Source: Akkermansia muciniphila (GTDB lineage Bacteria; Verrucomicrobiota; Verrucomicrobiia; Verrucomicrobiales; Akkermansiaceae). Taken from it: a stretch of 37,274 nt of DNA. Positions 1 to 37,274 of this stretch are shown here, one piece after another. The DNA lies in the NCBI GenBank assembly GCA_945888515.1, contig CAMDAD010000029.1, forward strand, positions 1-37,274. The letters run 5' to 3'. The number at the start of each line of letters is the position of its first letter. Within the stretch, counting starts at the first letter, position 1. The position numbers were made by a program, and so were the translations under genes. The notes under the pieces are model-generated. The model was not told the origin of the DNA, made no database searches, and saw nothing but the letters and a program-made list of their open reading frames with translations.

Positions 1-615
1 GAGAAAAAAATCCCGCAAGTCCTCTTCCTGGGCGATCCGGTGCAACAGTCCATTGTTCAGGCCGCCGCCAAGGAACTCACCGGCAAGGCCAACTTCCACT
101 ACCCGCCGCCCGGCAGTGCCAACGACAGCGGCACCGCTCTCGCCCGCATTGACGATCTCCTGGGCGACAAGCCATGGGACATCATCTATTTCAACTTCGG
201 CATCGGCGATCTCTTTTACAAAGACCCGGCCTCCAAGGAAATCCGCATCATGAACAAAGACGCAGGCGGCGTTCGGATTTCCACCCCCGCCCAGTATGAA
301 CAGAATCTCGAAGCCATCGTAAAGCGCCTCACCGCCTCCAAAGCCAAACTCATCTGGGGCTCCACCACCCCCTTGAACAACGGCAACCTCTTCGACGGGG
401 CTTCCGAAAAAGAATACAACTCCATCGCCGCACGCGTCATGGCCAGGCACAAAGTCCCCGTCCTCGACCTCCACGCCCACGTCATGGCACTATTCAAACC
501 CGGCGAAAAACAACCGCCCCACGACAAATACGCCGCCGAAATGCAAAAACGCGGCCACCAGATCCACCCCCCCTTGGTCAAAGCAATCCTATCTGTCGCA
601 GGAAATCCCCAATAG
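1..615 (+). CDS. SGNH/GDSL-hydrolase-like protein, 3' portion only
   Basis: The frame is already open at base 1, so the true start lies upstream and only the last 204 codons are present. Seen: a VLFLGDPVQ segment where SGNH hydrolases have their GDS nucleophile block, a DIIYFNFGIGDL segment matching the second conserved strand and loop, the IWGSTTPL strand, and a YNSIAARVMARHKVPVLDLHAHV helix-strand unit. Secreted SGNH proteins of Planctomycetes and Verrucomicrobia share this order. Odd: the serine position of the GDS block is proline, and the usual C-terminal catalytic D-x-x-H is replaced by a GHQIHPP segment, so hydrolase activity is doubtful. It may be a non-catalytic or binding homologue. 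A DUF1961-type gene follows 47 bases later on the same strand, which suggests a shared carbohydrate-related operon. The fold assignment is fairly secure; the function is not. Confidence 0.7.
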   Translation, partial: EKKIPQVLFLGDPVQQSIVQAAAKELTGKANFHYPPPGSANDSGTALARIDDLLGDKPWDIIYFNFGIGDLFYKDPASKEIRIMNKDAGGVRISTPAQYEQNLEAIVKRLTASKAKLIWGSTTPLNNGNLFDGASEKEYNSIAARVMARHKVPVLDLHAHVMALFKPGEKQPPHDKYAAEMQKRGHQIHPPLVKAILSVAGNPQ

Positions 616-662
616 TCTGGAGTCTTCTACAACCTTCGCATCGAAATCCAATTCCCAAAAAG

Positions 663-1505
663 ATGATGAACTTTTCCGGAAAGACCATCTTGGCCTTGCT
701 GCTGGCATTCACTGTTCCACAGACCCGCGCCGACGAGGAGAAGAATCCCAAAGAGCGCGCCGCTTTCGAGAATGCCGCCTCCGCCAAGTGGCAGGAAGTC
801 TTCGCCGACGACGGCACCGGCTCATGGAAAGAGAAATGGTTTCTCGACGGCGAGGTCGGCACCGTGACCAACAGCCCCGATGGCATGACCCTCACCGCCG
901 GACCCGAATCCAAAAACGACGCCCACCACATGGTGCTCTGGACGAAGCAGGAGTTCGCGGGCGACCTCAAGATCGAATACGACTACACCCGCACCGATGA
1001 GGCATCCCAGTTTGTCACCATCCTCTACATCCAAGCCACAGGCAGCGGCAAAGGACAGTTCGCAAAGGACATCACGAAATGGAACCAGTTGCGCAAAGTG
1101 CCCGCGATGACCACCTACTACGACAACATGCACACCTACCATCTCAGCTACGCCGCATTCGGAGACTCCGGACAGGATAAAACATCCTACATCCGCGGTC
1201 GCCGCTACATGCCGCACGCCAAAGGACTGAAGGGCACGGAACTTACGCCCGACTATCACTTTGACAAGCTCTTCGCGACGGGGGTGAAGCATCACATCAC
1301 CTTTATCAAGCGAGACCGCGACCTCCTCCTCCGGATCGAGAATCCCGACGGGATCCGCTACTGCCACCTGCACAACGGAAAGCTGCCGGTGGTCACTGAA
1401 GGCCGGATCGGACTTCGGCACATGTTCACCCGTTCGGCCCGCTATCGAAACTTCCGGATCTCTGTGCCGATAGTTGATGCAGGCGGCTTCATAAAAACTC
1501 CTTAG
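663..1505 (+). CDS. Secreted DUF1961-type carbohydrate-binding-like protein
   Basis: 280 residues. A short signal peptide (about residues 1-23, ending ...PQTRA-DE) points to export. The body looks like a concanavalin-type beta-sandwich: a WFLDGEVGTV segment, a DGMTLTAGP strand, LWTKQEFAGDLKIEYDYTR, and a closing EGRIGLRHMFTRSARYRNFRI strand pair. This layout is what I associate with DUF1961 proteins, which occur beside polysaccharide-degradation genes. The start is the first of two adjacent ATGs, with only a weak A-rich leader (ccaaaaag) and no strong Shine-Dalgarno. The role is unknown; binding or cleavage of a sugar polymer at the cell surface is inferred from fold and neighbours. No catalytic residues could be named. 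Confidence 0.7.
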   Translation: MMNFSGKTILALLLAFTVPQTRADEEKNPKERAAFENAASAKWQEVFADDGTGSWKEKWFLDGEVGTVTNSPDGMTLTAGPESKNDAHHMVLWTKQEFAGDLKIEYDYTRTDEASQFVTILYIQATGSGKGQFAKDITKWNQLRKVPAMTTYYDNMHTYHLSYAAFGDSGQDKTSYIRGRRYMPHAKGLKGTELTPDYHFDKLFATGVKHHITFIKRDRDLLLRIENPDGIRYCHLHNGKLPVVTEGRIGLRHMFTRSARYRNFRISVPIVDAGGFIKTP

Positions 1506-2281
1506 ATCAACAACTGAATTTCCCGGTTCGATTAGGATTTCAGCACAACAGCCCTGTCAGCGTGCGACACCGGGAAAACCCCGTGATGCACCAATGCCCA
1601 AGCAATCAGCCCTTGATCCGCTCCACCGATCTGGCAGACGTATTACGGATGGATGAAAACCTGACCAGCAAAGCGAGCCACCGTATTACCGGAAAGCTGG
1701 TTCCTGTCGGTCTGGTTCCAAATCCATTCTTCAGTCTGGGACAGAATAGCAGTTTTTCCGACGGATTTCTGACAAAGAAACATGTCGAAGCCTGTCATTC
1801 TGGGGGATCCAGAAAATCCAGTGACCCAATGAATCCATTGAAATCAATAGATTACCCAACATCCGAGGGCTACCCTGCCCATCCGCCATTATCTAACTCA
1901 CAGAGAGATTACGGCGGGGAAATAGATCACTCTCGCGGCGGTAGACGGATGCCTAGTTGTGGCGACGCTTGGACTGAGGTGCGGGATGAGAAGGGCTTGA
2001 TTGAACGAGCGGACGCGATTGCATAAGCACTCTACGCCATAGCCATACTCAGTACGATTCATAAATCATGTTAGACTTGTAGGATCACGATTGGAGATAG
2101 AAAAAATCTCATCTAGCCAGCAGTTGTAAGTCAAGTCAGCTCTTCAGCAAAATCGGGATCTCGTCGATGGCATGGCAATCAACCGAGACGAAGTAAGGAG
2201 AGCAAGGCACATCGGCGTCGTGAACGGTGTTTTTTCTGCTTGGTGATTTAATTACGATCCAATGGATAAACACGATGTTGA
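1506..2281. other. 776-base intergenic stretch without a convincing gene
   Basis: It lies between the end of the DUF1961-type gene and the convergent end of the Gfo/Idh/MocA gene. The longest open frame (1562-2026, plus) starts at GTG, has no Shine-Dalgarno, and gives a low-complexity, arginine- and serine-rich translation with no recognisable domain. A short minus-strand frame at 2136-2324 is no better. The stretch is AT-richer than the flanking genes in places and may be decayed coding or repeat DNA. No hairpin with a T-run terminator was found. Confidence 0.5.
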
Positions 2282-3424
2282 TTAGGGAACATCGACCCAA
2301 GAACCTTTGTGGTGAGAGTCCCAACTAAGTTCGGCAAGTTGCACGCCTTTGGCTCCCTCGCGGAGCGTCCAGCGGAATGGCTCGCCCGCGACCACATGTT
2401 TGAGAAACATTTCCCATTGGATCTTAAAGGCATTGTCGTAAACACCTTGATCAGGCACTTCGGTCCAGTTGTCGAAAAAGTTCAGCGGGCTATCGATGTC
2501 CGGATTCCACACGGGGCGGGGCGTGACGCTTTGATGCTGAACCCAGCATTTGCGCAGACCGACGATAGCGGAGCCTTTGGTGCCATCGACTTGCATAGTG
2601 AGCAAGTCATCACGGCGCACGCGCACGACCCAGCTGCTATTGAACTGGCAGATCACGCCGGTATCGGTTTCGAACAGAGCGTATGCGGAATCGTCGGCCG
2701 TGCAGGGAAACATTGCCCCGCCCTCATCGCGACGTTGCGGGATATGAGTGGCGGCTTTGCAGAAGACGCGGGTGACATTGCCGAAGAGGTTATCGATGAC
2801 ATATCGCCAGTGGCAGTGCATATCGACGATCATGCCACCGCCATCCTCGTTGCGGTAGTTCCAGCTCGGGCGCTGCGCGGGCTGCGCCAGGTTCTCGCCC
2901 GTGAACACCCAGTAGCCGAACTCACCGCGAACGGAGAGGATATCGCCGAAAAATCCTTGCTCTTTCAGCAGTTGGAACTTGCGAATACCGGGCAGCCAAA
3001 GTTTGTCCTGCACTGTGCCGTTTTTCACCCCAGCTTTTTCCGCCACCTCGGCGATGCGATAGGCTTCGGATGCCTTCACCGCCGTTGGTTTCTCGCAATA
3101 AACATGCTTACCCGCCGCGATCGCACGCTCTAGGAAGGGAATGCGATGCGGGGTGCCGCTGGCGTCAAAAAAGATTTCGTAATACGGGTCAGCCAATACG
3201 GCATCCAGATCCGTCGTGTATTTCTCCACACCATGCTTCGCTGCCAGTTGTTGAAGTTTGTCAGCATTGCGCCCAGTAAGTATCGGATCCGGCATAATGC
3301 GCTCATCACCGCAGATCAGTCCACCTTGTTGCCGTATGGCGAGAATGGAGCGCACGAGGTGTTGATTGGTGCCCATGCGTCCGGTGACGCCGTTCATGAT
3401 GATGCCGATGTTGCGTATTTTCAT
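2282..3424 (-). CDS. Gfo/Idh/MocA family oxidoreductase
   Basis: 380 residues, a normal length for the family. The N-terminus carries a Rossmann dinucleotide-binding fold ([15 protein letters not shown] at residues 3-17), then the [27 protein letters not shown] block, whose EKP motif with its lysine is the family signature. The C-terminal half includes [21 protein letters not shown], which fits the substrate-binding beta-sheet domain with a histidine in the active site. It is a predicted NAD(P)-dependent sugar or sugar-derivative dehydrogenase in the cytoplasm. It is the last gene of a leftward group, 7 bases after the TIM-barrel gene, so co-transcription is likely. The NGVTGRMG loop differs from the plain G-x-G-x-x-[GA] and resembles that of related dihydrodipicolinate-reductase-like folds. 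The substrate cannot be read from sequence. Confidence 0.9.
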
Positions 3425-3431
3425 AAAATTT

Positions 3432-4262
3432 TCAGTCTCGATAGGGGTTTTTTAGGGGCTGCAGTGTGGCAGCGATTTTTTTGAGAAATTCATCCTGGTC
3501 TTCCGCCCAGTAACGGTTGGAGAAAATCTCCACCTCGGTCATGCCTGCGAACCCAGCATCGCGAACCCAGGTATCGATGACACCTACGTTTGCCACTCCT
3601 TCGCCGGGCAATCCACGATCTAACAAAACGTGACTCATGTCTGGCTTGAAGTCGCAGACATGGAAGGCGAAAAGATGATTCTCATCCGCGCAGCGGTCGA
3701 TCTGCTCCTGCAAATCCAGTTCCCACCAGACGTGGAAGACATCCACCGCGATGCCTAGCAAGGGATGCGCGAGGCGCTCGACCATGTCATTCGCATCACG
3801 CAGGCTGCAAACAGCGGAACGATCACCCGCATACATCGGATGCAAGGGTTCGACTGCGAGTCGTATGCCTGCGGCCTCGGCATAAGGGAGTATTTCTTCC
3901 AGGCCCTGCTCGATCTGCAGAAAGTTATCGCTAGGAATCTGACCGGGTGTGGCCCCGCAAACCAGAACAATCATCGGTAATCCGAGAGCCTCCGCCTCAT
4001 CGATCGCCTTGCGATTTTCCATGATAGAGGCATCGCGTTGCTCCTGAGTCATACCGGTAAAAAATCCCCCGCGCACAAGAGATACTCCTGCCAGTCCGGC
4101 GTCAGAAATTTTTTTCCGCACTCGGTCCAAGTCATGCCCAGCGATGGTTTCACGCCACACCGATATGCCGCCAAATCCATGGCGCGCGTATCCATCGATG
4201 CATTGGTCAATGCTCCACGGTTTCGTGGTAAACGTGTGAATGGCAGCGTGATGAAGATCCAT
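3432..4262 (-). CDS. Sugar phosphate isomerase/epimerase, TIM-barrel (AP-endonuclease 2 fold)
   Basis: 276 residues. The pattern is that of xylose-isomerase-like TIM barrels: [11 protein letters not shown] near the N-terminus, [18 protein letters not shown], an [29 protein letters not shown] segment whose Glu and His are the usual metal ligands, [12 protein letters not shown] with Asp and His, FHVCDFKPD, and a late [10 protein letters not shown] strand supplying the last Glu. It would interconvert or epimerise a small sugar or keto-acid using a divalent metal. The start is an ATG at 4262. Its stop is 7 bases from the next gene of the group (Gfo/Idh/MocA), and the DapA-like gene ends about 59 bases upstream, so the three probably act in one catabolic pathway. 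Family assignment is strong; substrate unknown. Confidence 0.88.
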
Positions 4263-4321
4263 AGTAGTGACAGAAAAACGCTATCGAAAAAACCAGTTAA
4301 ATGGCAAGCGTGGGGTGCGTC

Positions 4322-5272
4322 CTACTGGACCTTATATCCGAGGCGCAGCGCGCAATCCTTCATGATTCCCGACTCCCAATCAGGTCGGCGTGGGCAAAGC
4401 GGATGCGGGTCCGAGGAAGGGATACGGCCTAACAAATGCTGAAACACGGCACAACTGTGCTTGTAGGCAGGAACTGCTGCACGGAAGCCGACATTGCCAA
4501 GATACTGGAGCGCATCATTGAGTTCGGCGTAGCGCTCGTCGCCATTTTCCCAGTAAGCATCACGCTCCGCGAATTTTTCTGGACAAAACGCGGCCAAGCC
4601 TAACAGATAATCGGAACCATATTCGACCATATCGATGCCGAGATCATTTCCCGTAAAGACCATGAACTCCGGCCGCACCTCGTCGCGGATTTGCAAACGT
4701 CGCAGTTCCTGACCGCGGTCAAGTGACGAATGCTTCATTCCTTTCAATGCGGGAATACGCATCAATCCGCGCACTGTTTCCTCATCGAAAATCATTCCGT
4801 TAGGTGCGAACATGCGACCGAGCTCGAAGCCGAAGACCGACTCGTAGTCCTCGCATACTTTCGCATACAGATCGACAATCTGCTGCGCCGACCAGTCGTG
4901 AAAACGGGTCGTCTGGAATAAAATGGGAGTGCCGCCAAAGCTCACGATCTCATCCATTTCGCGACGATAGAGATCGACCAAGTCACCTTCTTTCCCTTCG
5001 ACAAATGCCCCTGCGGTGAAATCGCGACGGCCCGCGATCACCTCCTGCGTCCAGCGCAGCACCTGTGTGCGTTCGGCGGCGGTGATGTAGTTTGCGTAGC
5101 CGGTGTCCATGTTGACAGCACAGCCGAGGCCAGCGGCGGTAGTGCGCTCCACGGCTTCACGAAATGCGTTTTCCGCGATGCGTCCATCCTTTTCAAAAGG
5201 CAACAGACAAGCGGCGTAACCGGTGATCTTGCGACGGAATTTTTTGGCGTGGTGACGATCTTCCAAAGACAT
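4322..5272 (-). CDS. DapA-family (dihydrodipicolinate synthase-like) aldolase
   Basis: 316 residues from the chosen ATG at 5272, which is preceded on its strand by an AAGGAAAG Shine-Dalgarno about 8 bases upstream; a longer frame to 5353 would run into the preceding RDD gene. Seen: GYAACLLPFEKDGRI and AFREAVERTTAAGLG as in the first barrel turns, and an LKGMKHSS strand where Lys180 fits the Schiff-base lysine of the class I pyruvate-aldolase barrel. The tyrosine expected in the preceding strand of DapA is not visible (FELGRMFAPNG instead), so it is not a lysine-biosynthesis enzyme in any simple sense. A keto-sugar-acid aldolase or dehydratase is more likely, feeding or fed by the isomerase and oxidoreductase downstream. 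Confidence 0.82.
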   Translation of the reverse strand: MSLEDRHHAKKFRRKITGYAACLLPFEKDGRIAENAFREAVERTTAAGLGCAVNMDTGYANYITAAERTQVLRWTQEVIAGRRDFTAGAFVEGKEGDLVDLYRREMDEIVSFGGTPILFQTTRFHDWSAQQIVDLYAKVCEDYESVFGFELGRMFAPNGMIFDEETVRGLMRIPALKGMKHSSLDRGQELRRLQIRDEVRPEFMVFTGNDLGIDMVEYGSDYLLGLAAFCPEKFAERDAYWENGDERYAELNDALQYLGNVGFRAAVPAYKHSCAVFQHLLGRIPSSDPHPLCPRRPDWESGIMKDCALRLGYKVQ

Positions 5273-5331
5273 GCAGACACTTTCCTTCTGACTCCCGTTT
5301 TTGACAAGCGCAGAGTGTAGCATGCAACCGA

Positions 5332-6054
5332 CTAACGTTTTTCCTGGAGCCAATGTGCCATGGCGGCGAGGGAATGCACGCCTGCCTCACCCTGCTTGCC
5401 CGTCAACACCTGCAAATGATCGGCAATCTCGCGACGCCGAGCATCGGACCAATAGACCGAGCGCTCGCGAAAGGTCACGATTGCTCGGCTTTCCTCTGGG
5501 CGCAGCGCCACCGTCGGGCGTTGCGCTTGCAAAGGCGGCGGACCAGAACTTTGCGGCACGATTTCACTGCGCTCATAAACCACCACCGTGCCAGCGGCCA
5601 GATCACCGAGCCGTTGAAAGCGTTGAGTCGCGAGGCAACTGACCATACCTGGAACTCCCCAGAACGGTGGGTTAATGTCCACCACTCGCAGGAAATTCCT
5701 GACGATTGCCTGCGCCCACGTGATCGGCGCGCCCGATGGCTGCATCACCCGCAAGCCGCAGATTTTTTTACCTAACGTGGCTCCCCAGCGACTCATCTCG
5801 CCAAGCACCGGATACCACCAAGTCATGACAAAAGCCGCGAGCATCAACACGCCATCAATCACGTTATCCCCGACAACGAGTCCTGTGATTTCCAAAACCA
5901 GTGCCAACAAGAGCAAGGTGAGACCAATGACCACCATATCGATCATCCAAGCGAAGATTCGCAAGATCGGCCCGGCGATGCGCAAGCGGATTTCCACGCC
6001 CTCGGCCAGCTCGATGGATTGTAAGGTGTCCAGTTTTCCCGCAATATCACTCAC
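5332..6054 (-). CDS. RDD family integral membrane protein
   Basis: 240 residues. After about 25 soluble residues with an RLRIAGPILRIFAWMIDMVVIG segment (the Arg and Asp positions that define RDD domains) there are hydrophobic segments at roughly residues 33-58 and 65-85, then GATLGKKICGLRVMQPSG, the other conserved RDD block, and a further hydrophobic stretch. The C-terminal ~75 residues are soluble and basic/proline-rich. RDD proteins are inner-membrane proteins of mostly unknown function, sometimes proposed as transporters or antiporters. The gene diverges from mfd and is followed after about 59 bases by the DapA-like gene, so it may head the leftward transcript, although a functional link to sugar catabolism is not evident. 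Confidence 0.88.
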   Translation of the reverse strand: MSDIAGKLDTLQSIELAEGVEIRLRIAGPILRIFAWMIDMVVIGLTLLLLALVLEITGLVVGDNVIDGVLMLAAFVMTWWYPVLGEMSRWGATLGKKICGLRVMQPSGAPITWAQAIVRNFLRVVDINPPFWGVPGMVSCLATQRFQRLGDLAAGTVVVYERSEIVPQSSGPPPLQAQRPTVALRPEESRAIVTFRERSVYWSDARRREIADHLQVLTGKQGEAGVHSLAAMAHWLQEKR

Positions 6055-6137
6055 GCGCCCTCATGCTGCGATAGGGATGATAGGGATGAAAAGAAAATAC
6101 GGTTCGCGATTTCCCCAAAGCGGCGTATGCTGCGCGC

Positions 6138-9100
6138 GTGCCGCCTCAAGCGAACACCGCAGAGATGCTGCTGACACATCTGTCACAGCACCCGAACCTG
6201 ATCGATTCGCTCGCCACTCTCGGCAAAGCGCGGAAGACACTTGTGCTCGGGCCCTGCCATGCGGCCTCGCACGCCTATCTGCTCACCGCGCTGTGCCGAT
6301 GGCATCCTCAAAAAACGATCTGGGTCATTCATGAATCGCCGCGCCTGCGCGAACGCATCGCCGCCGAGATGGAATGCTGGGGGCAAAAGACACTGACTTT
6401 GCCCGAGCCCGCCGCTGATCTTGTCGATGGCACCATCGCCGATCCAGAAGCCGAGGCCGAGCGCATGCAAGTCTTTGAGCAACTCAGCCAACACCAGCGT
6501 GCGGTGATTCACACGCACACCAGCGCCCTGCAGGCCGCCGCGCCAGATCGACTGACTTTACAGCAAGCACGGATGGTGCTGCAAAAAAAGGCAAAGCTCG
6601 ACCCGCAAGCATTCGCTGATTCCCTCAGCACCAGCGGATACGAACGCAGCACGATTGTTCATACGCGCGGCCAGTATGCCATCCGTGGTGGAATCATCGA
6701 TCTTTTCCCCTGGCATGCCGCGATGCCCCTGCGTCTGGAGTTTTTCGATCAGGAAATCGAATCCATCCGCGAATACGATCCCGATTCCCAACTCAGCACG
6801 CAGAAGCGCGACCGCGTCACGCTCTCACTGCACGAACCGGACAAAAGCGCACGCGCCAGCGATTACATCCATCCCGATCACTGGGTCATCCACATCGGCG
6901 ATGTCATTGATCCCACGTTTTTTCCGCACCTGCAACTCTGCGAGCAATGGCTCGATGACAATTCACCGCAAAAAATTCCGTTAGAAATTCTACCCAGTCC
7001 CTTAGGTGTCTTCGAGGCTGGTGATTTCATTTTACAACAGAAAAAACGTGAGCGCTTTTTCTCGCAGATTGACGAATGGCGGCGCGAGAATTGGACGCTG
7101 GCCATGAGCTTCGCCAATCGCGGCGAGGAGGAACGTTTCCAGGAACTCGCAGGCGACTTCAGTCCCCTGCCCGTCCTGCGCGGTGAGCTTCAGGCGGGCT
7201 TCATCATCCCCGCATGGAAGATGGCTGTGCTTTCCTCCTCGGAGTTGTTCGGGCGCTACCGCACTGGTGTGAGCGTGCGCAAGAGCTTGCTGGAGCGCCA
7301 TCACACCGTGGCAGCGAATTTGGAGGAAATTCAACTCGCCGACCTCGTGGTGCATTACGAATACGGCATCGGTCGCTTTCGCGGCATACAGATTTCCGAG
7401 GATGGTCACGCCGAAGAGATCATCATCGAATACCAAAACGGCGCCCTGTTAGAGGTGCCCATCGATCAAGCGCATCTCGTCGCCAAGTATGTCGGCATGG
7501 GCGGGAAAACGCCCGAGCTTCACCACCTCGGCGGTAGCTCTTGGAAAAACGCGCGCAAGACTGCGGAGAAATCCATCCTCGACTACGCAGCGCAGATCCT
7601 CCGCGTGCAGGCCGAGCGGCAGACTGCCGTGGGCTATGCGCACCCGCCGGATTCGCGCTGGATGTGGGAATTTGAAAATTCTTTTCACTTCACCGAAACC
7701 ATCGATCAGCGCCGCGCGATCGAGGATACCAAACGCGACATGGAAAGCAGTGAACCGATGGATCGACTGATCTGTGGCGATGTCGGATTCGGTAAAACCG
7801 AAGTGGCCATCCGCGCCGCCTTCAAAGCCGTCACAGGCGGCAAGCAGGTTGCCATTTTGGTGCCCACCACCGTGCTCGCCGAACAACACTGGCGCACCTT
7901 CCGCGAACGCATGAGCGACTACCCCATGCGCATCGATCTCCTCAATCGGTTCCGCACACCCGCTGAAGTACGCGAGACAGTCGCAGGCGTGGCCGATGGC
8001 TCGGTGGATATCGTCATCGGCACGCACCGACTGCTCTCAGGCGATATTCACTACCACAATCTCGGACTCGTGGTTATCGATGAGGAGCAACGCTTCGGCG
8101 TGAAGCATAAGGAAAAATTCAAGGAAATCTTCCGCCACATCGATATCCTCACACTTTCCGCAACGCCCATTCCGCGCACACTTTACATGGCACTGATGGG
8201 CACGCGGGACATGTCCACCATCGATACCCCACCCCCGAATCGCACGCCCGTTCACACCACCATCTCCCCCTACGATGAACGCATCATCCGCGATGCCATT
8301 TTGCGAGAAATGCATCGTGGTGGGCAAGTATTCTTCCTCCACAATCGCGTCAAAACCATCGATCACATGCGCGGCAAACTCCAGGAACTGGTACCGAACG
8401 CGCGCATCCTCATCGGGCATGGGCAGATGGAGCAGGATGAATTGGAAGTCGTGATGAAAACCTTCGTCAAGGGTGATGCCGATATTCTGTTAGCTACTAC
8501 CATCATCGAGACAGGCATTGATATCCCGAACGCCAACACCATCCTCATCGACCGCGCGGACCGTTTCGGCCTCGCCGATCTCTACCAGCTCCGTGGTCGT
8601 GTCGGCCGAGCGGGAGAAAAAGCCTACGCCATTCTGCTCCTTCCACGCGACATGATCGCGCAGGGCGATGCCCGCAAACGCATTCAGGCGATCCGCGAAT
8701 ACACCGCTCTCGGCTCCGGCTTTAAGATCGCCATGCGCGACCTAGAAATCCGCGGCGCGGGCAATCTGTTAGGCACCAAACAATCCGGTCACATCGCCGC
8801 TGTCGGATTCGATCTCTACTGCAAACTCCTCAGACAATCCGTCGACCGCCTCAAAGGCCGCACTACCCCTCAGCGAACAGAGACCACACTCAAGCTCGAC
8901 TGCGTCGCCCTAACAGAAACAGAATACCGCCGTGGCGGCGCTTTCCAAGAGACGAGCCAATCAAACCTCAAGCCTGACACCTCTCCCGCTCTCGCACACC
9001 TCATCCCCGCCTACCTTTCCACCGATTTCATCAGCGACACCAAGCTCCGCGTCCACGCCTATCGCGAACTCGCCGAGTGCCTCACGGAAAAAGAGCTTGA

Positions 9101-9350
9101 TGACCTAGAACGCTCCTGGCGTGACCGCTTTGGCCGCTTTCCCGATGCCGTGACTCATCTCTTCACCCTCAGCCGCATCAAGATCCGTGCCGCTAGTCAA
9201 AAAATCTCATTAATCGAACTCAAGTCTCAACGCCTCACCCTCATCCGCAATCAACAACCCATCACTCTCGATCACCGTCATCCTCGTCTCCGCTCGATCC
9301 CAGCGATCGAAAAATTGCAAGAGATTCTAGAACTGCTGCGCTCCCTGTGA
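6138..9350 (+). CDS. mfd: Transcription-repair coupling factor Mfd
   Basis: 1070 residues, slightly shorter than the ~1150 common in the family. It removes RNA polymerase stalled at DNA lesions and recruits UvrAB. In order: a UvrB-like N-terminal module (SGYERSTIVHTRGQYAIRGGIIDLFPW), an RNA-polymerase-interacting CarD-like domain near residues 400-460 (VVHYEYGIGRFRGI), a superfamily-2 helicase core with Walker A GDVGFGKTEVA at about 547, a DEEQRFG Walker B at 648, LTLSATPIPRTL, GRVGRAGEKAYAIL (motif VI), the TRG-like RGAGNLLGTKQSGHIAAVGFDLY segment, and a C-terminal D7-like domain. The start is GTG at 6138; an ATG at 6165 is the alternative. Divergent from the RDD gene with 83 bases between. 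Confidence 0.97.
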   Translation: MPPQANTAEMLLTHLSQHPNLIDSLATLGKARKTLVLGPCHAASHAYLLTALCRWHPQKTIWVIHESPRLRERIAAEMECWGQKTLTLPEPAADLVDGTIADPEAEAERMQVFEQLSQHQRAVIHTHTSALQAAAPDRLTLQQARMVLQKKAKLDPQAFADSLSTSGYERSTIVHTRGQYAIRGGIIDLFPWHAAMPLRLEFFDQEIESIREYDPDSQLSTQKRDRVTLSLHEPDKSARASDYIHPDHWVIHIGDVIDPTFFPHLQLCEQWLDDNSPQKIPLEILPSPLGVFEAGDFILQQKKRERFFSQIDEWRRENWTLAMSFANRGEEERFQELAGDFSPLPVLRGELQAGFIIPAWKMAVLSSSELFGRYRTGVSVRKSLLERHHTVAANLEEIQLADLVVHYEYGIGRFRGIQISEDGHAEEIIIEYQNGALLEVPIDQAHLVAKYVGMGGKTPELHHLGGSSWKNARKTAEKSILDYAAQILRVQAERQTAVGYAHPPDSRWMWEFENSFHFTETIDQRRAIEDTKRDMESSEPMDRLICGDVGFGKTEVAIRAAFKAVTGGKQVAILVPTTVLAEQHWRTFRERMSDYPMRIDLLNRFRTPAEVRETVAGVADGSVDIVIGTHRLLSGDIHYHNLGLVVIDEEQRFGVKHKEKFKEIFRHIDILTLSATPIPRTLYMALMGTRDMSTIDTPPPNRTPVHTTISPYDERIIRDAILREMHRGGQVFFLHNRVKTIDHMRGKLQELVPNARILIGHGQMEQDELEVVMKTFVKGDADILLATTIIETGIDIPNANTILIDRADRFGLADLYQLRGRVGRAGEKAYAILLLPRDMIAQGDARKRIQAIREYTALGSGFKIAMRDLEIRGAGNLLGTKQSGHIAAVGFDLYCKLLRQSVDRLKGRTTPQRTETTLKLDCVALTETEYRRGGAFQETSQSNLKPDTSPALAHLIPAYLSTDFISDTKLRVHAYRELAECLTEKELDDLERSWRDRFGRFPDAVTHLFTLSRIKIRAASQKISLIELKSQRLTLIRNQQPITLDHRHPRLRSIPAIEKLQEILELLRSL

Positions 9351-9398
9351 TCCGGATTTCTCCTTGCAGGGAACCTACCGTGCAGTCATGTTTTTTCC

Positions 9399-9785
9399 AT
9401 GGTCACTCGACAACAGCTACGCTTCGTTAGACTCATCGCCCTCATCACTTACGCACTCCTCGGTGCTCTGAGTCCCTTGCTTCGCGCCGCGGAAGGCACA
9501 CTTTCTGAGCAGGCAAAAATCGAGTCGCTCCTCACGACCATCGAATCCCTGAGCGATGCCACCTTTGTCCGCAATGGCAGCGAGTATAACGCCAAAAACG
9601 CGGCCAAATTTCTGCGCGGCAAATGGGACGCAAACAAAAATGACATCAAAACAGCTCGTGATTTTATCGACAAAGCTGCGACCAAATCCTCCACTACGGG
9701 CAAGCCCTACATGATCTGACCCAAGGGTGAAGAAGAAATCGCTTGCGCGGAATTCCTGAAAAAAGCACTCGGTAAGCTCGAATGA
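9399..9785 (+). pseudogene. DUF5329-type secreted protein interrupted by an in-frame TGA
   Basis: The first open part (9399-9719, 106 codons) encodes a signal peptide (hydrophobic segment at about residues 11-30, ending ...LLRAAEG), then IESLLTTIESL, FVRNGSEYNAKNAAKFLRGKWD and FIDKAATKSSTTGKPYMI. This is the pattern I recognise from DUF5329 proteins, where an FxRNG-x-x-Y-x-A block and an A-T-K-S-S-x-x-G-x-P-Y block are conserved. Frame-exact after the TGA at 9717-9719 come 21 more codons (PKGEEEIACAEFLKKALGKL...) and a second TGA at 9783-9785. That tail looks like the missing C-terminal helix, so the first TGA is most simply a CGA-to-TGA change or a sequencing error. The short form could still be exported, so 'pseudogene' is an interpretation. 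It sits alone between mfd and the TPR gene. Confidence 0.65.
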
Positions 9786-9867
9786 TTTCTGATCGCGAAA
9801 TTGGGAACGGGTGACAGTATCATCGAAATGCCTTGCCTGAGCATCGATTCCGCTTTAGCTTGACTAC

Positions 9868-12453
9868 GTGCCTTTTACCGTGCGCGCATCTCCGTTTTTA
9901 TTGCCAGCCACCCGACTGTGGTTGGGCGTTGTGATGTGTGGACTGCTTCAGGCGGCCGCTGGACCGAGCGAATCGGAGCAACAGGGCCTTGATGCTCTTG
10001 CCGCGCAGTTGCCCGACGTGGCAGCAGCGCGTTTCCGGGCTCGCCTCGAGAGCCAGCCCACGGATGCCGAGGAAAGCAAGCGCCTGCGTTTGCTGTTAGG
10101 CGAGTCACTGGTGCGGGCGAACCAGCCCGAGAGCGCGCTTGCCACGCTGGATCATCCGACTCTTGCCGACTCCAACCTTGCGCTTTTTTGGAGAGCACAG
10201 GCGCATCGTATGAATGGTGATTTGCAACGCGCCATCGAATTGTTAGATGAAGTCATCGACACAAAAGATTTTCCCTTTTACGGCGAATCCATTCTCACTC
10301 GTGCGCGCCTGCTATCGGCCCTAGGCAATCATCGCGCCGCCATCGCTGAGCTCAACCTACTCACCACGACGAAGTCTCGCTTAGCAACAAGGGCCAAGCT
10401 CGACCAAACGCGCTTGCTCGTCGTCACCGGTCAGGTCGAAGATGCACGAAAAATCCTCCCCTCAGCGAAAAATCTCAAGTCCGCCGAGTTATTCGATGCC
10501 TTATTGTTAGATGCGGCGCTATTACAAGAGGAGTCAAAATTTTCGCAAGCCGCCGCCGCTTATCAATCCATTTTAGCGCAGTATCATAAGAAAGACGACG
10601 CCCTACCCGCACTCATTCATCCCGCAGCCATCGGCCTCGCCCGAGCACTTGCCTCGATGGGTCAGCGCACCGAGGCCACCGATGCCCTGCTCGCTTTTTT
10701 GCAAAATCAATCGGACTCGCCGAATCTCGACGAAGCCTTCGCGCTACTCCGTCCGCTTTTGCTAAGCCAGACCGGCGAAGATGACCCGGTCGTCACGCTG
10801 ATCAAAGCACGTCTTGCCCAATGGTCCCTCAGTCCTCCCCACAAAAACCCTGCGATCTTTCCTGACTCGTCTGTCGGTGTCGCTGATATACCCCCTACCA
10901 CCAACGATTTCGCTCACCCTGAACTGCATGCGCAATCGCTGTTTCTGCGGATCGTCGCGCTGGGTGGTTCAAAGGAAATCGAGCGCATCGAAGAACAGCG
11001 CCGCCTCGCGACACAGTTGCGCTGGGAGCACCCAGAGCACCCGCTCAGCGCGCAGGCCACGATCGAACTGGCTCGCACCTTCTTCTCTAACAATCAATTT
11101 GAAAAAGCCCGCTATTTGTTAGAAAATCTCATCGACTCCTCGGCGGCAGGCTCCGCCGAAGTAGAGGCGCACCTTGTTCTCGCCAACCAGCTTTATCAAA
11201 AACAAGAGTTCGCCCAATCGGCAGTCCGTTTTGAAAAAGCCGCTTTGCTGCTGGAATCGACAGCACGCAGCAATGCGCAATTCAATGCCGGTATTGCATG
11301 GTTGCTCGCAGGTGATCCTGATCAGGTGAAGCGCTTGCAAGCGCAAGGCACTCCCAAGCTCTTGGCAAGCCTGCAACTCGAGCAAGCGCTCTTCGCCGCC
11401 AGTCAACAGCCCGAACGAGCACTGCCGCTGCTCGACCGCTTCATTGTCGATCACCCGACCCATGCGCGCCTGAATGAAGCGCGCCTCGCCATGACTCTCT
11501 GCGCTCTTGAGCAAGTCCCACCCGCCATTTCCCTGTCCCGCGCGCTGCTGGATTCCATGGATGAAGAAAGCGTGGAAGCGGAACCATTGCTATTGGCAAA
11601 AATCCAGCTCGCGATCGCTTCCAATCAGAATGCCGAGTGCATCACATTGTGTCATGCGTTTCTGGAAGCATTTCCCACCTCATCGAAATTTGCCGACGTC
11701 ACTCTCGCCCTTGGCACATCGCTCTATCAAAATGGAGACCTCAGTGATGCACGGCAAATCCTGCAGAAGCTTGAAAAAAACCACCCTGAAAAATCCGCTC
11801 CCGCCTTACTAATCGCCGCCCGGGCTGCCGCGCGCACTGGCACGCCGCAATCGCTCGCGGAGGCGATTGAATTGTTTGACCGCATCATTCAATCGCAGTC
11901 ATCCCTCGCGGCCTTTGCCTCGCTCGAAAAAGCCCGCATGCTCATCGATGCCAAATCGACTGCCTCACTCCAACAAGCTGCCACGGAACTGGAGGTACTC
12001 TATCAATCTCTCGAAAAAAATCCTCCGCTCCAGATCACCGCCGGCATGCTGTGGATGGAAACACTTTACTCAATGGGTGGTGCTGAACCTGCCCGCCACA
12101 ACGACGGACTGGCTCTGCAACGCAAGTTGCTGGCGCACGCTGGCCTGGGCGACGATGACCGCAATCGCATCAATTACTTCCGAGGACTGACGCTGGAGCA
12201 TATGAATCAACCGGACCAAGCACTGGATGTGTATTACCAAGTGGTCGAATCCGCTAGCAAACAGGTCATCACAAACTGGGTCTATTTTGAACGTTGCGGC
12301 TTCAATGCCATCGCTCTGTTAGAAAAAAACCGCCGCTGGGAATCTGCGATAGCCGTCGCTAAGAAAATCGCCACCTTCCCCTGCCCCCGCGCCAAAGAAG
12401 CCGAAGAGCGAGCCAGTCGACTCGGCTTGGAGCACATGATTCTGGATCAGTGA
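9868..12453 (+). CDS. Exported TPR-repeat protein
   Basis: 861 residues, starting at GTG 9868 with no clear Shine-Dalgarno. An N-terminal hydrophobic segment (about residues 15-32) looks like a signal peptide, placing the protein in the periplasm or outer membrane. The rest is almost entirely helical with many tetratricopeptide-like pairs, for example FWRAQAHRMNGDLQRAIELLDEV, ALGNHRAAIAELNLL, AATELEVLYQSLE and YFRGLTLEHMNQPDQALDVYYQVVE near the C-terminus. TPR proteins scaffold other proteins; the partner is not indicated here. Large exported TPR proteins of this kind are common in Verrucomicrobiota and Planctomycetes. No catalytic motif was seen. obg is convergent about 115 bases downstream. 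Confidence 0.85.
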   Translation: MPFTVRASPFLLPATRLWLGVVMCGLLQAAAGPSESEQQGLDALAAQLPDVAAARFRARLESQPTDAEESKRLRLLLGESLVRANQPESALATLDHPTLADSNLALFWRAQAHRMNGDLQRAIELLDEVIDTKDFPFYGESILTRARLLSALGNHRAAIAELNLLTTTKSRLATRAKLDQTRLLVVTGQVEDARKILPSAKNLKSAELFDALLLDAALLQEESKFSQAAAAYQSILAQYHKKDDALPALIHPAAIGLARALASMGQRTEATDALLAFLQNQSDSPNLDEAFALLRPLLLSQTGEDDPVVTLIKARLAQWSLSPPHKNPAIFPDSSVGVADIPPTTNDFAHPELHAQSLFLRIVALGGSKEIERIEEQRRLATQLRWEHPEHPLSAQATIELARTFFSNNQFEKARYLLENLIDSSAAGSAEVEAHLVLANQLYQKQEFAQSAVRFEKAALLLESTARSNAQFNAGIAWLLAGDPDQVKRLQAQGTPKLLASLQLEQALFAASQQPERALPLLDRFIVDHPTHARLNEARLAMTLCALEQVPPAISLSRALLDSMDEESVEAEPLLLAKIQLAIASNQNAECITLCHAFLEAFPTSSKFADVTLALGTSLYQNGDLSDARQILQKLEKNHPEKSAPALLIAARAAARTGTPQSLAEAIELFDRIIQSQSSLAAFASLEKARMLIDAKSTASLQQAATELEVLYQSLEKNPPLQITAGMLWMETLYSMGGAEPARHNDGLALQRKLLAHAGLGDDDRNRINYFRGLTLEHMNQPDQALDVYYQVVESASKQVITNWVYFERCGFNAIALLEKNRRWESAIAVAKKIATFPCPRAKEAEERASRLGLEHMILDQ

Positions 12454-12567
12454 ATTAGCAGCAACCGAATGGAAAGGTCATACTCGAAGCCCGCAACTCA
12501 CAGGATGACAGTCCCCTTCTCGCAATAAGGAGCATTACCCAAATACGTCACGGGTAAAAAATCCGGA

Positions 12568-13629
12568 TCACTTCGCCTTAATCGTCGCTTGCTTGGCCAC
12601 ACGCTCAAAAAGCACACGGCGCAGGTCGTCTAGACCGATTTCCAGCTCTGCGGAGATAGGCACGATTTCCACTTTGGCAAATCGTTTGCGGAAGTTTTTC
12701 AGGTTTTCCTCGGCGACGTCGGAGTCCATTTTGTTGGCCACGACGAGCCAGGGAAACTTCGCCAGGTCCTCATCGTATTCGCGAATCTCTGCGCGCAGGA
12801 TTTCCAGATCGCTCACGGGATCACGACCATCGGTGCCTGCCATGTCGATGACAAACAACAGCATATGGCAGCGCGTGATGTGGCGCAGGAATTCATGACC
12901 CAGGCCCTTGTTCAAGTGCGCGCCTTCGATGAGGCCGGGGATGTCGGCAATGGTGCAACGCTTGTAGCCCTCAAACTCCGCCACTCCCACCACGGGTTGC
13001 AGCGTGGTAAACGGATAGGACGCCACTTTCGGATGGGCATGGGAGAGTTTTCCGATCAAGGTCGATTTGCCCGCATTCGGGAAACCTACCAATCCCACAT
13101 CGGCGATGCGACGCAGTTCCAGATAAAACACGCCCAACTCGCCGTCCTCGCCGAGCGTATGCTCCACCGGAGCGCGGTTGGTCGGGGTCTTGAAATTCCA
13201 GTTGCCCTTGCCACCCTTGCCTCCGTGGCAGAGCACAAACTCTTGGCCTTCTTCCGTGAGGTCGGCGATGGGTTCCATATCGATCCCCTCCTCGCTGCGC
13301 TCCAGTTCCACAGCTTCCTGCACGTTGGTCGCAGTCGTGCGATAGACGACCGTGCCCGGCGGAACGAGTGCAATAAATGGCTTCCCGCCACGACCCGTTT
13401 TGCGAACACCCGCACCGTTGACTCCGCCATCGGCAATCATTTTCGGGTCGTAGTGGAACTGGCGCAAATTGTCTGTGTGCGGTGAGACTTTTAAAATCAC
13501 GTCGCCACCCTTGCCTCCGTCGCCGCCATCGGGACCGCCACGCGGCACATATTTCTCGCGGCGAAAACTCACCGCTCCATGGCCGCCATCGCCTGCCTTG
13601 GCAAAAACTCGAATGTGATCAATAAACAT
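12568..13629 (-). CDS. obg: GTPase Obg/CgtA, ribosome assembly
   Basis: 353 residues from the ATG at 13629; the MFIDHIRVFAKAGDGGHG start is the canonical Obg N-terminus, so a 17-codon upstream extension is rejected. Seen: the glycine-rich Obg fold (GGPDGGDGGKGGDVIL, CHGGKGGKGNWNF), then the G domain with G1 GFPNAGKST at about residue 182, G3 DIPGLIEGAHLNKGLG, G4 NKMD and G5 SAELE. There is no long C-terminal OCT extension. It binds the 50S subunit and couples GTP state to ribosome maturation. It is transcribed away from the 344-residue gene with about 320 bases between starts and converges with the TPR gene. No clear terminator hairpin with a T-run was found on either side. Confidence 0.96.
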   Translation of the reverse strand: MFIDHIRVFAKAGDGGHGAVSFRREKYVPRGGPDGGDGGKGGDVILKVSPHTDNLRQFHYDPKMIADGGVNGAGVRKTGRGGKPFIALVPPGTVVYRTTATNVQEAVELERSEEGIDMEPIADLTEEGQEFVLCHGGKGGKGNWNFKTPTNRAPVEHTLGEDGELGVFYLELRRIADVGLVGFPNAGKSTLIGKLSHAHPKVASYPFTTLQPVVGVAEFEGYKRCTIADIPGLIEGAHLNKGLGHEFLRHITRCHMLLFVIDMAGTDGRDPVSDLEILRAEIREYDEDLAKFPWLVVANKMDSDVAEENLKNFRKRFAKVEIVPISAELEIGLDDLRRVLFERVAKQATIKAK

Positions 13630-13952
13630 AATATCCCGTAACGGACGGCGATTCTTGCACCATCCCATGAAAAAAGTCAAACAAAGGATTTTTGCCAGCT
13701 TCCATTAGCGCCGTCACTCACCGCGTGATTCCTCTCTCATGAGGCTTTTGGAGCAGCTGAAAGATCGATCGCTCAAAGCAAGAGCTGTTTCCCCCTACGA
13801 AACCGAATCGGCCTGCTGCAGAGCATCTTCCGAACTGACTGCTGTCACTGCGACCTTCTCCATGGCTGCTTTTATTAAAATTTTCCGCGAATCCGTGTGA
13901 ATTTTCAAAAATAACACCTTCCTTCTTGAAACTTCATCCAATCGGTCATTGA
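13630..13952. other. Divergent intergenic region with one possible small ORF
   Basis: 323 bases between the obg start and the start of the 344-residue gene; it must carry promoters for both directions. A 53-codon plus-strand frame runs from ATG 13739 to TGA 13900 (beginning MRLLEQLKDRSLKARAVS). It has no Shine-Dalgarno and no recognised relative, so it is only a weak candidate gene. The last 60 bases before 13953 are AT-rich, as expected for a promoter, but no -35/-10 pair was convincing. Confidence 0.3.
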
Positions 13953-14987
13953 ATGCCGTTCAGAAACATGAGTCTGCGCAAACAACTGAATGATATTCTG
14001 ATCGCACTGCTACCGACTAACCCCGTCGATTCGATCAAAGGCACAGAACTCATACGCCTAGTGCGGCTCCAACTCGATGGCAACTACTCGGATGCCTCGC
14101 TGCGCTATCACTTTTCCATCATGTCGTGTGATCCCTCTTCGCCCATAGCGAAGGTGGAAAAAGGCCAAGGCTACTACCGCCGCAGCGCACCCGCACCGGC
14201 ACTATCCAGCGCACAGGAACTCATTTCTCTGACCCAAGGGCGACTGGACGACATCAACACCGACCAGTCCGCCATCGATCAAACGATGCTTCGCATCCGC
14301 AAGTTTCGCGCGATCGTGCACCGCTATTTCGAGGTAAACGGCCGTTTTCCCTTTATTTTCCGTCAGGCTTTCGCACGCGAGGCACCGCTGGGCAACTTGT
14401 GGAAGTATCCCGAAATGGTTCTCATCGATTGGGAAACGGACGAAGTTCCTGATGAGGAAATGACCTTGGATCAGACGATGCTATCCCTCAAGCAACGTCT
14501 GGGTGTTCCTCCCTTCGGGCTTCATGCCGCACGACTTCGCATCCAGCCATCGCTGCAAACCTATCGGGAGGATTTCTTCCAAACCCTTGCCGTCTCTCAG
14601 TGGGCGCAGGCGGGAGAACTGATCTACGCCGCTCCTATTACCGATGAAGCTCTCGCCGATGGCTTGCGGCGACTGAATTCCCATTTCGGCATCGGCGTGA
14701 CCTCTTTTGGCCTGACCTCAGAAATGCTTGATGACCTTCCTCGTCCAGCGCAAATCCTCAACGCCCATCCGCGCGAGACCGAGGCGATCATGGCGAGACT
14801 GGAGATCAATCGCATCGCCGCGCCACAAATTCGATCGCACCTCGATTGGCATGGCCTCAACAACCTGAAAAGTGAGAGCCAGGAGGCGAAAAACATGGTG
14901 CAGTGGTTGACCGACTGCCTCGAAAAAGGTCGTGCCGAGCAATACAAAGAAGCCGATGCGGTCCCCGCGGCCGCCACTGGACAATGA
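13953..14987 (+). CDS. Unrecognised protein with possible N-terminal winged helix
   Basis: 344 residues; ATG 13953 with a second ATG at 13968 (MSLRKQLND) as an equally good start. I do not firmly recognise it. The first ~75 residues (KGTELIRLVRLQLDGNYSDASLRYHFSIM...PIAKVEKGQGYYRR) read like a winged helix with the terminal beta-wing and aromatic pair. The middle has a FRAIVHRYFEVNGRFPFIFRQ... GNLWKYPEMVLIDWE segment that resembles the 'xxWxYPDxV' block of COG2958-type proteins, which join a winged helix to a nuclease-like domain. That resemblance is from memory and weak. The C-terminus is helical with a charged tail. Overlapping no neighbour, it lies 24 bases before the YqgE gene and may be co-transcribed with it. 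Either a DNA-binding regulator or a restriction-like protein is possible. Confidence 0.6.
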   Translation: MPFRNMSLRKQLNDILIALLPTNPVDSIKGTELIRLVRLQLDGNYSDASLRYHFSIMSCDPSSPIAKVEKGQGYYRRSAPAPALSSAQELISLTQGRLDDINTDQSAIDQTMLRIRKFRAIVHRYFEVNGRFPFIFRQAFAREAPLGNLWKYPEMVLIDWETDEVPDEEMTLDQTMLSLKQRLGVPPFGLHAARLRIQPSLQTYREDFFQTLAVSQWAQAGELIYAAPITDEALADGLRRLNSHFGIGVTSFGLTSEMLDDLPRPAQILNAHPRETEAIMARLEINRIAAPQIRSHLDWHGLNNLKSESQEAKNMVQWLTDCLEKGRAEQYKEADAVPAAATGQ

Positions 14988-15011
14988 CAAAATCTGTTTC
15001 ATGGTAACGGA

Positions 15012-15575
15012 ATGAACCTCCCACCATCAGACCCCGATTCTCCTGCACTGCAAGGCAGCTTGCTCTTCGCTTCGCCAACGATGCAGGACGGTCCCTTCGA
15101 GCATTCGGTCATCCTACTTTCGAACCACACGCCGAAAGACGGCGCATTTGGGTTGATCCTGAATCAACCCACGGGGCAGGTTGTGGGCGACGTCCTGAAA
15201 GATCCGCAGTTTCATCCGCTGCGTCACATCAGCATTCACCGAGGCGGTCCCGTGGCGCACAATCAATTGTTTTTCGCCGCGCTCTGGTGGGAGCCACCAC
15301 AGGGCCTGCGCGTCATACACCAGATATCCGCAGAAGATGCCATCAAACATCACAAACAACCCGGCACTCTGGTGCGCGCTTTTGTCGGCTACTCGGGCTG
15401 GAGCCCCGGACAACTAGAAGAGGAGCTGGAGCGTCACACCTGGATCGTTACTGACCCTCCCGCATATCTCTTAGGCTTCAGCCATGATGATACTCTCTGG
15501 TCCGTGACTCTTCGCAGCCTCTCTCCCTACCACCGCATGCTGGCAGATGCTCCGAAAAACCCATACGCAAACTGA
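15012..15575 (+). CDS. YqgE/AlgH family protein
   Basis: 187 residues, the usual family length. The family blocks are all present: GSLLFASPTMQDGPFEHSVILL, a GAFGLILNQPTG strand-loop, HRGGPVAHNQLFF, RAFVGYSGWSPGQLEEELERHTWIV. The fold is known from solved YqgE proteins, but the molecular role is unsettled; AlgH was named from an alginate regulation phenotype. It is cytoplasmic by composition, with no signal peptide. It starts 24 bases after the 344-residue gene on the same strand. Confidence 0.93.
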   Translation: MNLPPSDPDSPALQGSLLFASPTMQDGPFEHSVILLSNHTPKDGAFGLILNQPTGQVVGDVLKDPQFHPLRHISIHRGGPVAHNQLFFAALWWEPPQGLRVIHQISAEDAIKHHKQPGTLVRAFVGYSGWSPGQLEEELERHTWIVTDPPAYLLGFSHDDTLWSVTLRSLSPYHRMLADAPKNPYAN

Positions 15576-15621
15576 ACTCTCAACCATTCAATAACAGGAG
15601 GATGTTTACTTACTCATATTT

Positions 15622-15639
15622 ATACCAATTGGTCGGTAT
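15622..15639. promoter_or_regulatory. Candidate operator-like inverted repeat upstream of the sulfatase
   Basis: An ATACC / GGTAT pair encloses AATTGGTC, giving ATACCAATTGGTCGGTAT in an AT-rich stretch about 220 bases before the sulfatase start. The inner ACCAATTGGT is itself a perfect palindrome. Palindromes of this size are typical regulator sites, but no second copy was found near the other polysaccharide genes, so this is only a candidate. Confidence 0.25.
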
Positions 15640-15856
15640 TTAATGAAAAACCAAATCACCACTCAGAGACCAAAGGGTTCACAGACGAAAAAAATACGAG
15701 TTTATCGATATTTTCCTGCGCTGACAGTGAGATGAATCGATTCATTCGATCTTCCCATGCCAGATCGAGGAGGATGAGATGCTTCGTGAGCGAATCGTCT
15801 TCTCATCGATGGCGGATCCGTTGACACAATCTCTGGGTAAAGGAAGTATCTATGAC

Positions 15857-17320
15857 ATGAAACATTGGCACCGAATATTCCTCTTATGGCTCGGGATCTT
15901 CTCTCTCACAGCAGTCGGTGCGAGAGACCATGAGTCGTCGCACCATATCCTGTGGATCGTCATGGATGACATCGGTCGCGAACTACCCTGTTATGGTGAA
16001 AAATCCATCCAGACGCCGAACATCGACCGATTGGCCAGGGAGGGCACGCGTTTTGATCAGGCGTTTCTCACCTGTTCGGTCTGCTCGCCCTCGCGCTCGG
16101 CGATGATTACTGGCATGTATCAGACAACCATCGGTGCCCATCATCATCGCAGTGGCAGAGGCACGGAAAAAATCCGACTGCCCGACAAAATCGAACCCGT
16201 GCCCGCCCTGTTCCAGCGCGCGGGATATTACACCTGCAACGCCGGCGATCCATGGAAAGACAAAGGAAAAGGAATGGGTAAGACCGATTATAACTTCGAG
16301 TGGAATCCGAAGATCTATGACGACAATGACTGGTCCACACGAAAAAAAGGACAATCATTTTTTGCTCAAATCCAATTATGGGGCGGCAAATTCCGGAACG
16401 ACAAAGGACAATGGTATCGGAACGTCGCGCCGAAAGCACTGGGAACACTGACGAATCCGGCAGACGTGAAACTTCCCTCATATTACCCAAGCGATCCCGT
16501 ATTGATAGAAGATTGGGCGCAGTATCTCGACTGCATTCGTTTTTGCGATAAGCAAATCGGCGAAATTCTCCAGCGACTGGAAACAGAGGGGATCATCGAC
16601 CAAACACTGATCATTCTTATGGGCGACAACGGCATCAGCCATGCGCGGGGAAAGCAGTTCCTCTACGATGAAGGCATCAGAACACCATTCATCGTGCGTG
16701 GCCCTGGCGTAGCCAAAGGATCAGTGCGCAGCGACCTCATCGAACACATCGACATGGCCGCCACCTCGCTCGCTTGGGCAGGTCTTCCCCTCCCCCCCTG
16801 GATGCAAGGGCGCGACGTGTTTGCCAAAGACTACAAAAGACGCGATGCCGTTTTTGCCGCCCGCGATCGTTGCGATGAAACCGTCGATCGCATCCGCAGC
16901 GTGCGCACCGAACAATTCAAATACATCCGTAACTTTTACCCGCTGCGCCCTCTGCTGCAACCGAATGACTACAAGGACAACAAACCCACAATCAAAAAAA
17001 TCCGCGAGTTGCATCAGTTGCATAAACTGACATCCGAGCAAGCCAGCTTGCTGCTCTCACCCACCCGCCCGAAAGAGGAGCTCTACGATGTCAAAGCCGA
17101 TCCTTTTGAGACGCGCAACCTCGCCGATGACCCAGCGCACCAAGCGACACTCACCAGCATGCGCGCGCGATTGGATCAATGGATCGTCGATACACGCGAC
17201 CGTGGCGCTGAACCAGAATCCATGTACGACAGCGACATGAAAGTCTACCTTCAGCGCCCCAACCCTGCCGTTGAGCGCAATATCCAGCTCATGAAAGCAT
17301 GGGCCAGAGAAGGCAAATAA
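15857..17320 (+). CDS. Secreted type I sulfatase (formylglycine-dependent)
   Basis: 487 residues from ATG 15857, chosen because it gives a clean signal peptide (MKHWHRIFLLWLGIFSLTAVGA) and an AAAGGAAG Shine-Dalgarno ten bases upstream; the frame itself stays open to 15779. Seen: HHILWIVMDDIGREL with the paired metal-binding Asp, TPNIDRLAREGTRFDQAF, and CSPSRSAMITGMYQT, in which Cys76 of the C-x-P-x-R motif would be oxidised to formylglycine. LIILMGDNGISHARGKQFLYDEGIRTPFIVRGPG supplies the later metal ligands. It would hydrolyse sulfate esters on a polysaccharide outside the cytoplasm. The anaerobic or aerobic maturase is not in the window. The GH43/esterase fusion follows after 15 bases, so the two are almost certainly one transcript. 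Confidence 0.95.
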   Translation: MKHWHRIFLLWLGIFSLTAVGARDHESSHHILWIVMDDIGRELPCYGEKSIQTPNIDRLAREGTRFDQAFLTCSVCSPSRSAMITGMYQTTIGAHHHRSGRGTEKIRLPDKIEPVPALFQRAGYYTCNAGDPWKDKGKGMGKTDYNFEWNPKIYDDNDWSTRKKGQSFFAQIQLWGGKFRNDKGQWYRNVAPKALGTLTNPADVKLPSYYPSDPVLIEDWAQYLDCIRFCDKQIGEILQRLETEGIIDQTLIILMGDNGISHARGKQFLYDEGIRTPFIVRGPGVAKGSVRSDLIEHIDMAATSLAWAGLPLPPWMQGRDVFAKDYKRRDAVFAARDRCDETVDRIRSVRTEQFKYIRNFYPLRPLLQPNDYKDNKPTIKKIRELHQLHKLTSEQASLLLSPTRPKEELYDVKADPFETRNLADDPAHQATLTSMRARLDQWIVDTRDRGAEPESMYDSDMKVYLQRPNPAVERNIQLMKAWAREGK

Positions 17321-17335
17321 AACGAATCACTTTTT

Positions 17336-19840
17336 ATGAAACGCATTTTCCTACCGATCGTATTCTTATTCGTAACCATTGCGGAATCGAGACCTTCGCC
17401 CCTTCGCCCCGGACAACGATGGCTCGACACAGCAGGCGAACAGATCAACGCTCACGGTTTCTGCATACTGCGTCATCATGATACGTATTATTGGTTTGGT
17501 TCGCAAAAGATTCCTGGCAAAACTGAGGATGAGCCCAATGAAGCTGGGGTGAGCTGCTACACCAGCAAGGATCTCTTGAGCTGGACAAACGCCGGTCTGG
17601 TGCTGGATGCGCGCTCACCGGAGGGGCCCGCGGAGCTAATAGACGCTTTCATTATCGATAGACCCAAAGTGATCTATCATGCGCAGACAAAACGATTCAT
17701 TCTCTACTTCAAACTCTATCCCCCCAAAGAACAGGGTGGCAAGAGCGGAAAGGATTTTGCCTACATCGGCGTTGCCACCGCCGCGACACCCACCGGCCCA
17801 TACGAATATCAGGGAAAGTTTTTGGGTGGAGAAAGCACCACGGGGTCCGGAGACTTTGCGATCTATCAAGAAGACGACGGAGCCGTCTATCACATCGCTG
17901 TTCGCAAGCCCGATGGCACGCGCAGCGATAAACCACTGGTCTGTGGTAAGATGACCGAAGACGGCTTGCGGCCAGAGGGCGAGTATGTGATGATGCAAGG
18001 GGTCCAGAACGCCACCGAGGCACCCGTATTGTTCAAACGCAAAGGGAAATACTATTTGCTCGGCTCCGCCAGCACGGGATGGGCTCCTAATCCGGCCCGC
18101 TTTTACGTTTCCGACCAATTGACAGGCCCCTTCACGGCACTCGGCAATCCCTGCCGTGGCGTTAACCCGCACAACAAACTCGGGGCGGAAAAAACCTTCG
18201 GTGGACAGAGCACCTTTGTTTTTCCCTTGCCTGGACAGGAAGATCGGTGGATCGCCATGTTCGATATCAACCTGCCGCAAGATCCAGTTCACTCGGGCTA
18301 CATCTGGCTGCCTCTGCAATTTGATCAGAACAACCACGCGACCATTCCATGGCAGTCCGAGTGGTTCCCGCAACATTCTCTGCGCCTGCCCACCTGTTTC
18401 GGAAATCACATGGTGCTGCAGCGCGAGCAATCCGTGCCCGTTTGGGGTTGGTCGGAGCCAAATGCGGAAGTGAGCGTCAGCTTCGACAACCAAGTTCAGT
18501 CAACCATGTCCGACAATAAAGGCTACTGGATCGTAAAACTCAAGGCACTTTCTGCGAGCGAATCTCCTAGTGTTCTGAAAATTACATCGCGTGGGCAATC
18601 CATCGATGTTACGGATGTTCTGGTCGGTGATGTCTGGTTGTGCTCGGGACAATCGAACATGCATTTTACCATGGCGCGCGTAGAAAACGCGAGTCAGGAA
18701 ATCGCCGCCGCACAGCATCCGACGATTCGTTTTTTCACGGTGCATGATCAATTCAGCAAAGTGCCTTTGACCGAGCTGTCCGGTCAATGGAAACCTATCA
18801 ACCCGTCCACCGCAGGCGCCTGTTCGGCAGTCTCGTATTACTTTGGCCGCGATTTGCAAAAACAAACCGGCGTACCTATCGGATTATTGGTTAGTTCGGT
18901 AGGCGGCACGCGCATCGAATCATGGATGCGCATGGAAACCTTGGAAAACAGCAACGAAGCCGCGACTCTTTTGACTAAATGGAAAGACGTCTCCGCCGCA
19001 GAACTCGCCAGCATCGTAACCAAGTATCGAGCCTATCAATACCAACGAGACCAAGTTCATCCGAAAGCCGTCGCACAAGCCAAGACAGAAGGCAAACCCC
19101 TACCCGCTTTGCCCACGGCGCCGAAAATCCGCGGTCACGACTGCCCGGGAGCCCTGCACAATGGAATGATCGCTCCCTTACAACCGTTCTCGGTGCGCGG
19201 TGCGATTTGGTATCAAGGCGAATCAAATGCGGGTCAGGCGGCAGCTTATGAAAAACTCCTCCCTGCTTTGATCTCGGACTGGCGCACGGTGTGGGGCAAA
19301 GATATGCCCTTTCTATTCGTCCAACTCGCCCCTCATCACAGCATACACCCGTCCATCCGCGAGGCGCAGTATCATGTCTGGCGCAATACTCCGCACACCG
19401 CGATGGTCGTCACGACCGATGTGGGAGACGCGAATGATATCCACCCGACCCGTAAACAACCCGTCGGTGCGCGACTGGCCCTCGCTGCCCGAGCGCTAAG
19501 CTACGGAGAGCCCGTGATCAGTTCCGGCCCTGTGTTTGATCGCATAAAGATCGATGCTCAGCGTGCGATGGTTTTCTTCACTCACTGCGGCAGTGGTCTC
19601 AGAGTCCAGGGCGTACAGCTCAAGGGATTCACCGTCGCGGGAGCCGATGGCATCTATCATCCAGCGGATGCCATCGTCGACGGAGAAACCGTAATCGTCT
19701 CCTCAGAAAAAGTCACTAGCCCCAAGCATGTCCGTTACTGCTGGGCAAAAGTGCCCGAAGGCAATCTTTGTAACTCCGTCGGTTTGCCTGCTGTTCCGTT
19801 TCGTAGCGACGATTCTATTTATACAAGTAAATCGAAATAA
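17336..19840 (+). CDS. Fusion of GH43-like glycosidase and sialate O-acetylesterase-like esterase
   Basis: 834 residues with a signal peptide (about 1-19). Residues ~25-345 are a five-bladed GH43-type propeller: AHGFCILRHHDTYYWFGS, IDRPKVIYHAQTKRFILYF, GDFAIYQEDDGAVYHIA and NATEAPVLFKRKGKYYLLGSASTGW. The last is very like the acid-Glu block of exo-beta-1,3-galactanase-type GH43 (subfamily 24 in my recollection), with Glu228 as candidate acid. Residues ~350-834 form a sialate-O-acetylesterase-like SGNH module: a beta domain (LPTCFGNHMVLQREQSVPVWGWSEP), the GQSN block with Ser440, ACSAVSYYFGRDLQKQ, GAIWYQGESNAG and DIHPTRKQ with Asp701/His703. It probably trims galactosyl residues and O-acetyl groups from one glycan in the periplasm, partnered with the sulfatase. 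It ends 11 bases from the convergent regulator gene. Confidence 0.88.
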   Translation: MKRIFLPIVFLFVTIAESRPSPLRPGQRWLDTAGEQINAHGFCILRHHDTYYWFGSQKIPGKTEDEPNEAGVSCYTSKDLLSWTNAGLVLDARSPEGPAELIDAFIIDRPKVIYHAQTKRFILYFKLYPPKEQGGKSGKDFAYIGVATAATPTGPYEYQGKFLGGESTTGSGDFAIYQEDDGAVYHIAVRKPDGTRSDKPLVCGKMTEDGLRPEGEYVMMQGVQNATEAPVLFKRKGKYYLLGSASTGWAPNPARFYVSDQLTGPFTALGNPCRGVNPHNKLGAEKTFGGQSTFVFPLPGQEDRWIAMFDINLPQDPVHSGYIWLPLQFDQNNHATIPWQSEWFPQHSLRLPTCFGNHMVLQREQSVPVWGWSEPNAEVSVSFDNQVQSTMSDNKGYWIVKLKALSASESPSVLKITSRGQSIDVTDVLVGDVWLCSGQSNMHFTMARVENASQEIAAAQHPTIRFFTVHDQFSKVPLTELSGQWKPINPSTAGACSAVSYYFGRDLQKQTGVPIGLLVSSVGGTRIESWMRMETLENSNEAATLLTKWKDVSAAELASIVTKYRAYQYQRDQVHPKAVAQAKTEGKPLPALPTAPKIRGHDCPGALHNGMIAPLQPFSVRGAIWYQGESNAGQAAAYEKLLPALISDWRTVWGKDMPFLFVQLAPHHSIHPSIREAQYHVWRNTPHTAMVVTTDVGDANDIHPTRKQPVGARLALAARALSYGEPVISSGPVFDRIKIDAQRAMVFFTHCGSGLRVQGVQLKGFTVAGADGIYHPADAIVDGETVIVSSEKVTSPKHVRYCWAKVPEGNLCNSVGLPAVPFRSDDSIYTSKSK

Positions 19841-19851
19841 ACGACGTATTA

Positions 19852-21021
19852 TTATTTTTTCCGATATTGCATTGGTGCCATTTTTAGGCACGAGCGAAAC
19901 ACCGATGCCATATACTCGGCACTGCTGAATCCAGATCGCTCGGCCACGGTAGCTACTGACAAATTCGTATGACGCAACAGATGAATCGCATGTTCGATTC
20001 GAACGCGCCGGATTTCCGCCGCTGGAGAACGTCCGATCAGTTGTTGAAATCTCAATTCCAACGCTCGTCGGCTCAAGCCCGCGCTGCGAGCCACATCAAC
20101 CACACCCATCTCTCGTGTGGGATCTTCGCGGATGAAGCGCAGCGCCTTGACCATCGCCGCATCGCTTAACGCCAGCGTGTCAGTAGAACGGCGCTCGGCT
20201 ACACCGCGTGGGGCAATGAGAATTTCCTCGAGAGAAACCTTTTTCGGCAGCTTCATCATATTATCCAGTTGCTTCGCCGCACGATAGCCAAGTTGCTCGG
20301 AATCCAATTTGATCCCAGAAATCGGTACCGGTGTGACTTCGCAAAGCAATTCATCGTCGGACCCACTCAGCACCGCTACTTGCTCTGGCACGGCCAGTCC
20401 AGCACGCTGACATGCATAAATCAGATCGCGCGCGTTGCTACTCGTCCACGTGAATACCGCCAGAGGTTTCGGTTGCGCAAGGAGCCACGCAGCGAGGCGT
20501 TTCATATCGAGATTCCAGGTGGGCTCGGACTCGCCTTGCATCGGCACGGCGAAAACCCCACAGCCATATCCCGACTGGTCCAGGGCCTGCGCAAAAGCCC
20601 GCTGGTGTTCGGCAACGTATTCCAATTCCAATTGACTAAAATACCCGAAGCTACGAAATCCGCGGGCTAACAAATGCTCCGCGGCCATGCTTGCCGCCGC
20701 CACCTGATCGGAAATCACTCGTGGAAAAGCCACGCGCGGCAAGGTGATTGCAGAGACGTTGACCACAGGTAATTTCAGCCTCTTCAGACTTTGCGCCAGT
20801 TCCATGAAACCCACCCGCGCGATGACGCCATCGCCTTTCCATCCCAGCGGCAGCCACTTTCTCTGCTCCAAGCCACGCGGCTCTACCAACAACTCCCAGT
20901 TCCCCTGCTCTCTGCTGTAACGGTGAATGCCCACGATCAAATTTCTTCCCCATGTCGTAGAGGTATCGACAAGAATCGCGACGCGTTTGGGTGAAGTAGG
21001 ATTGTTAGGATGCTGTTTCAT
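19852..21021 (-). CDS. XylR-type transcriptional regulator (LacI-like sensor plus AraC HTH)
   Basis: 389 residues. The N-terminal ~280 residues are a periplasmic-binding-protein-like sugar sensor (VAILVDTSTTWGRNLIVGIHRYSREQGNWEL, VISDQVAAASMAAEHLLARGFRSFGYF) and the C-terminal ~100 an AraC double helix-turn-helix (GVVDVARSAGLSRRALELRFQQLIGRSPAAEIRRVRIEHAIHLL... SVATVAERSGFSSAEYMASVFRS). This order is that of XylR of E. coli, but the ligand need not be xylose. It is transcribed divergently from the FAD oxidoreductase, with 127 bases between start codons holding a long inverted repeat. It probably activates that operon, and perhaps the sulfatase/GH43 pair it converges with, when a glycan-derived sugar is present. 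Confidence 0.93.
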   Translation of the reverse strand: MKQHPNNPTSPKRVAILVDTSTTWGRNLIVGIHRYSREQGNWELLVEPRGLEQRKWLPLGWKGDGVIARVGFMELAQSLKRLKLPVVNVSAITLPRVAFPRVISDQVAAASMAAEHLLARGFRSFGYFSQLELEYVAEHQRAFAQALDQSGYGCGVFAVPMQGESEPTWNLDMKRLAAWLLAQPKPLAVFTWTSSNARDLIYACQRAGLAVPEQVAVLSGSDDELLCEVTPVPISGIKLDSEQLGYRAAKQLDNMMKLPKKVSLEEILIAPRGVAERRSTDTLALSDAAMVKALRFIREDPTREMGVVDVARSAGLSRRALELRFQQLIGRSPAAEIRRVRIEHAIHLLRHTNLSVATVAERSGFSSAEYMASVFRSCLKMAPMQYRKK

Positions 21022-21025
21022 CTGG

Positions 21026-21091
21026 AAAAGGATTACGCAAAATCAAAGAAATGATGCGCATTTTTCACTAGCGAGCAAGCGCAATCCTTTT
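21026..21091. promoter_or_regulatory. 13-bp inverted repeat pair in the divergent promoter region
   Basis: Arms AAAAGGATTACGC (21026-21038) and GCGCAATCCTTTT (21079-21091) are inverted copies matching at 12 of 13 positions, with 40 bases between. The region separates the XylR-type regulator (start 21021) from the FAD oxidoreductase (start 21149). Arm centres are 53 bp apart, about five helical turns, so two regulator dimers could bind the same face. The left arm sits 4 bases before the regulator's start codon, suggesting autoregulation. Assignment to this regulator is inferred from position. Confidence 0.45.
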
Positions 21092-21148
21092 TATCTTCTT
21101 TCTCAGCAGTCGTTATCAAACAGCCCACAAACAACCTATTTTTTTCCC

Positions 21149-23443
21149 ATGATCATTGATCCACCCACTTCGCAACGAACCCTCCATACCATTCGTCAAT
21201 CCTGCGATCTTGTGGTCGTGGGTGGTGGCCTTTCCGGTGTTTGCTGTGCGATCACCGCCGCGCGTGCTGGCATCAAGGTGGTATTGATCCAAGACAGACC
21301 TGTTCTCGGTGGCAATGCCTCGAGCGAGGTGCGTCTCTGGATTCTCGGCGCCACCTCGCACATGGGTAATAACAATCGCTGGGCGCGCGAAGGTGGCGTC
21401 ATTGATGAGATTCTTGTGGAAAACATGTTTCGCAATCCCGAGGGCAATCCACTGATTCTCGATACGGTGGTTCTGGAGTATGTGCTCAACGAACCGAACA
21501 TCACCTTATTACTGAACACCGCCGTGCATGATCTGGAAAAAGCAGACGATGACACGATCCGTTCCGTGCGCGCCTTCTGCTCACAGAATTCCACCTGTTA
21601 TGAAATCTCAGCGCCTCTGTTTTGCGATGCCAGCGGCGATGGGATTGTCGGCTTTCTCGCAGGTGCCGCGTTCCGCATCGGTGCCGAATCACGTCAGGAG
21701 TTCGGCGAAAAATTCGCGCCCGCCTCAGCTTCCACGGAACTGCTAGGACACTCGATTTATTTTTATTCAAAAGACACAGGACACCCCGTGCACTTCACAG
21801 CACCCGCTTTCGCTTTGTCCGACATCACAAAAATTCCTCGCTGGCGCGATTTCAAGGCCGGTCAAGACGGTTGCCGTTTATGGTGGTTGGAGTGGGGTGG
21901 CGCGCTGGATACCATCCATGACAGCGAACACATCAAGATGGAACTCTGGAAAGTCGCCTATGGCGTGTGGAATCACATCAAGAATTCGGGACAGTTTCCC
22001 GAAGCGGAAACACTTACCCTAGAATGGGTAGGTACGATTCCCGGCAAACGTGAGAGCCGCCGTTTCGAGGGCGACCTCATCCTCATCCAACAGGACATTG
22101 TGGAGCAGCGTGTGCATGCCGATGCGGTATCGTTCGGCGGTTGGGCGATCGATCTTCACCCAGTGGACGGCGTTTACAGCCCACTCTCGGGTTGCACCCA
22201 ATGGCATTCCAAAGGTGTCTATCACATTCCGTGGCGCACCATGTATAGCCGCAATATCGCCAACCTCATGCTCGCCGGACGCATCATCAGCGCCTCGCAC
22301 GTGGCCTTCGCCAGCACACGCGTGATGGCTACCTGCGCCCACGGGGGACAAGCTGTCGGCATCGCCGCAGCCCTCTGCCTCCGCGATGGACTCATGCCAC
22401 GCGATCTGATGCGTGAAGATCGGATGAAGGAATTGCAAAATCATCTTCTGCGCACCGGGCAGTTCATCCCAGGTGTCGCGCTCGATGAATCCGGTGATCT
22501 GGCAAAAGCCGCGACCATCACGGCAACGAGCGAACTTTCCCTAACGGAACTTAGCCCCTCAGGGGAAATCACACCTCTAACAGAATCGTGGGCGATGATG
22601 CTTCCTTGCTCGGCTGGAGCTGTTCCGATGACTACGATCACAGTCGATGTCAGTGAAGCCACTACCCTGCGTGCCGAGCTAAGAATCAGCGAAAAGCCCG
22701 ACAACCACACTCCCGATGTCACCATCGCCACGCTCGATATTTCTCTGGCACCTGGCAAGCAACAAGGCATCCCATTGGATTTTGCGGCGTCGATTGGTCA
22801 GCCTCGCTACGTTTTCCTGTGCCTGCTCAAGAACGACAAAGTCGCCCTCCATCTGAGCGATCAGCGCCTCACCGGAATCCTATCTCTGTGCCAGGCAGGA
22901 AACAAAGCCGTGGCCAAATCCAATACCCAAAGCCCGCCGCCAGAGATCGGCATCGATACCTTTGAATTTTGGACTCCGAAGAGAAGACCTGCTGGCAAAA
23001 ATCTGGCCCTGCGGTTCGAGCCATCTCTTCAGTCTTTTGGGATTCATCATCTCACCAACGGCGTCAACCGCCCCACACGCGCGGTCAATGCTTGGGTGGC
23101 GGATTTTACCGATCAGGAGCCTGCTCTTCGATTGGCGTGGCAGACGCCCCAGACAATTTCCTTGATCGAACTTGATTTCGATACCGATTTTGACCACCCG
23201 ATGGAGTCGGTCCTGATGGGGCATCCGGAACGCTGCATGCCCTTTTGCATTGGCGATGTGGAGGTGGAAGTGGAAATGGCAAATGGCACGTTTCAATCCG
23301 TGGCCACCATCGCAAACAATCACCAATCGCGACGCTCCCTGCTTCTTTCCACTCCGTTCACAACGACGTGCCTGAGGCTTCGCATCACTGGCAAACCTCC
23401 CCATGCTCCGGCGGCGATCTTTGCCGTGCGTTGTTATTCCTGA
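21149..23443 (+). CDS. FAD-dependent oxidoreductase (FAD_oxidored type)
   Basis: 764 residues from ATG 21149; the frame is open further upstream to 20927, but that part overlaps the divergent regulator and its promoter region. The N-terminus has the FAD-binding dinucleotide motif LVVVGGGLSGVCCAITAARAG (glycines at about 25-30), followed by VLIQDRPVLGGNASSEVRLW, a GG-N-x-S-SE pattern typical of this PF12831-like family, and DASGDGIVGFLAGAAFRIG. The C-terminal ~220 residues form a separate beta-rich domain. There is no signal peptide. Members occur in polysaccharide-use clusters of Planctomycetes and Verrucomicrobia, with substrate unknown. The stop TGA overlaps the next gene's ATG by one base (TGATG), which couples it to the cassette A-like gene. 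Confidence 0.85.
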   Translation: MIIDPPTSQRTLHTIRQSCDLVVVGGGLSGVCCAITAARAGIKVVLIQDRPVLGGNASSEVRLWILGATSHMGNNNRWAREGGVIDEILVENMFRNPEGNPLILDTVVLEYVLNEPNITLLLNTAVHDLEKADDDTIRSVRAFCSQNSTCYEISAPLFCDASGDGIVGFLAGAAFRIGAESRQEFGEKFAPASASTELLGHSIYFYSKDTGHPVHFTAPAFALSDITKIPRWRDFKAGQDGCRLWWLEWGGALDTIHDSEHIKMELWKVAYGVWNHIKNSGQFPEAETLTLEWVGTIPGKRESRRFEGDLILIQQDIVEQRVHADAVSFGGWAIDLHPVDGVYSPLSGCTQWHSKGVYHIPWRTMYSRNIANLMLAGRIISASHVAFASTRVMATCAHGGQAVGIAAALCLRDGLMPRDLMREDRMKELQNHLLRTGQFIPGVALDESGDLAKAATITATSELSLTELSPSGEITPLTESWAMMLPCSAGAVPMTTITVDVSEATTLRAELRISEKPDNHTPDVTIATLDISLAPGKQQGIPLDFAASIGQPRYVFLCLLKNDKVALHLSDQRLTGILSLCQAGNKAVAKSNTQSPPPEIGIDTFEFWTPKRRPAGKNLALRFEPSLQSFGIHHLTNGVNRPTRAVNAWVADFTDQEPALRLAWQTPQTISLIELDFDTDFDHPMESVLMGHPERCMPFCIGDVEVEVEMANGTFQSVATIANNHQSRRSLLLSTPFTTTCLRLRITGKPPHAPAAIFAVRCYS

Positions 23444-26400
23444 TGCAACCCCGAACTCCACACAAGCTAATGAACGCACAAACCGCTATCCCCGATGGAG
23501 ATCCGCCTCGAGCGCGACTACCTCGCGGTTTTACATTAGTCATCACGCTGTCTTTGCTCGTCTTGCTGACGCTGATCGCGGTCGGAATGCTGGGACTGAG
23601 CAGCTTGACACTGCGCAACTCATCAGCTCAGGGCGCGCAATCCATCGCCCGCGCCAACGCGCGCATGGCATTGATGCTTGCGATTGGAGAACTGCAAAAA
23701 ACCACTGGCCCAGATCAAAGGGTTACGTTCAACTCATCGATACAACCTGGTGCCGATCTTCCCAACCCGCATTGGACAGGAGTGACGAATGTCAGCCCCT
23801 CTTTCTTGACGGCAGACCCAAAAAGTTCCGCCATGCAATGGCTGGTGAGTGGACACTTGCCTAATCCTGCTAGAAATTTAACTCCATCAACTTCCACGAC
23901 GCAAGGCGATGCCCTCAAAGTCGGTTCTTTTCGCGTCGCACCCGGCAACACCAGAGACCTGCTCGCTCCCGCAGTTGCCATTGCTCAGGGAGGCGATCGC
24001 GGTCGCTATGCATGGTGGATTGCCGATGAGGGAGTCAAAGCACGCATGGATGTGGCACGACCAAAAGCGGCGGCCACGACGGATCGCGCGCGTCTCGCGC
24101 AAGCGCAATCACCACTCGAGGGAGGATGGACCAGCCTCGGCAGCAACTGGTCCTCCTTTGCGCCTGATGCCGCTTTGGATAAGAACTCTCTCATTTCTCT
24201 CTCTACTGTTTCGCTCGCTGCTACCAATCCTTTGCTCGAACGTGAGTTTTTTCACGACGTGACCACGGGCGGCTTTGGTCTGCCTGTGAATGTCGTCACG
24301 GGCGGCATGAAGGCGGATCTCTCGCTGATTTTCGATCGCTCACAGATTTCCAAACGTTTTGGCGACCGCTATTTTGGCGCGACTCCCGCTGCGCTGACAT
24401 GGAATTCCTCGCCCATATACAGTTTCACCGCAACCACCCCGTCCAAGTTTTATCTGAGCGATACCATTAGCAGGAACGGTGCCGTGCCGTCTGGGCCAAA
24501 CTGGGGGAATCTGTGGAATTACGCAACACTCTGGCAAAATGTCAGCGGTCAGCAGATTCCACTGGTGAGCGGGCACCCACTCGTCGAGTCCGACCTCCGC
24601 TTCAAGACCTGGCTTCCCTACACCAATCACAATCAAGGAAGTTTCCGTCGCGACATCCAGCAAACCAACAGCCCCGTGGCGCCTGTTTTGTCAATGTTTC
24701 AAATCGGATTTCGTCTCAATTCGGAGCTAGCGCCCCCCGCCAATCCCCCATCAACGACGGCGCTGTATCGTGCTCAAGTGGGCATTCAGCCAGTCGTCGG
24801 ATTATGGAATCCATACAATATTACGATTCGTGCGACTCCCTATCGCTTTGACTGGGCGCTTTATCCGTATTTCCGTTTCAATTATGCCCGACCAACCGGA
24901 AATGGCACTTTCACCGATGGGCGACTCACAAGACTGTGGTTGCGCGAGGAATGGACGAGCGGCAGTACCATCATACCGACGCCAGGCGATGGCAATGCGG
25001 GCAAATGGCTGCAATTAGAAACGCCGGCCATCGACTTGCAACCCGGTGAGTTCCGGTTGTTCTCCGTGCTCGATCGCATTTCTATTAGAGCGGGACAAAC
25101 CTACACACTCAAACCCGGATGGAGCGAAAAAGGGGCCTTTATCGTCGATCTGAAAGACGACGCCGGAAACACGCGTCTCGTGCCTAAAGGCTATCGCGCT
25201 TGGTTTGGCGAGATCGTGCTGCAAGACACTCAAAGCAATGATGTGAGGAGCAAATTTCCCTCGCTCGATCTATCAACTGTGTCTTCCACCTGGTTCACCC
25301 TGAAGTCGGGCAATAACATTTTATTGCGCTCCACTGAGCTGTGGAATGGCGGCAGCGATCCCTCCCTCAGCGGCGCCCTTCGCGTGCCAGAGCCGGTCGT
25401 TTCCGGATCGAACGGAGGACTGTACACGAGCAAGGCGACTTATCTGATCGAGGATCTCGCAGGTGATACCGTGACACCGAACATCGCGACGTGGTCGTTT
25501 TTCACTCGCACGACCAATCAGATCGAAGCACCAGACGCGAATCAGCGCTTGCGTGGTTGGATCGATGCCAATCCTCGCGCGCTCGTAACCAATTCTCTTT
25601 GGGACGGCTCGCGCATCAGCAGCACGGGCGAACGCAGTGGTTGGCACACCACTTCTCAATTCATCGGAGCTTGGAATCCGCCGGGGCGACCACGCGTGGT
25701 GGGCGATGGTCTCGGCGGCAATCGCGGGCTGCTCGCAGAAGGCGGCAGTAATATCACCGAGCCCGAGGTCAATCGCGCTGGCGGGCGCTACCAGGGATTC
25801 GGAGGCTCTTCTAACACATTGGCTGGCGGCAAAAACAACGTAATCGTCTATGATGTGCCACGCTCGCCGCTAGTGTCGATCGGTCAATTCCAGCACGCCC
25901 AACTCTCGCGCTATAATTTTGAGCCGGGCTTCGTAGTGGGAAATTCCTATGCCAATCCACGCATTCCCCTTCGCTCTACCAGCAACCCGAATTTTAACGG
26001 CATCAGCGGTCTGAACATCACGGACATTTCTTTTGATGTGAACAAAAAGCTCTGGGATAGCTATTTTTTTTCCACGATGGCGCTCGATTACGTCAACGGA
26101 TCTGGCAGCTCATGGGATCGGTTTTTCGATCGCAAACAACTGCAGTCCGGTGCCAAAACTCTGCCAAACCCGCGTATGGTTTTCACACCAGCAAGCAATG
26201 ATACGACCATCGATAAAATTCTCACGGATTCAGGCGATCGCGCACCAGAGGCCATGGCGGCGCGCATCATGATCAAAGGCGCATTCAATATCAACTCCAC
26301 TTCCAAAAACGCATGGAAGACCTTGCTCTCATCGATGACTGCGTCGGAGCTTCCCATCATCCAACCACAAACGGGAGCCGTCACATGGCAGAACCCGAAG

Positions 26401-27048
26401 AGTGCCCGCTTCCATCGCTTCGGTCATGTGCTCACGGGGCAAGCATACACGAAAGGCGCCTCTGGAGATGGCGACGCATTCTGGCAAGGCTGGCGCAAGC
26501 CATCCGATGCGGAAATCGATCAACTCGCGCAGGAGATTGTGACCGAAGTCAAAGCTCGCGGCCCCTTCCGCTCGTTGGCGGAATTTGTCAATCGTCACCC
26601 ACAGAGCAGCAACGTAGCGCATCAACAGAAAGGCGCGCTGCAAGCCGCCCTCGATCGCACGCTCAATGCGAATTTACCGAATTCCCTTGGAAAAATGGCT
26701 ACGCAACCACCCGGCAGCCAGTTCTCTAACGCCACATCGAATGAAAATTCCGCGGCGGGCAGTGCCGCGTATGTGCTGCAAGGAGACGTGCTTCAATCTC
26801 TCGCCCCCATTTTCCAAGCGCGCTCGGATTATTTCAAAGTTCGCGCGTGCGGCGAGGCACTCGATGCCACCGGCAAAGTGATCGCACGCGCTTGGTGCGA
26901 GGCCATGGTGCAGCGCTACGCGAATTACATCGACTCGCGCGACCCCAGTTTCCGCACCCCTGCTGAGCTAAGCTCACCCACCAACCGAGTCTTTGGTCGT
27001 CGTTATCAAATGATCGCTTTCCGCTGGCTCAGCCAGTCTGAAATCTGA
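23443..27048 (+). CDS. Verru_Chthon cassette A-type pilin-like protein
   Basis: 1201 residues from ATG 23443, which overlaps the preceding stop (TGATG); an ATG at 23470 is an alternative. After a short basic leader comes a type IV pilin-like N-terminus: RGFTLVITLSLLVLLTLIAVGMLGLSSLTLRNSSAQGAQSIARANARMALMLAIGELQKTTGPDQRVT. The G-F/T-x prepilin cleavage context and the 'ARANARMAL..AIGELQ' helix are what I know from the Verru_Chthon cassette A family (long, PilX-like). The rest is a long, asparagine- and serine-rich extracellular body with no catalytic motif. Known cassettes have B, C and D partners nearby; none is here. Its neighbour 10 bases downstream is a small secreted protein, likely a partner. 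Function is unknown; assembly at the cell envelope through a type II/IV pilus-like system is inferred. Confidence 0.83.
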   Translation: MQPRTPHKLMNAQTAIPDGDPPRARLPRGFTLVITLSLLVLLTLIAVGMLGLSSLTLRNSSAQGAQSIARANARMALMLAIGELQKTTGPDQRVTFNSSIQPGADLPNPHWTGVTNVSPSFLTADPKSSAMQWLVSGHLPNPARNLTPSTSTTQGDALKVGSFRVAPGNTRDLLAPAVAIAQGGDRGRYAWWIADEGVKARMDVARPKAAATTDRARLAQAQSPLEGGWTSLGSNWSSFAPDAALDKNSLISLSTVSLAATNPLLEREFFHDVTTGGFGLPVNVVTGGMKADLSLIFDRSQISKRFGDRYFGATPAALTWNSSPIYSFTATTPSKFYLSDTISRNGAVPSGPNWGNLWNYATLWQNVSGQQIPLVSGHPLVESDLRFKTWLPYTNHNQGSFRRDIQQTNSPVAPVLSMFQIGFRLNSELAPPANPPSTTALYRAQVGIQPVVGLWNPYNITIRATPYRFDWALYPYFRFNYARPTGNGTFTDGRLTRLWLREEWTSGSTIIPTPGDGNAGKWLQLETPAIDLQPGEFRLFSVLDRISIRAGQTYTLKPGWSEKGAFIVDLKDDAGNTRLVPKGYRAWFGEIVLQDTQSNDVRSKFPSLDLSTVSSTWFTLKSGNNILLRSTELWNGGSDPSLSGALRVPEPVVSGSNGGLYTSKATYLIEDLAGDTVTPNIATWSFFTRTTNQIEAPDANQRLRGWIDANPRALVTNSLWDGSRISSTGERSGWHTTSQFIGAWNPPGRPRVVGDGLGGNRGLLAEGGSNITEPEVNRAGGRYQGFGGSSNTLAGGKNNVIVYDVPRSPLVSIGQFQHAQLSRYNFEPGFVVGNSYANPRIPLRSTSNPNFNGISGLNITDISFDVNKKLWDSYFFSTMALDYVNGSGSSWDRFFDRKQLQSGAKTLPNPRMVFTPASNDTTIDKILTDSGDRAPEAMAARIMIKGAFNINSTSKNAWKTLLSSMTASELPIIQPQTGAVTWQNPKSARFHRFGHVLTGQAYTKGASGDGDAFWQGWRKPSDAEIDQLAQEIVTEVKARGPFRSLAEFVNRHPQSSNVAHQQKGALQAALDRTLNANLPNSLGKMATQPPGSQFSNATSNENSAAGSAAYVLQGDVLQSLAPIFQARSDYFKVRACGEALDATGKVIARAWCEAMVQRYANYIDSRDPSFRTPAELSSPTNRVFGRRYQMIAFRWLSQSEI

Positions 27049-27058
27049 TACCTCTCTT

Positions 27059-27751
27059 ATGAACACTCTCTTCGTCATTTTTCTGATCCTTCTCACACCT
27101 TATGCTTTTGCGCAGGACCCTGTCGTGAAAACAGAGATCGTGAGCATCGCTCTCGACGAATCCGTGAATGAGTTGTATTTTTATAATGGCAATGACATTT
27201 CTCTTTTTCAGGCCAATCCCACCGGGATGGGCGAACCGCTCCGCTATCAAGGTCCACAACGATTTATGGTGCGCACGTCGAAACAGGAATTTGCGATGAA
27301 ACCCCCGCTGCCCGCACCGCATGCGGCAGTGGATCTTCCCCTGAACACCGAGCGCGTTTTGCTCGCTTGTCTCAAAACAGGAACCGCCCCAGTGAAACTG
27401 GTCGCTTACGACATAGGGAGATCTCGCATCGGTGCGGGCGACTATCGCTTTTTTAATTTCTCGCATTCGACCGTTTCAATGATTCTAGGTGCACGCAAGT
27501 TTGCCATAAAGCCCGGTCAGGAGTCCGTCATTACCGACGCCGCATGGAAAAAAGAAGTCAGTGAGATCGATGTCGCCATGGCGATCATGAAGGACAATCA
27601 AATGAAACCTGTCTATTCCGCTCAGTGGGGCAATCGCCCAGGCAGGCGCAATTACATTTTCCTCTTCGATGGCCCACAGGACTACAAGCCCATCCGCATT
27701 TGTCGGTTTTTTGATGTTCCACCAGCGGAGCCGGAAAAAGCCAAACCGTAA
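27059..27751 (+). CDS. Small secreted protein of unknown function
   Basis: 230 residues with a good signal peptide (MNTLFVIFLILLTPYAFAQ). No recognised domain. The mature part is beta-rich, with a VNELYFYNGNDISLFQANPTGMGEPLRYQGP block and YRFFNFSHSTVSMILGARKFAIKPGQESVI, which reads like a small carbohydrate- or protein-binding sandwich. It starts 10 bases after the cassette A-type gene on the same strand, so the two are probably co-transcribed and co-exported. I recall similar small proteins beside cassette A genes in Verrucomicrobiota, but cannot name a family. Confidence 0.7.
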   Translation: MNTLFVIFLILLTPYAFAQDPVVKTEIVSIALDESVNELYFYNGNDISLFQANPTGMGEPLRYQGPQRFMVRTSKQEFAMKPPLPAPHAAVDLPLNTERVLLACLKTGTAPVKLVAYDIGRSRIGAGDYRFFNFSHSTVSMILGARKFAIKPGQESVITDAAWKKEVSEIDVAMAIMKDNQMKPVYSAQWGNRPGRRNYIFLFDGPQDYKPIRICRFFDVPPAEPEKAKP

Positions 27752-27967
27752 GTGCTACCCATTGCTGAAAAGTGCGGACACATCCAGATGAGGGAATGCA
27801 TTCGACGAGGTGAATCAAAGCCCGTCTTGAGACACTTTCCAATCCCTTGCACTTCCGCGTTGGATCCAAGTCGTAATTACTCTTGAAAAGGAGCATGCAG
27901 ACGATCACTATCGCTGAAGAATGATGAGCGCAGCACATCATGTCGATGTCGATAACCCAGAACCTTT

Positions 27968-29095
27968 ATGAAAAAACAAACCGCACTGATCGCACTCGCC
28001 TTAAGCACTATTGCCATGGGCGCTGAGATGCCGAAAGCCGAACCCTTTGGCAAAACACCAGATGGCAAAGAAGTCCAGGTATTTACTCTCACCAATAAGA
28101 ATGGCATCAAGCTCCGCGCGATGACATACGGAGCCATCGTTCTCAGTCTCGAAACACCGGACAAACAAGGCAAAACGGCGGATATCGTTCTCGGCTACAA
28201 CACCTTGGCGGAATACATCAAGGATACACCCTACTTCGGTGCCATCGTCGGGCGCTACGGCAATCGCATCGCGAATGGCAAGTTCAAGCTCGATGGCAAG
28301 GAATACCAACTCGCCACTAATAACGAACCGGGCGGCATCAAGTGCTCGCTACACGGTGGCTTGAAAGGATTTGACAAGGTGGTTTGGCGCGGCGAGGCCT
28401 TGGTCAAGGATGGCTTCCAAGGCGTGAAATTCAGCTACACCAGCAAGGACGGCGAGGAAGGTTACCCCGGCACACTCGATGTCAGCGTCACGTATCTGCT
28501 CACCGATGAAAACGAATGGCGCATCGACTACGTCGCCACTGCCGACCAAGCCACTCCTGTGAACCTCACGCAACACAGCTACTTCAATCTCAAGGGAGAA
28601 GGCAATGGCGACATACTCGACCATGAAATGACCTTCAAGGCATCGAAATTCACGCCTGTCACTGTCGGACTGATCCCCACGGGAGAACTCCGTGCGGTGA
28701 CGAAGACTCCCTTCGATTTCACCAGCGCGCACAAGATTGGCGAGCGTGTGAATGCCGAGGACGAACAAATCAAATTCGGTGGCGGCTATGACCACAACTG
28801 GGTTCTGGACAATCAATCGGGAACCCTCGCTCTCGCCGCGACGGTGCATGAACCAACCACGGGCCGCTGGCTCGAAGTGCACACCACGGAACCGGGCTTG
28901 CAGTTCTATTGCGGAAATTTCCTCGATGGAAAACTTCTCGGCAAAAGCGGCAAACCATACCAGTTCCGCAATGGCTTCTGCCTAGAAACCCAGCACTATC
29001 CCGATTCCCCCAATCAGGCGACCTTCCCCAGCACGATCCTACGCCCTGGGAAATCATGGAACAGCACCACGGTCTATCGCTTCGGAACTAAGTGA
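27968..29095 (+). CDS. galM: Exported aldose 1-epimerase (mutarotase)
   Basis: 375 residues. It converts alpha- and beta-anomers of galactose or related sugars. A signal peptide (MKKQTALIALALSTIAMGA) places it outside the cytoplasm, as often in Bacteroidetes and Verrucomicrobia. Seen: TYGAIVLSLETPDKQGKTADIVLGY, YFGAIVGRYGNRIANGKFKLDGKEYQL, CSLHGGLKGFDKVVW, NLTQHSYFNLKGEG with the catalytic His, GGGYDHNWVLD, LQFYCGNFLDG and FCLETQHYPDSPNQ with the catalytic Glu. The substrate-loop NNEPGGIKCSLHGG carries an insertion compared with the usual NNGPNxLHGG. The promoter probably lies in the 216 bases before it, where no gene was seen. Confidence 0.96.
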   Translation: MKKQTALIALALSTIAMGAEMPKAEPFGKTPDGKEVQVFTLTNKNGIKLRAMTYGAIVLSLETPDKQGKTADIVLGYNTLAEYIKDTPYFGAIVGRYGNRIANGKFKLDGKEYQLATNNEPGGIKCSLHGGLKGFDKVVWRGEALVKDGFQGVKFSYTSKDGEEGYPGTLDVSVTYLLTDENEWRIDYVATADQATPVNLTQHSYFNLKGEGNGDILDHEMTFKASKFTPVTVGLIPTGELRAVTKTPFDFTSAHKIGERVNAEDEQIKFGGGYDHNWVLDNQSGTLALAATVHEPTTGRWLEVHTTEPGLQFYCGNFLDGKLLGKSGKPYQFRNGFCLETQHYPDSPNQATFPSTILRPGKSWNSTTVYRFGTK

Positions 29096-29142
29096 TTGCT
29101 TGATCCGAATCGCTTCATCAATCATCCATAAAAAAACTAGTT

Positions 29143-30726
29143 ATGCGTCTTTTACGCTTCATTTTTTTATTTACGTCATTATTTTACGCACCATCGCTTT
29201 TCGCGAACGAAGGTGATGATAAACCGGAGGATATCGAATTTCGCCGACAATCTGTCACGCGTTTGATCTTCGATGAGAGCCATCGAATACCCCTAAGTTC
29301 CCTGCGCCCGGCTAAGGTAATCGATCTCGATCTGATGCATCCGGAGCTGCTTGCCGATTCGAGTCTGCGTTGGGATTTTGAGGATGCTTATCTCAAAGGA
29401 AGCTCACCCCAGAAGAGAGCATCTTCGCTTCGGTGGGTGGGAGGCTTCAATCCCTTTGCGACCTACGATCTGGAATTGCATCAAGCTACGGGCGATGGCG
29501 CGATCGCCATGACTTTCCAACACGCCAGCCGGGGTGACAGGTTAAGCGCGGGCTTGCAGTTCAAAGACGGAAAACCGGTGAAGCTCACCTGGAACATTCT
29601 TTCCGCTGGTGCCGCAGTGCCGGAAAAAACATGGACTGTTCCTCCGGGAATCTCCTTGAAGGGTCTAACCCTGCGCGCCCAAATGTCGGCCGTAGGAGTG
29701 AATTTGTTTCTCGAATCTGAAGGCAAATCAACGCTCATCGGCTTTTCGGATTTTGCCAAACAGATGGACCTGAGAGAGCGAAGCAGAATCCAACGAATGG
29801 ACTTTGCCATCCAAACAGAACTTCAGGCCGATGCGCAGATCATGATCAAACAAGCCTCATCGTATCTCTCCCCGGGTTCGGGTCAGGCGGATATCCGTGC
29901 GATCACAGATGAAGAAGGAAGGCCTCTGCTCGAAGACGGGCGCCTCTGGTTGACGATGACCTTGCGCGGACGCGCCTTGCCGCACCCGCTTCAGGGAGTT
30001 TTTTCCCTCAACCCATCTGTCTTCGACCTGCGGTTCGAAGGTGTCATCGTTTTTGACATGGGTGATGGACTTTTCCGCAACGAATTGGCCTCACACCTGT
30101 TCCGCGACTCCAAGACGGGCGAGTGGCGCGGCTGGACCACCGGTTTCAGCGCTCTCGGAGGAGCCGGCAAAACCGAGGAAAAAACCATACTGGGCGTGTC
30201 TTCCACACGAGATCCACGCAAGGGATTTTCCATCATGAAAGCCCGCCCCATCGGCATCGCCGGTGCCCACGAAGACCCACACGGTATCTATGATAAAGAA
30301 GCGGGAAAATGGCGACTGCTTCTCTGCGAACACGGGAAAAACTATCGCGCGGGCATGTGGCAAAGCGATCACTGGGACCGTGGCTTCACCCGATTGGCTG
30401 GCCCCGTGGAAATGGATAGCACGGGCACCATGATTCAGCAAATCGGCGCGAAACGATACGCCCTTTTTGGCAGCGCGGATCGGAAAATTTACATCCGCAG
30501 CTATCCCGATCTCGGACCAGTAGGCGAGTTACAAATTTCACTACCTCCCTGGAATGAAGGAAACGGCTCGAGAATCTGGCCGAATGTCATTCCACTCCCC
30601 GAGGGATACCCCGCCCCCTACATTGCCCTGATGATGGACCGAGTCAACTTCCCAGAAATGCCGAAACCCAACTGGACCTATGGCGCGCTCTACCTTTATC
30701 ATGGTCACGTTTTGAAGAAAGACTGA
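29143..30726 (+). CDS. Secreted protein, possibly with a C-terminal glycosidase-like propeller
   Basis: 527 residues with a signal peptide (about 1-21, ending ...PSLFA-NE). The N-terminal half looks like a jelly-roll: DLELHQATGDGAIAMTFQHAS, LSAGLQFKDGKPVKLTWNILS and so on. The C-terminal half repeats WEP-like blades such as RDSKTGEWRGWTTGFS, EDPHGIYDKEAGKWRLLLCEHGKNYRAGMWQSDHWDRGFTRL and KRYALFGSADRKIYIRSYPDLG, reminiscent of five-bladed GH43/GH32-type propellers. No catalytic acids could be assigned. It follows the epimerase by 47 bases, so a shared transcript is likely. A carbohydrate-active or binding role is inferred from context only. Confidence 0.65.
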   Translation: MRLLRFIFLFTSLFYAPSLFANEGDDKPEDIEFRRQSVTRLIFDESHRIPLSSLRPAKVIDLDLMHPELLADSSLRWDFEDAYLKGSSPQKRASSLRWVGGFNPFATYDLELHQATGDGAIAMTFQHASRGDRLSAGLQFKDGKPVKLTWNILSAGAAVPEKTWTVPPGISLKGLTLRAQMSAVGVNLFLESEGKSTLIGFSDFAKQMDLRERSRIQRMDFAIQTELQADAQIMIKQASSYLSPGSGQADIRAITDEEGRPLLEDGRLWLTMTLRGRALPHPLQGVFSLNPSVFDLRFEGVIVFDMGDGLFRNELASHLFRDSKTGEWRGWTTGFSALGGAGKTEEKTILGVSSTRDPRKGFSIMKARPIGIAGAHEDPHGIYDKEAGKWRLLLCEHGKNYRAGMWQSDHWDRGFTRLAGPVEMDSTGTMIQQIGAKRYALFGSADRKIYIRSYPDLGPVGELQISLPPWNEGNGSRIWPNVIPLPEGYPAPYIALMMDRVNFPEMPKPNWTYGALYLYHGHVLKKD

Positions 30727-31291
30727 TTTCCCGAGCCGAACCCCGAAAATCGATCATTGGCTGAAACCCATGCCGATGAGTTGCCCGATGCACAGATCGT
30801 CATCGCGATCAGAGTAGCCAGACGGCTACTCAAACAATCCGCAACGGCACCGTCGAACCGGCCCCAAAAAACCGTCTGCAAGCCGCTACTCTGGCTTACA
30901 AGCATGGGCCACCTGTAGAGAGACAAGAACGAATCAATGCGACTGTGAATGCTACGGAAGCTCAGATTCACAATCGCAAGCGCGTCACAGAATTTACAAA
31001 AAAGAGCTTCCTACCAACCCCCTATGGATGTTCGCGCTGCATACACGTCGATACCCCGACAGCATCTGCACGATTCTAACAACTGAATCCGAGTGCGTTC
31101 CGCGGCTTAGGCTTGGAGTGAAGGCGGAAAAAACTTTACTAGGCGCGGCGGACAAAAGCTCAATTACTTGCGTCATGTAAAAAAACGATTGCATAGTAAA
31201 AATAAGATCACATGTAAATGAACGATGATTTTCATTGACTCCGCGAACCACATCCGATAACGGTTAGCCATCGCTTAACGAGTGCAACTTC
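30727..31291. other. 565-base intergenic stretch with hairpins and a possible decayed repeat
   Basis: No convincing gene. A perfect 7-bp hairpin, GAGTAGC-cagacg-GCTACTC, lies at 30812-30831. The minus strand across about 30860-30900 repeats the same AGAGTAGC...GCAGACGG words in inverted order. Around 31085-31160 the sequence reads, on the minus strand, like a dispersed Verrucomicrobial intergenic repeat (CCTTCACTCCAAGCC... CCGCGGAACG). That last recognition is from memory and weak. AT-rich DNA just before 31292 may hold the promoter of the protease gene. Confidence 0.4.
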
Positions 31292-33211
31292 ATGATAACA
31301 ACACCCTTCCGCTCCTATACGACATGCGCCATTTTCTTCGCTTTGCCTTTCTTTCTCTGCGAGATCCATGCGCAGGCACCTGAAAAAAAACCATTAGACT
31401 CATCACCAATACAGGGAAAGAGCGAAATGGAATCCGAGGAGAAACAGGAAAACGATCGCATCACCGCAAAATTGAAAGCGATTGTGATTCCCGTGCTAGA
31501 GTTTGAAGATACAAGCCTTGAGGATGCAGTAGATTTTTTGCGCACACGAGCAGAAGAACTCGATTCGACCACAGAGGTTCAGGCGGACAAGGGGGTGAAT
31601 TTTGTGGTGCGCTCTGCCAGAAACTCACCACAAGGCCAGGCTGTTCCGACCATCCGCTCACTCAAACTCAAAAATGTGACATTGGCAAATGCCTTGCAAC
31701 TCATGTGCGAAGGCGTCGGTTACAAATATTCCGCCGCGCAATCCTCGGTGATCTTGGAGCCCGAAGTAACCCCAGTCCCTCCAGCACTGGCGCCGACCCC
31801 GGTTATTCCTGCCCCAGCTACCGCGCCAGCATCAACGCCGTCGGTAGCATTTCAATCATCCGATCTCTCTAAAGCCTTATCCCCTCTGGTAAAGCCGGAC
31901 ATCTCTTCCGCCAAATTGGTGCTCTCGTATTTACAACAATTGGCTGAGAGTAAAAGTGGTGCGGAAAAAGTTGCTACACTACAGGTAGCTAGTGTCATCA
32001 AAAACGCATTCACGGCGGATTTCGCAGTGGCTACAAAAACAAAGGACTTGGAGAAAGCGGAAGCAGAGGCAATCCGACAAGAAAAGATCGCAGCAGACTG
32101 GATGACACCTAATGCATTCGGTCGTGTCAACGAGCTCGCATCAAGAGCCTCGCTGGTGAAAGCTGACGAAATTAGAAAAAAAGCCATGGCTGATTTGATC
32201 GATGCGCGCGAGAAGTTGATTCTTCAACTCCGCGATGCCGATGCCACCATTCTCATCTATCACAAGAAAAATGACCTGAATGTCGTCGCGCTTCTCGCGA
32301 CTACCATGCTGATCATCAATGAGCGCTCGCTACCTGAAGATGCCTACCGTCCTTCATTCACGCGTGCGCAGATCGCCGCATTGAACCAGTTTTCCCACTT
32401 TCGTGATGAGTGGCTGGCAGAAGCACAAAATGCGGAAAAATCGGAAAATTACGAGAAAGCCATCCATCTCTACGGCAAGGCGCGCGATGAAGAAGCACGC
32501 AAGCGATGCGCCAATCTTTTGGCGGCGAATTTGGAAGCGCAGAAGTTGTTTGGCTCCGCCTTGGAATACTACGAAATGGCCGGCAATCATGCCAAGGCGG
32601 GCGAAATCCGCAAAAACAACCCGACCTTGCTGGCGGATCAGTTCAAAGTGCTGACACCCGATGAACTTTACGCGAAGATTGCACCCTGCTGCGTGAGGAT
32701 TACAGATGGGAAAGGACACGGCACCGGTTTTTTATTCAGAAGAGGCGGATATATCCTTACCAATAAACATGTGATCGGCAACGGTCAAAACCTCACAGTC
32801 AAATTTGATGATACTAGCTCCTATCCCGCCAAACTTATTGCAACCTCTCAGGACTACGACTTGGCTATCATCAAAATTGAACGGGAAGATCACCCTGTCA
32901 TTGGCTTCCGCACACAGGAGGTGAAAATTGGACTGAACGTGTCTCTTGTCGGCTTTCCAGAAGTTGACTTGCCTACTTCAACAATGAATTCTGGACTGAT
33001 TTCTAATACGGATCGAACATTTCGCGACAATCCCGTTTATCAGTTAGATGTCTCAGTTAATCACGGCAACAGTGGTGGTCCCGTCGTGGATCAAAATGGT
33101 CAGTTAGTCGGAGTTGTGACATTTACTTTAAATGATTTCGACAAGGACAAATTCAACTTCGCCATCCAAGTCGGAACTGTCGCAGAATTCGTCCAAGAGA
33201 ACATGAAATAG
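31292..33211 (+). CDS. Exported protease with STN-like N-terminal domain and trypsin-fold C-terminus
   Basis: 639 residues. Signal peptide about 1-27 (FFALPFFLCEIHA). Residues ~65-155 resemble a secretin/TonB short N-terminal (STN) domain (PVLEFEDTSLEDAVDFLRTRAEE... LKLKNVTLANALQLMCEGVGYKYS). A proline/alanine linker follows, then a helical, partly coiled-coil and TPR-like region (~200-460). Residues ~465-639 are a trypsin-like fold: GTGFLFRRGGYILTNKHVIG with His493, YDLAIIKI with Asp523, and NHGNSGGPVVDQNG with Ser594. All three triad residues are present. It resembles HtrA/DegP but has no PDZ domain. Likely a periplasmic protease, perhaps acting on or with a secretin-like pore. hsdM starts 90 bases after it on the same strand; no functional link is shown. 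Confidence 0.88.
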   Translation: MITTPFRSYTTCAIFFALPFFLCEIHAQAPEKKPLDSSPIQGKSEMESEEKQENDRITAKLKAIVIPVLEFEDTSLEDAVDFLRTRAEELDSTTEVQADKGVNFVVRSARNSPQGQAVPTIRSLKLKNVTLANALQLMCEGVGYKYSAAQSSVILEPEVTPVPPALAPTPVIPAPATAPASTPSVAFQSSDLSKALSPLVKPDISSAKLVLSYLQQLAESKSGAEKVATLQVASVIKNAFTADFAVATKTKDLEKAEAEAIRQEKIAADWMTPNAFGRVNELASRASLVKADEIRKKAMADLIDAREKLILQLRDADATILIYHKKNDLNVVALLATTMLIINERSLPEDAYRPSFTRAQIAALNQFSHFRDEWLAEAQNAEKSENYEKAIHLYGKARDEEARKRCANLLAANLEAQKLFGSALEYYEMAGNHAKAGEIRKNNPTLLADQFKVLTPDELYAKIAPCCVRITDGKGHGTGFLFRRGGYILTNKHVIGNGQNLTVKFDDTSSYPAKLIATSQDYDLAIIKIEREDHPVIGFRTQEVKIGLNVSLVGFPEVDLPTSTMNSGLISNTDRTFRDNPVYQLDVSVNHGNSGGPVVDQNGQLVGVVTFTLNDFDKDKFNFAIQVGTVAEFVQENMK

Positions 33212-33301
33212 TCCCGCCCCCATGCGCTCCCACGGAGAAAAACCTCTGAATCATCATCAAACTCGACACATCACCCGTTTCCCGCTACACCATCCGCAAC
33301 A

Positions 33302-34780
33302 ATGATCACTGGCGAAATCAAATCCAAAGTCGACCGCATCTGGGACACCCTATGGTCCGGCGGCATTTCCAATCCGCTTACCATCATCGAGCAGCTCACC
33401 TACCTGCTCTTCCTCAAGCGCTTGGACGAGCTCCACACGCTCAAGGAGAACAAGGCGAACCGCCTCAAGAAACCCATCGAAGATCCCATTTTCACGCCGC
33501 AGCAGGACAAGCTCCGCTGGTCACGCTTCAAGGAAAGCTCCCCGGAAGAAATGTTCACCACCGTTCGCGATCATGCCTTTCCGTTTATCAAGACCCTCGG
33601 CCAGTCTGCCAACGGCGAAGGCGGTAGCACCTACAGCCAACACATGAAGGACGCCACCTTCATGATGCCTACGCCCCGCGTTCTCGCCAATATCGTCGAT
33701 CAGCTCGACGCCATCGAGATGGCCGATAGCGACACCAAGGGCGACCTCTACGAATACATGCTCGGGAAAATCGCCAGCGCCGGGCAGAACGGCCAGTTCC
33801 GCAGCCCGCGCCACATCATCCAGCTGATGGTCGATATGACCGCTCCCACGCCCAAGGATAAGATCTGTGATCCCGCCTGCGGCACCGCCGGATTCCTCGT
33901 CGCCTCCTCCGAATATCTTCACACCCACCACAGCGAAACCATCTACAAAGATGCCGCCGCCCGACGCCGTTTCAATGAGGGCACCTTCCACGGCTACGAT
34001 TTCGATTCCACCATGCTCCGCATCGGCAGCATGAACATGCTTCTCCACGGTGTGGAAAACCCGGACATCCGCTACAAGGACTCGCTGGCCGAGAGCGATG
34101 AGGACGATACGGAAAAATACTCCCTCATCCTCGCCAATCCCCCCTTCGCAGGCAGTCTCGATTACGAGTCAACCGCCAAGGACCTCCAGCGCATGGTCAA
34201 GACCAAGAAAACCGAGCTGCTCTTCATGGCACTCTTTCTGCGCATTCTCCAGACCGGTGGCCGCGCCGCTGTTATCGTGCCGGATGGCGTGCTCTTCGGC
34301 TCGTCCAATGCCCACCAGCAGATCCGCCAGATGCTTGTCGAGGAGCAGAAACTCGATGCCGTCATCTCCATGCCCTCCGGCGTCTTCAAGCCCTACGCCG
34401 GCGTCTCCACCGCCATCCTCTTTTTCACCAAGACCAACTCCGGCGGCACCGACCACGTCTGGTTCTACGACATGCAGGCCGATGGCTTCTCGCTCGACGA
34501 CAAGCGCACCCCGCAGCCCGACAAGTCCGACCTCCCCGACATCCTGAAGCGCTGGCAAAATCGCGACAAAGAAAAATCCCGCGCCCGCACCGACCAAAGT
34601 TTCCTCGTGCCCAAGGCCGACATCGTCGCCAACAACTACGACCTCTCGCTCAACCGCTACAAGGAAGTCGTCCATGAAACCGTCGAGCACGATTCACCGA
34701 AGAAAATTCTCACCCGCCTCGCCAAGCTCGAAGACGAGATCGCTCAGGGCAGAAAAGAACTGGAGGGCTTGCTAAAATGA
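33302..34780 (+). CDS. hsdM: Type I restriction-modification methyltransferase subunit HsdM
   Basis: 492 residues, normal for the family. It methylates adenine at the site chosen by HsdS and is a core of the HsdRMS restriction complex. Seen: the N-terminal helical HsdM domain (IWDTLWSGGISNPLTIIEQLTYLLFLKRLDE), SAM-binding motif I CDPACGTAGFL at about residue 190, and catalytic NPPF at residues 279-282, as in N6-adenine methyltransferases. The last 19 residues ([19 protein letters not shown]) form the C-terminal helix. Their 60-base coding segment holds a strong GGAGGG Shine-Dalgarno nine bases before an ATGA stop/start overlap, and it recurs twice downstream. The gene is the first of an operon invaded by a transposase and palindromic blocks. 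hsdS and hsdR are not in the window. Confidence 0.96.
   Translation: MITGEIKSKVDRIWDTLWSGGISNPLTIIEQLTYLLFLKRLDELHTLKENKANRLKKPIEDPIFTPQQDKLRWSRFKESSPEEMFTTVRDHAFPFIKTLGQSANGEGGSTYSQHMKDATFMMPTPRVLANIVDQLDAIEMADSDTKGDLYEYMLGKIASAGQNGQFRSPRHIIQLMVDMTAPTPKDKICDPACGTAGFLVASSEYLHTHHSETIYKDAAARRRFNEGTFHGYDFDSTMLRIGSMNMLLHGVENPDIRYKDSLAESDEDDTEKYSLILANPPFAGSLDYESTAKDLQRMVKTKKTELLFMALFLRILQTGGRAAVIVPDGVLFGSSNAHQQIRQMLVEEQKLDAVISMPSGVFKPYAGVSTAILFFTKTNSGGTDHVWFYDMQADGFSLDDKRTPQPDKSDLPDILKRWQNRDKEKSRARTDQSFLVPKADIVANNYDLSLNRYKEVVHETVEHDSPKKILTRLAKLEDEIAQGRKELEGLLK
34721..34780 (+). repeat. Coupling cassette copy T1 (native 3' end of hsdM)
   Basis: The final 60 bases of hsdM, from a GCC codon to the stop. 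It encodes [19 protein letters not shown], has GGAGGG at 34762-34767, and ends in ATGA. By eye it matches T2 (35717-35776) at about 49 of 60 and T3 (37023-37082) at about 49 of 60 positions. Confidence 0.85.
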
Positions 34781-35007
34781 CCATGCATCGCCAATTCTTC
34801 CGGCCCAACGGGCCTGCATCCCTCAGCCCAGGGCATCGCCCTGGGACTGCAACGCCAGCAGATTGGCGGCCTGAAGGGTCGCGATATCGGTTGGCATGGT
34901 TCGGAACCCCACAGCATCGCTCCCCGTTGGGGCGCCGTGCATTGATCGACATGATCCCAGGGCGATGCCCTGGGCTGAGGAATCATGCGCCTTTGGCGCG
35001 GACGTAA
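34777..35007 (+). CDS. Possible palindrome-encoded peptide coupled to hsdM (block R1)
   Basis: A 76-codon frame that starts in the ATGA overlapping the hsdM stop and stops at 35007. It is encoded by the palindromic block: FRPNGPASLSPGHRPG and [14 protein letters not shown] words. The same words recur in the frames of blocks R2 and R4, and R3 keeps a divergent version. An excellent Shine-Dalgarno lies in T1. It may still be merely an open reading of repeats; no protein family is known to me. Confidence 0.3.
   Translation: MTMHRQFFRPNGPASLSPGHRPGTATPADWRPEGSRYRLAWFGTPQHRSPLGRRALIDMIPGRCPGLRNHAPLART
34827..34974. repeat. Palindromic block R1 (148-base core)
   Basis: Bounded by CCCAGGGCatcGCCCTGGG (34827-34845) and its exact reverse complement CCCAGGGCgatGCCCTGGG (34956-34974). 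Inside are GGCCTGAAGGGTC-like and CCCCgttGGGG palindromes. The loop change atc/gat occurs in both boundary palindromes of this block only, so the two ends changed together. It lies upstream of the transposase. Confidence 0.85.
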
Positions 35008-35028
35008 TCACCACCTATCCACACCACC

Positions 35029-35481
35029 ATGCCTCAATCTCTCTCACGCATCCTCATCCACATGGTTTTCAGCACGAAAAACCGGGAACCAGTCCTCACG
35101 CCGGAAATCCGCACGGAAATGCATCCTTACCTAGCTGGCGTTCTCGACAACATCGATTGTCCTTCTCTGCGCGTCGGTGGCGTTGCGGATCATGTGCACC
35201 TGTTCTTTGGTCTTTCACGAACGAAAAGCCCGGCAGAAGTTGTCGAGATCGTGAAAACCAGTTCATCGAAATGGATCAAAACGAAAGGCGCACCATTTGC
35301 AAGGTTCCATTGGCAAGCCGGTTATGGCGCGTTTTCCGTCAGCCAGTCCGATGCAGACACCGTGGTCAATTACGTGGCGAACCAGGAAAAGCATCACCAA
35401 AAAATGACATTTCAGCACGAATATCGAAAATTGTTAGAAAAATACCGTATCACCTTCGATGAAAAATATGTCTGGGATTGA
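35029..35481 (+). CDS. IS200-like / REP-associated tyrosine transposase (Y1, HUH)
   Basis: 150 residues, the usual size of TnpA of IS200/IS605 and of small RAYT proteins. The HUH motif is VADHVHLFF with His55 and His57, and the candidate nucleophile is Tyr115 in DTVVNYVANQEKHHQ. The MPQSLSRILIHMVFSTKNREP start is the common N-terminus of this subfamily. Such enzymes cut single-stranded DNA at hairpins, and RAYTs act on REP palindromes. Here the gene sits between two copies of a palindromic block (R1 and R2), which fits a RAYT with its own substrate repeats. It interrupts the hsdM operon but keeps its orientation. Both ends of the gene look intact, so it may be functional. Confidence 0.9.
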   Translation: MPQSLSRILIHMVFSTKNREPVLTPEIRTEMHPYLAGVLDNIDCPSLRVGGVADHVHLFFGLSRTKSPAEVVEIVKTSSSKWIKTKGAPFARFHWQAGYGAFSVSQSDADTVVNYVANQEKHHQKMTFQHEYRKLLEKYRITFDEKYVWD

Positions 35482-35485
35482 ACCA

Positions 35486-35776
35486 ATGATCCAATGGCCC
35501 AACGGGCCAACATCCCTCAGCCCAGGGCAACGCCCTGGGTGGGCACCGCCCACAGATTGGCGGCCTGAAGGGCCGCGATCGGGGTTGGCGTTATTCGGCG
35601 CACAACCGTATCGCGCACCGTTGGCGCGCGGGATTGTAACGGGCTCAGACCCAGGGCGTTGCCCTGGGCTGAGGAATGATACACCGTTGGTGCTGAAGAA
35701 TATCATGAAGAATAACGCCCAGCTCGAAGACGAAATCGCCAATGGCAGAAATGAACGGGAGGGCTTATTGCAATGA
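35486..35776 (+). CDS. Possible palindrome-encoded peptide ending in cassette T2 (block R2)
   Basis: A 96-codon frame from ATG 35486, five bases after the transposase stop. It reads across block R2 ([16 protein letters not shown]... [11 protein letters not shown]) and, still in frame, into the copied hsdM tail, ending at 35776. A shorter start is the ATG at 35705, giving a 23-residue peptide made almost wholly of the tail (QLEDEIANGRNEREGLL). Either way the stop overlaps the DUF1016 start as ATGA. Coding status is uncertain. Confidence 0.3.
   Translation: MIQWPNGPTSLSPGQRPGWAPPTDWRPEGPRSGLALFGAQPYRAPLARGIVTGSDPGRCPGLRNDTPLVLKNIMKNNAQLEDEIANGRNEREGLLQ
35521..35668. repeat. Palindromic block R2 (148-base core)
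   Basis: Bounded by CCCAGGGCaacGCCCTGGG (35521-35539) and its exact reverse complement (35650-35668, loop gtt). Inside are GGCCTGAAGGGCC and a CGCGCaccgttgGCGCG hairpin. A GGCCCaacGGGCC palindrome lies just before it and a CACCgttGGTG hairpin just after. It has the same core length as R1 and R4. Confidence 0.85.
35717..35776 (+). repeat. Coupling cassette copy T2 (duplicated hsdM tail)
   Basis: 60 bases encoding AQLEDEIANGRNEREGLLQ, with GGGAGGG at 35757-35763 and ATGA at its end; the ATG at 35773 is the start of the DUF1016 gene. It is about 80% identical to the real hsdM end, with most changes silent or conservative. It is preceded by a ttggtgctgaa-type sequence shared with T3 but not T1. 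Confidence 0.85.
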
Positions 35777-36789
35777 ACGAATCTCTTTCCACCACCGACG
35801 ATTCCTTTTTCCGCTCCGTTCGTGAAATCCTCGCCGAGGCCCGTCGCAAGGCGGCCACCAGTGTCAATTTCATCATGGTGGAAGCCTACTGGCGCATCGG
35901 TGAACGCATCGTTTTGGAGGAACAAGGCGGGCAGTCCAAAGCTACCTACGGTCGTGAACTCATACGAGAACTGTCCAAGCAATTAGGCCTAGAATTCGGC
36001 AAGGGATTTTCCATGGCAAATTTGAAGAATTTCCGGCAATTCTACCTCACCTATCCTGACTTAGGAAAAAGCTACGCACTGCGTAGCGAATTGGGTTGGA
36101 CGCATTACCGTCTGATCATGCGTATCGAGGAACCCAAAGCCCGGGAATACTATGTCCATGAGGCAGCCACGCAAGGGTGGACCAGCCGACAGCTCGAACG
36201 CAACATCCGCAGCGGTTGGCACCAACGACTCCTCAAGGCCCCCGAACCAGTACAGCAATCAGTTTCTCTCACTCCAGAAAACCTCCTCAAAGACCCCTAC
36301 ATTCTCGAATTCCTCAACCTCCCCGAAGACACCAAACATCACGAGCGCGACATCGAGACCGCCCTCATCGATAACTTGCAGAGCTTTCTTCTCGAACTCG
36401 GCAGGGGCTTCTCTTTCGTCGGTCGCCAGTTCCGCATCAGCTCGGAAACCTCCCACTTTTACATCGACCTCGTATTCTACAACTACCTGCTGAAGTGTTT
36501 CGTGCTGCTCGACCTCAAGATCGACAAACTCGCGCACCAAGACATCGGACAAATGGACATGTATGTCCGCATGTTCGATGATCTGAAACGTGGCGAGGAT
36601 GACAATCCCACACTCGGCATCATCCTCTGCGCCGACAAGGACGAGACCATCGTCCGCTACTCCGTGCTCAACGAAAATGCCCAACTCTTCGCGGCCAAAT
36701 ACCTAACGGTTCTTCCCAGCGAAGAGGAACTCGCCCGCGAACTCGAAGCCCGCCATGTGTTCGACCTACCTGAAGAAGACGCACCATGA
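35773..36789 (+). CDS. DUF1016 (YhcG-type) PD-(D/E)XK nuclease-like protein
   Basis: 338 residues, normal for the family. The N-terminal DUF1016_N helical domain is seen in VNFIMVEAYWRIGERIVLEEQGGQSKATYGRELIRELSKQLGLEFGKGFSMANLKNFRQFY and LGWTHYRLIMRI. The C-terminal nuclease-like domain has FSFVGRQFRISSETSHFYIDLVFYN (Asp232) and LLDLKIDKL (Asp247-Leu-Lys249), the PD-(D/E)XK core with D-x-K in place of the usual E-x-K. Such genes are often found between hsdM and hsdS; they may act as accessory nucleases of restriction loci, but their role is not settled. Its start overlaps the stop of cassette T2 and its stop overlaps the start of the next frame (ATGA in both cases). Confidence 0.93.
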   Translation: MNESLSTTDDSFFRSVREILAEARRKAATSVNFIMVEAYWRIGERIVLEEQGGQSKATYGRELIRELSKQLGLEFGKGFSMANLKNFRQFYLTYPDLGKSYALRSELGWTHYRLIMRIEEPKAREYYVHEAATQGWTSRQLERNIRSGWHQRLLKAPEPVQQSVSLTPENLLKDPYILEFLNLPEDTKHHERDIETALIDNLQSFLLELGRGFSFVGRQFRISSETSHFYIDLVFYNYLLKCFVLLDLKIDKLAHQDIGQMDMYVRMFDDLKRGEDDNPTLGIILCADKDETIVRYSVLNENAQLFAAKYLTVLPSEEELARELEARHVFDLPEEDAP

Positions 36790-37082
36790 AACAACGACCA
36801 TTCTCTAGGCCTGAAGGGCCGAAATACGCTAGCCTAGGGCAACGCCCTAGGTTTGGCCGCACAAGAACATTGAGGCCTGTAGGGCCGGCACATCAGTCAG
36901 CGCACGGCGGTTGTTCCGACCCCTTGGGGCTTGGGGATTTTGGGTGGAACTTCTTCCTAGGACGTCGCCCTAGGCTATCGTATGGCGCACCATTGGTGCT
37001 GAATAATTTCATGGCGCTTATCGCCAAGCTCGAAGACGAGATCGCAAAGGGTAGAAAAGAACGAGAGGGGGTGTTGGGATGA
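36786..37082 (+). CDS. Possible palindrome-encoded peptide ending in cassette T3 (block R3)
   Basis: A 98-codon frame starting in the ATGA that overlaps the DUF1016 stop. It crosses block R3 ([35 protein letters not shown]) and enters the copied hsdM tail in frame, ending at 37082. A shorter start is the ATG at 37011, giving 23 residues. R3 is the most diverged block, yet its core differs from the others by exactly six bases and the frame stays open. Real translation is unproven. Confidence 0.32.
36833..36974. repeat. Palindromic block R3, diverged (142-base core)
   Basis: Bounded by CCTAGGGCaacGCCCTAGG (36833-36851) and a near reverse-complement CCTAGGACgtcGCCCTAGG (36956-36974). Compared with R1, R2 and R4, the third base pair of the stem has changed from C-G to T-A on both arms, a compensatory change. 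Inner palindromes GGCCtgtaGGGCC and CCCCttGGGG, and a CACCattGGTG hairpin after it, match the layout of the other blocks. Confidence 0.8.
37023..37082 (+). repeat. Coupling cassette copy T3 (duplicated hsdM tail)
   Basis: 60 bases encoding [19 protein letters not shown], with GAGAGGGG at 37063-37070 and a terminal ATGA (ATG 37079). It matches T1 at about 49 and T2 at about 48 of 60 positions by eye, so the three copies are about equally distant from one another. Confidence 0.85.
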
Positions 37083-37274
37083 ATTCGCAGCAACCGCGGC
37101 CCAACGGGCCACCATCCCTCAGCCCAGGGCAACGCCCTGGGTGGGGAACGAGATTGGATGGGCGGCCTGAGGGGCCGCGATATGGGGTGGCGTGCTGCGG
37201 GGCGAACCGGTATCGCGCACCGTTGGCGCGCGGCATTGTGGTGGGCTCATACCCAGGGCGTTGCCCTGGGCTGA
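37079..37274 (+). CDS. Possible palindrome-encoded peptide, truncated by the window end (block R4)
   Basis: A frame that starts in the ATGA of cassette T3 and is open to the last base. It reads [16 protein letters not shown] and YPGRCPGL, nearly the same words as the R1 and R2 frames. What follows (another T copy, hsdS, or a stop) is outside the window. Low confidence as a real gene. Confidence 0.3.
37123..37270. repeat. Palindromic block R4 (148-base core)
   Basis: Bounded by CCCAGGGCaacGCCCTGGG (37123-37141) and its exact reverse complement (37252-37270, loop gtt). It carries the same inner GGCCtgagGGGCC and CGCGCaccgttgGCGCG hairpins as R2, which it resembles most. GGCCCaacGGGCC lies just before it. 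The downstream flank is cut off by the window. Confidence 0.85.

Follow-up and report, generated by a model that had tools for sequence, protein, structure and literature searches.

We show copies of the 3' end of hsdM (termed T) inside a type I restriction-modification operon of Akkermansia muciniphila, together with the points at which they end, the open frames around them and their recurrence in two hsdM families. The observation, first made in the window (the whole stretch of 37,274 nucleotides that was analysed), is confirmed and is wider than first noted, extending to a fourth copy, two hsdM families and a gammaproteobacterium. Judged from sequence, T is probably the start signal of the next gene, and its retention or duplication would let termination-reinitiation continue despite insertions.

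The hsdM end in the window operon

The last 74 bases of the window contig are the first 74 bases of an adjoining contig, C7, and through this overlap hsdM is joined to hsdS and hsdR, which lie on C7, in one type I restriction-modification operon. Across the two contigs, the order is hsdM-T1-(block-RAYT-block)-T2-DUF1016-(block)-T3-(block)-T4-hsdS-...-hsdR, with the following parts in the window.

33302-34780, + strand: hsdM, type I DNA methyltransferase subunit, 492 aa (Pfam N6_Mtase 7e-65, HsdM_N 2e-18; PADLOC MTase_I 2e-198)
34721-34780, + strand: T1, the genuine hsdM tail, with Shine-Dalgarno sequence and ATGA
34777-35007, + strand: 76-aa frame that opens in the T1 ATGA, crosses block 1 and stops 21 nt 5' of the RAYT-like gene
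34802-35002, no strand: palindromic block 1 (repeat families D1, D5 and I2; 78% to block 2)
35029-35481, + strand: Y1 (IS200-like) transposase gene, RAYT-like, 150 aa, flanked by two blocks (Pfam Y1_Tnp 1.4e-23)
35459-35776, + strand: 105-aa frame that spans the RAYT stop, crosses block 2 and ends at the T2 stop, with a further in-frame ATG at 35486
35496-35700, no strand: palindromic block 2 (78% to block 1)
35717-35776, + strand: T2, hsdM-tail copy whose ATGA is the DUF1016 start (49/60 to T1)
35773-36789, + strand: DUF1016/YhcG PDDEXK nuclease, 338 aa (Pfam YhcG_C 3e-57, DUF1016_N 6e-44; PADLOC PDC-S02 2e-134)
36786-37082, + strand: 98-aa frame that begins in the DUF1016 ATGA, crosses block 3 and ends at the T3 stop
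36808-37002, no strand: palindromic block 3 (repeat families D2, D5 and I8)
37023-37082, + strand: T3, hsdM-tail copy (49/60 to T1)
37079-37273, + strand: frame from the T3 ATGA through block 4, which on C7 stops at the T4 stop (101 aa in all)
37098-37274, no strand: palindromic block 4, truncated where the contig ends; C7:1-184 holds its right arm and T4

The coordinates and 60-base lengths originally given for T1, T2 and T3 are correct, and repeat family D4 of the window consists of exactly these three segments. T1 is identical to T2 and to T3 at 49/60 positions each, and T2 to T3 at 48/60. As described in the original prediction, a Shine-Dalgarno sequence stands 8-9 bases before each ATGA (GGAGGG, or AGAGGG in T3, ending ~8 nt upstream), and a new frame opens in every ATGA: the 76-aa frame at T1, DUF1016 at T2 and a frame that leaves the contig at T3. 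For both T2 and T3, the distance from an in-frame ATG to the end of their own stop is 72 nt, in agreement with the proposal that they could be 72-base mini-ORFs. In addition to the three copies first seen there is a fourth, T4, which lies directly 5' of hsdS on C7 and whose stop overlaps the hsdS start. The T segment has four matches in its own genome, every one at this hsd operon; dispersal over several genomic sites was not found. Five stretches covering the T regions and block 3 showed no RNA structure exceeding that of shuffles (z -0.99 to 1.09), and two scans of viral contigs found no relative.

Recurrence among related loci

Among 88 relative loci of hsdM family 1 (L053 and L069, the same as L041 and L044, were removed), hsdM and hsdS adjoin directly in 69, mostly with a 4-nt overlap. 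No hsdS was found in nine loci, one of which, L066, has T at the contig end. A copy of an hsdM tail precedes hsdS in 7/10 loci with an insert, compared to 0/69 at 40/60 with a direct junction; with the follow-up set included, 8/14 insert loci carry a copy, or 9/15 counting L066. The inserts of L046, L062 and L115, and of L139, L147 and L141 in the follow-up set, showed no copy at the thresholds used, and a copy is not required, since many inserts lack one. Between hsdM and hsdS we observed DUF1016, DUF3800, Abi-like, NYN and toxin-antitoxin-like genes, a RAYT-like transposase gene and palindromic blocks. Some inserted genes have an overlap of their own.

Of 100 family-1 loci, 9 have a downstream match of at least 40/60 to the last 60 nt of hsdM. 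The 100-locus set omits L053, L069, L130, L131, L136 and four loci with none or less than 300 nt downstream, and comprises 99 distinct loci as L135 repeats L068. At 40/60, none of five adjacent 60-nt hsdM segments recurs downstream in any of the 100 loci, and a count of adjacent segments gave 0/38 as well. When the threshold is lowered to 36/60, the hsdM end recurs in 10 loci, compared to 0, 0, 0, 2 and 0 for the neighbouring segments; L064 reached this level despite having no insert. T as the remnant of whole hsdM copies is rejected because the neighbouring segment (-120 to -61) recurs in 0/100 loci, and the full extra hsdM copies that the original prediction had named as a contrary source were not found. 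Multi-copy matches occur in 9/386 genomes of the order, all at hsd loci and, apart from the L051 copy, with a start behind them; the other contrary pattern named, a segment in many unrelated loci with no start codon behind it, was not seen. T patterns occur also in a gammaproteobacterium. Among the strains with such a locus is Thiofilum flexile DSM 14609 (L061), in which a mini-frame terminates in the hsdS overlap.

In a second, unrelated family, hsdM is 23% identical and overlaps hsdS by 11 nt. Copies are present in L188, L254, L255, L256, L257, L272, L276 and L299. The 16 family-2 loci tested gave a clear copy in 3, none in 10, and in 3 only remnants seen by eye that did not rise above shuffles. 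No copy was found at two Deinococcus plasmid loci.

The clade-1 copies are related by descent. The T of L045, L061 and L134 each finds its best match among 105 in the resident hsdM tail, a clear result that speaks against T having come with hsdS, as the remnant of a donor hsdM whose 3' end travelled when hsdS was exchanged between loci. The resident hsdM is also best, narrowly, in L254 (58/66 versus 57), and T2 precedes DUF1016, not hsdS. On the other side, the T of L256 is closer to another hsdM subfamily (39/66 to L261; the L258 tail by peptide) than to its own hsdM (31/66), and the T-hsdS junction of L061 is unlike its hsdM-DUF1016 junction. We regard this origin as possible but doubtful; it concerns where T came from and is compatible with T acting as a start signal.

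Copy length and conservation

The copies range from ~35 to 102 nt. Homology begins 35 nt from the end in L276, ~50 nt in L061 and L134, 62 in T2 and T3, 66 in L188, ~82 in L050 and ~102 in L255, and because this 5' boundary differs between copies, the fixed 60-base cassette proposed initially is rejected. At the other end, T stops where it overlaps the following gene or frame, except in L051, whose T lost its stop.

The Shine-Dalgarno core is kept in 14/14 clade-1 copies and ATGA in 13/14. In 11 of these 14 copies (L041 T3, L051 T and L179 Td excluded), pN/pS is 0.54-0.78, compared to 0.13-0.29 in true hsdM tails. T1 and T2 differ by 4 silent and 5 replacement codons, and the differences were thus not, as first stated, mostly silent or conservative. 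The feature kept is the signal for ribosome binding and stop/start, not the peptide, which is relaxed. A functional T peptide, that is, the HsdM C-terminal helix made in trans to bind HsdS and tune assembly, would fit the position of the HsdM C-terminus beside HsdS, as given in a passage of PMC3510504, and the finding that T frames end in tail sequence and are mostly short (~19-134 aa). With the elevated pN/pS and with little of the tail peptide left in L179 Td, we consider it very unlikely.

Open frames and palindromic blocks

An open frame starting inside the preceding stop feeds 14 of 27 copies, 10 of them via a palindromic block. These 14 comprise 11 intervals, all with lengths that are multiples of three, plus L256, L272 and L299. 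Each of the 11 intervals, which were compiled once their frames were already known, is open in shuffles with a probability of 0.02-0.55, times 1/3 for frame. Overlap-started frames reach T in 14/16 cases; in L051 and L066, which have the overlap and do not feed T, the frame from the DUF1016 ATGA runs into hsdS instead. Behind DUF3800 (L045, L052), the T-feeding frame starts ~146-148 nt past the stop. An internal frame with a stop/start overlap at both ends is present at T3-T4 and in ten further intervals.

GC-rich, purine-rich gene ends may resemble each other by chance, and open frames may be cheap: few stops are expected in the GC-rich blocks from composition alone, a single interval is open in up to 0.55 of shuffles, and L064 reached 36/60 without an insert. 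Given the empty control segments at 40/60 and eleven intervals all in frame, chance is a negligible prospect. Blocks outside hsd loci gave 14 matches of at least 70 nt in 16 stretches, 8 with a net indel not divisible by three and 4 with a stop in the corresponding frame; the shortness of the matches makes this a weak control, as does the longest of them (L219), which has no indels and is open in the same frame.

In L045, L051, L061, L066, L255, L256, L272, L276, L299 and L052 Ta, blastn detected no block in the interval that leads from hsdM, or from the last gene, to T. Because copies occur without blocks and block ends elsewhere in the genome have no adjacent T match, T as a part of the palindromic block is rejected. 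The original prediction of a captured hsdM 3' end holds for its reuse where insertions part operon genes; block-less copies speak against a portable unit carried by the blocks.

The blocks could nevertheless have left T as a scar, if insertion of a block or RAYT unit duplicated ~50-60 bases of target and T merely marked insertions. The lone block of L134 is flanked by T copies identical at 50/51 last nt, and T1-block-RAYT-block-T2 and T3-block-T4 share the same form. However, ten intervals with copies flank block-less inserts, copy lengths span ~35-102 nt, the right-hand copy reaches as far as the next start (L051 excepted), and the Shine-Dalgarno sequence and ATGA are retained as the peptide diverges. 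IS200/IS605-type transposition is not known to produce a target duplication, which also counts against a scar. We judge this origin unlikely.

Discussion

According to passages in PMC3510504, hsdM/hsdS pairs are translationally coupled. In passages of PMC10666635, the final 15 nt of the upstream gene are enough for reinitiation, which is (almost) abolished by gaps of ~20-38 nt; most copies exceed the length that coupling needs. With T as a retained or duplicated start signal, the last ~15-60 bases of hsdM would also serve to start the gene that follows, through their Shine-Dalgarno sequence and stop/start overlap, and a ribosome finishing HsdM would begin HsdS through that overlap. T2, T3 and T4 would be copies of this shared end: after an insertion, one copy would often remain the hsdM end and one would precede hsdS, with another here preceding DUF1016. 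Inserts are commonly spanned by an open frame from the previous stop to the T stop, which would deliver the ribosome to the next overlap. We infer that the frames are translated and that coupling is what selection keeps; the copies may have spread by recombination and by tandem duplication of T-plus-block units.

A bolder and rather speculative extension is that defence genes dock at the hsdM-hsdS junction. Recombination at the tail copies might add, multiply and swap modules (defence genes, T-plus-palindrome units), and frames through palindromes with repeated stop/start overlaps might allow a single ribosome to travel on from HsdM to HsdS, preserving the M:S ratio whatever the insert. The coupling cassette would then derive from a gene end of the host operon itself.

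Mycobacterial interspersed repetitive units (MIRUs) are said to go back to Supply et al. 1997. The original prediction knew of no described element with such behaviour; in passages of the review PMC12548453, MIRUs are described as behaving in this way, and on that account they are the closest known elements to the T arrangement. The likeness lies in an internal frame with stop/start overlaps at its two ends and in apparent insertion at a presumably coupled gene junction, with direct hsdM/hsdS overlap in 69/88 relatives. In contrast, MIRUs are repeats with their own frame, whereas the coupling end of T is a copy of the resident operon's hsdM 3' end, and T is confined to the hsd operon in its own genome (4 matches), not dispersed.

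Coupled hsdM/hsdS pairs and termination-reinitiation, as presented in parts of PMC3510504, PMC6728339 and PMC10666635, share the stop/start overlap and the Shine-Dalgarno sequence inside the upstream gene; the window operon has several such overlaps, with inserts between them. Type IB HsdS with an incorporated HsdM tail, a hypothesis in a passage of PMC3510504, is alike in that HsdM tail DNA is duplicated beside or in hsdS. There the tail is fused into HsdS, whereas T is a separate frame before hsdS; T4 ends at a stop overlapping the hsdS start, and no HsdM tail lies within the HsdS protein. REPtrons with their RAYT genes, and REPs in coding regions including rickettsial palindromic elements (as covered in parts of PMC3733652), resemble the window operon in having a Y1 transposase gene between palindromic blocks and palindromes within open frames. 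A Y1 transposase domain between palindromic repeats, as in a REPtron, is indeed found at the window operon; in contrast to REPtrons, its blocks sit between operon genes, joined to T copies.

Overlapping gene pairs are common in operons. It is seldom visible how an insert can enter such a pair and leave the second gene expressed, and here one solution is readable and countable. Our observations indicate the hsdM-hsdS junction as a settling place for accessory defence genes, and tail copies before hsdS may be used to find such insertions.

Tail copies at the window locus

The original prediction described three 60-nt segments corresponding to the 3' end of hsdM, and we confirmed that all three exist, with pairwise identities of 48-49/60.

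T1, 34721-34780, the true hsdM tail
T2, 35717-35776, downstream copy
T3, 37023-37082, downstream copy

The window spans the entire contig C29, one of 54 in its assembly. We joined it to contig C7 of the same assembly because the last 74 bases of C29 are the first 74 of C7 and because of the gene order in relatives. Past the overlap, C7 carries the right arm of palindromic block 4 and then a fourth copy, T4, in whose ATGA stop/start overlap hsdS begins. Two frames and hsdR follow; hsdS and hsdR were identified by Pfam and PADLOC, and the labels XRE/ImmA-like and PIN-like for the frames are our own reading, made without a family search. The operon thus reads hsdM-T1-(block 1, Y1 transposase gene, block 2)-T2-DUF1016-(block 3)-T3-(block 4)-T4-hsdS. 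In this genome the tail segment matches only at T1-T4. Full-length blocks likewise match only at this operon, and only pieces of 43-57 nt are found elsewhere in the genome; the relative G089 has 111 block matches, including one 140-nt piece away from hsd. Other features were observed in the window and in genome G000.

Window 29143-30726, 527-aa protein upstream of hsdM, no Pfam match
Window 31292-33211, 639-aa protein upstream of hsdM, trypsin-like domain at its C-terminal side
G000 C10:32-308 and C25:3408-3459 (loci L229, L130), block-end palindromes, with further hsdM-like genes of that genome lying within a few kb

Tail copies often accompany inserts between hsdM and hsdS

We assembled 88 loci whose hsdM is related to that of the window (family 1): 80 from named genomes, 9 from relatives and that of the window itself, minus 2 repeats. 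Using an hsdS profile built from the loci themselves, we found hsdS directly after hsdM in 69, where ATGA or GTGA is usually the overlap, and separated from it in 10; hsdS was not found in 9. A copy of the hsdM end lies downstream in seven of the ten insert loci (window, L041, L045, L050, L051, L052, L061) and is lacking in L046, L062 and L115, and none of the 69 direct junctions has one at 40/60. Scanning 387 genomes from the same phylum gave a follow-up set of 17 loci (2 repeats), with one more copy-bearing insert (L134) and three inserts without a copy (L139, L147 and the short insert of L141). Together, 8/14 inserts carry a copy, or 9/15 counting L066, where hsdS is cut off by the contig end. 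L141 hints at a copy: between hsdM and hsdS, at 0-107 past the hsdM stop, lies a frame of 37 aa that overlaps each neighbour by 4 nt, and the last 24 nt of this frame resemble the locus's own hsdM end, below the copy threshold.

At 40/60, recurrence was confined to the tail: the last 60 nt of hsdM recurs in 9 of 100 family-1 loci (99 distinct), and each of five neighbouring hsdM segments in none. One copy-bearing locus, L061, is from Thiofilum flexile, a gammaproteobacterium. A tail profile detected several copies in 9 of 386 genomes of the order, and newly found L179, where hsdM is lost and four copies precede hsdS, three with a block in front. This array (G626 C47, minus strand, positions 4500 to 400) also holds a transposase gene; upstream lie a tRNA-Leu-like sequence, recognized by eye, and a DUF3800 remnant.

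The L188 hsdM is unrelated to the window's (23% identical) and represents a second family, which overlaps hsdS by 11 nt where the genes are adjacent (L259-L261). L188 reads hsdM, NYN-domain gene, block, tail copy, block, second tail copy, hsdS, and its tail homology has a sharp border 66 nt upstream of the stop. Copies also precede hsdS in L254 (with an Abi_2 gene), L255 (a nucleotidyltransferase with its substrate-binding partner), L256 (genes of Gp49-like and HTH type) and L257. From 38 further family-2 loci we tested the 16 with an hsdS profile match away from hsdM. Three have copies: L272 (62/66), L276 (35/35) and L299 (34/39). In L264, L277 and L281, likeness is limited to 17-27 nt at the overlap and is no greater than in shuffles, and ten have no copy, the hsdS call being uncertain in several of these. 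The L188 contig also holds, at 4569-4692, half of a block, a family-1 tail copy in degenerate form and part of an hsdS.

Other junctions occur. Deinococcus plasmid loci L300 and L302 solve the same problem differently: they read hsdM-DUF1016-hsdS, have overlaps at both junctions and lack a tail copy. In L043, at 0-1100 after the hsdM stop, what is left of hsdS seems to be 3' fragments in several copies, with palindromic repeats between them.

Origin of the copies

Among 105 hsdM tails, a locus's own tail is the best match for the copies in L045, L061 and L134 and ties in L066, whereas other clade-1 copies (clade 1 being a group within family 1) match clade tails generally; tail copies thus probably arose four or more times in family 1. 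The L256 copy is nearer another hsdM subfamily (39/66 versus 31/66 to its own), so it may have arrived together with hsdS. For the L050 copy, the match to the locus's own hsdM is limited to the left part, where it reaches past the usual border; recombination would give such a pattern. Two adjacent block-T units in L041 are 91% identical (300 columns including gaps), which suggests tandem duplication, and the likeness between two junctions, T1-block 1 in the window (ATGACCATGCATCGCCAA) and Tb-block in L179 (ATGAACATGCACCGTCAA), points to exchange among T copies.

Frames leading into T

We counted 27 copies outside hsdM (18 family 1, 9 family 2). In 14 of them, no stop interrupts the T frame as far back as a start that shares 1 to 11 nt with the stop before it; these are L256, L272, L299 and 11 intervals listed together, ten of which cross a palindromic block. 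In all 11, the start-to-T-stop length is a multiple of three; stops occur in the second frame in 11/11 and in the third in 9/11, and dinucleotide shuffles remain open with probability 0.02 to 0.55. We give no joint p-value because the list was drawn up once the frames were known, the intervals are partly homologous, and L051 and L066 also have an ATGA before T but open the hsdS frame instead. There, the frame from the DUF1016 ATGA runs into hsdS, and HsdS may carry an N-terminal extension.

The other 13 copies

Window T2, L041 T2, L179 Tb: behind a transposase gene, with a frame that crosses the stop of that gene
L061: ATG 3 nt past the preceding stop
L066: frame start 15 nt past the stop
L188 T2: frame start about 25 nt past the stop
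L045, L052 Ta, L179 Ta: behind DUF3800 (frame start about 148 nt past the stop in L045 and about 146 nt in L052 Ta)
L051: T stop lost
L257, L276, orphan copy L188 4569-4692: the rest

What selection appears to keep

The differences among copies had been thought mostly silent or conservative. This did not hold: pN/pS was 0.54 in eleven of the 14 clade-1 copies and 0.78 in the six starting with ATG, compared to 0.13 and 0.29 in two sets of hsdM tails. The Shine-Dalgarno core is retained in 14/14 clade-1 copies and ATGA in 13/14, all except L051. Together, these data make it look as though a nucleotide signal rather than the peptide is kept. According to Huber et al. 2023 (PMC10666635), the upstream gene's last 15 nt are enough for coupling, which is (almost) lost across gaps of about 20-38 nt. 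The retained overlaps fit these data, by which most T copies are longer than coupling requires.

Relation to known systems

Coupling of hsdM to hsdS is already known (PMC3510504), and the same paper proposes for type IB systems that HsdM-tail DNA has entered hsdS. MIRUs, as described in a review (PMC12548453), are repeats settling at start codons with a coupled frame, a known kind akin to T copies. Among the matches listed in the open-licence literature, none describes an hsdM tail copied in front of hsdS.
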